Part shown: in pieces, positions 1 through 64,000 of the stretch | How the letters are laid out: the number at the start of each line of letters is the position of its first letter | How positions within the stretch are numbered: position 1 is the first letter of the stretch | Assembly: GCA_033220425.1 (NCBI GenBank) | Contig: JASNWA010000002.1 | Coordinates: 1 to 64,000 of the forward strand | Reading direction: 5' to 3' | From: Lepraria neglecta | Lineage: Eukaryota > Ascomycota > Lecanoromycetes > Lecanorales > Stereocaulaceae | DNA length: 64,000 bases | Made by a program: the position numbers and the translations under genes | The notes under the pieces: generated by a model | Seen by the model: the letters and a program-made list of their open reading frames with translations, nothing else | Database searches by the model: none | What the model was told of the DNA's origin: nothing

Positions 1-893
1 CGAGGTAACCGCGGGGCGGGTATATATTACACAAAAATCCTGTAGTACTACCTAACTCCGGCTATTCTAATTTTCAGGATAAAAACTAAATAGCTCCTTA
101 ATAAATCAAGTAGGATTGAAGTTGATAGCTAGCTGATTCTGCTTTGAACCTTTGCCTTGATATATTAGGTAAAGGGTAGACCCGGCAATGGTTTGCCGGC
201 CACCTCTGGCACCGTCTAATCGAGGCTATTCTGATTCCGTCCTCGGATTGAAAAACGGACCACTCCCTGGCGAGATAGAGAGGGATCTAAGTTGATAGCC
301 AGTTCCGAATCCGCTGAGGACCTTTACCTTAATAGTATAGGTAAAGGGTAACCCTGGCAGTAGTTTACCGGCACCACTTCTAGCACTATCTGATTAAGGC
401 TATTCTGATTCTGTCCTCGGATTGAAACACGGACTACTCCTTGGCTAGATAGAGAGGGATCTAAGTTAATAGCTAGTGCAGAATCCGCTAAGGACCTTTA
501 CCTGGATATCCTAGATAAAGGGTGGCCCTGGCAGTAGTTTACCGGCCACTTCTAGCACTATCTGATTAAGGCTATTCTAATTCCGTCCTCGGATTGAAAA
601 ACGGACTACTCCTTGGCTAGATAGAGAGGGATCTAAGTTAATAGCCAGTGTAGCATCCGCTGAGGACCATTACCTATATATCCTAGATAAAGGGTGACCC
701 CGGCAATAGTTTGCCGGCCACCTCTAGCACTGGCTAATCGAGGCTATTCTGATTCCGTCCTCGGATTGAAAAACGGACCACTCCTTAGCGAGATAGAGAG
801 GGATCTAAGTTAATAGCCAGTGTAGAATCCGCTGAGGACCTTTACCTGGATATCCTAGGTAAAGGGTGGCCCCGGCAGTAGTTTGCCGGCCAC
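1..893. repeat. Satellite array 1, ~172-bp units
   Basis: Tandem copies of a 172-174 bp unit are visible by eye. The landmark CTGATTCCGTCCTCGGATTG recurs with variants near 231, 405, 577 and 749, and each unit also carries a GATAGAGAGGGATCTAAGT box and a GGCAATGGTTTGCCGGCCAC box. About five units are present, preceded by a divergent head unit (1-180) that begins CGAGGTAACCGCGGGGCGGG. The array stops at TTTGCCGGCCACCTGGATCG. Units differ mainly by transitions. A second array with the same head lies at 2595-3712. Confidence 0.95.
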
Positions 894-1379
894 CTGGATC
901 GCTTTAGTACTTGATGATTGCTCTATGGTATCGATCGATATTCGATAGATATTGGATGAATGTTGGATGAATCAAGCGGAATCCGGCCCGGTATGGGGGG
1001 GGGCCACCTCGACTCGATACGTTTGCACGTACTCCTCAACGATACCCTAAAGGCCGAATCTTCTCCAACTCAGCGACTGGATAGGTTCGATCCCATCCTG
1101 GCCAGCCCTGAAGTTTGAGCCGGATCCGACTACAAAAGGGAATTCCAGTGAACGGGTCGAAATGAATTCCAGGGAACCCCCCGTGCTGGAAAATCCGCGG
1201 GCCGCGGTAAAAATGCAGCCCTAGGAAATAATTCCAGTGAACCAAGACTGGAATTTCTAATGGGAGACAGTTTAACTATTTCCTCCTTTTCTTATCTATT
1301 ATTCTAGTAATTAGTTATAATTCTTTTATTCTTGAATTATCTACTATTTCTATAGTAATCGTTACCAAGTCGCCCGTAC
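894..1379. other. Unassigned spacer between array 1 and the peptidase-like gene
   Basis: No convincing gene is seen here. The stretch holds a run of G (996-1005), three loose copies of an AATTCCAGTGAAC-like motif (near 1141, 1170 and 1231) and one inverted copy (near 1245). The last ~120 bases are AT-rich and may be the 3' flank of the minus-strand gene that ends at 1380. Confidence 0.5.
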
Positions 1380-2501
1380 CTAATTATATCCTGCAGGATT
1401 AGGTATTATCGGCCCTGTAGCCGAGATACCGGCACGCCCACCAGCTACCTCGTAAATAAACCGGGCCCCCTCTCCTATACATTGCTGCCTCGTATTCCCG
1501 CTCCCCGTAATCCATATGTCGGCCACAGTCAGGCCACGGCCCCGGACCGGATGGCCTTGTACCCCTCTGATAGCCGGATAGGTGGTCGATTGGGGGGTCC
1601 GCATCAACCGGATAATATGCTCGGCATTAATACAGCCAGGCTGGCTAGAGAGCCGCGGGGGGGGAGACGAGGCTAGGTAATCCGCCGGATCGAACGTGCT
1701 GCTGTAGACATAATACTGCTGCCCGGCCCGGGCTATCCCTACTGCGTGCCACTGCGCGAGGCCGGCGTCGTCTTGGCTAGCGCTATTCAGGTTGCTGCAT
1801 ACCAGCGCCGCGCTGTGGGCGGTTATAGCGCGCGCTGTAGGATTCAATGTGCTACAGGCCTTATAGCTCGCCCGTTCCGATATATCAACGACCGAATTCA
1901 GGTAGCTAGATGGAGTTAATAAATGATTAGCCCTTAGAAAATAGGGAGGGGGAAGGAAGAAAGTAAGTGAGGAGGTAAGTAAGTAGGTAAATAAGTAGGT
2001 AAGCAAGTAAGCAAGCAAGCAAGCAAGTAAGCAAGCAAGTAAGTATATAGGCAAGCAAGCAAGTAAGTAAGCAAGTAGGTAAGTATACAGGCAAGCAAGC
2101 AAGTAAGTAAGCAAGTAGGTAAGTATACAGGCAAGCAAGCAAGTAGGCAAGCAAGCAAGTAAGCAAGTAAGTAAGTAAGCAGGTAAGTATACAGGCAAGC
2201 AAGTAAGTAAGCAAGTAAGCAAGCAGGCAAGTATACAGGTAAGCAAGCAAGTAGGCAAGTAAGTAAGTATACAGGCAAGCAAGAAATATCTATCTTACCT
2301 CTGCCTCTGAGCCTCGCTGGTGTATGAAGCTACCTGTGGCCAGATGGCCGGCGGTCCAGCCAGGCCTGGAGCAGGGCTATACTGAGGGGCGCCGCTTGAT
2401 CTCAGCTCGCTTAACCAGGTGCCGACTATATCAGCGCCGGTCTCCGCGGTCCAGGTGGTAGGTGCCGGTAGAGCCATAGAGTGTCGAAGAAACTGATTCA
2501 C
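1380..2501 (-). CDS. Two-exon gene, possible CE-clan (Ulp1/adenain-like) cysteine peptidase
   Basis: Exon 1 runs 2501-2299 and exon 2 runs 1905-1380. The intron (2298-1906, 393 bp) has a consensus GTAAGA donor, a GCTAAT branch-like site and a CTAG acceptor. The exons join in phase to 242 codons plus stop, with no internal break. A second acceptor 27 nt upstream (TTCTAAG, exon from 1932) keeps the same frame. Exon 2 encodes WHAVGI (His codon 1746-1748), a YYVYSSTFDP stretch, RGVQG, and RQQCIGEGARF (Cys codon 1479-1481). This His, acidic, Gln, Cys order is that of the CE-clan cysteine peptidases that cleave proteins such as SUMO conjugates or precursors. The family call is inferred from motif order alone. 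The gene sits between two satellite arrays, and its GC content suggests it escaped RIP. It could instead be an unrelated fungal hypothetical protein. Confidence 0.6.
1963..2284. repeat. AAGY tetranucleotide microsatellite inside an intron
   Basis: More than 300 bp of AAGC/AAGT/AGGC tetranucleotides, with a recurring higher-order phrase around GTATACAGGC. It lies wholly within the predicted intron of the peptidase-like gene. Reverse-strand translation in all frames gives the Leu/Tyr/Cys-rich runs expected of such a repeat, so those frames are not genes. Confidence 0.95.
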
Positions 2502-2594
2502 TAATATAGAAAGGGCTTAAAGGATTCAGTAAGAAGAGAATAGACCGGAGAGTATTAAGAAGAAGAGAATAGATTTGAAAAGAACCAGCTTGCA

Positions 2595-3712
2595 TCGAGG
2601 TAACCGCGGGGCGGGGTGTATGTTACACAAAAATCCAAGATATCTGGAGTACTACCTAACTCCGGCTATTCTAATTTTCAGGATAAAAACTAAATAGCTC
2701 CTTAATAAATCAAGCAGGATTGAAGTTAATAGCTAGCTGATTCTGCTTTGAACCTTTGCCTTGATGTCCTAGATTAAGGGTGACCCCGGCAATGGTTTGC
2801 CGGCCACCTCTGGCACCGTCTAATTAAGGCGATTCTGATTCCGTCCTCGGATTAAAAAACGGACCACTCCTTGGCGAGATAGAGAGGGATCTAAGTCGAT
2901 AGCCAGTGCAGAATCCGCTGAGGACCTTTACCTGGATATCCTAGATAAAGGGCAACCCCGGCAATAGTTTGCCGGCTACCTCTGGCACCGTCTAATTAAG
3001 GCGATTCTGATTCCGTCCTCGGATTAAAAAACGGACCACTCCTTGGCGAGATAGAGAGGGATCTAAGTCGATAGCCAGTTCTAAATCCGCTGAGGACCTT
3101 TACCTTGATATCCTGGGTAAAGGGTGACCCCGGCCATGGTTTACCGGCCACCCCTAGCACCGTCTAATCAAGGCCATTCTGATTCCGTCCTCGGATTGAA
3201 AAACGGACCATTCCTTGGCGAGATAGAGAGGGATCTAAGTCAATAGCCAGTTCCGAATCCGCTGAGGACCTTTACCTTGATAGTATAAGTAAAGGGTGAC
3301 CCCGGCAATGGTTTACCGGCTACCCCTAGCACCGTCTAATCAAGGCTATTCTGATTCCGTCCTCGGATTGAAAAACGGACCACTCCTTGGCGAGATAGAG
3401 AGGGATCTAAGTCAATAGCCAGTTCTGAATCCGCTGAGGACCTTTACCTTGACAGTATAGGTAAAGGGTGACCCCGGCAATGGTTTGCCGGCCACCTCTG
3501 GCACCGTCTAATTAAGGTGATTCTGATTCTATCCTCGGATTGAAAAACGGACCACTCCTTAGCGAGATAGAGAGGGATCTAAGTCGATAGCCAGTGCAGA
3601 ATCCGCTGAGGACCTTTGCCTTGATAGTATAGGTAAAGGGTGACCCCGGCAATGGTTTGCCGGCCACCTCTGGCACCGTCTAATCGAGGCTATTCTGATT
3701 CTATCCTCGGAT
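2595..3712. repeat. Satellite array 2, ~172-bp units
   Basis: Same head and same unit as array 1. The head (2595-2780) is nearly identical to bases 1-180, apart from a short extra segment after ACACAAAAATCC. About six units follow up to the CCTCGGATT at 3705-3712, ending about ten bases before the stop codon of the long minus-strand frame. These units are closer to one another than those of array 1, which suggests more recent amplification or homogenisation. Confidence 0.95.
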
Positions 3713-3722
3713 TCCGCCGCAT

Positions 3723-6700
3723 CTACTCGTCTGATAATACCAGCACCGACGGCTCTTCCTCGGCAAGTTCCGAGATATCCTCTCTACCTTCCTTACTATC
3801 TTGCTCAACTAGCGTAAGGTACATCCGCGCGTCAAGAAACGTGTTGTCCAACGTGACCAGATTGCGGAATACGCCGCGAAGATATTTGGTGGTATCGCTG
3901 TTAGTGTTGGTCAAGGTGTACAAGGGGCCGTCTCGGATGATACGGCTGATCGCCTTCTGGGTGGGAGAGTCATTCACGGCGCGGTCAACCCGATCGACGA
4001 AAGGATGGTGCTCGGCATCGAGACGGCAGGACAACCAGTTGGTTCGCTGGACCATCGGTGTCTTGTTAATCCTCTGTCGGGTAAAAACGGTATTGTTATC
4101 GTTCGCCTTTTGGATGCACGAGAGGTGGTCAGTGTCGTATTAGGGAATGATCAGCATCAGTTTGGAGGCGCGGCGTCCGAGATAATCCGTCCACGCGGGT
4201 TGACGCAGGATATATGGAAAGGTCTGGTCGAAAATAGTCCAGAGTTGTTTGACGAGGGTCCGGAATTTACATCGCTCCCATTTGCGCCCCCGACCCTGTA
4301 ATTCCGGCTCGTCGAATCCAAAGAGGGCGCGGACTCGATCCTGCCATAGGCCTGACTCGTGGTAGTGAGCGAAGAAGGCTTCTTTGCCGTTGGAGCCCGG
4401 GGCTCTCGCGCGAACAATATTGGGCCGGCCCCCGTAATCCGGGTCACCAACCCGGGCGTGAGCATACAGAGACCATTTCGCGAGTCCTCGTCGTCTATTT
4501 GCGCGAGAAAGTATTCCTTCTGTATCGCCTTAGAGGGCCACTCGTCTTGAACGGGGCAGGGTCCCGTCTTGCGGCTTCGAACAGCATCCTTCCAGTCTCT
4601 TTTAGCGATATAGCAGCGCTTGGCGAGGATATCGAAAACTTCCAGATTATATTCCCTGACGACGAGTTGCGCGGCGAGATCCAGTGTGCGTTTCACCCAG
4701 CGTTCCAATGGCTCGTACGTCTGCGGTACACAGCTGTACGTCTCACAGTGCTCCCGCCAAAGACTGTAGAAATAATGTTCCTTATTCAGGAGACGGGCGA
4801 TTCGGTATCTGCGGAAGGACTTCTGAAAGGCGTTATAATCTTGGGTGAGCCCAAGATTCTCGAGTGCGTGTTGGGAGAAGTACGGTAGGGGCCTCCATCG
4901 CATGAGATCGGCACGGACCCAGACCATACCGTACGTATCCACGGAGCGACGATATCCTAGCCCGAGGCGTATCGTCGGGGTCCCGTCCTCGTGGTCGTGT
5001 CGTGGGCTACTCATCGTCCAGTCGTCCCTCCACAAGGGCCGATAGGGGAACTCCCGGGGATCGTCGCCTCCAAAGCTGAGGGCCAGGGTCCGGACGATTA
5101 CCATGACCATCACCCCATGCATTTACTCTTCCTTCCACGTCATAGCCGTGAGGTCCCCAACCCCGCCCTCCAGGCGTGTCATAATGACCTCGAGGTGTAG
5201 GAGCCAGCGGTTGGTGGTCGCGGCGATAAACTTGAGAACCTCTACGGTTAGCAGGATCCAATAGGGGAAATAAGGTGCACGTCGACGGTGAGGGCCAGAG
5301 TCGTTGTTAACTATAGTTAACGTCGGGCTCAGGGCGGATCCATCGTCGTCGATAGTATCGAAATTCATATTTCGGAAACACGTCAAGTTCATTCGGCATT
5401 CCTGTCGGGCCCCGAAGTTCGTGGCTTTGTACTCAGGAGCGTCAGGCGGCGGCACGCGCCGGGGAGGAGGAGCGGGAGCGGGAGCTTCGTTGTCAGATCC
5501 GTGGGGTGAGTAGGTCTCGTTATCCGACGTGAGAGCGTCATCGAGCGCGCAATCGCTGAGATCAGCGGGTTAGTTGCGGCGCTGGGGCCGTGGCGGGCGA
5601 TAAGTGGTGTCTTCGGCGGACTTCAGGGCCGCCTGAAGCCGGATTTTGGTCGTGTTGTATTAACAAACGAGCTGCTCGTGTTTCCGTCGACGGGCGGATG
5701 ATAAGCCTTTATGGTTGGCCTCGTACCAGCGGTCGAGATTCGACTGGCTGAACCCTAGAGCTTCGAAATACGGGTTCTGGAAAGGCCCGTATTTCTTGAG
5801 GGGTGTATCGAACAGATGTTTGACGAGATTGTACGCTTTCGGATATACGATACCGCACTTTCGGTGCAGGTAGTTATGGGGCCGGACGTCGACCGACATA
5901 GAGCCCGCATCCCGGGTCAAGAACCACGGGTATTTCGACTCCCGGGTGCGGGTAGCGCCCTGGGAGGGGTCGTGGAAGGCTTCGGCCCAATACTCCAGGC
6001 ACCCGGGTTTGCGGAGAAGGGTGATAGCCTGCGACGTATCCCCGATCGGGGTATCTTCCACCCCAAAGTCCAGCCAACAGTCTCCAGGTAGGAAGTATCC
6101 ATCGCGGAAATCGAAACAGTCGTCGAGATAGGCGAGGAAATCATCCCGAGCCTGGGCGGGAGTCGGGCGAGATATATAGATCTTGAGGTTATGGCCCTGG
6201 ACAACCAGAAAGGGGTTCTTGAAGAGAGGGCGATCGCCGGCTTTACGGCATACCTCTCTCCAAAAGGCATCTAGATCTTGGGAGGGGATCAGGTACGACA
6301 CGTTTATAGCTTGGCCCGGAGTCAGATTATGAACTTCATGCTTCACGTAGGCCTTACAGTTAGCGTCTTCGAAGCTGCCGGGATGACGGGCACGGACTTG
6401 GGCATCGCAAGTCGATCGGAGTGCCGGGAGGATAATATCGTCGATCTATATTTGCTGGGATTTACTACTAAGATGGTAGCTATAGTGCCTCTGCTTTTTC
6501 TTCATGCGAGGGAAGAAGATATAATAGTCGTAGTTGAAGCCAGCGCTGCTAACGCCATACCCGAGGCGGAGGTATTTGGTCATATGAATCCGTCGCGACC
6601 GGAACGTGACGCGAGGGTCTTAGGTGATCGTCTTGAGATAGGGCGGGCGGTAGGCCAGTCGGAAGCCCTGCCGGTGGACCGCCAGTGTGGTGACCCGGGC

Positions 6701-8185
6701 CATGAAGCTATCCACGTCGTAACTGCGTCGGACCCACGGGTCGGTCCTCCGCTCCGCCTGCTCGAACGCCTCAGCGGATTTGGCGATGCTGAGAGCCTGT
6801 TCTAGGACATCGCCACGGCTACGGCCTCCTAAGAGTTCCTGCCAGTCTACCTCTCGGAAATCATTATACTGACCGCGGCGACGGAGATGGGTGCCGGATT
6901 GTAGCGGAAACGGGACTCCAGGGAGATGTTCGTTAAGATAGTCGGTGTATTCGGCTAAAGAGCGTGTTCCGTTGGTGCCGATATGGTCGTTCCCTATTGG
7001 ACACGTTATTAGTCAAGTATTCAGGATAGAGTTATCGAAGGTCGGAGTCTTACTACACGTGCAGAGAGGTGCCCAGCTGCGGTCGAGGCAGTCCTGCGCG
7101 GTAGTCATCGGATCAGGAGCGTCGTCGGACAGGCTCAGTCCCGAGAGATCATCCTCCAGCGATGCCGCGGACTTATCGTACGTATCTGGATCGGATGGCC
7201 GGGAAACGGCCGAGCGAGACTCGAGAGGATCATCGATATCAGGCAGGTCGCCGTCGACGGGAAGGGTATTATTAACAGTATAGAGCCTCCTCGGCGATAT
7301 TACCATATAAGTACTCGCTGATACCGTCGTAGTAGAGGATTGGGATAGTAACGCTGCGGGGGATCGATTGCGATCAAGGGTAGGTGTGATTAAGGTTGAC
7401 GGCTGTCGCGGGGGAGAGGCCGGGAATCGCTCGGACTGGGTCGACCGGTTACCCTCCAACGCGGGGGAGGGCCGCGGGATCCTAGGTGAGTTATCGTCCT
7501 CCAACAACGCTAAGGTATCGGTCACTACAGTTAGTCTGGAAGATATCGGATAGGAGGGGATGTTAACTGAAGTTAACGTAGACATCGAGGGAGGGATATA
7601 GACTGCGGTAACCCTAGATATTAAATAGGCGGTTCGGGACGAGGCTCTTGTTGGGTAACGCGACTGGGGTTGGGCGATCGGTTGTAGGGTGGTATTATTG
7701 ACTCCTTCTGGACCCTGGCTGATGGGGGGGTATAGGGATGGGTCCTCCTCGATGATTTGATTCAGGCCGTTACTAATACTGGAGAGGTCTATCGACTGAG
7801 AGCGAGTATCGGTCCTGGTCGATGGTGGACTAATATTGGCGGTGCCGGAGGTTAAAGGTGCTTTGGCTCGAGAGCGACTGGATCTGGGAGAGGAAGTAGT
7901 CGGCCGTTGGTAGGGGGGGACTGGATTGATACCCGGGTGATCATCCTCTACGGTAGGATCAAAGAGGGTAGGCTCGCTCGCAGGAGAATACTGCTGAAGA
8001 GAGCTATCGAGTGATAGATAGCGAGGCCGACCCGGAGGGGATTCCGGTCCTGGGTTGAAGGGAGCTGGTTCGGCGGGGGTATTCGAGGGGCCAGCCCGTC
8101 TGGTAGTACTGTCCCTGTTATAGCTGCGTTGCGTCGCTCGTCTTGCAGCGAGTCGTTCCTCTTAGGGCTTTGCTTTGCGGCCCAT
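3723..8185 (-). pseudogene. Very long unknown frame, ~1490 codons, lightly broken
   Basis: One reading frame runs from an ATG at 8185 (MGRKAKP, followed by a basic EERLAARRATQRSYNR stretch) almost to 4157. After one frame change it continues to a stop at 3723. About six to eight breaks are spread over 4.4 kb, so the locus is degraded but recent. The N-terminal ~400 residues are Pro/Ser-rich and look disordered. The middle (about 7000-5660) is a globular block with many Trp, Tyr and Arg (HNLTPGQAINVSYLIP, WFLTRDAGSMSVDVRPHNYL). An acidic, Pro-rich linker follows. The C-terminal block has QHALENLGLTQDYNAF and WVKRTLDLAAQLVVREYN. I do not recognise a named domain; the style is that of multicopy fungal hypothetical proteins. 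It abuts satellite array 2. Confidence 0.6.
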
Positions 8186-8365
8186 TGTAAAGGAATCGTA
8201 TCTAGTAGAAAATCAGTTCTAGAGGGAAGATAAATCAGGAGGTATCGGGGGAAGAAAAGAAAAGGGAAAAGGGATAAAAGGGCTGGGGGATGGTCTCGTA
8301 CCTGTAAAAAAGGCGGTAAAACGAATGAGATAGACGATTTGCCTGCTCCCGACCATAATAGGCTA
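8186..8365. promoter_or_regulatory. Presumed 5' flank of the long minus-strand frame
   Basis: Read on the minus strand, this is a pyrimidine-rich run (TTTTCCCTTTTCTTTTCTTCCCCC-type, around 8220-8290) ahead of the ATG at 8185. CT tracts upstream of starts are common in filamentous-fungal promoters. No TATA box is clear. Confidence 0.35.
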
Positions 8366-9005
8366 ATTAGAGCCAGCGACGTCCGTGATTACCTCCGAGG
8401 GTAATACGGTCAAGTAACGTCTTACCGATTTCCGCCAGGGCGTAATTGGGTAGCTTGGGGAACCGGGTCAAAGGTTGTATAACGGCTTATCTAGGGTGGG
8501 TGGATTGGGGCGAATCCCGGATTCCGAATACTTCGAAACCTGGCTGTCGGTAGTCGGATCCCTTTTGAGGCTTGAGGAGCTATACGAGATATATACTGTC
8601 AAGGAATGCCTCTCCTTCGAGCTCTCGGAAGGGTAGGGACAGGGTAATTGAATGGACCACCGATTCGCGGGAGGAATTTGGGGCGGATTCTCGTCCCTAT
8701 AAAGTTCGCTCAGGGCCTCTAGGCTCTCTGTTAGAACCGACGGCCGGGGTAACAGAGCTGATACTTGCTGCGGTGCAGTCGGAGGGGAAGAGGAAGAAGA
8801 AGAAGGGGGAGGTAGGTGACTGCGGAGTGCTTACTGTAGTTCCTTAATAAGCGCGTCCTGCTGTAGGCGAGTTACTTGTTCCTGCTGCCAGCTCTGCTTT
8901 TGTCGCTGGCGCTACCGATATTACCGCGCTGCGTTCTTTATCCTTTTCTCAGCGGCCGTGGTTAGAGGTCGACCTATTATAGTGACCGTTAGCGGTGTTC
9001 GTGCA
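8366..9005 (-). pseudogene. Short frame with basic, Gln-rich N-terminus, broken
   Basis: A single minus-strand frame of ~210 codons with about four internal stops and no clear start. It begins with a hydrophobic/Thr stretch, then a basic, Gln-rich region (GRPLTTAAEKRIKNAAR, then an Arg/Gln-rich run and WQQEQVTRLQQDALIKELQ) that could form a coiled coil. A Ser/Pro-rich stretch and a moderately conserved-looking tail follow. The basic-plus-helical start is loosely bZIP-like, but no heptad leucines can be counted with confidence. It lies upstream of, and co-directional with, the 1490-codon frame, whose own N-terminus is also basic. Confidence 0.4.
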
Positions 9006-9282
9006 GGTAGTGGACGGACTGTAATAACGGGACTGGAAAAGCTGGCAAAAGATGCGCAAGTTTCGGGGGGGGGGGAATCTGCAAAGTGGTTAATTTCCCA
9101 GCGTTGCTGAGGTGATGGCGGGTCCGAGGGGGGATTAACCGATGGTGCGATCCTGATACGCGTAGGCTATTCGATCGCATATGTCGGATCAGATATATAG
9201 AGTCCTCCTGATGTAAACAAAGAGGTGACGTGTTGACGGTCGCCAAAGTTAATATCCTGCCCCTGCGGGGTTCCGACTGTCG

Positions 9283-9378
9283 GGCCAATCGAATCGCGAA
9301 TAAACGACATAGCGCCCGCCGCGAGATGTCAAGCTCCAGGGGAACGCGCTATGTCGTTTATTCGCGATTCGATTGGCC
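9283..9378. repeat. Perfect 33-bp inverted repeat with 30-nt loop
   Basis: Arms 9283-9315 and 9346-9378 are exact reverse complements (left arm starts GGCCAATCGAATCGCGAATA) around a 30-nt spacer. Such a long perfect arm in otherwise single-copy sequence resembles a foldback element or the fused terminal repeats of a transposon. It marks the right edge of the satellite/ORF cassette. Confidence 0.95.
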
Positions 9379-9650
9379 GGCGGGATTTTAAGCACCGGCG
9401 GCCCGCCGCGTAGCCTACCCGAGGATGAACATCAACATTTTCTATCATTTTTCACCATGGAATCATCTATAACGTGATCATTCCGGGACGGTTTTTGCTA
9501 AAGAGGGCATTTTTGGAATCGCAAGGGAAATGCGCATCTTTTATGTCTACAAAGTTTTGGGATCCCGCCGACTTTTTGGTGGGCGGGAGATGGCGAAAAT
9601 TTCTAAGTCCCTCGCCCGGCCACCCGTTACCCCTACCCCACCGCCCGCTA
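9379..9650. other. Unassigned spacer right of the inverted repeat
   Basis: GC-rich at both ends with an AT-rich middle. It holds short inverted CCCGCC/GGCGGG words (near 9380, 9565 and 9580). No coding frame is credible. It could be the subterminal region of a DNA element associated with the adjacent inverted repeat. Confidence 0.4.
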
Positions 9651-9870
9651 TAATGCTATGGTAGATGTGTAGACGAGGATACTAAAGCTAAGGAGGGAAG
9701 CTCTGAAGGAGCGCGCGAAGGTATATGAGTGCAACCCCTGAGCTAGGCCCGATATGGCTAGAGCACCGGGTAGGCAGCGTGGGTAGGAAACAGGCAAAGC
9801 CCAGCCCGTAACATTACCCCCCTCTTCTACTAGGCATCGTCCCTGATGCCTGTAAGCAACAATCCATTGA
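9651..9870 (-). mobile_element. Fragment of an LTR-retroelement end
   Basis: Around 9795-9812 the sequence GCCCAGCCCGTAACA is followed by TTACCCCCCTCTTC and then GCATCGTCCCTGATGC. The same order (LTR end GCCAAGCCGTGACA, C-run, GCATCGTCCCTGATGC) occurs at 23,957-24,006 at the left end of retroelement C. Read on the minus strand this is a polypurine tract next to the start of an LTR. I infer a short fossil of a related element; its outer boundary is not clear. Confidence 0.4.
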
Positions 9871-9899
9871 TCAGCACGCCCATTATCCATCATCTATCA

Positions 9900-10672
9900 T
9901 CCATCGCATAGCGCATAGCGCTTAGCGTATTCCATATCCCATACCAGTATACCATATCACATCGGTGGCGTTGGCGTTGGTGGTTGCTCAGAGCAAGTGC
10001 AGTATTGCGGAGTTGCGGAGCGCCGAGATTTCTTCTCCCGAAGTCAGGATTCGGCGGCTGCGATATAGGCAACAGTGACCACATAAAACACTTGTGATTA
10101 GTTGCTCTGGTGCATCAGATGGTTGATAGGCAGCGACGATAGTACCCGTAATAGAAAGAATGAGCCAATGTTGATGGATGGCCGCCTGGTGATAGTCGGA
10201 ATTAAAAAGTCGAAAAGTCGAAAATCTGAAAGGAATGTGATTTGCGCGTAGCGCTATGCAAGCAACTAAATAGTGGCGTTCCACCAGCTTAGTAACGATC
10301 TATCCATCTATCGCATAGCGCATAGCGCATTCCATATTCCAAACCAGTATACTATGTGACGTTGGTGGCGCTGGTGGTGATCGCTCGGAACAGGTGTAGA
10401 GCTGCGGAGCGCCAAAATTCCTTCTCCAAAAGTTAGGATATGGCGACAGTGATGTAGGCAACGGCAACTACATAAAACACCTGTAGTTAGTGGCTCCGGC
10501 GCATCAGATGGTCCCTAGTAAGCGACGATTGCATCTAGGTATGAAAGGATTATGCTAGTGTTGATGGATAGCAACCCATAGTAGTCAGAATCGAAATGTC
10601 GAAAGGAAAGTGAGATTCGCGCAGCGAATTACAAGCAGTAGGAATGGTGGCCTTCCACCATCTTAGTAACGT
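9900..10672. repeat. Tandem duplication, two copies of ~375-395 bp
   Basis: Copy 1 (9900-10295) and copy 2 (about 10303-10672) share a CGCATAGCGCATAGCG start, ACCAGTATAC, a GCGGAGCGCC box, CATAAAACAC, a GCATCAGATGGT box, a GTCGAAA run and the end TTCCACCAYCTTAGTAACG. They differ by many substitutions and small indels, so the duplication is old. Frames across it (for example 10284-9988 minus) differ between the copies and are not credible genes. Confidence 0.85.
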
Positions 10673-10674
10673 GA

Positions 10675-10998
10675 CTAAGCCATATTCGGCATAGTATGCT
10701 TATTGTCGGTGTGAGCAACGGTGCGGATCCAGATGTAGATGCCATGCTCTTTCTTTGCGATATTGAAAACTATCAGTGAGGATCGGTGATGGTTAGGTCT
10801 GCAGAGCTTTAGGGCGGAGCTCGCGTGGGTGTAGAAAGTTAGTAAGGTGTTGCCGTTAGGCTCGTTGGTGGCGGGGCCATTGGGCATGCTGCCATTCGGC
10901 CTGTTGCCATTAGTGGCAGCGTCATTGGACCTGTTGCCATTAGTGGTATTGCCATTGGGCGCAGTGCCATTGGGTAACTGGTTGAACGCGATCTCCAT
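10675..10998 (-). CDS. Hypothetical short protein with Asn/Gly-repeat N-terminus
   Basis: An ATG at 10998 opens a 107-codon frame that begins MEIAFNQLP, followed by an Asn/Gly/Pro-rich repeat (NG-x pairs, roughly residues 10-50) coded by a degenerate 18-bp repeat of the type CCATTAGTGGYA. The second half (LLTFYTHASSALKLCRPNHH) is not repetitive. The frame also reads upstream without a stop to about 11,040, so the true start could be earlier. No family is recognised. It may be a remnant exon rather than a whole gene. Confidence 0.3.
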   Translation of the reverse strand: MEIAFNQLPNGTAPNGNTTNGNRSNDAATNGNRPNGSMPNGPATNEPNGNTLLTFYTHASSALKLCRPNHHRSSLIVFNIAKKEHGIYIWIRTVAHTDNKHTMPNMA

Positions 10999-11049
10999 AG
11001 TGGTAATACCGATTTGTATGGCATCGGCTGGAGAGGTGTTCTGGCGATA

Positions 11050-11480
11050 GGAGCATTTTTTGTTTTTTGGTTTTGTTGTTTTGTTAGTTGTTTAGGTTGT
11101 TTGAGGTGTTTAGGTGCTTTGGCGCTTCCATCCCCCTTTTCAGCCAGGCGGCGCCCTCGATGCCTGATAGGTGTATGCTAGGCAGTAGTAGTGGTATTAG
11201 GAACGGCGGCGGATCGAGCAGAGGAATTCCTAAACATTCAAAACAAATCTTTGATGGTGAGGTAATTCTTAGTTACCTTATAAGTCGGCGGCGGGGGTAA
11301 TAATATTCGATATATTGGTGGTGGTGATGGTAGTGGTGATAGTAGTGGTAATGGTAGTAGTGATGGTGAGAATGAATATAAGTATGCGGGTGCTGGTGAG
11401 GATCGCCTATGCATATGCTTTTGGCATTCCTCGCGCAGATGTTGGTTGCGAGTGAGGTGGCTCTGATAGTGCTGGGGTGT
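11050..11480. repeat. Low-complexity spacer with T/G-rich run and GGTGAT microsatellite
   Basis: A TTTTTTGTTTTTTGG run (11,056-11,100) and a (GGTGRT)n stretch (about 11,318-11,375) dominate the segment. On the minus strand the microsatellite would code for His/Tyr runs. No gene is supported. Confidence 0.7.
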
Positions 11481-11499
11481 ATAGCTACAGAGCTATCCT

Positions 11500-12324
11500 A
11501 CTATATAAAAGAAAGGCATGGGAGAAAATAGTCGTCCGCAATTGTCTTCGACGATGCTAATCCACGTGGTCTTACGCCCGTCAAGGAGAGGTACTAATCG
11601 TTCACCGTCACACTGACCCCATACGCTCTGGGGGCAGGATACGGGTTTCGGTCTCCCGGTCGAGCTTCACGTATGTAAGATAACAGATATTGCCAGAGCC
11701 ACCTCCTCATATTCATATTTGTAGGGGTATTCCGGTACAGCAGGTGGTTCTAGCCAAGCTGGGATGTAGGCTAGATATAGGCCCTGTATGTGTTCTTCTC
11801 TTTCTGGGTACAGCGCGCTGAGCTGCTCGTGGATGAGGCTTTCGGTAGTAGTGATTCGAATAGTGTGGTTGGTTTCTTCGTAGGAGTGGCGGTTGCAGAG
11901 TTCTGCTGGCGGGTAGCTTGCGAGCTTTCCGAAGGATAGAATGTAGGGGTCAACGAGAAGGTAGAAGAAGCTTTCGGGGTCGAGGAATTGATTAGTACGC
12001 TTGGTTTTTGCGTATAAATTGCAGAGTTGCTGCTGGCGGAGGACGTGGTTCTTCTGAATGGTTCTTGAGGTGTTGAATGGTTTGGTAGCGCGGTAGCTTA
12101 CCAGGGGGTTGCTGGGCTTAAAGCAACTGGTTGAGCATGTATGGCGACATACTCCGGATCGTGTATCCGGCCGTTGCTACCATTATGATACGGGATAAAT
12201 CCTGGTATGTATATAATAGTAGTATGTGGTAAAGGTTGTTGATTGTTCTATAGTATGGATGAGCATGATAAGCAAGCTTATAGGGCTGAATACTGACTAA
12301 GCTGAAGTCTGCGGTGTTGACCAA
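11500..12324 (-). pseudogene. Unknown gene relic, minus strand
   Basis: An ATG at 12324 opens a 68-codon frame (MVNTADFSLVSIQPYKLAYH). After a frame change, a long frame runs from about 12,115 to 11,660 without ATG (KRTNQFLDPESFFYLLVDPY, NRHSYEETNHTIRI, YLAYIPAWLEPPAVPEYPYK). It continues past one stop to about 11,500 with Cys-containing text (VSCPQSVWGQCDGERLVPLL). Codon texture is coding-like throughout, so it is likely one gene of ~270 codons with an intron or a small number of lesions. No known family is recognised. Confidence 0.45.
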
Positions 12325-12515
12325 ATCCAGCCCTGTATCACCAAGTAAGATGCTATCGCGCAGCGATACCGTGAAAAAAAGGAGTCTTAAATAGTTAATA
12401 AATATTTAACCTTGCCTTTACTATTCCTTATCTACTTATAGTCTATAGTGTATCTTGAAGGAGTTAAACCCTCCCGTTGCAAAGGATATCTGATTATATT
12501 TATAAGGAAACCACC
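12325..12515. other. Short AT-rich spacer
   Basis: This lies between two minus-strand relics and probably forms the 3' flank of the membrane-protein pseudogene. Nothing else is seen. Confidence 0.5.
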
Positions 12516-15040
12516 CTATCCATACGCCTTTCCAATCTCCAGCTCCCTGAATTCAGCCTGCTCAAGCGTGTCCTTATCCCTCCCAAAGAAAATCCTGACC
12601 TGCGAGTCCATTCCACTTGCGACGTTCCCTGCAGCAGCAGTAGTAGCAGTAGGATAGTTCGTTCCATCGTGCGTACGGATACGCACTTCAGTCTTCATTG
12701 TCCGATAGCGTTTAATACCGGAGCCAGCATTTCTAAACAGGGTCGCCGTATCACTTACATCGCCCGCCGTATCGCTGGAGTTCACCTGCCCTCGGTTGTT
12801 GTCAGACGACCGCTCGACAATATAACTAGACCTAGCAGCCAAAACAATGAGATTCGTAATCGAGTCCCAAGTAGTACAAAATTCGCCCTTTTTGATGATC
12901 AAGACATAGACCATATGTATGATGGCGAGCACGGCATGGATAAATAGCACTGCGAGCGCAAGATAATACGCATTACTATCCGTACGGTAAGCTCGCCCCG
13001 TAAGCTGAACAGTCTAATTAAGCATGGTATATGGTAGGTCGGTAGTGTTAGAAGGCCGGGGGAACTTGTACGTGCCGGCTATAAAGCTTGTCCATATATT
13101 TTCGGTGGGTTCTGCGGGGAGGTAGGAGAGCGGATTGGTAAGTTTTGCTCCTCCCTGCGCCAATCCCGTATAGCCGACACGGGATATGCCATCTACGACT
13201 AGAGCGGCGACGACGGTTTCGACGAGGGGTGGGACCAGTTTTGAAGTATCTGTGCTGCTGCCTAGGTTGTCTAAGCTATCTAAGCTCATGGCTGATAGGA
13301 TGGCGGTGATACTGGTCGATGTTGTGTCGTTGTCAGGTGCAGGAGTCAGGTTTTGCAGCCAGTCGATGTTAATCTGGACTGGTCGCCATGGGTGATCTTT
13401 GTCTTCGCCAGGAGTATCGAAGAGGTATTAGTCTTGTATAACTACTGTTTGCTTGTAGAGCTCTGGAACTACTTTTATGGGTAGGCCTTTGTAATTGCCC
13501 ATCACCCATCTGGTATCAACGGAGTAAGTCAGGATAGCCTTTGTGCTGGAATTAGTGGAATTAGGAATTGCTATACTTAATAGTGCGCTGGGAATATCGT
13601 TTATAACTGAATTATTGCTAAGTAAGCCAATTTGAGGAACGTCTACCTATTGCGTCCCGACCTGGGTGGGATTAGAAAAGTTTGTAGGGACCAGCAAGTC
13701 CAGACTATTCCTTGCCTCGTATCTTGGGAGGTAGGGATATTTAGTCCTATTCAGCTTCTTTATTTTAGTATAAGGAATGTGGTAGGGTAAGTGCAGCATA
13801 CCGTTTATAAGCCTGAGCTATCAGAGTCGTTATAGGGAAATGGGTTAAAGATTTCGCAAGACGTTCGAACTGCCGGAAGCCAAGTCTGAGCATAGCCTGT
13901 AGTTGCTTCTTTATCCCGATAGCGCAAGGTATAGTAGCGGCTTATTTCTAGGATCTTTGTCAAAGCGTTATACCATAGCTGGCCTGCGTTCTTCAAAATT
14001 ATTCCTACAGCAAGATGGACTATATAGACGAAAGTTGGCACTACCGGACCTCCGACACGGTCTACACCTCTTATAAAGAGAGAGATATCACGAGTAAGGA
14101 TACCGTCCTGGTAGGTAAATGTTTCTAGGATAACGGAGTGTGATTACCTGAAAAATTCTGCCAGTAACGAATATCCACCCCAAATGCAATCCAGAGTATC
14201 TATAGCTTCCGAGTTCAAAGTAGTAACGTTGGGCGAAGTGTATTAAGAAGGGCCGGTATGCGTATTTATTAACCTTGAAGGCCAGAGGGAGTCATCGTCA
14301 CCCTAAAACCAAAGTGAAGCTCCTCCTCCCGACCAGTCTGTCCGTATACTGGGAATGACCAACACAGCGACGGACGGGCTGGCCAAGATGGAAATTATGA
14401 ACGATGTGATGATAAAAAGACCGAATGCTAATCGTGTACGCCATCTTTTGCGCCATGGATAGCCACTAAGGCCAAAACGAAATTCGGGGGAAATCAGATA
14501 CTAGACTTCTGTGAACGCTTGCTTGGAAGAGAGAAGTCCCAATGGCAGGCCGTTAGATCCACGTAGAAGCTCGATGCTTATAATATCTACGAAAATAGTT
14601 CTAAGTGATGCGACGATAAACAGTTCCTGCTAATGATAAGCGAAGGAGTTAGGTCTAGAAGCAGCAAGAGGAAAGAAATACTAAGACCTTGGCTCCGAAT
14701 TAGAAGCATAACTAATAAAAAGCTTGATAATTCTTATCAGGGTTTCCTGGCAAATCAACGCCAACGAAGCGGCCAGCGAGATTGAAATACGCCAGGACCA
14801 CAGTAGCGAACAGCGCTACAATATAAGCCCAGCATCGGCGGAGAGCAGACCAGATGGATTTTCGGCGCACGACCTTCTCTTTTTCGTCTATTTCTCCACG
14901 CCATAACCAAGCTAACCCAGCACTAATCAAATTCCACAGGCTTTGACCGCAGCGGCGGAACTTTCTGCGACCTTTTAACGCCTTCTCTATAAATACGGAG
15001 AGTTTACCAGCGGAAGAGGATAGAGACGATATTTGCGATA
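12516..15040 (-). pseudogene. Large fungal multi-span membrane protein, degraded
   Basis: The minus-strand text matches a widespread filamentous-fungal membrane-protein family of unknown function. A cytosolic N-terminus leads into a first membrane span (WAYIVALFATVVLAYFNLAG, near 14,830), then an LFxxIISIELLRGSNGLPLG-like segment and a second span (FGLFIITSFIISILAGPSVA) followed by VLVIPSIRTDW. A long extracellular-type region with N-x-S/T sites follows, then a last span (ALAVLFIHAVLAIIHMVYVL, near 12,950) and a Ser/Thr-rich cytosolic tail ending at 12,516. At least seven in-frame stops and two or more frame changes (some may be introns) break it, for example a TAG at about 13,015. Damage is C-to-T/G-to-A in style, consistent with mild RIP. 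The stop at 12,516 looks native. Confidence 0.75.
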
Positions 15041-15146
15041 ATTGTACTCTCTCTCAAGAATTCAAGGATTAATCTTTCAAGAATATAATCAGGGACAGCT
15101 GCAGAATTGAATACTATATATTCTTTCTATTCATCAGGCTAGCCTT
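15041..15146. promoter_or_regulatory. Presumed 5' flank of the membrane-protein relic
   Basis: AT-rich sequence with CTCTCTCTCAAG and TATA-like words upstream, on the minus strand, of the first recognisable coding text near 15,040. No specific site can be defined. Confidence 0.3.
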
Positions 15147-15278
15147 GGCGGGCGGTTAGGTACCCCTACTATATAATCTCGGCTTTTTTTAGAATATCAA
15201 GATCGAGCGCGCGCGCGCGATCGAAAAAAAGTTCCCCGAAAAGGCCGAGATTATTATCGTAGGGGGCGGGCGGTTAGG
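15147..15278. repeat. Foldback MITE-like element with 14-bp flanking direct repeats
   Basis: GGCGGGCGGTTAGG occurs at 15,147-15,160 and again at 15,265-15,278. Between them are inverted arms (CCCCTACTATATAATCTCGGC near 15,163 and GCCGAGATTATTATCGTAGGGG near 15,244) and a central GATCG-(CG)n-CGATC palindrome at 15,201-15,223. The whole could fold into one hairpin. The flanking direct repeat could be a target-site duplication, although 14 bp is long for most DNA transposons. Confidence 0.7.
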
Positions 15279-15602
15279 GAGCCCTGTGCCGCAACCTATA
15301 AAGCCACGAGGTAGCCATTTCAGACTCCTATACGCTACACTCCTAGTAGGAGCTTAATACCTTAAGCCCCGCCTGCTGCCTAGACTTCGCCACTTTCGTG
15401 GAATCCTTCGAGAGTTAAAGCAATTGGGGGATATTTGGAATACAGTCGAATTCTTGATACGGCCACTACCCCAGCGATATTGGGTGCTGAGGCGAACCCT
15501 ACTAACCACACACCCCAGCGCTGAACCCACTAAATCGCCAAGCTTAATGGGTCAGCCCTAGCACTCAAAAAGTCAGGCTGCAAAGTACACGCAGCCACGT
15601 AG
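15279..15602. other. Unassigned segment
   Basis: Mixed-composition sequence before the next relic. Plus-strand codons look weakly coding from about 15,390 but cannot be tied to one frame. It may hold the 5' part of the pseudogene at 15,603-16,371. Confidence 0.35.
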
Positions 15603-16371
15603 GATAATGCTGTGCCGTGCCGTGCCCAGCTGGCGCAAGAACGCTTAACCGAGTTTGGTAAGGCTATTGATAAGGGTAACCCGGCAAAAGATCTCGCTAT
15701 TAATTACCAGTTATAAATGGCCGAGCGGTATTCCGTAGAAGTGACTTTCCTAAGACTAAGGCAAACTCCTATCTATGCCTTGGTGTGCAATAAGATTTAC
15801 CCCTAGTAGCACATCGCCGATACGTTACCTATCTTCGACGCAATAGCGCACAGCCAGGTCATACGGTATTTTTCCTATCGGCTGGGCCGAGCAAACTGAA
15901 GGTACCGCTAAGGCAGAGCCTCCAATTTATTGCATCGCAACAGCTTTAGGGAGTATTTATAGTGATACGACGATGAGGAGCAGGGAAAATGCGTTAGCCT
16001 CCGCCCAACTTATATTGTGAAGGTGTGGGATAAGGGCTTCGGTAAGCGATAGCGGTAGAATAGACGCAGATAAGCTTGCGAGCATAGAATCATATCAAGG
16101 GGCAGAACTGTTTAATTGAACCTGTTCATGTATGAGAATGAGGATGCTTATTACCAGCCGGACAGGACGCTGAGAGGAGTTTGGGAGGTAATTTGGGCGC
16201 TAACGCCGGTGGTATGAGTATCTATTATCCAACGCCACTTCTGACGGCACAGCCTTGACGAGATTGACCGGAGCATCTTATAGGCTACAATTACAGGAAT
16301 ACGGGTGGACGAGAAGCCTAAGATCCTAAGAGTATATTAGCGGAAGCCGAACACCTTGAACAAATAAACTG
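15603..16371 (+). pseudogene. Plus-strand gene relic broken by stops with no frame change
   Basis: One frame stays coherent for ~256 codons with about fifteen internal stops and no visible indel. Readable text includes LAQERLTEFGKAIDKGNPAK, MAERYSVEVTFLRLRQTPIY, HIADTLPIFDAIAHSQVIRY, SLRPTYIVKVWDKGFGKR and LRGVWEVIWALTPVV. The stops fall where Gln or Trp codons would be plausible, the pattern expected of C-to-T mutation on both strands. I do not recognise the family. There is no clear start; the end at about 16,371 is a stop after KPNTLNK. The lack of frameshifts argues that RIP, rather than slow decay, killed it. Confidence 0.55.
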
Positions 16372-17288
16372 ATATTGCTTGTATACCCTTAGGCACACCT
16401 TTTATTGGGTTGATCTACATAGATCTGAAAATATTAACTTTGGGCTCTAAGCTACTTGACTATAATATGCGCTTTATAGATCCTGAATCAGGTCTATATA
16501 GGATTCGTTCCAGGATACGCCTCTTCTGTGGTCATAGCCGCTCAAGGTTATCCCAGTTCTTTTGGGAAAGGAGAAAAGATCACCATTGATACTATTGCAA
16601 AAAGCCTTTTATTTGAAACTCCGCATAGAAACTATATACCTTAATCCATCCTGCATTTAATTCTCTCCTTATATAGTCTTATTAATTTCGCTATCAATAG
16701 GGATATGTAATCTGTATGCTGGTACGAAGATAGATGATCAAAATTATATAAGAAGCGGAGGTCACGTGATAGCTGTAGTGTGTGTCAAGGCAATGCTCAA
16801 TGAAGCTGTTCTCGGAGTATACTTAGGCGTCCAAAGCGTAGACTTCGGAGGCAATTAATTCAGGAAGGGCGTGGGAAAATTGTGGGTTACAACCTTTCTC
16901 AAACAAGCTACCTAGGCTAACTTCCTTACCAGGGTCAGTTAGTACTAGGGGATAAGGACAGAATTAGACAAGGCCAAATAAGTATGGAGTAGTTGGTTGA
17001 TTACCTCATTATGGGCTCATGCGAGCATTGGCCCATATATGTGTACACTGTACTTATTGCAGCTAATAGGCATGCCATTGATACAACTCAACTACGGACA
17101 GTCCCCTATTTTTTATGTGGCAGTCCCCTGTTTAGGCGAGCTTACCCCTATTACTTTAAATGTGGTTCTTTTCGAAAATTTGATCTTTTTCCGTAGCCCC
17201 CCCACCAAAATCTGGTACAAACCCTACGCACCTGGATCTAACTACTATAGAAGCTCAAATCCTTATAAAAGCTTCCCAAAAAGGCAAA
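16372..17288. other. AT-rich intergenic sequence
   Basis: Nothing coding is supported. Two overlapping plus-strand frames at 16,993-17,293 have unlike codon use and no recognisable motif. The segment separates two plus-strand relics and may include the promoter of the second. Confidence 0.5.
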
Positions 17289-19240
17289 TATGAGGCAGGG
17301 TCTTAGTGTTACTAATAAGTCTTATATCTTGAGAGACCCTGAGGCTGCTGCTGAAGCCATTGTCGCCGCCGCCATGTGACCGCCTAGACGGTCCAGTTGA
17401 GGAAGGCCTTAACCACCTGCTGAGTAAGCTCTACTACCGCTGCCGCCGCTAAAGAAGAAGAAGCCTCCTCCGAAGAAGCCTATATCAACCGAATCTGCCT
17501 CCGCTGAGTCCTCGGTAGCGACTCCTACCCCTACCCCTGCCCCTATGCGACCCTCTACCCTCAGCGAGGTGTTCGAAAAGTAAGCCCGCAAGCAGCAATC
17601 GAGTCCTAAAATCGTCCCTATCCCACCTCCCTATATAGTTAGTTAGTTGGTTAGTGTTATAGAGAGGCAAAGAGGTGTTCTCTGGCGTGAAATCTTCGGA
17701 TAGATTTGACTTTGATACCTTCAGCGGTGACTCTATAAAGAAGGTGTCTAATAAGGCTGATAAGAAGGGCTATAAGATAGTTCTTCAGCAGGCTACCGCG
17801 GTGATTGCTTACTCAGGGAACCAAGCTAGTATAACCTCGCAATGCGGTGACTCCTAGGAATGGAATAACGTCGACGGTATTGTAAAAACATAGCTTGAGG
17901 ATAAAAGAAAAGGTGTTACGGTGAAGATTCTATATATATATAATCGAAAGGAAGCTTCTTCGGAGAATAAGTCTTCTTCTTCTTCTCCTATACCTATATT
18001 ACCGCTAAAGAAGAAGGGTAAAGGTCGTTTAGATAAATATACGTTCTCTTCTGATAACAATTCTTCCTCTATAGATATAAGTTCTTCTACTAAGTCTAAT
18101 AATTCTAACTTAAGCTTAGATAAAAAGAAGAAATAGAAAAAATAGAAGGATAAGAAGAAAAAGAAGACGAAAGGGACAAGTACTACTACTAAGTAAAAGG
18201 AATTCTATAGAAGGATAAAGGAGCTAGATAAGAAGAACGGTCGATTTGGATATCAGCTTATAAAGAGGTGGCGTTGCGACTCAGCTTTATATAGTAATAA
18301 GAACTACTATTACTAGTAACTAGAAGGCTCTATAAATATATATATAATACTATTCGATAGACAGATTTGCCGTTGGAATAAAGCTTTGACTGGGGGGCAA
18401 GAAGGATGTAACTGTCGATAATCCACCCGAGAAGGTTAAAAAACAACTGTATATAATACTAGCGCAGGCGCAGAATACGAGGAAGGCTTATAAGGATAAG
18501 GAGGAAGAAGCTCCACCGCCAGCACCCTCACCGATACTATTACCAGGCTTCTAGACAGCGACATCTTATTGGCAGAATCAGTCCAACCCCTAATGGACCC
18601 CGCTTACGCAATATCCATATTTCCTACCTTAACAGCCTGCTTTTCAACCGTATAGACCCTTCTCTTATAGTGCAGCACCTTTCTAGCAGGTCTTACCCTT
18701 TTAGTAAGCCCCTCAGCAAGTACCTTAGCAAGTACTACCGCCTAAGCTAACGCTCCCAAAGCCTCTGCCTCGTAAAAGGCTCCTATCTCGTCCTTCTACC
18801 GCCGAGAATCGCTATAAGCCTGCACCGCCAAGTAGCCCTATCTAGGTAGAGGGAGATATAGGACGGTTGCGGAAGGAATATTTTACCTGGCAAATTGGGA
18901 GGAACCGTAGCGAGCAACCTGCTATTATATCAGCGTTCAAGACTATGGAGAGGGATATATATAGCGTAAGAGATATCCACGGTTTTAAGAAGCCTGACTG
19001 GTTAGAGATGAAGATCCCACCTAGACTAGGCAAAAGACTCGCTGCGGAGGTCAAAATCTGGTTGAGGGAGCGCCAGAATATGGGCCAGAGAAGCTCTCTA
19101 GATGATCTGGTTGCTGTAGCTCTCGCGGAGTGTTATAAGCCGCAACCGTGCTGTCCTGAACGCATGGTTGTCGAACGTTGTCGAACGGGCTTGGCACCGA
19201 GTCGAACGAATCAGTGTCCGACTCGGACAAGACCCTGAGG
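17289..19240 (+). pseudogene. Lys/Ser-rich fungal protein with SAM-like C-terminus, degraded
   Basis: Starting near an ATG at 17,289, the text runs through Ala/Pro-rich and KKKKPPPKK-like segments, FDTFSGDSIKKVSNKADKKG, EWNNVDGIVKT, and ILYIYNRKEASSENKSSSSS. It then passes through long Lys/Ser tracts (KKKGKGR, SSSTKSNNSN, DKKKKKTKGTSTTTK), a Pro-rich stretch, and a C-terminal helical block (18,867-19,130: HGFKKPDWLEMKIPPRLGKR) resembling a SAM-type domain. This order matches a repeated fungal hypothetical-protein family whose role is unknown. Several frame changes and stops break it. The 3' end merges into retroelement A's truncated LTR at about 19,162. Confidence 0.6.
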
Positions 19241-19431
19241 CTTGGCATACTAAGCGACGATAGTAATGATAGTAGTGCGATTAGTGCGATCAAGAATGAT
19301 AATAGTAATGATAGCAGTGCGATCAGTGCGATCAAGAATGCTTGGCAGGGATTTCGTATGTCTATATATGCGGAGTACTGCTTACCACTTAGAGCATCGT
19401 GCTTCACTTCGTATCTAACTTATACTTAGTT

Positions 19432-20441
19432 ATCTTTCTTCTAATAACAGATTATGGCGAAATTCGGAGCAATTCCGCACTTATAGCCAATTAGATTGGC
19501 CCTATATTCAGTGTTCCCTCTCTCGGCTAGCGCCTTCAACCACCAAAAGTTGAATCCGCATCGCAACTTCTTCGCACTACTTCCCCGCGCCACATACTTC
19601 ATATGATATCGAGATGATTTCATATGTTTTGGAGTCAATCATTAGCTTGCTTGCGCATCAAGAATTTTTAGAATCGGTCCATTTGCGCAATAGTTATGAG
19701 CAAAAGAAGCGTTTTCGCCATGTTTTGCTGGCAGCGCGAGCTCAGTGGCAAATGCCAAGCATTGAGCTTGGCTCCCCCGGACCCTGGAACATCGAAAGTT
19801 GAATTCGCATCGCAACTTCTTTGCACTACGTCCCCGCGCTACATACGTCATATGATATCGAGATGATTTCATCAGTTCTGGAACCAAGCATGCGCTTTCC
19901 AACAACGTCGAAATTTTCAAAATCGGTCTATTTGCGCAAAACTTATGAGCAAAAGAAGCGGTTTCGCTATATTTTGCAGGCAGCGCAGGCTCGGTGGCAA
20001 ATGCCAAGCATTGAGCTTGGCGCCCCGGACCTGGAACCATCAAAAGTTGAATGCGCACCGCAACTTCTTCGCAGCGATACCCCGCGCTACATACGTTATA
20101 TAATATCGAGATAATTTCATAAGTTCTGGAACCAAACATGCGCTTTCCAACGCGGTTCGAATTTTAAAATTTGGCTAAGATTTAGCTAAGGAAAGCTCAA
20201 AAAACATGTTTTTGCCTCCGGAGTAACCTAAAGCTACCCCCGCAGCCGCCCCCGAAGCACTAATATACTAAATCCTTAATAACTTTTAATACATTAGGGT
20301 TAGGGCTTAACTTTATATATATAAATTATACTATAAATAGAGGGCTTTCTAATTTTGCTTAAATTTTCTAAGTAGAGTATAAAATAAGCGAGATATAGTC
20401 GTTTTACGGTAATCTTCTGTGAAGATTACGGGCACTCACTT
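19432..20441. mobile_element. Helitron-like non-autonomous element, copy 1
   Basis: About 1,010 bp inserted in the LTR of retroelement A; the same sequence occurs at 48,273-49,295. It starts ATCTTTCTTCTAATAACAG and ends GGGCACTCACTT. A 9-bp hairpin (arm GTAATCTTC, loop TGT, 20,409-20,429) lies 12 nt from the right end. There are no terminal inverted repeats and no clear target duplication. The 5' TC and subterminal 3' hairpin resemble Helitrons, although a CTRR end is not seen. The middle holds about 2.5 copies of a ~248-bp repeat (starts near 19,549, 19,798 and 20,046). It encodes nothing credible. Confidence 0.7.
20409..20429. other. Subterminal hairpin of the Helitron-like element
   Basis: Arms GTAATCTTC and GAAGATTAC around TGT, followed by GGGCACTCACTT. 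The same hairpin is at 49,263-49,283 in copy 2, so it is conserved. Confidence 0.85.
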
Positions 20442-20597
20442 GTATATAATAGATCTCTTAGGCTAGGCACTGAACATATATTATCTAATTATATACTAGA
20501 CCCGCTTAGCATTATATTGAAGCCTACTTCACCCTCTTGTATAGTTATACCTCTATCCTCTATTAAGAATCAATCTACCTACGACTATCAGTACGTA

Positions 20598-21180
20598 CGT
20601 CGGCAAAATCGAACGTGGCCCGAACGTGGCCCCAGAGGCCCGGCGGGCGCCCGGGGCCGCTCGGGCGCCTCACCCAGAAACCGGTCCGACGTGCGTCCGG
20701 GGCCACGCCAATCATGGCTAAGGGCGCCCCGTGCAGGCCCCGGGCCAACTTTTAATTAGTAAAAGATAGCGTCGGAAACCCCCTGACTAGTCTTGCAGCT
20801 ACCCTTGGCTAGTCTCGCAGCCACCCTTGGCAAGCCCCCACGGGGCGCACATTGCTGCACCCTCGTACCGCTGTCGCGCACTGCTGTCGCGCACTGCTGT
20901 CGCATCGCTGTCGCACCGCGGTCGTACCATCTGCGCACATCACCCCCGCGAGGAAATCGCCCGAATCGATCGATTCCAGCATCGCGTTGGGGCTAACCCC
21001 CGGGGTTGCTCTAGAGGGGGGTTCCCGAGTGCTCCGGTCGATCATTGAACATCAAAAAAAAAATCATATAGGGCTGAAAACACGTGACTTGGCCCGAGGG
21101 GCGCTCGGGGCGCCTGGGGCCCCCGAAGCAGCTCGCGCTTTGGCCCAGGGCTACTGGGGCCGGGTTCGAATTTGCCGACG
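20598..21180. mobile_element. 583-bp MITE, Tc1/mariner-like (TA target)
   Basis: Terminal inverted repeats of ~24 bp with three mismatches (CGTCGGCAAAATCGAAC... and ...GTTCGAATTTGCCGACG) are flanked by TA at 20,596-20,597 and 21,181-21,182. The interior is very GC-rich and holds a CGCACTGCTGT iteron cluster (about 20,866-20,930). All frames inside are GC artefacts with no transposase motif. It lies in the 3' part of retroelement A's LTR, which is TA-rich from RIP, so the MITE probably arrived after RIP. Confidence 0.88.
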
Positions 21181-22484
21181 TAATACAGTTTATAATACTT
21201 TAAGCACCCTTAAGGATAAGTACTATACCAAGAGACCCTAGGGTACCTACCCTAAGCTCCTTAGGAGGGAGTAGATAATAACGCCTAACTGTTGACGAAG
21301 GACTTAGTAGATATATTAAGATAGCCTAGCCCGACTTATACTATAGAGAAAGAGATAGGCTTAAGGGATAGCTATCCTAGATATTACTTTACTTAAAGTT
21401 TTAAGGAGACCTTATACCTATATAAAGATATTCTACCTTCGCTATTACTTACTTATATAGAAGAGTCTAGAAGTAGGTTAATCTATTCCTAAAGAAGTAT
21501 ATAGAAGATAATAACGAGGACGGCGAAATTAAGTAATAGATAGAAAGTATAACTATATTTAGACTTGAAATCTATTATATATTCGGTCCGTTAAATAAAG
21601 TCAATATAGTAATATAGACTATCTAGTATATAACCCAGAAGAAATCTATATTAGAGTACTCGACTTAATTTCAGTAATATATAGTAAAGACTAACTAGGA
21701 TAATAATATATTAATAACTATATATCGGAGAGGTCTTAAGGATAATATCAAAGATAAACTTATAAGATTAGGGATTATTATTAATACCCTAGATAAGTTA
21801 ATTAAAGAAGTAATTAAAATTAATAATAAGCTATTTAAGAGGACTATAGAGAAAAGGTATAACGGAGGAGTCGGTAGAATAGGACGCTCGAGCTTTTTTG
21901 CTAAATTGAAGAGCTATTACCTAGGATATAAGGAACGTGACCCCTACGGATATATACCTATAGAACTAGACTTTATAGAGAAGAAAGGGAAGTAAGCCTT
22001 TAGAGGGCCTATAAGGGGTAAGAAGTAGTAAGAGGGCAAGAAAATACTAAAGTATTATAGCTATAGTAAACCGGGCTACTTCGCTAGAGACTATAAGTCG
22101 AAAAATATAGTATATCGACAGCAGCTAAATATACTAGAGAAAGTATATATCTAGGATAATATAGATAATACGCCTAAGGAGATTCTACTAGTATAGGATA
22201 AAGTCGAAGAAGATATTAGTTCCTAGTATAATAGGATAATATAAGAAGAACTTGATAAAGAATCTAAAAACGGCGATAATAATCTTATAAGGAAATTCAA
22301 CGCGCGTATCAGGGAATAATATAAGGATAACCTAAATGCTAAAGACGGTAGTAAGGCTCGAGAGAAAGGATCTAAATAGGATTAGGAAAGCGAAATAGAT
22401 CTAGAGTAGGAAGAAGCCCTTAGTACGTTAGAAGCTAAGTATAACTACTAAGGAAAATAATACCTGAAACTACTATATCTAACA

Positions 22485-22770
22485 TCAGCAAGTCGGGAGC
22501 ACCGGCTCAGGGCCCAAGGGGCTAGCCCCGGGCGCGAGGGGCCGATCTGCCCAAGTGCCAGCTCACGGGAGCTAGGGGCTGGTCGAGCCCCCATGCAACC
22601 AGCTAGGGGCTTCCCGAGCTGGTCGAGCTGCTCGAGCTACTCGAGCTAATCGAGCTGGAAATACGGTTTCGTTAGAGATCCTTGTCAGAGAGAATAAACT
22701 TTCCAGTGTAGAACCTGGGCCCAGCTTGGCCGGAGTCTTGGCCCAAGCAAAATTACTCTGCTCACGTTTA
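22485..22770. other. GC-rich island between RIPed segments
   Basis: The base composition shifts abruptly to GC-rich, with CGGGAGC, GGGCCC and a short tandem TCGAGCTRVTCGAGC run (about 22,615-22,660). It shares GGCCCAAG/CTTGGCC words with islands at 37.7, 39.6, 41.9 and 44.2 kb. There is no gene and no terminal repeats. It marks the junction where retroelement A homology ends. Confidence 0.55.
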
Positions 22771-23768
22771 TTATATATAGTAATTATAATTATACTAGAG
22801 ATCGATAAATACTTAGTACTACTTATATTCGAGGTAACGGTAATTTGAAGTTATTATTATCGCCTATAGTAATATCTACTTACTAATCTCGACGAGCGAC
22901 TTGCTATAGCCTTTTATATATAGTCTTATCGAGTATAACCACTAGAGGCGTCTTTGGCGTCGCACGGTACCATACCCTGTAGCCCTTCTTTACCCCAAGT
23001 TTCTTATACCACGTAGTATATATAATCCCTAACCTTATACGTTGTGGCTCGTCGATACCCTTCACCTTTATTATATATTTATCCGCTAGTATATCTAACT
23101 CTTATATATTATCGTCCTTAGTAATCTCCTTATTAGGTATATCGCCCTGTTATAAACCTTTCGTAAGTACTAGTCTATTATATATATCTATATCTACTAT
23201 ACCTCATGTTAGGCTTACGATAGCATAATACCGCCGGAAGTTTCTCTCTTATCGATCGGATCCGATAGAGATAGGATTATTATATTATCGCCCTAGTACC
23301 TTATATTTAGTAGGTACTTGCTTCTTCGATAATCGGGATAATAATTACCTTTATATTATTATACTATCCTCCGCTATCCTTATCTTCTATATTAAATACT
23401 ATATCCGAGTTCGACGAGATACCCTAGTAAAGAGTAAATAATATATCTTAGTAAAGATAAATCGAATAATAAACTATTCAACTGTTCCGATCTATATCGC
23501 CTTTAGATCTATTAATTAGGTTATCTCTATTACCTAATCGCTAACTTTATATAGAAGGACGAGAATATAGGATAGAGTTATTAATATCCCTTAAACTATC
23601 TATAAATAGGTCTATAAATTCGTTTTCCTCAGGATCAGCAGTCTCGTCTATAAGGGTATATACTACGATTTCTGCTCGTATAACCTATTGGATTTTCTCC
23701 TATCTACTCGGAGGGACGGTATTCTACCAGGAATTAAGTCTTTAGAACGTTTCTATATATTTGGGTAC
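22771..23768 (-). pseudogene. Left part of decayed DUF6532/SNF2 locus, split by retroelement C
   Basis: TA-rich minus-strand coding relic. Because GGTAC flanks both ends of retroelement C, this segment was once contiguous with 36,249 onward and would be the downstream part of the DUF6532-like relic there. Readable fragments include GYRVWYRATPKTPLVV (near 22,950) and YPNIQKRSKDLIPG (near 23,750). Its own function is not recognised. Confidence 0.45.
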
Positions 23769-23971
23769 TGTCAGGGGCCTGCCTAGAGCGAGTCGATAGG
23801 GGTGTAATATGACTAGGAGAATATATCTCAGGAGGAAAGATAGATACATGAAGTCTGCGCGTCTTGAAGACGCGCCAAGCCGCTAGCCATGAGCGGTTGT
23901 CGAACGTTCGACAACCATACTCTATGCTCCGCATATCGGTACGAGCAGTAAGCGAAGGCCAAGCCGTGACA
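23769..23971 (-). repeat. 3' LTR of retroelement C
   Basis: On the plus strand it starts TGTCAGGGGCCTGCC and ends GCCAAGCCGTGACA. It contains a 22-bp perfect palindrome (23,895-23,916, half GGTTGTCGAAC) and a 19-nt palindrome (arm GCGCGTCTT). Confidence 0.93.
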
Positions 23972-23984
23972 CTACCCCCCCCTC
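23972..23984 (-). other. Polypurine tract of retroelement C
   Basis: GAGGGGGGGGTAG on the minus strand directly abuts the 3' LTR, as expected for plus-strand priming in LTR retroelements. Confidence 0.75.
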
Positions 23985-26900
23985 AAGTAAGCATCGTCCC
24001 TGATGCGTAAGGCAAGACGACTATATCCGATTCGGACTACCAGGCTTGTCTAGGTATCGCGCATAGAAGTCGTCGACCATGTCCTAAGCGTTACCAAATT
24101 CGCCGCCGTCCGTATAGTACTATTAGCGGTCCGGTTGTTGCTCGTTCTTCCATCGGACTCGGAACTGTAGACGTCGATTGCGACCGAATAGTCTAGTATC
24201 TAATATGTCGTCGATCTCCTACTCCTCCTGGTCGTCTACTACAACAGGTCTTGGCGGCTCCGCTTACTGACCAGGTAAAGGGTCTGTAGCCGCTTTTCGT
24301 AGTAGACTGGGGTAGAAGACGTTATATATTTGTATACTTGACGGAAGTTCCAGGCGGTATAATAATCCAACTTTCTCTGATACCTTAAACGGTCCCAGTA
24401 TCTTATCATCCAGCTTCCTACTTAGACGTTCAGTACTTATATTCCGACTAGACAGGAATACTATATCTCCTTCATCGTATATAACGTTAGACCATTTCTT
24501 ATTAGCTTGATCCGTTATTCTCCTACAGCTTATAACGGATTATTTAGTCATAAAGTCAAGGACTCTCGTCATATAGTCGGCGATATTATTCGCCTTAGTA
24601 TACTAGATATGCTCACGAGCCGTAGATCCAGTGTCTGCGGGTAGAGAGAAGGATATCCGAGGGTGGAAAACTTTATTAGCAAAGACTGGAGTTACTCCTG
24701 TAGCACTGGCAGTGGAGTTATTGTCCGCGAATTCGGCTATAGGCAGGAGTCGGACCCAATCATCTTGTATATACGAGTAGTACGTTCTCAGGTGACGCTC
24801 GACGTCTTGATTCGCCCGTTCCGTCTGGCCGTTAGTTTCAGGATGGAACGTAGTAGATAACTTGATATTAATCCTCAGCCGCTGGCACAGTGCCTTCTAT
24901 ACCAATGATACGAACTATAGCCCTCGATCGGAGATAATCGACTCTGGGAGACCATGCGAGCGGAAGACATATCTCATAAGGATGTCAGCCGTGGCTTCTG
25001 CAGACGTGCCTTAGTCTGTCGCAATATATGGAGCGTAGTGGCGCTCTTTAGAAAGCCGATCCACAATAGTATATATAGTAGTGAACCCTTCTGAGACGGG
25101 AAGTCCCGTGATAAAGTCTATAGAGATATCTTGCCAGCGTTATTCCGGCACAGGTAAAGCCTGTAGTAGCCCATTATATTGGTCTTGAGGGGCCTTGCTT
25201 CGTTGACAGATATAGTAATTACAGATATAGCGAGCGATCTTATCCTTTATACTACGCCAGTAGAACTATCTCTTTACTAACTCAAGCGTCCTATCTCTGC
25301 CGGGATAGCCATATACGGGTTGGTCATGGCTTTCCTTGATTGCATCCGTACGGAGCTCAGCCCTTACTGGAACCCAAAGACGATCCCTGTAGAAGAGTAC
25401 GTTATTATAACTGGAGTAATAGCGTAGGTTGATTGTTTTGAACATCCGCGACGGATTCTTCTCGAGGGTATTACAGATACGCCCACAGTCGTCGTCTTCC
25501 TTGTTTGCCAGTATAACCCTTATATATAGAGGTAAGTCCTTATCAGCCAGCGCGTTGATATATTCGTCTAATATAATGTCGTCACCGTTACCCCCCTCTT
25601 CGAGGTCTCTATCCTCAGAGAATTGCGCTTTAGTCGATCTAGCGCTATACTTCTAAAAACACTCTAGAGATAGTAGAGCACAGTATTGATGCTTTTGACG
25701 CTCATCCTATTCATTAGCAGGAACTGAGTTCGGTATACGCGTTAAAGCGTCTGCTTTACTATTAGATTTGCCACTCCGGTATATAATCTTGAAGTTGAAA
25801 TCAGCTAATTTCTCTGCCCATCGAGCTTGATGGCGCGTTAGCTCCTTTGTCTGCATAAAATATTCAAGGCTCTTATAATCGGTGAATATTTAGACGGGGA
25901 TGTCAGTTGATTCTAATTCTGGACGCCAGTGTTCCAGGCAGCGGACGATTACCAGTAGCTCCTTATCGTAGATCTCGTAGTTATACTCCGCAGGCAGTAG
26001 GTTCTTACTATAGAATACAACTAGATAGAGGACTCTATCATCGTCAGCTTGGGATAGGACACCGCCATTGACGTAATCGGACGAATCTGTCTCTAGCACC
26101 GCTGGTCGGGATCTGTCGTAATACCGAAGCACTGGGGCACTAGTAACCGTGCTCTTAAGACGCTCGAAGGCCGCCTGACATACTTCAGACTACTAGAATA
26201 GATAATCCTTTCTAGTAAGCGATACTAAGGGTCTAACCGTTTTCGAGAAGTCCTTAATAAACCGGCGATAGAAGTTACAGAAACCTACGAATACTTATAC
26301 CTCCTTTAGACGAGTTAGGGGTTCCTAGTTAATAATAGCCTTAACTTTAGAAGGGTCTATACGTAGTCCTTCTATTAATACGATTAGTCCGAGGAAGGTT
26401 ATCTCTTAGACGTAGAATTCGCATTTCTCGATATTAACTTATAGTCCCGCCTCCCGAAGCTTCAGTAAGACCTTTCGTATATATTACTTATACTCTTTTT
26501 CCGTCTTGCTATAGATTAGGATATTATCTAGATAGACTTGGCAGAAATCGTTCAGGTATTCGAAGAGGGTATTATTTATATAGTGCTGGAAGGACGCAGG
26601 TCTATTAGTCAGGCCAAATAGTAGGACGTGGTATTTAAACGCTCCGAAGGAGGTAGTAAACGTCGTAAGCTCTTCGCTGTCTGGATGTATACGAAGCTTA
26701 TTGAATACAGCGATAATATCTAGCTTCGTAAGGTATTTATATCTGATAACGCGAGTAAGCGTTTCCTCGATAAGCGGTATGGGATAGCGGTTCTGAATCG
26801 TAAGGGCGTTGAGTTTTCGATAGTCGATATAGAAACGGAGACTTCTATCGTGCTTCTAGATAAAAAGGACTAGTAACGCGTAGGGAGCCGTACTAGGTAA

Positions 26901-29235
26901 GATGAAGCCCTTCTTAAGGTTATCGTCTAAGTACTCCTTTACCTTTTAGAGCTTAAATCTAGATATCGAATATAAGCGACTTTAAGGTAGTTTCTTTCTA
27001 GGTTCTATCTCGATCTTATAATTATATAACTGATACGGTAGGAGTTCCTTTGCCTTACTCCGATTAAAGATGTCAATAAGATTATAGTATTCCCGGGGAA
27101 GCTTCTGCTTGACTGTTCCCTCCGTTGCTTCCGATACCTTATAGATCTGGTTAAGTATAGATCCATTCTGGATAGCCTTCTCTAACTCAGCCATTATTAT
27201 AGAGAAGTATTAGACGTCGCGCTTCTTTTGGTTCCTTGTATACATATAGAATATAGTAGCGCTAATCTCGGCGATATCTAGTACCTCTGGTTTCTCAGGT
27301 AGCGGAGGCGGATGATTCGTAGGAACATTCGTCATCTTATCTACCTTCTCAGTAGGAGGCTTAATAAGAGCTTGGGGGGCCCTGATATAGTCACAGCGGC
27401 CAGGTAGGAAGACGATACGGTCATCTGCCATATCTAGTAGGACCTTATACTTGTTCATCTATGGCTTACCGAGGATAATATATTGGTTACCCAGATTGGT
27501 AATAAGTATTGGCACAGTTAACTCGAGATAGTTACAGACCTTTATAGAAGGGTAAATAGTATGGGTAACGGGTTTCTTCTATATCTTGCCGTTATAGCCA
27601 CAGAGGTAACACGGTTTAGCGAGAGGTATAGGGACGATGTCAAGGTAATCGGATAGGAGTTACGCTTCTTTCTTATCAATAAATGAATATATAGTAGCAC
27701 CAGTATTAGTAAGGGCTTTAGATTAGTATTCTTTTCCTTAAGCAAGTAATATAATAGGATGTACAAATGATCTTCTTCTATATAGATCATGGATATTTAC
27801 TAATAATAAGAATAGCGGGTCCTCAAGGGCGACTTCCCTGAGGACTTCTAGTTTTCCGACTCCGAATAGCCTTCCGCCTCGCTGACGTCGCTGTATCCTT
27901 CCTGCTCTACTTCGTCCGCTTCATTCCCTACCCTTCAAACAGCTTCCTTCCTCTTCTCAGGGTAGTCCGTAGCGAAATGCCCCTCCTTATCACAATGGTA
28001 GTATCGCCTAGAGTCCTGCGCCTTGGCCGGAGGTCCGTCTTTGCGAGGTAATAAAGGGCGAGGTGTAATAACGACAGCAGGTTCAATGGACTGTCGTTTC
28101 GCAGGGGGGACGTATACAGGTAAGGTACGCCGAGCTGTGGCTATAGGAGTTCGAGTTGACGAGCGTGTTAAAGCTGATGCTATTCGCTCACGCTTCTCGC
28201 TAATATGGCGCTGTTGATTATCTACCCGCTGATATAAGTCGCTAAGCTCCTTCAAGGTGCGGAAGTCGTAAGGGGTAGCTACGATCGCGTCTTGTAGGCG
28301 GAGATTGACTTTATCCTTCAGCTTATCGATGATTATCTCTTCATCCAGTTTTAGATAGTTAGTATATATACGGAACTAGGAGAAGAAGATAGTAAACGTA
28401 TCGGTAGCCTTCTGTCTTAGCGCCTTAAAGCCACGGTATATATCGTCCTTCTTATTCGGATTCCCTATAATATCGCTTAACGTGCTGAGAACTTCTTCTA
28501 GATTCGTGAAGTACTTAGGATCGTTTGTCCGATAGGCTTAGATATACTTTACTATAGTACCTCCTGTGTGAGAGATAACGTAGATCGTTCGGGCGGCGTT
28601 ATCCTTAAAGTAATCCTCGTTGATTATAAGCTTGTCGCGAATTCGCTAGGTCCAGTCCTTAATAGTAATATTGCTATCCATCTCGCAATATAGCGGTGGA
28701 TCAGGGACCTTAGGTATACGACTCTTCGAACTACTAACTATTAAGCTTGGAGTCTCCTGACGCTGGGGAGATCTATCTGCTTCTAATTCGCCAATACGTT
28801 CCTCCTGGCGAGCATTCTAATCTACTAGGTCTACATTCTGCGATTATAGCGTTCGGAACTTCTCTTAAGCCACTTTCCTCTAGTATTATACCGATATAGC
28901 CGCGTCGTTAGCTCGATCGACCTTATTAACTATATCACTCTATTCTTTAATACAGGAGAGGGCGGTATTACGCTCCTGACGGAGTTCTTCGAGGGATTAT
29001 AGTAGCTGAGCCGGTTAGTACTTGGCCTAGTACTATAATTAAGGTATATTACTGATATCCTATAGAGTCTCAGTATCTTTAGTACCGGCGGACGCATCTT
29101 GAGGGATAACTGATATGCGTCGGTGTGCTTGCGCTTATTATAGGATGTCGTCGCGCTGTTACTCCGTATCCTAGGGTAAGGATTCGCCTGGTTGGACTCG
29201 TGCTATGGCGTATATAGTCGGTTGTTTTGGTATAG

Positions 29236-29659
29236 TGTTAGAACCATGGGTTCTGACAGGACTGTCCTATAAGACAAGGTACTACAGACAGGACTAGCAA
29301 CCGAAGCGATGAGCGCTGGAGCGCTGAGCGATCAAGCGATCATAAGTAATGAGCGCTGGAGCGCTGAGCGATCAGGCGCTCATGGAGTGCTTGGCAGGAT
29401 TTCTTATGTCTATATATACGGGGCTTTGCCCGTTGTTTGGAACAGTGTGTTCAACTTAGCAAACCATTACGTGGTTAAATCTTCCTGGTACTCCTTGCAC
29501 TATACTTTACTAGTTATTAATATAGAACGTATTGATTACCTACACACACGAAGACTACCATTCTACCTGAGTGACTCCTCTCCCACAGAAGCATAAGATA
29601 TATACACCTATACCCGGTTATCGCACCGTTAGGTAAACGATCAGACGTGGGTCGTAACA
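29236..29659 (+). repeat. 5' LTR of retroelement B1
   Basis: TGTTAGAACC...GTCGTAACA. It holds two tandem ~45-bp modules rich in GAGCGCTGGAGCGCTGAGCG and GCGATCA words, and a TATATATA stretch near 29,411 that may be the promoter. Confidence 0.93.
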
Positions 29660-32600
29660 CTTTGAACACCCTAAGGGATAAGTTCTTCAACAACTTCAGG
29701 CAGAAACCAAACCCTACCCTAAGCACCTCAACGGTTACTGGCCAGAGACGCTATACTATAGACGAAGGATCTGGAAAAAGGATCAAGGTTGCAGTACCGG
29801 ACCTGTACTATAGAGACAGGGATAAGCTTGAGCCATAGCTCACGCAAGTACAACTATACCTTTTGTTCCAGGGAGACTTGCTCCTAGTAACCAGATATAC
29901 CACCTTCGCCATATTGTACCTACGAGGACAGGCCCAAAAGTAGGTCGAACCTTTCCTAAAGAAGTATATATAAGACGACGACGAAGACGGCGACGTTAAG
30001 TTATAGATAGAAAGTATGCCAAAGTTTATGGTTAAAATCCGCCGTATATTCAGACCTTCTAACGAGGTAAATATAGTAATATGTATTATTTAGTATATAA
30101 AGTAGAAGAAGTCAGCGTCAGAGTTTTCAACTTAATTTCAAACGTATACGACTAAGACGGGCTAGGATAACGATGCGCTAATAACGATGTATTATCAGGG
30201 CCTTAAAGATAATATTAAAGATAAGCTTATAAGATTCGGAGGAGTGATTAATACTCTAGACGGACTTATTAAAAATATAATCGAGATCGACGATAAGTTA
30301 TTCAAATAATCTATAGAGAAAAGGTATGACGGAGGAGTTAGCGGAACCCGGTATAAGGGATTCTTTTCAAAAACAAGGAATTACTAATAAGACTACGGGG
30401 AATATAATACTTATTATAGTATAGTGCTAATAGAGATTAACTTTATTTAGATAGGAAAGAAGAAAGGAAACTTTAAAGGGAAAAAGTAGTATAGGGGAAA
30501 GAAAGTAATTACTTGCTATAGCTATAGTAAACTGGGCTATATAGCTAGAGACTACAGGTCGAAGAATATAGTATACCGACCGTAGATCAACGTAATAGAA
30601 GGAGGACCTCTAGATAACGAGGAAGACTCTGAAGAAATATAGCAATTATACGATAAAGAAGAATCTAGTTAAGATTCGGAAGACGATACCTTCGAATCAG
30701 AATTTAATAAAGAAGTATAGAGATATTACTATAGGGATAGTAACAGAGCTTAATAGTATAAGACGGATCAGGAACAGCGGAAAGCTAGTCCGGAGAGACT
30801 AGCGTTAATACCCGAACCTAGGTCTACTATATCCTAAGCAGAAGGAAAATTGCCGGAAATTAACGAACCTTAATCGGACGAAGACGAATATAAACTCTTC
30901 GACGAAATCGAAAGCAAAGTACGAGGCGTATTAAATAAGTAATTATCTATAAAACCTAAATAGGACGAACCTATACGAGACTATCGATATGATAGAGAAT
31001 ATTAGTAATATAGCGAGATTCTATATACTGAATGTATATTACCCGATTATTTAGTATATAGAGAAGAAAGGGGCCGTCTAGTAAAGGAACGTACGGTACC
31101 CCTACTTAAGAAAGCTTACTATAGAGAGATATAGTAGTATAAGTATAAGGAAGATAGGTACTAATAGTATCTTACGAGTAAAAGGAAGTATTACTACTTC
31201 CTATACTTTATAGAAAAGTAGGAAAAAGAAAGGAATAACTTACTTAAAGTCTTTAAGAGAGGAGCTTGTAACTAGGTACTATAGTATAGCTACCTATATG
31301 ATAAGTATATTCCGTATAAGGGTATAAAGGAAGTATATAGATTCCTACTATTACAGGGAAAAGAGTAATCCCTTATGCTACGGGGAAGTATAAGGAGATT
31401 AATACGTTATTCCCCAAACAACAATTATGTTCCGCCCAATACTACACTCATATTATTGTACCAGTGAATATTAATAGACAGCGGACTATAGCGATGATAG
31501 ACAGCGGAGCTACAGGAAATTTTATCTTAAGAAGCTTAGTAGACTCGAGCGGCCTACTAACCCGGAAGAAGAAATTGTCTTATAAGCTACGCCTAGCCGA
31601 CGGGTTAGTATTCTTAACAGGAAAAGTAGAGGAGGAGATACTCTCCCTACTAGTAATAATTCAGTAATACTATAAGGAGATCATATTCGATATAGTAGGG
31701 ATAGCTACTTATAATATTATTTTAGGAATACCTTGGTTAAATAAATATAACCTAGAAATTAACTAGAAGATAAAAGTACTTAAATTCGGACGATCTGGAA
31801 ACGTTACCAGTATTAGACCTATTAGTTAATAGTAGATAATAATAGATAAGAGAAAGAACCGAAGACCGGTCGAAGTATATATTACTTTATTCTTAAATAA
31901 TAAAAGTGACTTCTAAGAGAGAAGGCTCGACTCCTTAGTTACTAGTAAAGGTTAGCAGGATACTAAAGAGAGAGCTATTAAAGGGAAAGACGAACCTTCT
32001 GCGATCCCTCGGGAATATAAATAGTAGGTATACCTATTCGAGGAAGAGACGAGCGTAAAAGCGTTGCCTAAGTACTAGCTATAGGATTATAAGATCGAAC
32101 TCGAAACTGGCAAGGCGCCAATATTTGGACCTATCTATATATTATTAGAAAAGGAACTTACTATACTTCGCGGGTATATCGACGAGAACCTTAAGAAGGG
32201 ATTTATTCGAGAATCTAAATTACTAGCAGGTTATCTAATCCTCTTCGCGCCGAAGAAGGATAGAAGCTTACGGCTATATATCGACTATCGAAAGTTGAAC
32301 GATATTACTATAAAAAACAGGTATCCTTTACTAAATATTAGCGAGCTGTAGGATCGGCTTAGCAAGGCAAAGATATTCATAAAACTAGATCTCAGGGGCG
32401 TATATAACCTGATTTGGATAAAAGAGGGCGAAGAATAGAAAACTGCCTTCCGAACTAGATATAGCTACTACGAGTACCTAGTAATACCGTTTAGACTTAC
32501 TAACGCACCAGTAACCTGCTAAGTACTTATTAATAACGTCGTACGAGTATACTTAGATCGAATAGCGATAGCGTACCTCGATAATATCTTGATCTACTCT

Positions 32601-34861
32601 AAGAAAAAGGAAGAATATATTAAGTATATATAGGACGTTATTAAATGCCTGTTATAAGCGGGACTTCTCCTTAAACCAGAAAAGTGCGAATTTTATAGGG
32701 ACTCTATTAAGTTCCTAGGATTTGTAGTCAGTATAAAAGGTATTAGTATAAGCCTAGAAAAGATTAAAGCTATAGCGGAATAGCCTATACTACAGGACGT
32801 TAAAGTAGTACAAAGTTTCTTAGGATTCGCTAACTTTAATAGGAAGTTTATCGAGGGCTACTCAAAGAAAGTACTTCTACTTACGGATATTACTAAGAAG
32901 GATATTAGATTCATATAGGGATAAGAACAATAAAAATCGTTTGACACGTTAAAAAAAGTATATACGGATCTACCAGTACTCTATACCTTTTAAGCTAACG
33001 AACCGGCTTATATCGAAATAGATACCTCGGATCTTGTAATAGGAGTATACCTTTATTAAATGAAGGACTAAAAGTAGTATCCGGTTACCTACTTTTTACA
33101 AAAGATGTTAGTAGTAGAATAGAACTATAATATATACGACAAAGAACTACTTGCCGTAGTATATATACTTTAAAATTGGAGAGTATATATAGAGAGCTAC
33201 TCGGACCTAACTATCTTTACGGATTATAAGAATCTTCTTAACTTTATAATAATAAAAGAGTTAAATAGAAGATAAGTTAGATAGTTAGAACTACTCGGAC
33301 AATATAAGTTCAAAATAACCTATACCCTAGGGAAAGATAATAGTCGAGTAGATACGCTTAGTAGACGATCGGACTATATAGAAGAAAAGAATGTTATAGA
33401 ACGACTAATCCTAAAACGAGAAGCCGATGGATCATTAGTGCCGTACTAGGCATTAGTAATGACCCTTTGTATATCAGGACCTAATATGACTGACAGGATC
33501 GTAAAGGCCTATATTAACAATATATTCGTAATAAAGCTAAGACAAGATTAACAAGATTCAGTATTACTTAGATATCAGGAAAAAACTTACTTACCTGACG
33601 CATACGTTGAAGAAGTGATCAGGGATTACTACGATGACCTACTATAAGGTTACCCTAGAGTATCCAAGATAATAGAACTCCTAGGACGAGGTTACGTAGC
33701 GCCGAAACTTCGGGCACGCGTTAAACAATATATAAAGGAATATATTTAATACCAGCAGAACAAGTCTGTATAATACGCCAAGTACAGGCAAATTCAATTT
33801 GTACCTATACCAGAATCACTATAGGATGATATCATAATGGACTTTATAGTTAAACTACCACCTTTAAAGGACCCGGCTACGCAGGATACCTTTGATTTAA
33901 TTATAGTTATTATAGATAAACTTACTAAGTATACGATAATAATACCGTTCAAGGAGATATATAAGGTAGACCAGTTAGCCTTTATACTACTCGATAAGCT
34001 AATAAGGGATTATAGTATACCTAAGTCGATAATATCCGATAGAGACAAATTGTTCACTTCTAACTATTAGAGAACACTGATAGCAGCAATTAGAACTAAA
34101 CTTCGGATATTAATGGTATACCATCTACAGACTAATAGATAAACGGAACGTGCGAATCAAATAATGGAAGTATATCTCAGATACTATATAAACTAAAAAC
34201 AAGATAACTAGGTTTTACTACTTCTAATAGCGTAACTAGCGTATAACGATAAGAGGTCAGACACGACAGGTCTAACACCATTCTTTACCAACTATAGAAA
34301 GAATACGAATATATTTCTGCAAGCTAGGGACGGACCTAATACAGAAAAAGCCTTAGTTAAGGTAGAGGAGCTAAAGAATTTATATAGGGATATATAAAGG
34401 ACGATTAAAAGCTTAAATAATAAGTTAAAGGGATAGGTTAATAGTAAAAGGAAGAATGTTCCTTAGCTTAAAGAGGGGGATAAAGTATACCTCCTAATAA
34501 AAAACATGAAGATAACGAGACTAAGCAAGAAATTGGATTACGTTAAGGTCGGACTATTCTTAATCAAGAAGGTAAAGGGGGCCGTTAACTATAAACTCGA
34601 GCTTCTACCTAACGCGAAAGTATATCCGGTATTCTATATCTTACTTCTAGAGCTAGTAGACTCTAATATACTACTCTAAGAAATATTTTATTATAATATT
34701 AAGGAAGAAACAGAGTATAAGGTCGAGAGGATCCTAGATAGAAGAAATCAGTTCTATCTAGTTAAATAGAAAGGGTATAACAAAACGGAAAGTACCTGGG
34801 AACCTCTTAGGAACCTTGCGGGGAATTGCAGGGAATATCTACAAGAGTTCTATTAGAGGCG

Positions 34862-35340
34862 AGAGAGGACCAGTCAAAACCCTCGGGGACTCCTAAACCG
34901 GCGGGGAAATCGAACCGCTCAGAACTGATATCGAATATAAGGTTATCCGGAGCCGCTAAGGAAGCTCTTTGATCTTCCTCTAGCTCTATAATATTTAATA
35001 GTTCCCTTTCGACGAGTCTCCTTTTCTCCTCTTTAATACGGTCTTCCTCCGCTTATAACCGTGCGAGCTTAGTAACTATTTCACGAATCTCGGTACGAAC
35101 TTTCTTTCGCGCACTTTCGATACGGCGTATCTCAAGGGGCGACACTACAAGGTCGTACTTCTTACTACCAGCTACGCAGGCGGAACAACAGTCAGAGTTG
35201 GATCCCACTAAATACTATCTACCTAGACGGGTACAGTTGTTACAGGGATGTATAACGGCTTCTAAGAGTTCCTTAGAAAGTTCGGTGCGACGGACGACAG
35301 GGTCCTTGGATCATTTGGTACGTTAGGGTGGTATAAAGGA
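34862..35340 (-). pseudogene. Antisense Cys-rich/coiled-coil frame in 3' region of B1
   Basis: Between the chromodomain end and the 3' LTR, the minus strand carries a coherent frame: a Cys-rich start (CNNC, then CCSACVAGSKKYDL), VSPLEIRRIESARKKVRTEI, then a charged helical segment and a tail GLGVPEGFDWSSL. A homologous minus-strand frame sits at the same place in retroelement D. It is treated as a part of the fossil and is broken. The Cys spacing suggests a small zinc-binding region; the role is unknown. Confidence 0.55.
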
Positions 35341-35382
35341 TGGATGGTTTCTCGGGACGAGAAATCTGGAAGAGGGGGCTAG

Positions 35383-35806
35383 TATTAGAACCATAGGTTC
35401 TAACAGGACTGTCCTATAAGACAAGGTACTATAGACAGGACTAGTAACCGAAGCGATGAGCGCTAGAGCGCTGAGCGATCAAGCGATCATAAGTAATAAG
35501 CGCTAGAGCGCTGAGCGATCAGGCGCTCATAGAGTACTTGGCAGGATTTCTTATATCTATATATACGGGGCTTTGCCCGTTGTTTGGAACAGTGTGTTTA
35601 ACTTGGCAAACCATTACGTGGTTAAATCTTCCTGGTACTCCTTGCACTATACTTTACTAGTTATCAATATAGAACGCATTGATTACCTACACACACGAAG
35701 ACTGCCATTCTACCTGAGTAACTCCTCTCCCACAGAAGCATAAGATATATACACCCATACCCGGTTATCGCACCGTTAGGTAAACGATCGGACGTGGGTC
35801 GTAACA
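35383..35806 (+). repeat. 3' LTR of retroelement B1
   Basis: Same length as the 5' LTR (424 bp). All visible differences are C/T or G/A. It is followed by TATAG. Confidence 0.93.
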
Positions 35807-36045
35807 TATAGGGGTGTTTTTTCTTTAATACGGTAACTCGTGTTAGCTACAGGCAGACTGGTATGCCGTTCTTATACTCCGTAGAGCTCTCTAGTATTAT
35901 AGCCTTAGTGACTGCTCCTATAGTATAGACTCAGGGACCTTCCGCGTCGTTTGTTTATGCTCGCTGACCGGCTTATAAGCCCTACCGTTTATTTAACCTC
36001 GCTAATAAGCGCACGAGGGCGGGATAAGGGTGAGATATATTCTAA

Positions 36046-36248
36046 TATTAGGGGCCTGCCTAGAGCGAGTCGATAGGGGTGTAATATGACTAGGAGAATA
36101 TATCTAAGGAGGAAAGATAGATACATGAAGTCTGCGCGTCTTGAAGACGCGCCAAGCCGCTAGCCATGAGCGGTTGTCGAACGTTCGACAACCATACTCC
36201 ATGCTCCGCATATCGGTACGAGCAGTAAGCGAAGGCCAAGCCGTGACA
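36046..36248 (-). repeat. 5' LTR of retroelement C
   Basis: Right-hand LTR, 203 bp. The plus-strand right end is GCCAAGCCGTGACA, followed by the duplicated GGTAC. It shares both palindromes with the left LTR (22-bp palindrome at 36,172-36,193). Confidence 0.93.
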
Positions 36249-37150
36249 GGTACTATTAGTTCATATTTATTATATATCGTTAGGTATTATCCTATTTACC
36301 ATCTACCGCCGGTCCCTTAAACTTAATCGTTCTCTTCTCCCCGTATTTATATTCCCTAATACTATACCTAATCATCGTTATAACCGTTATAATAGTCCTC
36401 CCAGTAATAGGGTTAAATATATATTTAGTTAACCTTATTCGACCGAAGCTATCCTTCTAATTCCCGAAGAAAATAGAGCTAATCGCCTTAACGATAATAT
36501 CGGAATAGCCTTTACCTTTACCCTAGTATATATTCGTTAGTAGTAGACGCGTATCGGGGATAATACGAACCTGTATCTCGTCCTAATAGGCGAAATGATT
36601 ATCTTTTAATAAGCCTGCTATAAACCTATAGGGATCTCTCTACTTATTAAAGCTATAATAGTAGCGAACTATCTCTCGTACCTTCTCTATTATATATCCC
36701 CTAAAGTCGCTAATATAGTCGTAGAGCTATATTATATTAGTATAATTCTCGTATCTATATAAGTAGAAGTATATACGATTCGTGCCTCTTCTTATTCTAG
36801 GGTCTTCTTTACGTCGGTATCTCTATAACCTAGTACTTAACTAAGGTTAGCAGCCAGCTTTCTCTATATCCTACCTATTAGTTTACTAAGTAGCGTATTC
36901 TAGTAAATATTTGGCTATAGCGAGTAGCCTCCTATATCTAAACTACTTATAATAGTAGCCTTTATAAAGTGCTTGGCCTGATCTATTACGGGTTTATATA
37001 CCTTGGTCGACGTATAGCTAGGCCTCCTATTTATTTTTCCCTAGAGAAGCCGTATCTCTGTATACTAGGGGGATAATATATATATTAAGGAAGAGGAGCT
37101 CGAGGATACTATAGAGCGAGAGTAGGAGGTTAAGGATATCTTAGAGCGAG
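36249..37150 (-). pseudogene. Decayed DUF6532-like gene
   Basis: The minus strand, from about 37,080 down to 36,250, reads in one frame with many stops: YDYISDFRGYIIEKVREIVR, DPYRFIAGLLKDNHFAY, DEIQVRIIPDTRLLLTNIY, YSDIIVKAISSIFFGN, and a run ending in a YGEKRTIKFKGP-like stretch. The pattern (R.. helix, LL.DN.FAY, later II..IFFGN, PI.......V..I...I.E...G....I.F) resembles the fungal DUF6532 family, known from repeated genes of unknown function. The match is by memory of the motif, so it is tentative. It is heavily RIPed. Its downstream end was displaced to 23,768 by retroelement C. Confidence 0.5.
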
Positions 37151-37690
37151 AGTCGCAGGATAACTAGTTCCGAGAGGAAGGTAAGGGCGCTAGCGACGTA
37201 GAAGGCCTCTTATATATATTTAGTAAGGAGGATAATAACTATAACTAGTTAGCTAAGGTATTTCGCGCTGTATAAACTGTAGATAGGTATAGGTACCGTG
37301 CGTTGTATTTGCGGAGGCGCGTAGATATCCCTCTCCAGACTATTATATCCATTATTTATTCGTCGTCGTTTACTACTAGGTTACCGAATATCGTCACTAT
37401 TACTAGATGTATCGCCCTAGTCTCTGTAGTAGTCCTTATTTATACCGTTAGTCTTAAAGTAATAGGGAAGGAAATATACGCTCGATAGACTATATACTTC
37501 TTCTCCTACTCTCTAGCCGTTATTCTCTTACTATAAGCTATACTAATTATATAGGGTAGACGGGAGCCGATATTAATAAACTTAGATATAAAATATAATT
37601 AGGATATAAAGGATATATAGGTACAAGAAACAGCGAGAATAGTGGATTAAAACAAAGGGTTATTAGCGTGTTAATAGACTAGTATTAGCT
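37151..37690 (+). other. TA-rich segment with weak plus-strand coding texture
   Basis: Plus-strand fragments such as EEELEDTIERE and LYLRRRVDIPLQTIISIIYS (37,303-37,488) look like coding relics but match nothing I know. They may be the start of a divergently transcribed gene. Confidence 0.3.
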
Positions 37691-37779
37691 AACTCGGTCT
37701 AGCTCAATCCGGTTTAGCCCAAGCTCCGCCCCAGCTCCGTCCAAGTATACTTAGGCCCTTATTATTTCAGTTGATAGAA

Positions 37780-39480
37780 TATATAATAGTACTTATATTA
37801 GTAAGTATATATTCTATTACTACAACTCCTATTATCGGTAGTATAATATTCAGCCGAGACTATTACTTATATTTTAGCCCGTCGCGGTCGCTAATATTAT
37901 TATCTAGATCCTCCTGAAAGTAGTCTATTAGAGTAGTATATCGTATTATTTCTATTGCTACGCGAAATAAGCCGGCCTTTAGATACTAGATACTCTCGAT
38001 ATACTATAGCCGTATTAGTAATCTATCTTTAATATAGAGAGATACTTTATTAAGAGGGAATAAGGGTAATAACGGCTAGAACGCAGAGTAGTAATATACT
38101 TTAGGAGTCGAATATACTAGAGAGTATAGTTCCGCTACTACTAGAAAATCAGTTATATATATTAACTTCTCGGTACTAGTAAGACGTCGCGTAAGAAGCT
38201 TCTCTAAGAATTTAACCTTGCTGCTACGTTAGCAGAGCTCGGCGGCTCGCTTATACTATAGAAAGGTCTTATCGTCTAGATACTACTTTAACTTCTACCC
38301 TTCGCTAATCGTACAGACTAACCGCTATTCTCTTACTAAGTCTACTATATCTAGTAAATCCGCCAGACCGCGCAGTCCATTTACTATCCTAAATACTATA
38401 CGATTGCCTACGTACGAAGCTAGTCTATTTAAGCTACCTTTAACCTAGTCCTTTTAGCCTTCTCTCGCTTTTAAGTAAGGTCCTTAATAATACTAGTACG
38501 GAGGTCCTAGATCTTTTCCTTCAGCGGCGAGGGGATAATATATTATACTAGTTAGATATATAGGTCTAATAGCCTAATTAGTTCCTTACTAAATAGTAGG
38601 GTTTTATAGATTTATCTGTTAAGAAATAATAGTAGCGTTTTAGGCGAATACTCTTCTGCCTCTATAAGCTTAGTTATCTTTTAGGTAATAGTCTTATCCC
38701 GCTACTCTCTTTCCTTAATATTTAAATAGTTCTTAAATATACCTCCCTATCTCTCTATAAACACTTATTAGTTCTTATAGTATTTAAATTTCTTCTATAA
38801 CTAGCCGGATCGCCGTAGGTAACTTATAGAACCTATTAAATCGCTAAGGGAGGTATCTATAGGTATTCTTGAGAGGACCTATTTAAATATTCGGTTATTA
38901 TTATAGAAGTCTAGAAGGTTTAAATAAGTACTAGAGGCAAGGTCTTTGAATTTATCTTTTAAGACCCCTAGTAAATTAGTTAATAGTAGTAGCAGCGTAT
39001 TGGAGAAGGTAGGCGACGTACTATCTACCCTAGTTAACACCGTCCAGGGCTTATATATATTCGGTTCCGTAACTGTTTTATACAAATTTGGAGCCGTAGT
39101 ATAGAGTATATACGTTTACTCTAGCTTCGGTTTCTAATCCTCGTCAACAACGATATTGTAAACGTCCTTAGCTACTGAGTACTAGTACCGCTTCAGGTAG
39201 CCAGTATAGTTATTCTAGAAAGTATAATATTAATTTTAAAGTTTTTCCGATCTTCTTCGAAAGCCTTATATAGCCTAGATTATAATATCTCTCCGATAGA
39301 TAGTTAATAGTATAGGACCGATCTTCCACTTCCGGCTATAAGTATACAAGATCTTCAAATTCTAGAGAGAGTATATAGTCAAGTCTAGCTAGAGCAGACT
39401 AGGTCTATTAACTGTCTAAGCTTCTCAGCCAAAGTCGGCAGTATTAGCCATTAATTTAATGATCTTGAACAAGTTAATTA
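37780..39480 (-). pseudogene. SNF2-family helicase relic, copy 1 (partial)
   Basis: Paralogous to copy 2 with an offset of ~2.29 kb; long stretches match (for example TCTATCTTTAATATAGAGAG at about 38,020 and 40,313). Minus-strand text includes LKDKFKDLASSTYLNLLDFY, a motif III-like LSRIPIDTSLSDLIGSI (near 38,870), PSPLKEKI, and a motif V-like region IILPIIGVVVIEYILTN (near 37,830). It stops before the motif VI RIGQ region, at the 37.7-kb GC-rich island. Heavily RIPed and truncated. Confidence 0.6.
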
Positions 39481-39505
39481 ACTACTATATAGTATGGCTA
39501 CTTGC

Positions 39506-39780
39506 AGAGATACTGATTACGAGAGGTAGAGGTAATATCGCTACCGCGTATTATGGGCGGAGCTGGGGCCAAGCTTGGGCCAAGCTGGGGCGCAGTTTGG
39601 GCCAAGTAGTAGCGGAGCTAGCGACGACCTGGGGCGGAACCCTGGCTCGGGTCTTAGGCCAAGCTTATCTATAGCGACGACCTTATTCCTATAAATAATA
39701 ATATAGCTTATAGATATTGGTTTCGATTTGATATCTATTCGTATTAGAACCGTATAGGCTGCTTCTGATAGAGTCAACCG
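39506..39780. repeat. Dispersed repeat R, copy 1
   Basis: From TTACGAGAGGTAGAGG to about TTAGAACCGTATAGGCTGC, matching 44,098-44,345. It has a GC-rich core (39,545-39,665) of GGGCCAAGCT words inside TA-rich flanks. Confidence 0.75.
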
Positions 39781-39829
39781 CTATTAATATACTAAATTAC
39801 AGGGTTTAGCGCCGACAGCACCGAATTAG

Positions 39830-42260
39830 GCTAGTAACCTCTTATATATTAATACCCGTATCTAGTATCTTAATATCTTTAGGCTTTAATTCGTATACCT
39901 TATTAATAAATATTAACTTCTTCTCTGCTCTTACTATAACGGCCTTCTTATCCGGCGAATCTTCTTAGAGAAACTTCTATATAGTATATTCCCGCTTTTA
40001 GCCTATCCGATATATTCTCTTATATACCTACCTATCTATCCCTGAAGAGTAACAGATATCGAACTTAACGAGGTTATTAGCTATAGTAAGTATGAATCCT
40101 ACGGCTATAACTCCCGTCACCGCTATTAGAACACGTAGCCGGAAGTCCTACTTATATTTAGGCTCGGCGAGATTATTATTATTAGGGTCGAGATACTCCT
40201 GAAAGCCATCTACTAGGGCTTTATATATCCCTAGCTTGGTCCTGCTATAGAAAAAGCCAACTATAATATATAATACTCTCTTAATATACTGTAGCCGTAT
40301 TAGTAATCTATCTTTAATATAGAGAGATACTTTATTAAGAGGGAATAGGGGTAAAGATAGTAGAGATATAGAGTAGGAATATACTTTAGAAGAAGACAAA
40401 TATACTAGAGAGAGTAGTTCCGCGATAATAGGAAAGTCGGTTATATATACTAACTTCTTATTAGAAGGGAGTATTCGTATAAGGAGATTCTCTAGGAAAG
40501 CGACCTTACTACTCCCTTTATAGACCTTAGTAACTCGCTTACGCTATAGGGATTTCTTATTATTCAGCTACTATTTTATCTTCTGCGCTTTATTAAATAT
40601 ATACGCTAAACGCTATACCCTAACCAAGTCTACTAATACCTGGTAGATCTGCCAGTACGCGTAAGCGATATATTAATATTAGGACTGTTTTATTCGCTAA
40701 GAGCGGAGCTGTACCTAGGGAGCTATTCTTTACCCAGTCCCTCTATACCTTCTCTCGCTCCTTAGTAAGGTCGTTAATAATCTAGGTATAGATATCCTAG
40801 ATCTTGGTCTTCAGCGGCGGCGGGGTAGTATATTCTACTATTTTTATATATAGGTCCGGTAGCTTAAGTAGTTCCTTACTAAACAGTAGGGTTTTATTAG
40901 TTCGTCTGATTAGAAATAATAGTAGTATTTTAGAGAAATACTCTTCCGCCTCTAAAAGCTCGTTTCTCTTTTCAGCGATAGTCTTCTTCTACTACCCTTT
41001 ATTATTTATATTTAGATAGCTTATAAACGCCTTTCCCTATCTCTCTATAAACGCTAATCTATAATTATAGTATTAGGATTCGTCCTTCTTCGACTAGCTC
41101 GGTTACTCGAGGCAAGATATAGAACCTATAAAGTCGCCGAGGGAGGTATTAATAGGTGTCCCCGAGAGGAACCATTTATATAGTCGGTCGTTATTATAGA
41201 AGCCCGGACGTTCGCCGAAGTTAGTATCTCTAAGATCCACGAATTTGCTGTTAAGTCCCCTAATAAACGTTATAACGTTAGTAGTAGCGTTTTTCTACCT
41301 TTAGGCTTCGTTAAAGATAATACGGCTGTGATATACCCTATATTAACTATTGAATTTTCTCCCTATTCGTTTTTTTCCCGTGATTTAGACCTATATCTTC
41401 GATAGGTTTTCATTTATAAGTTTCTTATAAGACTATAGAGTCGTAATATAGAAGATACGAGTCTGTCCTGGTTTTAGCTTCCAGTTATCGCCTATAACAA
41501 TATTATTATAGTCCCTTTTACGATTAAATTAGTATTACTTCAGGGCGAGGGGGGCCTAGTTCTAGATCAGGACAATCTTGACCTTATATTTTCCCCCGCT
41601 TTTTCTAAACGTCTTATAGATTTCGTTAATCTATATACTAATATTTCCTAGAGGGATGATTAAAAGAATAGGCCCGCGCTTCGGCTTAAGCTGAGAGGTA
41701 TATAAGGTTTCTATATATAGGTAGGGAAAGGGTAGATCAGGCTGGCCGGGATAGACGGCATCACTTGGCTGTTTATAGCTCTCCCCGAGGGTCGATAGTA
41801 CTTATAAGCTATTTCGCTATTCTTAACTCTCGATATATCGATTTTATACTATATAATATCTAGGAATATCTCGAAATAGTAGACGAAAAGCTTAGTAAAT
41901 GTCTAGAGTAGGCTAAGTTAGCCTGAGCTCCGCCCTAGCTTGGCCTAAGCCCGGCGCAAGCTTTTATACCTGGGTACGCAGAAGGGTATATACCTTGTCT
42001 AGTCCTATATTATTAGTAAGCTAACCTCCCTTATATTTGCCCCTCTCGTAGAAAATTATCTAGAAACCCGCGATAAGTTAATATTTATATAGGGTAACCT
42101 CGAGGCTAATAATCTTGACTATAACAGCTTGATCGGTCTTATTCGGTAGATATCTAACGATTTTATAATCTCGAACCTAGTTATCCTCGTTCTACTACTT
42201 GTAAAGCGGGGAATTCTATATCGCTATAAATCTAGATAAAACGTTAGCTAATAGCCAAGT
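39830..42260 (-). pseudogene. SNF2-family helicase/ATPase relic, copy 2
   Basis: Minus-strand motifs appear in SNF2 order: a decayed nucleotide-binding loop (GG.LTNNIGL, near 42,010), motif Ia-like LLIIPLGNISILINEIYKTF (near 41,670), WKLKPGQTRIFYITTL (near 41,480), motif III WFLSGTPINTSLGDFIGSIS (near 41,160), LYIKDRLLIRLQYIKRVLY (near 40,300), motif V-like RVLIAVTGVIAVGFILTIAN (near 40,110), and motif VI VYKRIYRIGQKRE-type at about 40,005-40,025. Such proteins are DNA-translocating ATPases of chromatin. Many stops and a changed P-loop make it non-functional. It lies beside the DUF6532-like relic on the same strand. Confidence 0.72.
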
Positions 42261-42700
42261 TTAGTAGATACGATATATACTTTTTCTGCAGGGCTTCAGG
42301 ATTATTATTATCCTCCTCCTCGCTATTATCTACAAAAATCGAGCTTTTATTATTACCTATAGCGTTATCCTCGTTAATAGTTATATTCTTTATACTAAAT
42401 AGTAACTCTAGTAGCTTTAGTATTACGATTAATAACCGCGGAGCGCTCTTATTTTCTTTTTTACTCCCCTCCTTACTACTTATATTATAGTCTAGATCGA
42501 AGGATAAGGAACGGCCTATACGATATATACGGCGTATACGGTACGAGAGAGGATAGATAGTATCTTCGTTATCTTTACTAGAGGGATCCTTTTACAGGGA
42601 TAGAGTTCTCGGCTATTAAGCTTAGTATAATAGCAGCTTAGCTTTTCTAGACCCTAGAGACGTTAATCGCGAAATACTATATAGGTCTAGGATAATTATA
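42261..42700. other. TA-rich spacer between divergent relics
   Basis: Between the minus-strand SNF2 relic and the plus-strand relic that starts near 42,700. It could be a shared 5' region. No site can be named. Confidence 0.35.
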
Positions 42701-43990
42701 ATAACCTACTATCCTTTGCCTATAAGCCTTCTATATACCCTATTACCCGACTATCTCCCTTAGACGAAGGAGCTTTCTTCTTAGACGCCTACGCCTTAGG
42801 CGAGACCAGCCCAGATTTCTCCTTATTTAACTTATATAATTTCGAGAGGTAGTAGGAAGAGAGATACAGATCTAATTATAGTATCAGCTTGGCCACGATA
42901 TCATATAGAAAAGAATTATATACCTAGGCTAATCCGGCCTTCCGCTACCGGTAAAAGGATCTAAAAGAGATTCTCGCAGCGTCGCTGGCCTTATATATAC
43001 CGAATAGTATTATAGAGATATCGGTCGTTTATAATAGGCTTTAGGGTCTTAAGTAGCCCGGTGACCAAGCGCTTATTACTGTCTTTTATAAGATTATCGG
43101 CCTTAAGGAGTTCGAGTAATACTATAAATAAGAGGTTACTAATCTCTAATTAGGACTCTAACTTCTGAACTCCGGGGCGTTTCAGTATAGCGGCACTATA
43201 GATATACTAGTAGCTACTATCGGGACGACTACGGCGAATAATAATCCCTAGCTCGCTGATAGGTCGAACTGGCCCTTTATAGACGGCCGGTGAGGGTATA
43301 ATAGACGTAGACGTCAATCTAGAATACTCCGATACAGCTATTCTCCTATACTTAGATTTTACTTCGGGGTCAGGTTTAACCCTAAGTCGCTTCTCTGAGA
43401 TCAGGTAGGAGACTAGGCTTTTCCCGGCCTAGAGTTTCTACTCGTCGATAGCGTTCGGGTTAGTATTTAAGTTATTAGCGAATTATTATACCTATTTTTT
43501 AGTAATCACGGTTAACTTAGTTTAGTTAGTAGATCGGTAATCAGGAACGGTTCTGTCTTCTGGCTCTAGTAAACCGGCTGCTCTGATCGCTAGCTCTAGC
43601 CACGCTATCCAGTTCCTCTATACTCTATTTTAGGTAGCGTTATCTACGAATTATAGGCCACTTATAATATATATCTTAGTAAATTATCTTAGAGGCTATT
43701 AACTCTGGTCGAAGCCTTAGAAGCCTAATATAGTATATAGGGTAAGGGGCTAAGATATAAAAGGTAAGGGATAAGTAATTAGGCTTATCTGAGCTTAGTA
43801 ATAGTAGGTACCGTATTATCTAGTAAATGTCGTCGAATTAGAGTATAAGTAGTATTAGTAGTAGATAAAGGTAGCTGGTATTATCTAAGATTAATAAGAA
43901 GACATAGAATAGTATAAAAGAAGATAGTAGGTAACGACTTTATTTATAAATTCACTGAAAATTCTACGCGCCAAGACTACTGTATTATTT
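42700..43990 (+). pseudogene. Unknown plus-strand gene relic
   Basis: One plus-strand frame of about 400 codons with many stops: DEGAFFLDAYALGETSPDFS, LKEILAASLALYIPNSIIEI, PGDQALITVFYKIIGLKEFE, RFYFGVRFNPKSLL, and near the end TENSTRQDYCIICKFI. The two Cys near the end could be part of a zinc site. It is divergent from the SNF2 copy 2 relic. No family recognised. RIP-style damage dominates and no clear frameshift was seen over most of the length. Confidence 0.45.
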
Positions 43991-44097
43991 GCAAATTCAT
44001 ATAAGGAGCCTAGTATCCGATTCTCTAGACGAGAGTACTAAATAGTTATAAGTAGTTCACGAGCTTTAGGCTAATATAATATAGCGTATTATAGAGA

Positions 44098-44345
44098 CGT
44101 TAGTTACGAGAGATAGAGGTAATATCGCTATCGTGTATTCTGAATAGAGCTAGGGCGGAGCTTGGGCCAAGCTGGGGCCAAGCTGAGGCCCACCTAAGGC
44201 GAAACCCTGGCTCGGGTCTTGGGCCGAGCTTATCTAGAGCGATAATCTTATTCCTATAAATAATAGCGTTCCTTATAAACATTGGATTCGATTCGATATA
44301 ATATATATTCATACTAGAACTATCTAGGCTGCTTAAGCTGAGGAC
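44098..44345. repeat. Dispersed repeat R, copy 2
   Basis: Matches 39,506-39,780: TTACGAGAGATAGAGGTAAT, a GC-rich GGGCCAAGCT core (44,150-44,240), TTATTCCTATAAATAAT, and an end at TAGAACTATCTAGGCTGC. The copies lie 4.59 kb apart in the same orientation. Confidence 0.75.
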
Positions 44346-44736
44346 TGACGCCGACGTAAAATATATAATTATACTAGAAGTGTAAACAGTATAATAATAC
44401 CCTAATCTAATATGACTACTTACATTCTATATCACTTATAGTATCTTTAATATCTTCTAATAGTAGTAACTACTCTATTTACTATCCCTTTACGACCAAC
44501 TTTGTTCATTAATCGTCTATACACGAAACACTAATATGAATTATACTATAGACAACTATATAGCCGTCCGGTATATACGTATTTAGCCAGATCAGCTATA
44601 CTATCGAGTTCTATAGTTTCTAGAGTCTTCTCTCTATCTCAACTGCTATTATCTTTCTATTTCCAGCCTCCTAGTATTATAAAGAGGCTTAAATCTAGGG
44701 CTTAAGCCTAGTACTAGTAGAGGACTTAAATTATAC

Positions 44737-45247
44737 TGTTAGGATCAGGAAATATGATCAGGGATACGCTCAAGGAGCGTAGCGCCCGTCATGGTTCGAG
44801 TCGACGAATCAGCGTCCGACTCGGACAGACCCTGAAGGCTTGGCATATTAAGCGATGAGCGCAGTGGTCGCAATGAGCGCAGTGCGATCAGTGCGATCAG
44901 TGCGATTAAGAAGGCTTGGTATGTTAAGCGATGAGCGCAGTGGTCGCAATGAGCGTAGTGCGATTAGTGCGATTAGTGCGATCAGGAATGCTTGGCATGG
45001 ATTTCGTATGTCTATATATGCGGAGCACTGCTTACCACTTGGAGTATCGTGCTTAACTTGCTATTCAATTGTTTACTATATACGATAGATCTCTTAGGCT
45101 AGGTACTGAATATATATCATCTGATTATATACTAGACCCGCTTAGTATTCTATTGAAGCCTACTTCACCCTCTTACTCTATTATACCTCTATCCCTATTA
45201 AGAATCAATCTATACTACGACTACCGTACGCAACGTAGTTCGTAATA
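44737..45247 (+). repeat. 5' LTR of retroelement D
   Basis: Contains a ~74-bp module repeated twice (GCTTGGCATATTAAGCGATG, then GAGCGCAGTGGTCGCAATG and an AGTGCGATC iteron run), followed by a TCTATATATGCGGAGCACTG core-promoter-like stretch near 45,012. Confidence 0.9.
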
Positions 45248-48200
45248 CTTTAAGCACCTTTAAGGATAAGTACTACACTAAGAGACCCTAGGGTACCTAC
45301 CCTAAGCTCCTTAGGAGAAGGAAGCGGATAGAGACGCCCTACTATTAACGAAGGACTTAGCAGGTATATCAAGATAGTCTAGCCCGACTTATACTATAGA
45401 GAAAGAGATAAGCTCGAGGGATAGCTATCCTAGGTATTACTTTACTTAAAGTTTTAAGGAGACCTTATACCTATATAACGATATCCTACCTTCGCTATTA
45501 CTTACTTATGTGGAAGAGCCCAAAAGTAGGTTAATCTATTCCTAAAGAAGTATATAGAAGATAACGACGAAGACGGCGAAATAAAACTATAGATAGAGAG
45601 TATAGCTATATTTAGACTCGAAATCCGCCGTATATTCGGTCTATTGAATGAAGTTAATATAGCGATACGAACTATCTAGTATATAACCTAGAAGAAATCT
45701 ATATTAGAGTATTCGACTTAATTTCAATAATACGTAGTAAAGACTGACTAGGACGATAACGCATTAATAACTATATACCGGAGAGGTCTTAAGGATAATA
45801 TTAAAGATAAGCTTATAAGGTCAGGGATTATTATTAATACCCTTAATAAGTTAATTAAAGAAGTAGTTGAAATTAATAATAAGCTATTCGAAAGGACTAT
45901 AGAAAAAAGGTATAATAGAGGAGTCGACGGAATAGGACACTTAAGCTTTTTTACTAAATCGAAGAGCTATCACCTAGGATATAAAGAATGCGACCCTTAT
46001 AGACTAGTACTAATAGAACTAGATTTCACGGAGAAGAAAGGCAAATAGGCCTTTAGAGGGCTAGCTAGAGGCAAGAAGTAGCAAGGGGGCAGAAAGAAAA
46101 TACTCACGTGTTATAGCTATAGTAAACCGGGCTACTTCGCTAGAGACTATAAGTCGAAAAATATAGTGTATCGATAGTAGCTAAACGTACTAGAAAAGGT
46201 ACGAGACTAGGATAGTAATTCTAGCAGAATCTTACTAATATAGGACGAAGTCTACGGTTAGTAACTAGACGGGGAATCTAACTTAGGAGACGAGGAGTTC
46301 TCTAACAACAGCTTTACGAATAAAGCCAATACTCGGATAGGAAAGCTACATATTAGGGATAGTAGTAATACTTAGGGAAAATAACCTGAGTAGGATTAGG
46401 ATAAGGAAGAATCGGAATAGGAGGTTATAATTAAAAGGAAAGAACTACCGATAGTACCTGAACCTAGATCTACTATATCTAAGGAGAGAAAGGAATACTT
46501 AGAGGAAGAAAGACTAAAAGGATTCTAGAACGATTTTAGTATCTTAGACTTCAGGTATAACTACTATTACCCTAAATACAAGGAAGTCTACTAGAGATAG
46601 TATATAGAAAATAGTTATAACTATTATAGAATTAACCGTAGAAAGGAACTAGGAGTTCTAATAAAATCATCCTGTAGTAATTATTAGTACTATAAGTACG
46701 AGGACGATAGATACCCTTAGTACTTGGTAAGAAAATAATAACTAAGTTACTTTCCGCGCAAGAAGGACGAAGAAGAGGCTTACTATTAAAACTAAATAAG
46801 ATATTAGAGTCTAGAAGTAAACTAATACTACCTATAGTAATAGTATATATATTTATACGACGACTATAAGAAATATAAGTTCGAGAAATAACTTGCAGGA
46901 TTCCTCTCTATATAGGGAAAAGAGTAATCCCTTATAGTAGGGGTAACTATAAGGAGATTAATATATTAACCTCTAAATAACATCTATATTCCGCGTAATA
47001 CGATATATATATAAAGATACCGGTAATCGTTAATAGACAGCGGACCGTTGCGATAATAGATTCTAGAGCTACTAGAAACTTTATCTCGCGAGACTTGGTA
47101 TAAATAACTAGAATACAACTCGAAAGAAGTCGTAGTAGTATGATCTTTAGATAGCCGATAGGTTAATACTATTAACAGGAAAGGTAGACGAAGAGATACT
47201 TTCGTTACCTATTATAATTCAGCGCTACTATAAGGAGATTACCTTTAACGTTATTAGGATAGCTACCTATTATATAATTTTAGGAATACCTTAGTTAAAG
47301 AAGTATAACCTAATAATTACTTAGGCTCGAGGAGTACTCAAGATAGATTAATCCGGCAATATTACTAGGATTATACCTACGTATTAGTAGTATTTAATAG
47401 TAGATAAGAAGTTGAACTAAAGACCGATCGAGGTATATATTACCTTAGCTTCGTATAAGGACGGTACTAAAAGGTAGTCTAACTCTATAGTTACTAGTAA
47501 AGGTTAGCGGGATAATAAAGTAAGAGTTAGAGGAGGAACTAATATACCCTCTATCCCTCGGGAATATAGTAAGTAGGTATACTTATTTAAGGAAGAGACG
47601 AATATAGAAGTATTACCTAGGTACTAGCTATAGGATTATAAGATCGAACTCGAACCTAGTAAACAGCCGATATTTAGACCTATTTATATATTATTAGAAA
47701 AGGAACTTAAGGTACTTCGCAGGTATATTAACGAGAACCTTAAAAAGGGATTTATTCGGGAATCTAAATTACTAGTAGGTTACCTAATCCTCTTTATACT
47801 AAAGAAGGACGGAAGCTTAAGACTATATATCGACTATCGAAAGTTGAACGATATTATAATTAAAAATAGATACCCTTTGCCTAATATCAGCGAGCTATAG
47901 GATCGGCTCGGGAAAGTAAAGATATTTACTAAACTAGATCTTAGAGGCGTATATAATCTAATTCGGATAAAAGAGGGCGAGGAATAGAAAACTGCCTTCC
48001 GAACAAGATATAGCTACTATAAATATCTAGTAATACTGTTTAGACTTACTAACGTACCAGTAACCTACTAAGTACTTATTAATAATATTATACGAGTATA
48101 CTTAGATCGAACAGCGATAGCGTACCTCGATAATATACTAATTTACTCTAAGAATAAGGAAGAATACGTTTTATATATATAGGATATCCTTAGATACCTA

Positions 48201-48272
48201 TCGTAAGCGAAACTTCTCCTTAAACTAGAAAAGTATAAATTTTATTAATAGTTAGTAGAATTTCTAGGATTT

Positions 48273-49295
48273 ATCTTTCTTCTAATAACAGATTATGAGG
48301 AAATTCGGAGCAATTCCGCACTTGCAGCCAATCAGATTGGCCCTATATTCTGTATTCCCTCTCTCGGCTAGCGCCTTCAACCACCAAAAGTTGAATTCGC
48401 ATCGCAACTTCTTCGCACTACTTCCCCGCGCCACATACATCATATGATATCGAGATGATTTCATAAGTTTTGGAGTTAATCATTAGCTTGCTTGCGCATC
48501 GAGAATTTTTAGAATCGGCCCATTTGCGCAATAGTTATGAGCAAAAGAAGCGTTTTCGCAATGTTTTGCAGGCAGCGCGAGCTCGGTGGCAAACGCCAAG
48601 CATTGAGCTTGGCGCCCCCGGACCCTGGAACATCAAAAGTTGAATGCGCACCGTAACTTCTTCGCAGTACTGCCCCGCGCCACATGCGTCATGTGATACC
48701 GAGATGATTTGATAAGTTCTGGAACCAAGCATGCAATTTCTAATACCGTCAGAATTTTCAAAATCGGTCTATTTGCGCAAAAGTTATGCGCAAAAGAAGT
48801 GTTTTCGCCATGTTTTGCAGGCAGCGCGAGCTCGGTGGCAAACGCCAAGCATTGAGCTTGGCGCCCCAGGACCCTGGAACATTAAAAGTTGAATGCGTAC
48901 TGTAACTTCTTCACAGTAATGCCCCGCGCCACATACGTCATGTGATACCGAGATGATTTCATGAGTTTTGGAACCAAGCATGCGCTTTCTAACACCGTTC
49001 GAATTTTGAAATTCGGCTAAAGATTGGCTGAGGAAAGCTCAAAAAACATGGTTTTACCTGTAGAGTTCCCTGAAGCTACCCCTGCAGTCACCCCCGAAGT
49101 GCCTCCGGAGCACTCAAATATTTAACACTTAATAACTTTCGATATATTAGGGTTAGGGCTTAGCTTTATATATATTAAATATACTATAAATATAGGGCTT
49201 TCTAATTCCGCTTAAATTTTTAAAATCGAGTATAAAATAAGCGAGATATAGTAGGTTTTACGGTAATCTTCTGTGAAGATTACGGGCACTAACTT
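48273..49295. mobile_element. Helitron-like non-autonomous element, copy 2
   Basis: 1,023 bp with the same start, internal ~248-bp repeats, end and hairpin (49,263-49,283) as copy 1. The empty site can be read in B1 (around 32,716-32,732, GGATTTGTAGTCAG). Here GGATTT precedes and GTAGTTAG follows the insert, so any target duplication is at most two or three bases. It is less TA-rich than the retroelement around it. Confidence 0.75.
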
Positions 49296-51489
49296 GTAGT
49301 TAGTATAGAAGGTATTAGTATAAGCCTAGAAAAGATTAAAGCTATAGCGGAATAGCCTATACTACAGGACGTTAAAGTAGTATAAAGTTTCTTAGGATTT
49401 ACTAACTTTAACAGGAAGTTTATAGAGGGCTACTTAAAGAAAGTACTACCTTTAATAGATATTACGAAGAAGGATATTAGATTTATATAGGGAAAAGACT
49501 AATAGAAATCATTTAATACGTTAAAGAAAGTATATACGGATCTACTAGTACTCTATACCTTTTAGGCTAACGAACCGGCCTATATTAAAATAGATACCTC
49601 GGATCTTGCGATTAGAGTATACCTATATTAAATAAAAGACTAAAAGTAGTATCTAGTTACCTACTATTTAAGGAAGATATTAGTAGTAGAATAGAACTAT
49701 AATATATACGATAAGAAACTACTTGCTGTAGTTTATATACTTTAGAACTAGCGAGTATATATAGAGAGCTGCTCGGATCTAACTATCTTTACGGATTATA
49801 AGAATCTTCTTAACTTTATAATAATAAAGGAGCTGAATAGAAGATAAGTTCGATAGTTAGAACTATTAGGTCAATATAAATTCAAAATAACCTATACCCT
49901 AGGAAAGGATAATAGTCGAGTAGATACCCTTAGTAGGCGATTAGACTATATAGAAGAGAAGAATATTATAGAGTGACTAATCCTAAAGAAAGAAGCGGAC
50001 GGATTATTAGTACTATACTAGGTATTAGCTATAACCCTTTATATAACGGGACCTGATATAACTAATAGGATCGTAAAGGCCTATAAAGATAATATATTCG
50101 TAATAACCCTAAGGAAGGATCAGCTAGATACTATATTACTTAAATACTAGGAGAGGACTTATCTACCTGAATAATATACTGAAGAAGTGATTAGGGATTA
50201 CTATAACGACCCTTTACAAGGTTACCTAGGAGTATCTAAAATAGTAGAACTCCTAGGATAAGGATATACAGCGCCGAAGCTTCGAGCGCGTATTAAATAA
50301 TATATTAAAGAATATATCGAGTACTAGTAGAATAAGGCTGTACGATACGCTAAGTATAGACAAATATAGTTTACTTCTATACTAGAGTTACTATAGGATA
50401 ATATTATAATAGACTTCGTAGTTAAACTACCACCTTTAAAAGATCTAGCTACGCAGGATACCTTTAACTCGATTATAGTTATTATAGATAAACTTATAAA
50501 ATATATAATTATAATACCTTTCAAGGAGATATATAAGGTAGACTAGTTAGTCTTTATACTACTCGACAAGCTAATAAGGGATTATAGTATACTAAAGTCG
50601 ATAATATCCGATAGAGATAAGCTGTTTACTTCTAACTACTAGAGAACGCTAATAGCAGTAATTAGAACTAAACTTCGGATATTAATAGTATATTACCTAT
50701 AGACTAATAGATAGATAGAACGTGCAAATTAAATAATAGAAGTATATCTGAGATATTATATAAACCAGAAGTAGAATAACTAGGTTTTACTACTTCCGAT
50801 AGTATAACTAGCGTATAATAATAAGCGGTTAGATATAACCGGACTGACCCTATTCTTTACTAACTATAGAAAGAATATGAATATATTTCTATAACTAAGG
50901 GAGGGACCTAATATAGAAAGAGCCTTAGTTAAGGTAGAAGAGCTAAAGAATTTATATAAGGATATATAAAGGTCTATTAAGAGCTCTAATAAGAAGTTAA
51001 AGGAATAGATTAATAAGAAAAGAAAGAATATTCCTTAGCTAAAAGAGGGGGATAAAGTATACCTCCTAATAAAAAATATAAGGACGACGAGACTAAGTAA
51101 GAAACTAGATTATATTAAGGTCGGACTATTCTTGATTAAACGGTTAAAAGGACCAGTCAACTATAAATTCTAACTACTACCTAATACTAAAGTATATCCG
51201 GTATTCTATATCTTACTCTTAGAGCTAGTAGACTCTAATATACCTCTCTAAGAAACGTTTTACTATAATATTAAGGAAGAAACAGAGTTCGAGGTTAAGA
51301 GGATTCTAAATCAGGTCGATTAGAAATATCTAGTTAAATAGAAAGGGTACGACGATACCGAAAACATCTAGGAACCCCTTAAGAACCTCCGGAACTACTA
51401 GGACCTTCTATAGGAGTTCCGGGAATAATCGGGAAGGAGGACTAATCGGTTCCGGCTAGGAAGCTAAATTATTCGGACGAGACGTTGAA

Positions 51490-51940
51490 CATCCAATTAT
51501 TAGGAATACTTGGGACAGACCGCTAGTCTTCTTCTAACTCCTTAATATTCTATATCTCTCGGTCTATAATCTTCCGCTTTTTATTTTCAAGATATTTATA
51601 CTATATCTAAAGGCGTATCAGCGTAGTCTAAAGATATATAGATTCCTCTATTAATTTTCGTATATAATCCTTAAGCTCTTCGCGCGTATTTTTTAACTAT
51701 AACTATACTTCCTTTCGTTCCGTCTTAATATAATATATTTCGAGGGGCGATACTATAAGGTCGCATTTCCTACTGCTGCCTATATAGTTAGAATACCTAT
51801 CGGACCCTATACCTATCAGGCACTATTTGCCGCTGGTAAAATATCGGGAGCACAGCCGTATAATAACTTCGTTTAGCTTACTGGCCAATACCGTTCAGCG
51901 GACGGTCGGTTTATCTGAATATTTAGTACGTCGGGGTAGT
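51490..51940 (-). pseudogene. Antisense frame in 3' region of retroelement D
   Basis: Minus-strand text between the chromodomain end and the 3' LTR matches the antisense frame of B1: LNEVIIRLC, GSDRYSNYIGSSRKCDLIVS, PLEIYYIKTERKEV, a helical charged segment, and a FSFPAGTD tail. It is part of the fossil and broken. Confidence 0.5.
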
Positions 51941-51990
51941 ATAAAGGATAGATAGTTTCTCGGGACGAGAAATCTAGGAGAAGGAGCTAA

Positions 51991-52499
51991 TATTATAATC
52001 AGGAAACATAATCAGGGATACGCTTATAGAGCGTAGCGCCTGTTATAGTTCGAGTCGACGAGTCGGTGTCTAACTCGGACAGACCCTGAAGGCTTGGTAT
52101 ATTAAGCGATGAGCGCAGTGGTCGCAATGAGCGCAGATACGATTAGTACGATCAGTGCGATCAGGAAGGCTTGGCATATTAAGCGATAAGCGCAGTGGTC
52201 GTAATAAGCGCAGATGCGATTAGTGCGATTAGTGCGATCAAGAATGCTTGGTATAGATTTCGTATATCTATATATGCGGAGCACTACTCACTACTTGGAG
52301 TATCGTGCTCAACTTGCTATTCAATTGTCTACTATATACGATAGATCTCTTAGGCTAGGCACTGAACATATATTATCTAATCATATACCAGACCCGCTTA
52401 GCATTCTATTGAAGCCTGCTCCACCTCTTGTGTAGTAATACCGCCATCCCCATTGAGAATCAATCTATATACGAAGACCGGTACGCACGGTTCGTAACA
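51991..52499 (+). repeat. 3' LTR of retroelement D
   Basis: 509 bp with the same modules as the 5' LTR. It differs mainly by transitions and one short change in the iteron block. Confidence 0.9.
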
Positions 52500-53049
52500 C
52501 TACTGGCTAAATTCGTAATTATTATAATTACTTACGATATAGGTAAACTCCTCTATACGGAGGAATACGGCGAATACAAGGTAAAAGGCCGTATATAATA
52601 TTGAACTAGTCTCGTTATACTAATTGAAATAAGAGAGGATCTATAGAAGTAGATCCTTAGTAATAGGACGTCTTTCTTTCATCCCAGACTCGCTCTATAA
52701 GTGGCAGGGTCTCAGTAATGATGAAATATGCAACGCGGAAAGCAATCACAATGAACGAGTTATTGGGGTTGAATGAGCTGTTGATTCTTTCTAGCTACTG
52801 AGCGGAAGAAATATATAAGGCAAGCGCAAGCGCTTACTAATCCAGCAACCATAACAGTTGCCCCCGCCGAAAGATGCCGTTCGCCCACGAGGCATTAAGA
52901 AGCTAGAAGAAGCTAGAAAAAGCTCTATATATCAAGAGGATCGTATTACCAGGTCGAGATTCTATACGAGCCGACCATCATCCGGGGCCGCTGTCATAAA
53001 GAAAAGTGGGCGACATCATTCAGGGTCGCCGTTATTAGGAATGAAAACT
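52500..53049. other. Flank between D and the unknown minus-strand relic
   Basis: TA-rich to about 52,660, then more balanced sequence. A plus-strand frame (52,858-53,055) has no recognisable motif. It may be the 3' flank of the relic at 53,130-55,126. Confidence 0.4.
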
Positions 53050-53142
53050 CGATAGGTAGAGTATTAGTACCGTGCCTTTTCTCAGGAATAAAAACATCGA
53101 TAGGTGGAGTATTAGTGCTGTGCCTTTTTTCAGCCATACTTA
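53050..53142. repeat. 48-bp direct repeat, two copies
   Basis: CGATAGGTRGAGTATTAGTR then CTGTGCCTTTTYTCAG recurs at 53,050 and 53,098. It lies just beyond the end of the minus-strand relic. Confidence 0.8.
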
Positions 53143-55126
53143 TTCGGTAACGTATAGCTCCCCTCGAGCATTAAGCTCGATATCACCGTCTTCTACCAGC
53201 TTCCCGAAGTTCTCTGAAGGAGCTTGTCTCCAGCTCTTAAATAAACTATTATAGAAGGTGATACGCGATATAGCAGGGAAAGTATCGGTGAAAAGAACAA
53301 TAGCGTCGTTAACACGTTTAGCGATACCGTTACAGTATACCCGATTGTCTGTAAGCTCGTCTATTTCGTTCTTTGCAGCTTTAAAAGCGCCCTGGACCTT
53401 TAAAGTTTGCGTAGGAACCTTCGTCTGCGGTATAAATAATTTCCAGTATATAACAATCCTGCTCTACTTGAATATACGTCTAGCGTAGCTGTTGAATACC
53501 TTATAAAATCCTTCAAGCAGCTACGCTATAGCTACTACCTTTCCTTCCGCAATACGTAAGTTCTTCTTAAGGTTTTCATTATCTAGAGTTAGGGTAGTAA
53601 TAAGCTTGTCCTTTGCATCGTCGTCTGGTAGTAGCTCCTCTTTATCTTTATCGCTATCGATAAGAATTATATTCGGCTTCTACTTTGCGGGTATAGTATT
53701 TTTTAGAGGTAGTAGAGGCTCCTGCGTAGGCTCCTGCGTAGGCTCCTTCCTTGGTATAGTCTTCTCGCCCTTTCCTTTTATCTCGGTTACTAACTCCTTT
53801 AGCGGTATCTCCACCTTCTAACGCTTCGGTAGCAGGCCCGGCGTATTTTTTCCTCCCTTATGCTTTAACTTTAAAGCTATCTCCGTAGCCTTACCTAGCG
53901 CAGCCTGAATTTTACAGACTCGGCCGTTGACGATAGTATACTTATTATATACCTTTATCCTAGTGAAATCCTCCTGGTCTATATTATACGACCGCTCTCC
54001 TTTATCGCTATATATCTGTATATATCCAAATAGAACCTTATAGACCCATTTTTCTGTCTTACTATCGTAACGCTTTACTACCTAGCCATAATTTGTCTAT
54101 TCCGAATACAGCGGGTCCCTTAAATAGAAGACCGCAGGCTATCTCTTATAGCGCTCTATCCGAGAGATTACTTTATTCTCGGCAATATTAGCTACCTAAA
54201 GCGATAAAAGATTAACACCAGTTGGCGGCTATGTAGATTCGTCTGCTGTTATATTATAATTAGGCTCGTTATAAAGTAGAGGGTCGTTAACCTTCCGATC
54301 GCCTATCCAGTCCCTGCCTCCTTCTTTCTAGTAGGTATATACCGGAATACCAGAGCGTAGCTTTATCAAAGTAGGGGAATCGTCGTCGCTAAGGAGGATC
54401 TTAAGGGCAGGTAAATTAACGCGAATAAATAGACTAGTAGGCTTGCGGAAAGGAAGGACTAGAGTATCCTAGAGATCGTCGAGCTCCCTCTTTAGATCTA
54501 GCCTCTCTTCTAGTCGATTCAGGTGGTTAGTATACTATAGTACTAGCTATAGAAAATGTGTATAATCAATTTGGGGGGTGTGAAGGTCAAGACCTTGGTA
54601 CAAGTCCGGGTGAATGAATAGCTCTAAGTATAGGTTTTCGTCGATAGGGCAAGCTAAGGGACTAATAAGTTCTCTGAAAGTTACCTTAAAAGGATCGTTC
54701 ATGAAATTCTATAATACGTGTACCAGCTCCTTAGGTTCTATAATAACAGGTAGAAGCTTAGCGTTTACGGTGATAGGGTACCTCGGAATAATATACACGT
54801 TAATTATTCTAACGATCTGATTAATGTCAGGTCTGAATCCTGACCTAACGGTCTCCTCGTTTTAGCGTTGTAGATATTCTAATAGCTTATTAATAGAGGG
54901 TAATCCGCTAAGAATGAACCGCGCGTCGTCGTCTTTAGATAGGTAGTACTACGAAATAGCTTCGGCGTAACGATAATCTTTTAGTTTAAAAGGTATACCC
55001 TAGAAGCTATCGTATAAGGGTAAAGGAATAATGAACTTGGCCTCCGTATCCTTTTCTTCCGTGCGGTCTTCTCGTAGCTCGAATTCGTATTCAGGAAAAG
55101 ATATAGGTTACGTTTGATACGACATC
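53130..55126 (-). pseudogene. Unknown ~665-codon gene relic, minus strand
   Basis: An ATG at 55,126 (MSYQT) opens a frame traceable to about 53,140: FPEYEFELREDRTEEKDTEA, ARFILSGLPSINKLLEYLQR, GFRPDINQIVRIINVYIIPR, LPALKILLSDDDSPTLIKLR, a Lys-rich linker with repeated KEPTQEPTQEP, DNENLKKNLRIAEGKVVAIA (helical), and RVYCNGIAKRVNDAIVLFTD. Around ten or more stops break it, in RIP style but milder than the neighbouring retroelements. It has no reverse transcriptase, integrase or helicase motif. The two globular ends with a charged, repeat-bearing linker match nothing I know. Confidence 0.5.
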
Positions 55127-55310
55127 GCGTATAAAAGGTATAGGGTATAGGTAAGTCAAGTGAGGTAAGATATTATGATCTTCGCGAAATAAAACCAAGC
55201 ATATTACTACACCGTGATGAAGGCGTGAAAATTGCCACCGAAAAAATCTCTGCAGCCCCCGCTTTTGTGTCACTTATTCGGCTTTATTGATCCCGAAATA
55301 TTTATACTAA

Positions 55311-55398
55311 CTTATACTAGAGCTATATAGATGCCTGCTGCTTATACTGGAGTTATAGCTAGATACTGCTGCTTATACTAGAGTTATAGCTAGATACA
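55311..55398. repeat. Three tandem 30-31 bp repeats near left end of E
   Basis: CTTATACTAGAGYTATAGCT-type units start at 55,311, 55,341 and 55,372. They lie past the integrase/chromodomain end and are probably within the 3' LTR or untranslated region. Confidence 0.85.
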
Positions 55399-58300
55399 AA
55401 TTCTTCTGCCCCCACTAGAAAGCCAGTCAACGTCCTCGTTGTCCTAAATGATACTCCGGGCCTTTAGTAAGACCCGCTACGTTTAACGTCCAGCTTGACG
55501 GTATACTAATAAGTAATACTTATCGGCGTATAGGAAGAAAGGTAGCGTTCAGGATTTCTTCTGAGCTACGCTTTATTATCTCTTTCCTTTAGATTCTTTT
55601 CGAGACTCTATTCGGTAGCCTCGTACTAATTAAGGTCTATATTTTTCTTCGTATTCCTTAATAAGCTCTCTTACGTCTACTAAGTCATCGATACTATACT
55701 ACTTGTTCTAGACGGGTCCCCATCCTTTCTACTTGACCAGGTATTCGGTTACTATTCGCTTTCTACGACCAGGAAGCCTTCTCTCTCTTCGGTTAAGTAG
55801 ACGTTCAATCTTGTAGTAATCATTAGTACCTTCCTCGTCGTTATCGAATACCGGGTCCTAGCCGGTTTCCCTTAGCCGCTTATACGGGTCCTCTCTAAGC
55901 GGAGCGGGTTCTAGTGCTGCGACTGAGACGACAGGGTATATAGTTATTAATTCGGGGAGGTCGAGCTTATATGCAAGCCATCCGTGTCTCTTAAGGATCT
56001 TAAATAGGCCAGCTCGTTAGTTAGAAAGCTTCTTATTATCTAACCCTAGTAATCGATATCCCTTATAGAGCTTCAGGAAGACTATATCTCCTTCCTCTAT
56101 AAGGAGCGGAACGTGCTTAGAATCGTAGCGAATCTTTGATTCAGCCGCCACGAAAGTAATTACGTCTATAGCTTCCTTTCGATTCGTAGACCTCGCGTTA
56201 GTAATATCTATCTGATTCTTAGACGTTGAAACTACAATCGTTATTCCGTCATTAAGCTTCATTCCGTATATAATCTCATTCGGTAATAATATCGTAGAAG
56301 CGTTAGAAGAATTGTTAAGTACTGAACGAAGCGTTACGGCGAACTTATCCTATAGTTTATCTAGGAAATAAGTAATATAGAACCTCAGGGCAATTTCGAC
56401 TGTTTGATTCGTTCGCTCGGACTGACCGTCCGACTGAGGATAGTAGGTAGTAGAGACTATAAGCTCGGTACCTAATACCTTGAAAATGGCCTTCTATAGT
56501 GTAGAAAGGAACTTCGGATCTCTATTAGAGATGATTACGTTCGGAATTCCCCAGTCAGTTAATACAGCGAGTAACCCAATAGCCTATTCCTCTATAGTCT
56601 AGGTGTCCTTCCCGGATACTATAGTGACCTTCTTAGAGAATTTATCGGTAACTATAAGTATAGTATTATAACTATTCCGTAGGACAGGTAATATAAGAAT
56701 GAAATTAATAGTAATAGTATAAAAGACCTTGGGTGGCGTGACAATCGGTTTCATCTCCCCGTAAGGTGTATATCTCTTGGTTTGGTTTAGCTGGCAATCA
56801 GGACAATGTAAAATATAGCGCTTAAGTCTTCGTGTAAGGTGCCTCATATAATAATTTCTGATGATCTACTCATATATACGGTGAAACCCTCTATGACTTC
56901 GCTTGTTATAGGCTAGTTCGAAGACTTCTTATTCTATAGTCTTGGGAATATAGAGTCGTTCCCGGTCGTCGAAACCATCCTTATAGTAGATAAGACCATC
57001 TTGTAGAAAGAATTGGATGTTGGGAACGCAGACATCATTCTCGGTGCTTCCAGGATCCAGCTTCTCTAGTCTATCCTTTTCCCCGGAGAGAGCGATCATA
57101 ATCTTAGACCATTTCTTATCCTCGGTATACGCCTCTATAAGCCTTTTCCGGTAGTCTTCTGATATCTCGGTAAAGGTTATATTATAGGTGAATACCTTAT
57201 CGAGCACCCCTAGTAAATCTATATCTACCTTTTCTTCTTTATTGCGGAGTAGTCTTGATAGGGCGTCAGGAACTATGTTTTGCTTTCTAGGTCTCTAATA
57301 TATATCTAAGTCGAATTATAAAGTGTATTAGGAAGCTCGGACTAAGCGTAAATTCATCCTGTTAGAAGAGGACGAAGACAAGGATATCTATTAGGAGATA
57401 TCCGTAGTTACTAAATAATCAGTAAAAATAATAACCTTCTTTATCAGTACCTGCACCAATAGGTATAGAATCTTCTTTAGAGTCCAAATGAGACCGGCAA
57501 CTTCAAGTTCTATAGGCTAATACCGAGCTTTAGTAGAGTTAAGAAGCTTTAATAGAAACAGAATAGGCTGAACATCAGCCCTTAGGAAGGAATTGCCTTA
57601 TAGATCTCCCTTGACATAGTATACTATAATACCAATACCGTACTTCTTAGACGCATTAATATCTATGTACAGTTAACGGGATAGATCCCGATGATATAGG
57701 TATGTTTCGGACGTTAGGGCCTTCTGAAGCATCTCAAATGAATTTAATTCCTCTTCGGTTGGCACGAACTTTGTATTCCGTGAGTACGCCTTATATATAT
57801 ACCTACCCTTCGCTAGGGAGCCCTTTAATAACTCCGTCTTATAATACTAGAGAGGCTCGGTAATCTAGGTAAAGTACTTGATATTGCTTCGTAACCAATT
57901 TGCTATTCTAATATAAGTCTCTAGTACTTATAAGGTATCTAGGAAACGAATATCCTTAATAGCTACTACTCTCTCTGCAGTAGTAGTTATACCGAAACTA
58001 TCTACCTTCTATCCTAGTAGTATAACGGAAGGGTAAGCAAGGTAAGACTTCTTCGGTTTAAGTATAATCTTTAGGCTCGCGAATAGAGAGAAGATAATCT
58101 TTAAGTGCTATAGGTATTCATTTATTAATCGGGAGAAAATGACTATATCATCTACGTAGTATCTCGCGAAGTATCGGTATAGTCGAAGGAAATTATCTAT
58201 CTTCCTCTAGATATAAGGAACTAATCCTTTGAAACCTATAGCGGCGACATTATAGTATTCCGCCCCTTAGTACGAGACGACTATAAATTTATACCGATCT

Positions 58301-61300
58301 TCCTTCTTGACTAAGAAAAGGTAGAATTAGCCGCTACAGTCGACGATACTAATCTAAGTATATCCTTATACAGACGATACGATATCGCTTTAGAGTAGTA
58401 AAGGATAATTATCAGAGACGGTGATTTTATTAAGTCTACGAATATCGACTACGACGCGTCCCTTCCGCCTCGGAGTCTTTTCCGGACCTTCGTAGATAGC
58501 TTTCTATACGACAAATACTAGGAAAGCGAACGGTAAAGGTTTAGTAGACTACGATATCTTTCCCTGCTTATATATCTTATCGAACTTTTCGTTAATAAGG
58601 GCCCAGGTATCAGGGCTAAGAGGATATACCTTATTGCCGAGTTTGGCGTTAGAAGATTACTAATTTATTGTAACAGGAATAGTTAGCCATTCAGATTCCG
58701 GGAGGTCGATTATATCTCCAGTATCTTCCTAGATTCGAGGGTGTTCCTCCGTAAGCTTCTGAATGGCGGAGATATCTTCCATTTTACTATAGATAGTAAT
58801 ACCGTTAGCAAGCTTCATTTCTATAGTAGGATTAATATGAGTTCATGTAATTGCCGGCCTTGGGTCCAGTATCTTAGTCAATTCGGAAACTACAGATTCT
58901 TCGCTATATATAGTCTTCGCTGCCAACGAATGATTATCTAGGTCAATAGGGTAGGTTTCTTCCGCTTTATACTCTACTACTAAGCCTATACATTATCGAC
59001 GACTAATAATAAGAGGCGTATTCTTTTTATTTCGAACGTTTATAAAGTCGACTCTAGAGTTGATAAAATAGGTATATATACCTGCAGTATAAGGCTCGAA
59101 GAGGAAATCTCTGTCAGGCAATTATATATTACCTCTAACTATTATAGTAACCTGAGCTATAGACCGCGGTAGAACTTCCTGACATTATTCGGAGCGTATA
59201 ACGCGACGAATATAGACATTATCTCTAGCGGTAGTCTGAATAGGAACCGAGACGTTATTATAGCTCCCGAAGATGACCTTATTATATAGTAGGTCAATAG
59301 TAACCTATTTAGGTCCTAAGACGTCCATTCCGATAAGTATATTTACCTTCAAATTATCTATAATATAGAAATCTCAGGTGATTTTAATCGTAACCGAGTC
59401 TCCTACTTCTAATTCTCCGTCTATATAGAAGTCAAGGGTAGTCTATTCGGCTATAGTATATCTATTCAAGCCGATCTCGCGCAGCGTAATAGGTAACTTA
59501 TATACCTTCATTTCAAAGGTAGGAATTCGCCTTTTCAGAAAAGTACGATCGATCATAGTCATTAGGCATCCTGTATCAAGATATCCCGGCTTACAAGGAG
59601 TATTCGGGGATAAGGTAATTTATCTAGTAAGGTAGTACTATAAACGGAAAGACAGGCTATTAAGAGATAACCGGGGTACTATAGATTTGATCACCTCGCC
59701 TTTATTAATCACCTTCGTTAGTTATAATACTAGGTTAATTAATAGTACTAGTACCTCTTTAGCAGGTATAGGATTAACTAACTTCTTCGCAGAAGCCTTA
59801 GTACAGCGGTATATTTTCGCCTTAACGTATATATGAAGTAGATTATTTAAAGGAAAATCTGCCTTATAGTAACGACATACGGAACGGTACCCTATCTTGC
59901 CAGTAGAGATATAGTACAAGACTACCACGAATCCTATATCGACGTCTTCTAACTCCTTCTTTTCCTCGGGAGGGACTAATTCTTAGGCGTTATAGAAGTT
60001 CTTATTAGTGCCTGTATAGTAGCCGTAGGGATCTTGAGGATTATAATCCGTGCCTACGTGATATCCTTCGGTAGCTCCGTCTGCTCCATACCCGTAGTTT
60101 TCATCCTGGAAGTTATTATAGTAGACTTCCTGACCGAAGTAGACCGGCTGTATTAGGAGTACTGGTAGACCGTAATTCTGATTACCGTAGCTTCGATTAC
60201 TATAGCCATACTGCCTCGGAGGGTAGTACAGGCGTCCACCACGGTTCCTATAGTTCTAATTCTGTCGACTCGCGGAGTAAGGGTTTTAATTTGGCTGTAT
60301 ATTTCCGGCGGTAATTATAAAGGGTTACTTCGGAGGAGGAAGCGCATTTCTTAGAGGCTAGTTCTAGCCTGCAGCTTAACTAGAAGCCTACTGAGGTAGT
60401 TACGTTATCTATATATTAGTAATATAAGCTGGCTAAGTATAAGGCGCTTGAAATAGATTAGAATGAAAAGGCTATCCTAGCTACTAATATCCGTATTACA
60501 GAGGAAATCCTCCTATTATCAGTCTATTCTACTAAAAAGGCCGCTGCTAATATTACTATAGACGATACGGTAATAAAGAGTACCTACCTTGCCGTCCCGG
60601 CGGCAAGAATTTCTCCTTACTAGAACGTTCGTGTTAATTATCCCTATCCTTTTTACATTCCCTGATTTCCTTCCGAGTATCCTTATACTGTTACTCCTTC
60701 TATAACTATATTCGATACTATATTTCCTTCCTACTCTTCAGCTACTCGATGAATTCTTAGAGGGTCGTATTCGTAGTCGGAGGAGGAATCGTAGCCTAGA
60801 ATTCCATATCAAGGTGATTCTATACCTATATAGCCTGTATATGTTCTTCAGTGATCCCGGCCTGCACTATATATTTGGATACGTTCTAGACATACACCGA
60901 TGGGTCGTTTCGTTTACTCGTATCCCTCGAAGTATAGGACTATCGGCTCAATTCTTCTAAAGCCGTAGATATCGTAATCTTGAAATGATCCTATAACCTG
61001 GCGATTTGGCGTTAGAGGCCGGTTAGTAGCTATATTATAGTATCCTTTTCGTCCTGGGAAAGAATCTTAAGCTACTAATTTGCTACCGCCCCGCGGAAGT
61101 AACTATTTAGATTCTTTCTTACTACCTCTTCGCCTTTTATAATAGCGAAGTCTTAGGTACAACTATAGAAAGTATAGACTTCTCGGAAGATTAATTCTCT
61201 GGGATTCGGTATAATATCACTAGTACCCTAAGACTCTGGATAATCCGGGTGAAAGAAACCAAGTTCATGGGTACAGAAAGCTCTACTACCAGATTAATTC

Positions 61301-61659
61301 GATTAACCAGCTTCTCCAGGTTCTCCGGTAGGGCCTAGTAGTCCTAGGGGTCCAACTAGACCTCGGAACTTATATAGATTATAACTTGCCAGAGTATTGT
61401 TTACCGCTTCTGGCACCGTAGCTCGTATAGCTTGAATTATAGTATTATATAGTACAGTATCGACGCCAGGAGGGGCCTACAGTATCTCGCCATTTCCTTA
61501 TTATTAGTTCCCTAGATTCTAAGGAGCTCTATATTACTAGGGAGTAAACGGAGGCTGACCTCCCCTCTAGTTGAAATTTCCGAAGCCTAGTCCTCCTGAT
61601 AAACTACTCTATCCGCTATTATTCCCTCCTATAGGCATTATAGTTAATCCGTTCGGGAA

Positions 61660-62177
61660 TAAAACCCGCCTTATAATATCGTCTATAGTATAGGTCTTGC
61701 CTAGTAGAAGAAACCTCCTTAGGGCTAACGGACTAGCTAAAAGAGAACTAGATAGAGAGAGAACTAGTAAGGACTACGAGGTTAATAAATACTGACGTAC
61801 CTTTTCTCGAGCTACTCGTGAAATCTAAGGGCTTAGAAGCTCGTCTGTATCTTCCGTTTAGTCGACCTTCCAGACTTCGAAATACTCAGAGTCTCTATAA
61901 AATCTGACTCCGTTAGTAAATATAGCTAAAGCCTCTGCGAGAGACGAGGGATACTTCTAAGTAAGTAGAAATATAAAAGGAACTTCCTTCGCGTCGACTT
62001 CTAACGAGTTAACTTCTAAGGGATCGACTAAGAGAGCCCTGCTGTTAGAACGACCACGTCTTATATAAGGTTTACTACCCCTAAGAACGTCTATTAGCGG
62101 ATTATATATATCAATGATCGAAAGAATAACTTAATAGTATAATACATTAATGTTCTTTTCGTACGCGTTGACGTTAT
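61660..62177. other. Leader region of retroelement E, cut by B2
   Basis: TA-rich sequence upstream of the gag start of E, with GAGAGAGAACTAG and TCGACTTCTAACGAGTTAAC. No LTR start was found before B2 begins at 62,178, which suggests that B2 is nested in E. Confidence 0.45.
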
Positions 62178-62585
62178 TGTTAGAACCATGGGTTCTAACA
62201 GGACTGTCCTATAGGACAAGGTGCTACAGATAGGACTAGCAGCTGAAGCGATGAGCGCTGGAGCGCTGAGCGATCAAGCGATCAGGAATAATAAGCGCTG
62301 GAGCGCTGAGCGATCGAGCGCTCATGGATTGCTTGGCAGGATTTCTTATGTCTATATATACGGGGCTTTGCCCGTTGTTTGGAACAGTGTATTCAACTTG
62401 ATCAATCTTCCTGGTACTCCTTGCACTATACTTTACTAGTTATTAATATAGAACGTATTGACTACCTTCAACCACAAAGACTGCTATTCTACCTAAGTAA
62501 CTCCTCTCCTATAGAAGCATAAGACGCCTACACCCATACCCGGTTATCACACCGTTAGGTAAACGATCGGACGTAGGTCATAACA
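62178..62585 (+). repeat. 5' LTR of retroelement B2
   Basis: TGTTAGAACCATGGG...GGTCATAACA, with the same paired GAGCGCTGGAGCGCTGAGCG modules as B1. Confidence 0.92.
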
Positions 62586-64000
62586 CTTTGAACACCCTAA
62601 GGGATAAGTTCTTCAGCAACTTCAGGCAGAAACCCTACCCTAAGCACCTCAACGGTTACTGGCCAGAGACGCTATACCATAGACGAAGGATCTAGAAAAA
62701 GGATCAAGGTTATAGTACCAGACCTATACTATAGAGACAGGGATAAGCTTGAGCCATAGCTTATACAAGTACAACTATACCTTCTATTCCAGGGAGACTT
62801 GCTCCTAGTAACCAGATATACTACCTTCGCTATATCCTACCTACGAGGACAGGCCTAAAAGTAGGTCGAACCTTTCCTAAAGAAGTATATAGAAGACGAC
62901 GACGAAGACGGCGACGTTAAGTTATAGATAGAAAGTATACCAAAGTTTATAGTTAAAATCCGCCGTATATTCAGACCTTCTAATAAGGCAAACGTAGTAA
63001 TACGTATTATTTAGTATATAAAGTAGAAGAAGTCAGCGTTAGAGTTTTCAACTCAGTTTCAAATATACGCTACTAAAATAGGCTAGGATAATAATACGCT
63101 AATAATAATATATTATTAGGGCCTTAAAGATAATATTAAAGACGAGCTTATAAGATTCGGAGGAGTAATTAATACTCTAGACGGACTTATAGAGAATACG
63201 ATCGAGATTAATAATAAGCTATTCGAATAATCTATAGAGAAGTAGTATAACGGAGGAGTTAGCGGAACCTAGTAAGAAGGATTCTTTTCGAAAACAAGGA
63301 ATTACTAATAAGACTACGGGGAATATAATACTTATTGTAGTATAGTGCTAATAGAGATTAACTTTATCTAGATAGGAAAGAAGAAAGGAAACTTTAAAGG
63401 GAAAAAGCAGTATAGGGGAAAGAAAGTAATTACTTACTATAGCTATAGCAAACTGGGCTATATAGCTAGAGACTACAGGTCGAAGAATATAGTATACCGA
63501 CCGCAGATTAATATAATAGAAGGAGGACCTCTAGATAACGAGGAAAACTCCGAAGGAATATAGCTACCCTACGATATAGAAGAATTAGATCAGGATTCGG
63601 AAGATAATACCTTCGAATTAGAATTTAATAAAGAAGTATAGAGGTATTACTATAGGGATAGTAACAGATTTTAATAATATAAGATAGGTTAGGAATAACG
63701 GAAAGCTAGTCTAGAGAGACTAGTATCGATACCCGAACCTAGATCTACTATATCCCAAGTAGAAGGAAAATTGCCGGAAGTTAGAGAACCTTAATCGGAT
63801 AAAGATAAATATAAACTCTTCGACAAGATCGAAAGCAAAGTATAAGGTATACTAAATAAGCAACTATCTATAAAACCTAAATGGGACGAACCTATACGAG
63901 ACTATCAATACGATAGGGAATATTAGTAATATAGCGAGATTCCATATACTGAGTATATATTACCTGATTATTTAATATATAGAGAAGAAAGGGGCTATCT
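62178..64000 (+). mobile_element. Retroelement B2: second copy of B, runs off the window
   Basis: The 5' LTR (62,178-62,585, 408 bp) matches the B1 LTR, except for a short missing segment after TTCAACTTG. The internal region follows B1 (CTTTGAACACCCTAAGGGAT, then gag) to the window end, including the zinc-knuckle stretch near 63,440. Most differences from B1 are transitions. It is a broken fossil; its 3' part is outside the window. Confidence 0.92.

Follow-up and report, generated by a model that had tools for sequence, protein, structure and literature searches.

Long minus-strand frames alternate with arrays of one satellite at the beginning of contig C10 of Lepraria neglecta. This raises the question whether a mobile composite element is present or whether genes and satellite reached the chromosome end by another route. 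The window, i.e. the whole stretch of DNA analysed, consists of the first 64 kb of this contig; the genome comprises 42.0 Mb in 11 contigs. In a preliminary description the locus was regarded as a three-gene cassette, with an inverted repeat at its right edge and possibly propagating with its satellite. The layout was found again, with two arrays of one 172-bp satellite, the same head at each of them and co-directional genes on the minus strand, but it contains two genes, not three (Table 1). They are named BIG and SMALL here.

Table 1 Features at the beginning of the window (positions in nucleotides)
Feature	Position	Strand	Basis
Head unit 1, diverged satellite monomer	1..147	-	contig-end side of array 1
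Satellite array 1, 172-bp unit, 4.3 copies	148..895	-	repeat and genome search
SMALL 3' flank, reaching the satellite at unit position 58	896..1270	-	junction sequences
SMALL exon 2, stop 1382-1380	1380..1905	-	relatives P0016-P0019
SMALL intron (GTAAG...TAG)	1906..2298	-	predicted splice sites, judged by eye
SMALL exon 1, ATG at 2477	2299..2477	-	alignment of copies
Head unit 2, between array 2 and SMALL	2596..2751	-	sequence comparison
Satellite array 2, 172-bp unit, 5.6 copies	2752..3713	-	repeat and genome search
BIG exon 2, broken in the window copy	3723..6993	-	14 homologues
BIG intron, 60 nt; stretch absent from homologues	6994..7053	-	predicted from sequence
BIG exon 1, ATG at 8185	7054..8185	-	gene model
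Short basic reading frame in the BIG 5' flank, open by chance	8992..9348	-	substitution pattern, indels
33-nt inverted repeat, hairpin-like	9283..9315 / 9346..9378		perfect arms, 30 nt apart
BIG module 5' edge, common to ~2 bp in eight flank contexts	9654		flank comparison

Toward the contig end, the order in the window is BIG, 172-bp satellite, diverged head unit, SMALL, satellite and head. Array 2 begins 10 nt past the BIG stop codon at 3723 on the minus strand. The two heads are 91% alike, and each lies on the contig-end border of its array. In gene sense, the outer head is located upstream of a further SMALL gene that would lie past the contig start; the order satellite, head, SMALL was seen at other chromosome ends.

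The frame of ~1490 codons is a real gene relic. In the window the reading frame of BIG is broken by in-frame stops and frame-shifting indels; in comparison with the copy at the right end of C4, six indels are not divisible by three. A search with the 6-kb body placed 11 copies in the genome, which is a lower bound. All 11 were aligned, some of them partial. Outside the intron, every copy is interrupted by one or more in-frame stops, mostly by conversion of CAA/CAG or TGG to a stop codon, and no intact BIG was found among them. The copies belong to two subfamilies, A and B, which are ~16-20% apart. Two copies on C9, one of each subfamily, are both split between the positions ~14,130 and ~90,450 (loci L031 and L032), a pattern that an inversion of 76 kb, or else an assembly join, could have produced by breaking the two genes. 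BIG was under purifying selection in the past, and many charged and aromatic residues of its product are invariant. The BIG product has ~1,470 aa and belongs to a conserved family of fungal proteins for which there is no Pfam model and no clear match to a known fold: Pfam gave no match, and for the predicted structure no fold match was obtained at E 0.001.

SMALL is open in the window and encodes 234 aa over two exons (2477-1380). Nine copies were aligned, and three of them (the window copy, one of C4-right and one of C8-right) retain the ATG and are free of stops in this region. The intron holds a 4-bp CTTG/CTTA microsatellite, which is the source of long Leu-Leu-Ala-Cys frames. The frames of the preliminary description came without coordinates, and its intact peptidase-like gene was taken to be SMALL. 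That the gene is open could be confirmed, whereas the peptidase label is backed by no Pfam match: exon 2 and three relatives matched nothing up to E 10. One His and one Cys are invariant in all four sequences compared, and the Asp of FDP varies.

The basic short frame, taken to be the one at 8992-9348, had been listed as a third gene and was rejected. Transversions between the window and the C4-right copy are distributed 10:9:9 on the codon positions 1:2:3, and 6-8 indels not divisible by three were counted in the six subfamily-B copies covering the frame, which is thus non-coding.

The perfect 33-bp inverted repeat exists, but it does not form the edge of the unit. This conserved element lies upstream of BIG, and the common boundary at 9654 is 276 bp further out. 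In the other BIG subfamily the inverted repeat is retained with altered letters; 3 of 25 predicted pairs are changed on both sides in at least one of eight copies. Repeat-induced point mutation (RIP) on both arms, or conversion between the arms, could be an alternative source of these paired changes. The outer arms read GGCCAAT...ATTGGCC, which we take to be similar to CCAAT boxes, and the inverted repeat may be a candidate promoter element.

The distribution in the genome was examined with several queries. Positions 1-2000 of the window gave 54 matches (lower bound), all at most ~135 kb from a contig end. With the satellite unit 147 matches were obtained (lower bound); 144 of these are no more than 135 kb away from a contig end, and the other three are on C3. 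The right terminus of C4 carries several TTAGGG repeats, and at the start of C4-left 8 nt of telomere repeat are present. Therefore, the region is subtelomeric. Introns, RIP-type changes and TTAGGG ends are features that fit a filamentous fungus. It is a true subtelomere, built from gene modules that end in a common 172-bp satellite. All 11 placed BIG copies are located near contig ends, namely on C1, both ends of C4, C5, C7 (two copies), C8, C9, C10 and C11. Relics of BIG were found on C7, 97-136 kb from the end, and on C8, where one lies ~420 kb from the end. The eight copies placed on C1, C4, C5, C7, C8 and C10 share one orientation, pointing to whichever contig end is closer. Toward the telomere BIG is followed by satellite, head and SMALL, and at C5-right and C7-left then by the gene TLH-a and again satellite.

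These results bear on several points of the preliminary description. Recurrence far beyond chance is shown by the 54, 147 and 11 matches of the three queries. Genes and satellite do travel together, and the unit recurs with a sharp boundary on its 5' side. The genes are multi-copy, and the satellite is not widespread without them. Isolated satellite pieces with no gene assigned are few and were located on C1, C3 and C4, e.g. C1:6275172-6275329, C4:25482-25639 and C3:5322214-5322633.

Some further sequences were noticed in these regions. A related tandem repeat with a unit of 249 bp forms two arrays of 2.5 copies each in the window (19538-20151 and 48385-49017). The product of the first long frame within the C5-left repeats (L011:1495-4305) is a 937-aa protein of the NPHP3_N/NACHT-TPR type, which is often tied to self/non-self recognition in fungi. 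A reverse transcriptase fragment (RVT_1, E 2.6e-14) was detected in the C8-right subtelomere (L030:524-982).

The 172-bp satellite is the common tail of unrelated genes: BIG, SMALL and two telomere-linked RecQ-type genes, TLH-a and TLH-b. The junction between gene and satellite lies at a position of the unit that is particular to each gene type. Subfamily A of BIG meets the satellite at unit position 102 (both listed junctions), subfamily B at position 70 (seven of seven listed) and SMALL at position 58 (four of four listed). For the TLH types, position 130-131 was determined.

TLH-a includes a first frame with an OrsD domain and a frame of 588 aa. Its near-complete matches number twelve and are spread over 10 of the 11 contigs; one more match, on C5, is split. 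TLH-b adds a RecQ-type helicase (DEAD 2e-21, Helicase_C 5.5e-16; recQ_fam 181.5 bits, below the cut-off of 219.8) and is present in two long copies, on C8 and C4, and in relics. In the part before the helicase, TLH-a and TLH-b have common R...K...R...Y positions (L014:3116-4435, L037, L028), a pattern that presumably resembles tyrosine recombinases. For TLH-a no recombinase match was obtained in Pfam, NCBIfam or PHROGs, and the predicted structure (pLDDT 41.9) is too poor for judging a recombinase fold.

The 5' side of the BIG modules is sharply defined. In ten copies, representing eight flank contexts, the module starts at ATTATAGCGGGCGGTGGGG, read in gene sense, or at a slightly different form of it. 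At a distance of 0-84 bp from this edge, chromosome-end DNA was matched in 8 of 10 copies with readable flank, or in six of the eight contexts. No such match beside the edge was found for the window copy or, within the 258 bp of flank compared, for one C9 copy. As controls, shuffled flanks matched in 8 of 60 cases and tiles of the window in 12 of 86, with C4-left ranked first each time; the reference stretch of C4-left apparently includes a dispersed repeat. The longest matches are weak (67-78%) in C11, C7 and C4-right.

Two chromosome ends can be compared directly. At C4-left, an empty end, (GGGAGC)n GGG is followed by TTAGGGTT. At C5-right, a filled end, (GGGAGC)n GGG is followed by TTGGTT and then by BIG. 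Hence, one BIG edge stands where the telomere repeat begins elsewhere. The contig end of C11 is 98.6% identical to C5 in an alignment of 1,573 columns that stops 7 bp short of BIG. On C11 and C7, DNA matching the contig end of C5 lies proximal to BIG, and a TTAGGGTTAGGG run separates the two. TLH-a of C5 lies directly on chromosome-end DNA; for TLH-a of C7 this was not the case. Positions 9655-10671 of the window, adjoining the edge, are occupied by a dispersed repeat with copies on several contigs and partial duplicates nearby.

Most probably, the gene-satellite modules were added onto chromosome ends by telomere-associated recombination and were then inactivated by RIP. New modules would be attached distally to chromosome ends that already exist: an eroded end would join or invade the module start on another end and copy outward, and this outward copying would leave a fixed 5' edge on former chromosome-end DNA, with the module reading toward the telomere. 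The common satellite tails would provide further homology for reshuffling, and RIP would afterwards kill the extra copies. Break-induced copying as the joining step and the role of the satellite in recombination are the parts that we infer. The evidence for terminal addition comes from one genome.

A fixed edge at the level of single bases exceeds the prediction of plain homologous recombination and counts against the terminal-recombination reading. Because the edge is nearly base-exact, some probability has to be left to protein-directed, telomere-targeted insertion. The BIG module would then be a mobile element, with the BIG or the TLH-a protein recognising the pre-telomeric end and placing the module, and with the satellite marking its 3' side. 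We consider this unlikely. The 5' edge is fixed in eight contexts, with one join exactly at the position of a telomere-repeat start elsewhere, but the 3' side of the module varies among the copies. No target duplication is visible at the edge, where the flanks differ, and no terminal repeat was seen. The sole long inverted repeat has both arms inside the 5' edge, unlike those of DNA transposons with terminal inverted repeats. The conservation of BIG, with its many invariant charged and aromatic residues, would suit such an element, yet none of the 11 aligned copies is intact. Likewise, the R...K...R...Y pattern of TLH-a and TLH-b points in this direction, whereas the database searches for a recombinase in TLH-a remained negative and its model is poor. 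The preliminary description had proposed a self-propagating element. Copies of one orientation near the ends, one satellite behind unrelated genes, the lack of a terminal repeat or target duplication and a boundary mostly on chromosome-end DNA leave this proposal unsupported. Recombination between chromosome ends in the subtelomeres explains the data no worse than transposition does.

Copying between chromosome ends is visible in long, nearly identical blocks. C4-left and C1-right have a common block of 14.66 kb at 99.9%, C11 and C7-left one of 11.4 kb at 98.8%. These blocks extend across the edge and could also be expected if one ancestral composite had spread passively via duplication of whole chromosome ends, with the sharp edge as a junction that formed once and was passed on to every copy. 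A case in which one gene was multiplied among telomeres and subsequently mutated by RIP is reported in PMC4522978. However, a single inherited junction predicts the same inner flank, whereas eight different flanks and two subfamilies ~16-20% apart were observed; we regard passive spread as very improbable.

The inactivation step of telomere-associated recombination followed by RIP was examined by the type of substitutions. Five subfamily-B copies, of which two are nearly identical, each show 141-188 differences from the majority; 117-160 of these were C>T or G>A and 0-1 were transversions, as is characteristic of RIP. The ratio TpA/ApT was 1.34-1.46 in seven of 11 BIG copies, 0.92 in the window copy and lower in three.

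Related systems are treated in PMC4522978, PMC8381367, PMC12857005 and PMC4812632, the accessible sections of which cover TLH families, a gene amplified among telomeres with subsequent RIP, and repeats bordered by interstitial telomeres. In these sections neither BIG nor a satellite tail common to unrelated gene types is described. The TLH families of Magnaporthe, Metarhizium, Ustilago and Mycosphaerella are comparable as multi-copy genes at chromosome ends, and TLH-type genes with OrsD and RecQ-type helicase parts occur in the same arrays here. In contrast, no relationship of BIG or SMALL to TLH emerged from the searches; according to Pfam, a RecQ-type helicase domain is present in neither of them and only in the neighbouring TLH-b. 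The DNA methyltransferase gene of Mycosphaerella graminicola reached a subtelomere, was multiplied at many chromosome ends and lost its activity through RIP (PMC4522978). That case concerns one single-copy gene of known function, whereas the set found here is modular, carries satellite tails and has a fixed 5' edge on chromosome-end DNA. Subtelomeric tandem repeats of Magnaporthe are also bordered by interstitial telomere sequence and are tied to telomere failure there, as far as outlined in the section of PMC8381367 available. They are a tandem repeat with LTR-like parts, in contrast to gene modules with a common satellite. The MoTeR/FoTeR telomeric retrotransposons are similarly telomere-proximal, adjacent to TLH genes and decayed by RIP (PMC12857005, excerpt). 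No reverse transcriptase domain was detected among the Pfam matches of BIG or SMALL.

BIG brings out a conserved fungal protein family that has no Pfam model. There is a slight chance that it is the founder of a new class of telomere-targeting module, in which the ~1,470-residue BIG or the satellite-tailed, recombinase-like TLH-a places modules at the base where the telomere starts. If this were true, chromosome ends would grow by protein-directed addition of gene-satellite units. The junctions suggest that one satellite can act as a common tail for unrelated subtelomeric genes. The chromosome ends present a readable series of growth rings, and one and the same genome offers an empty end, C4-left, beside a filled one, C5-right; this lets the addition of subtelomeric genes be tested to the base.
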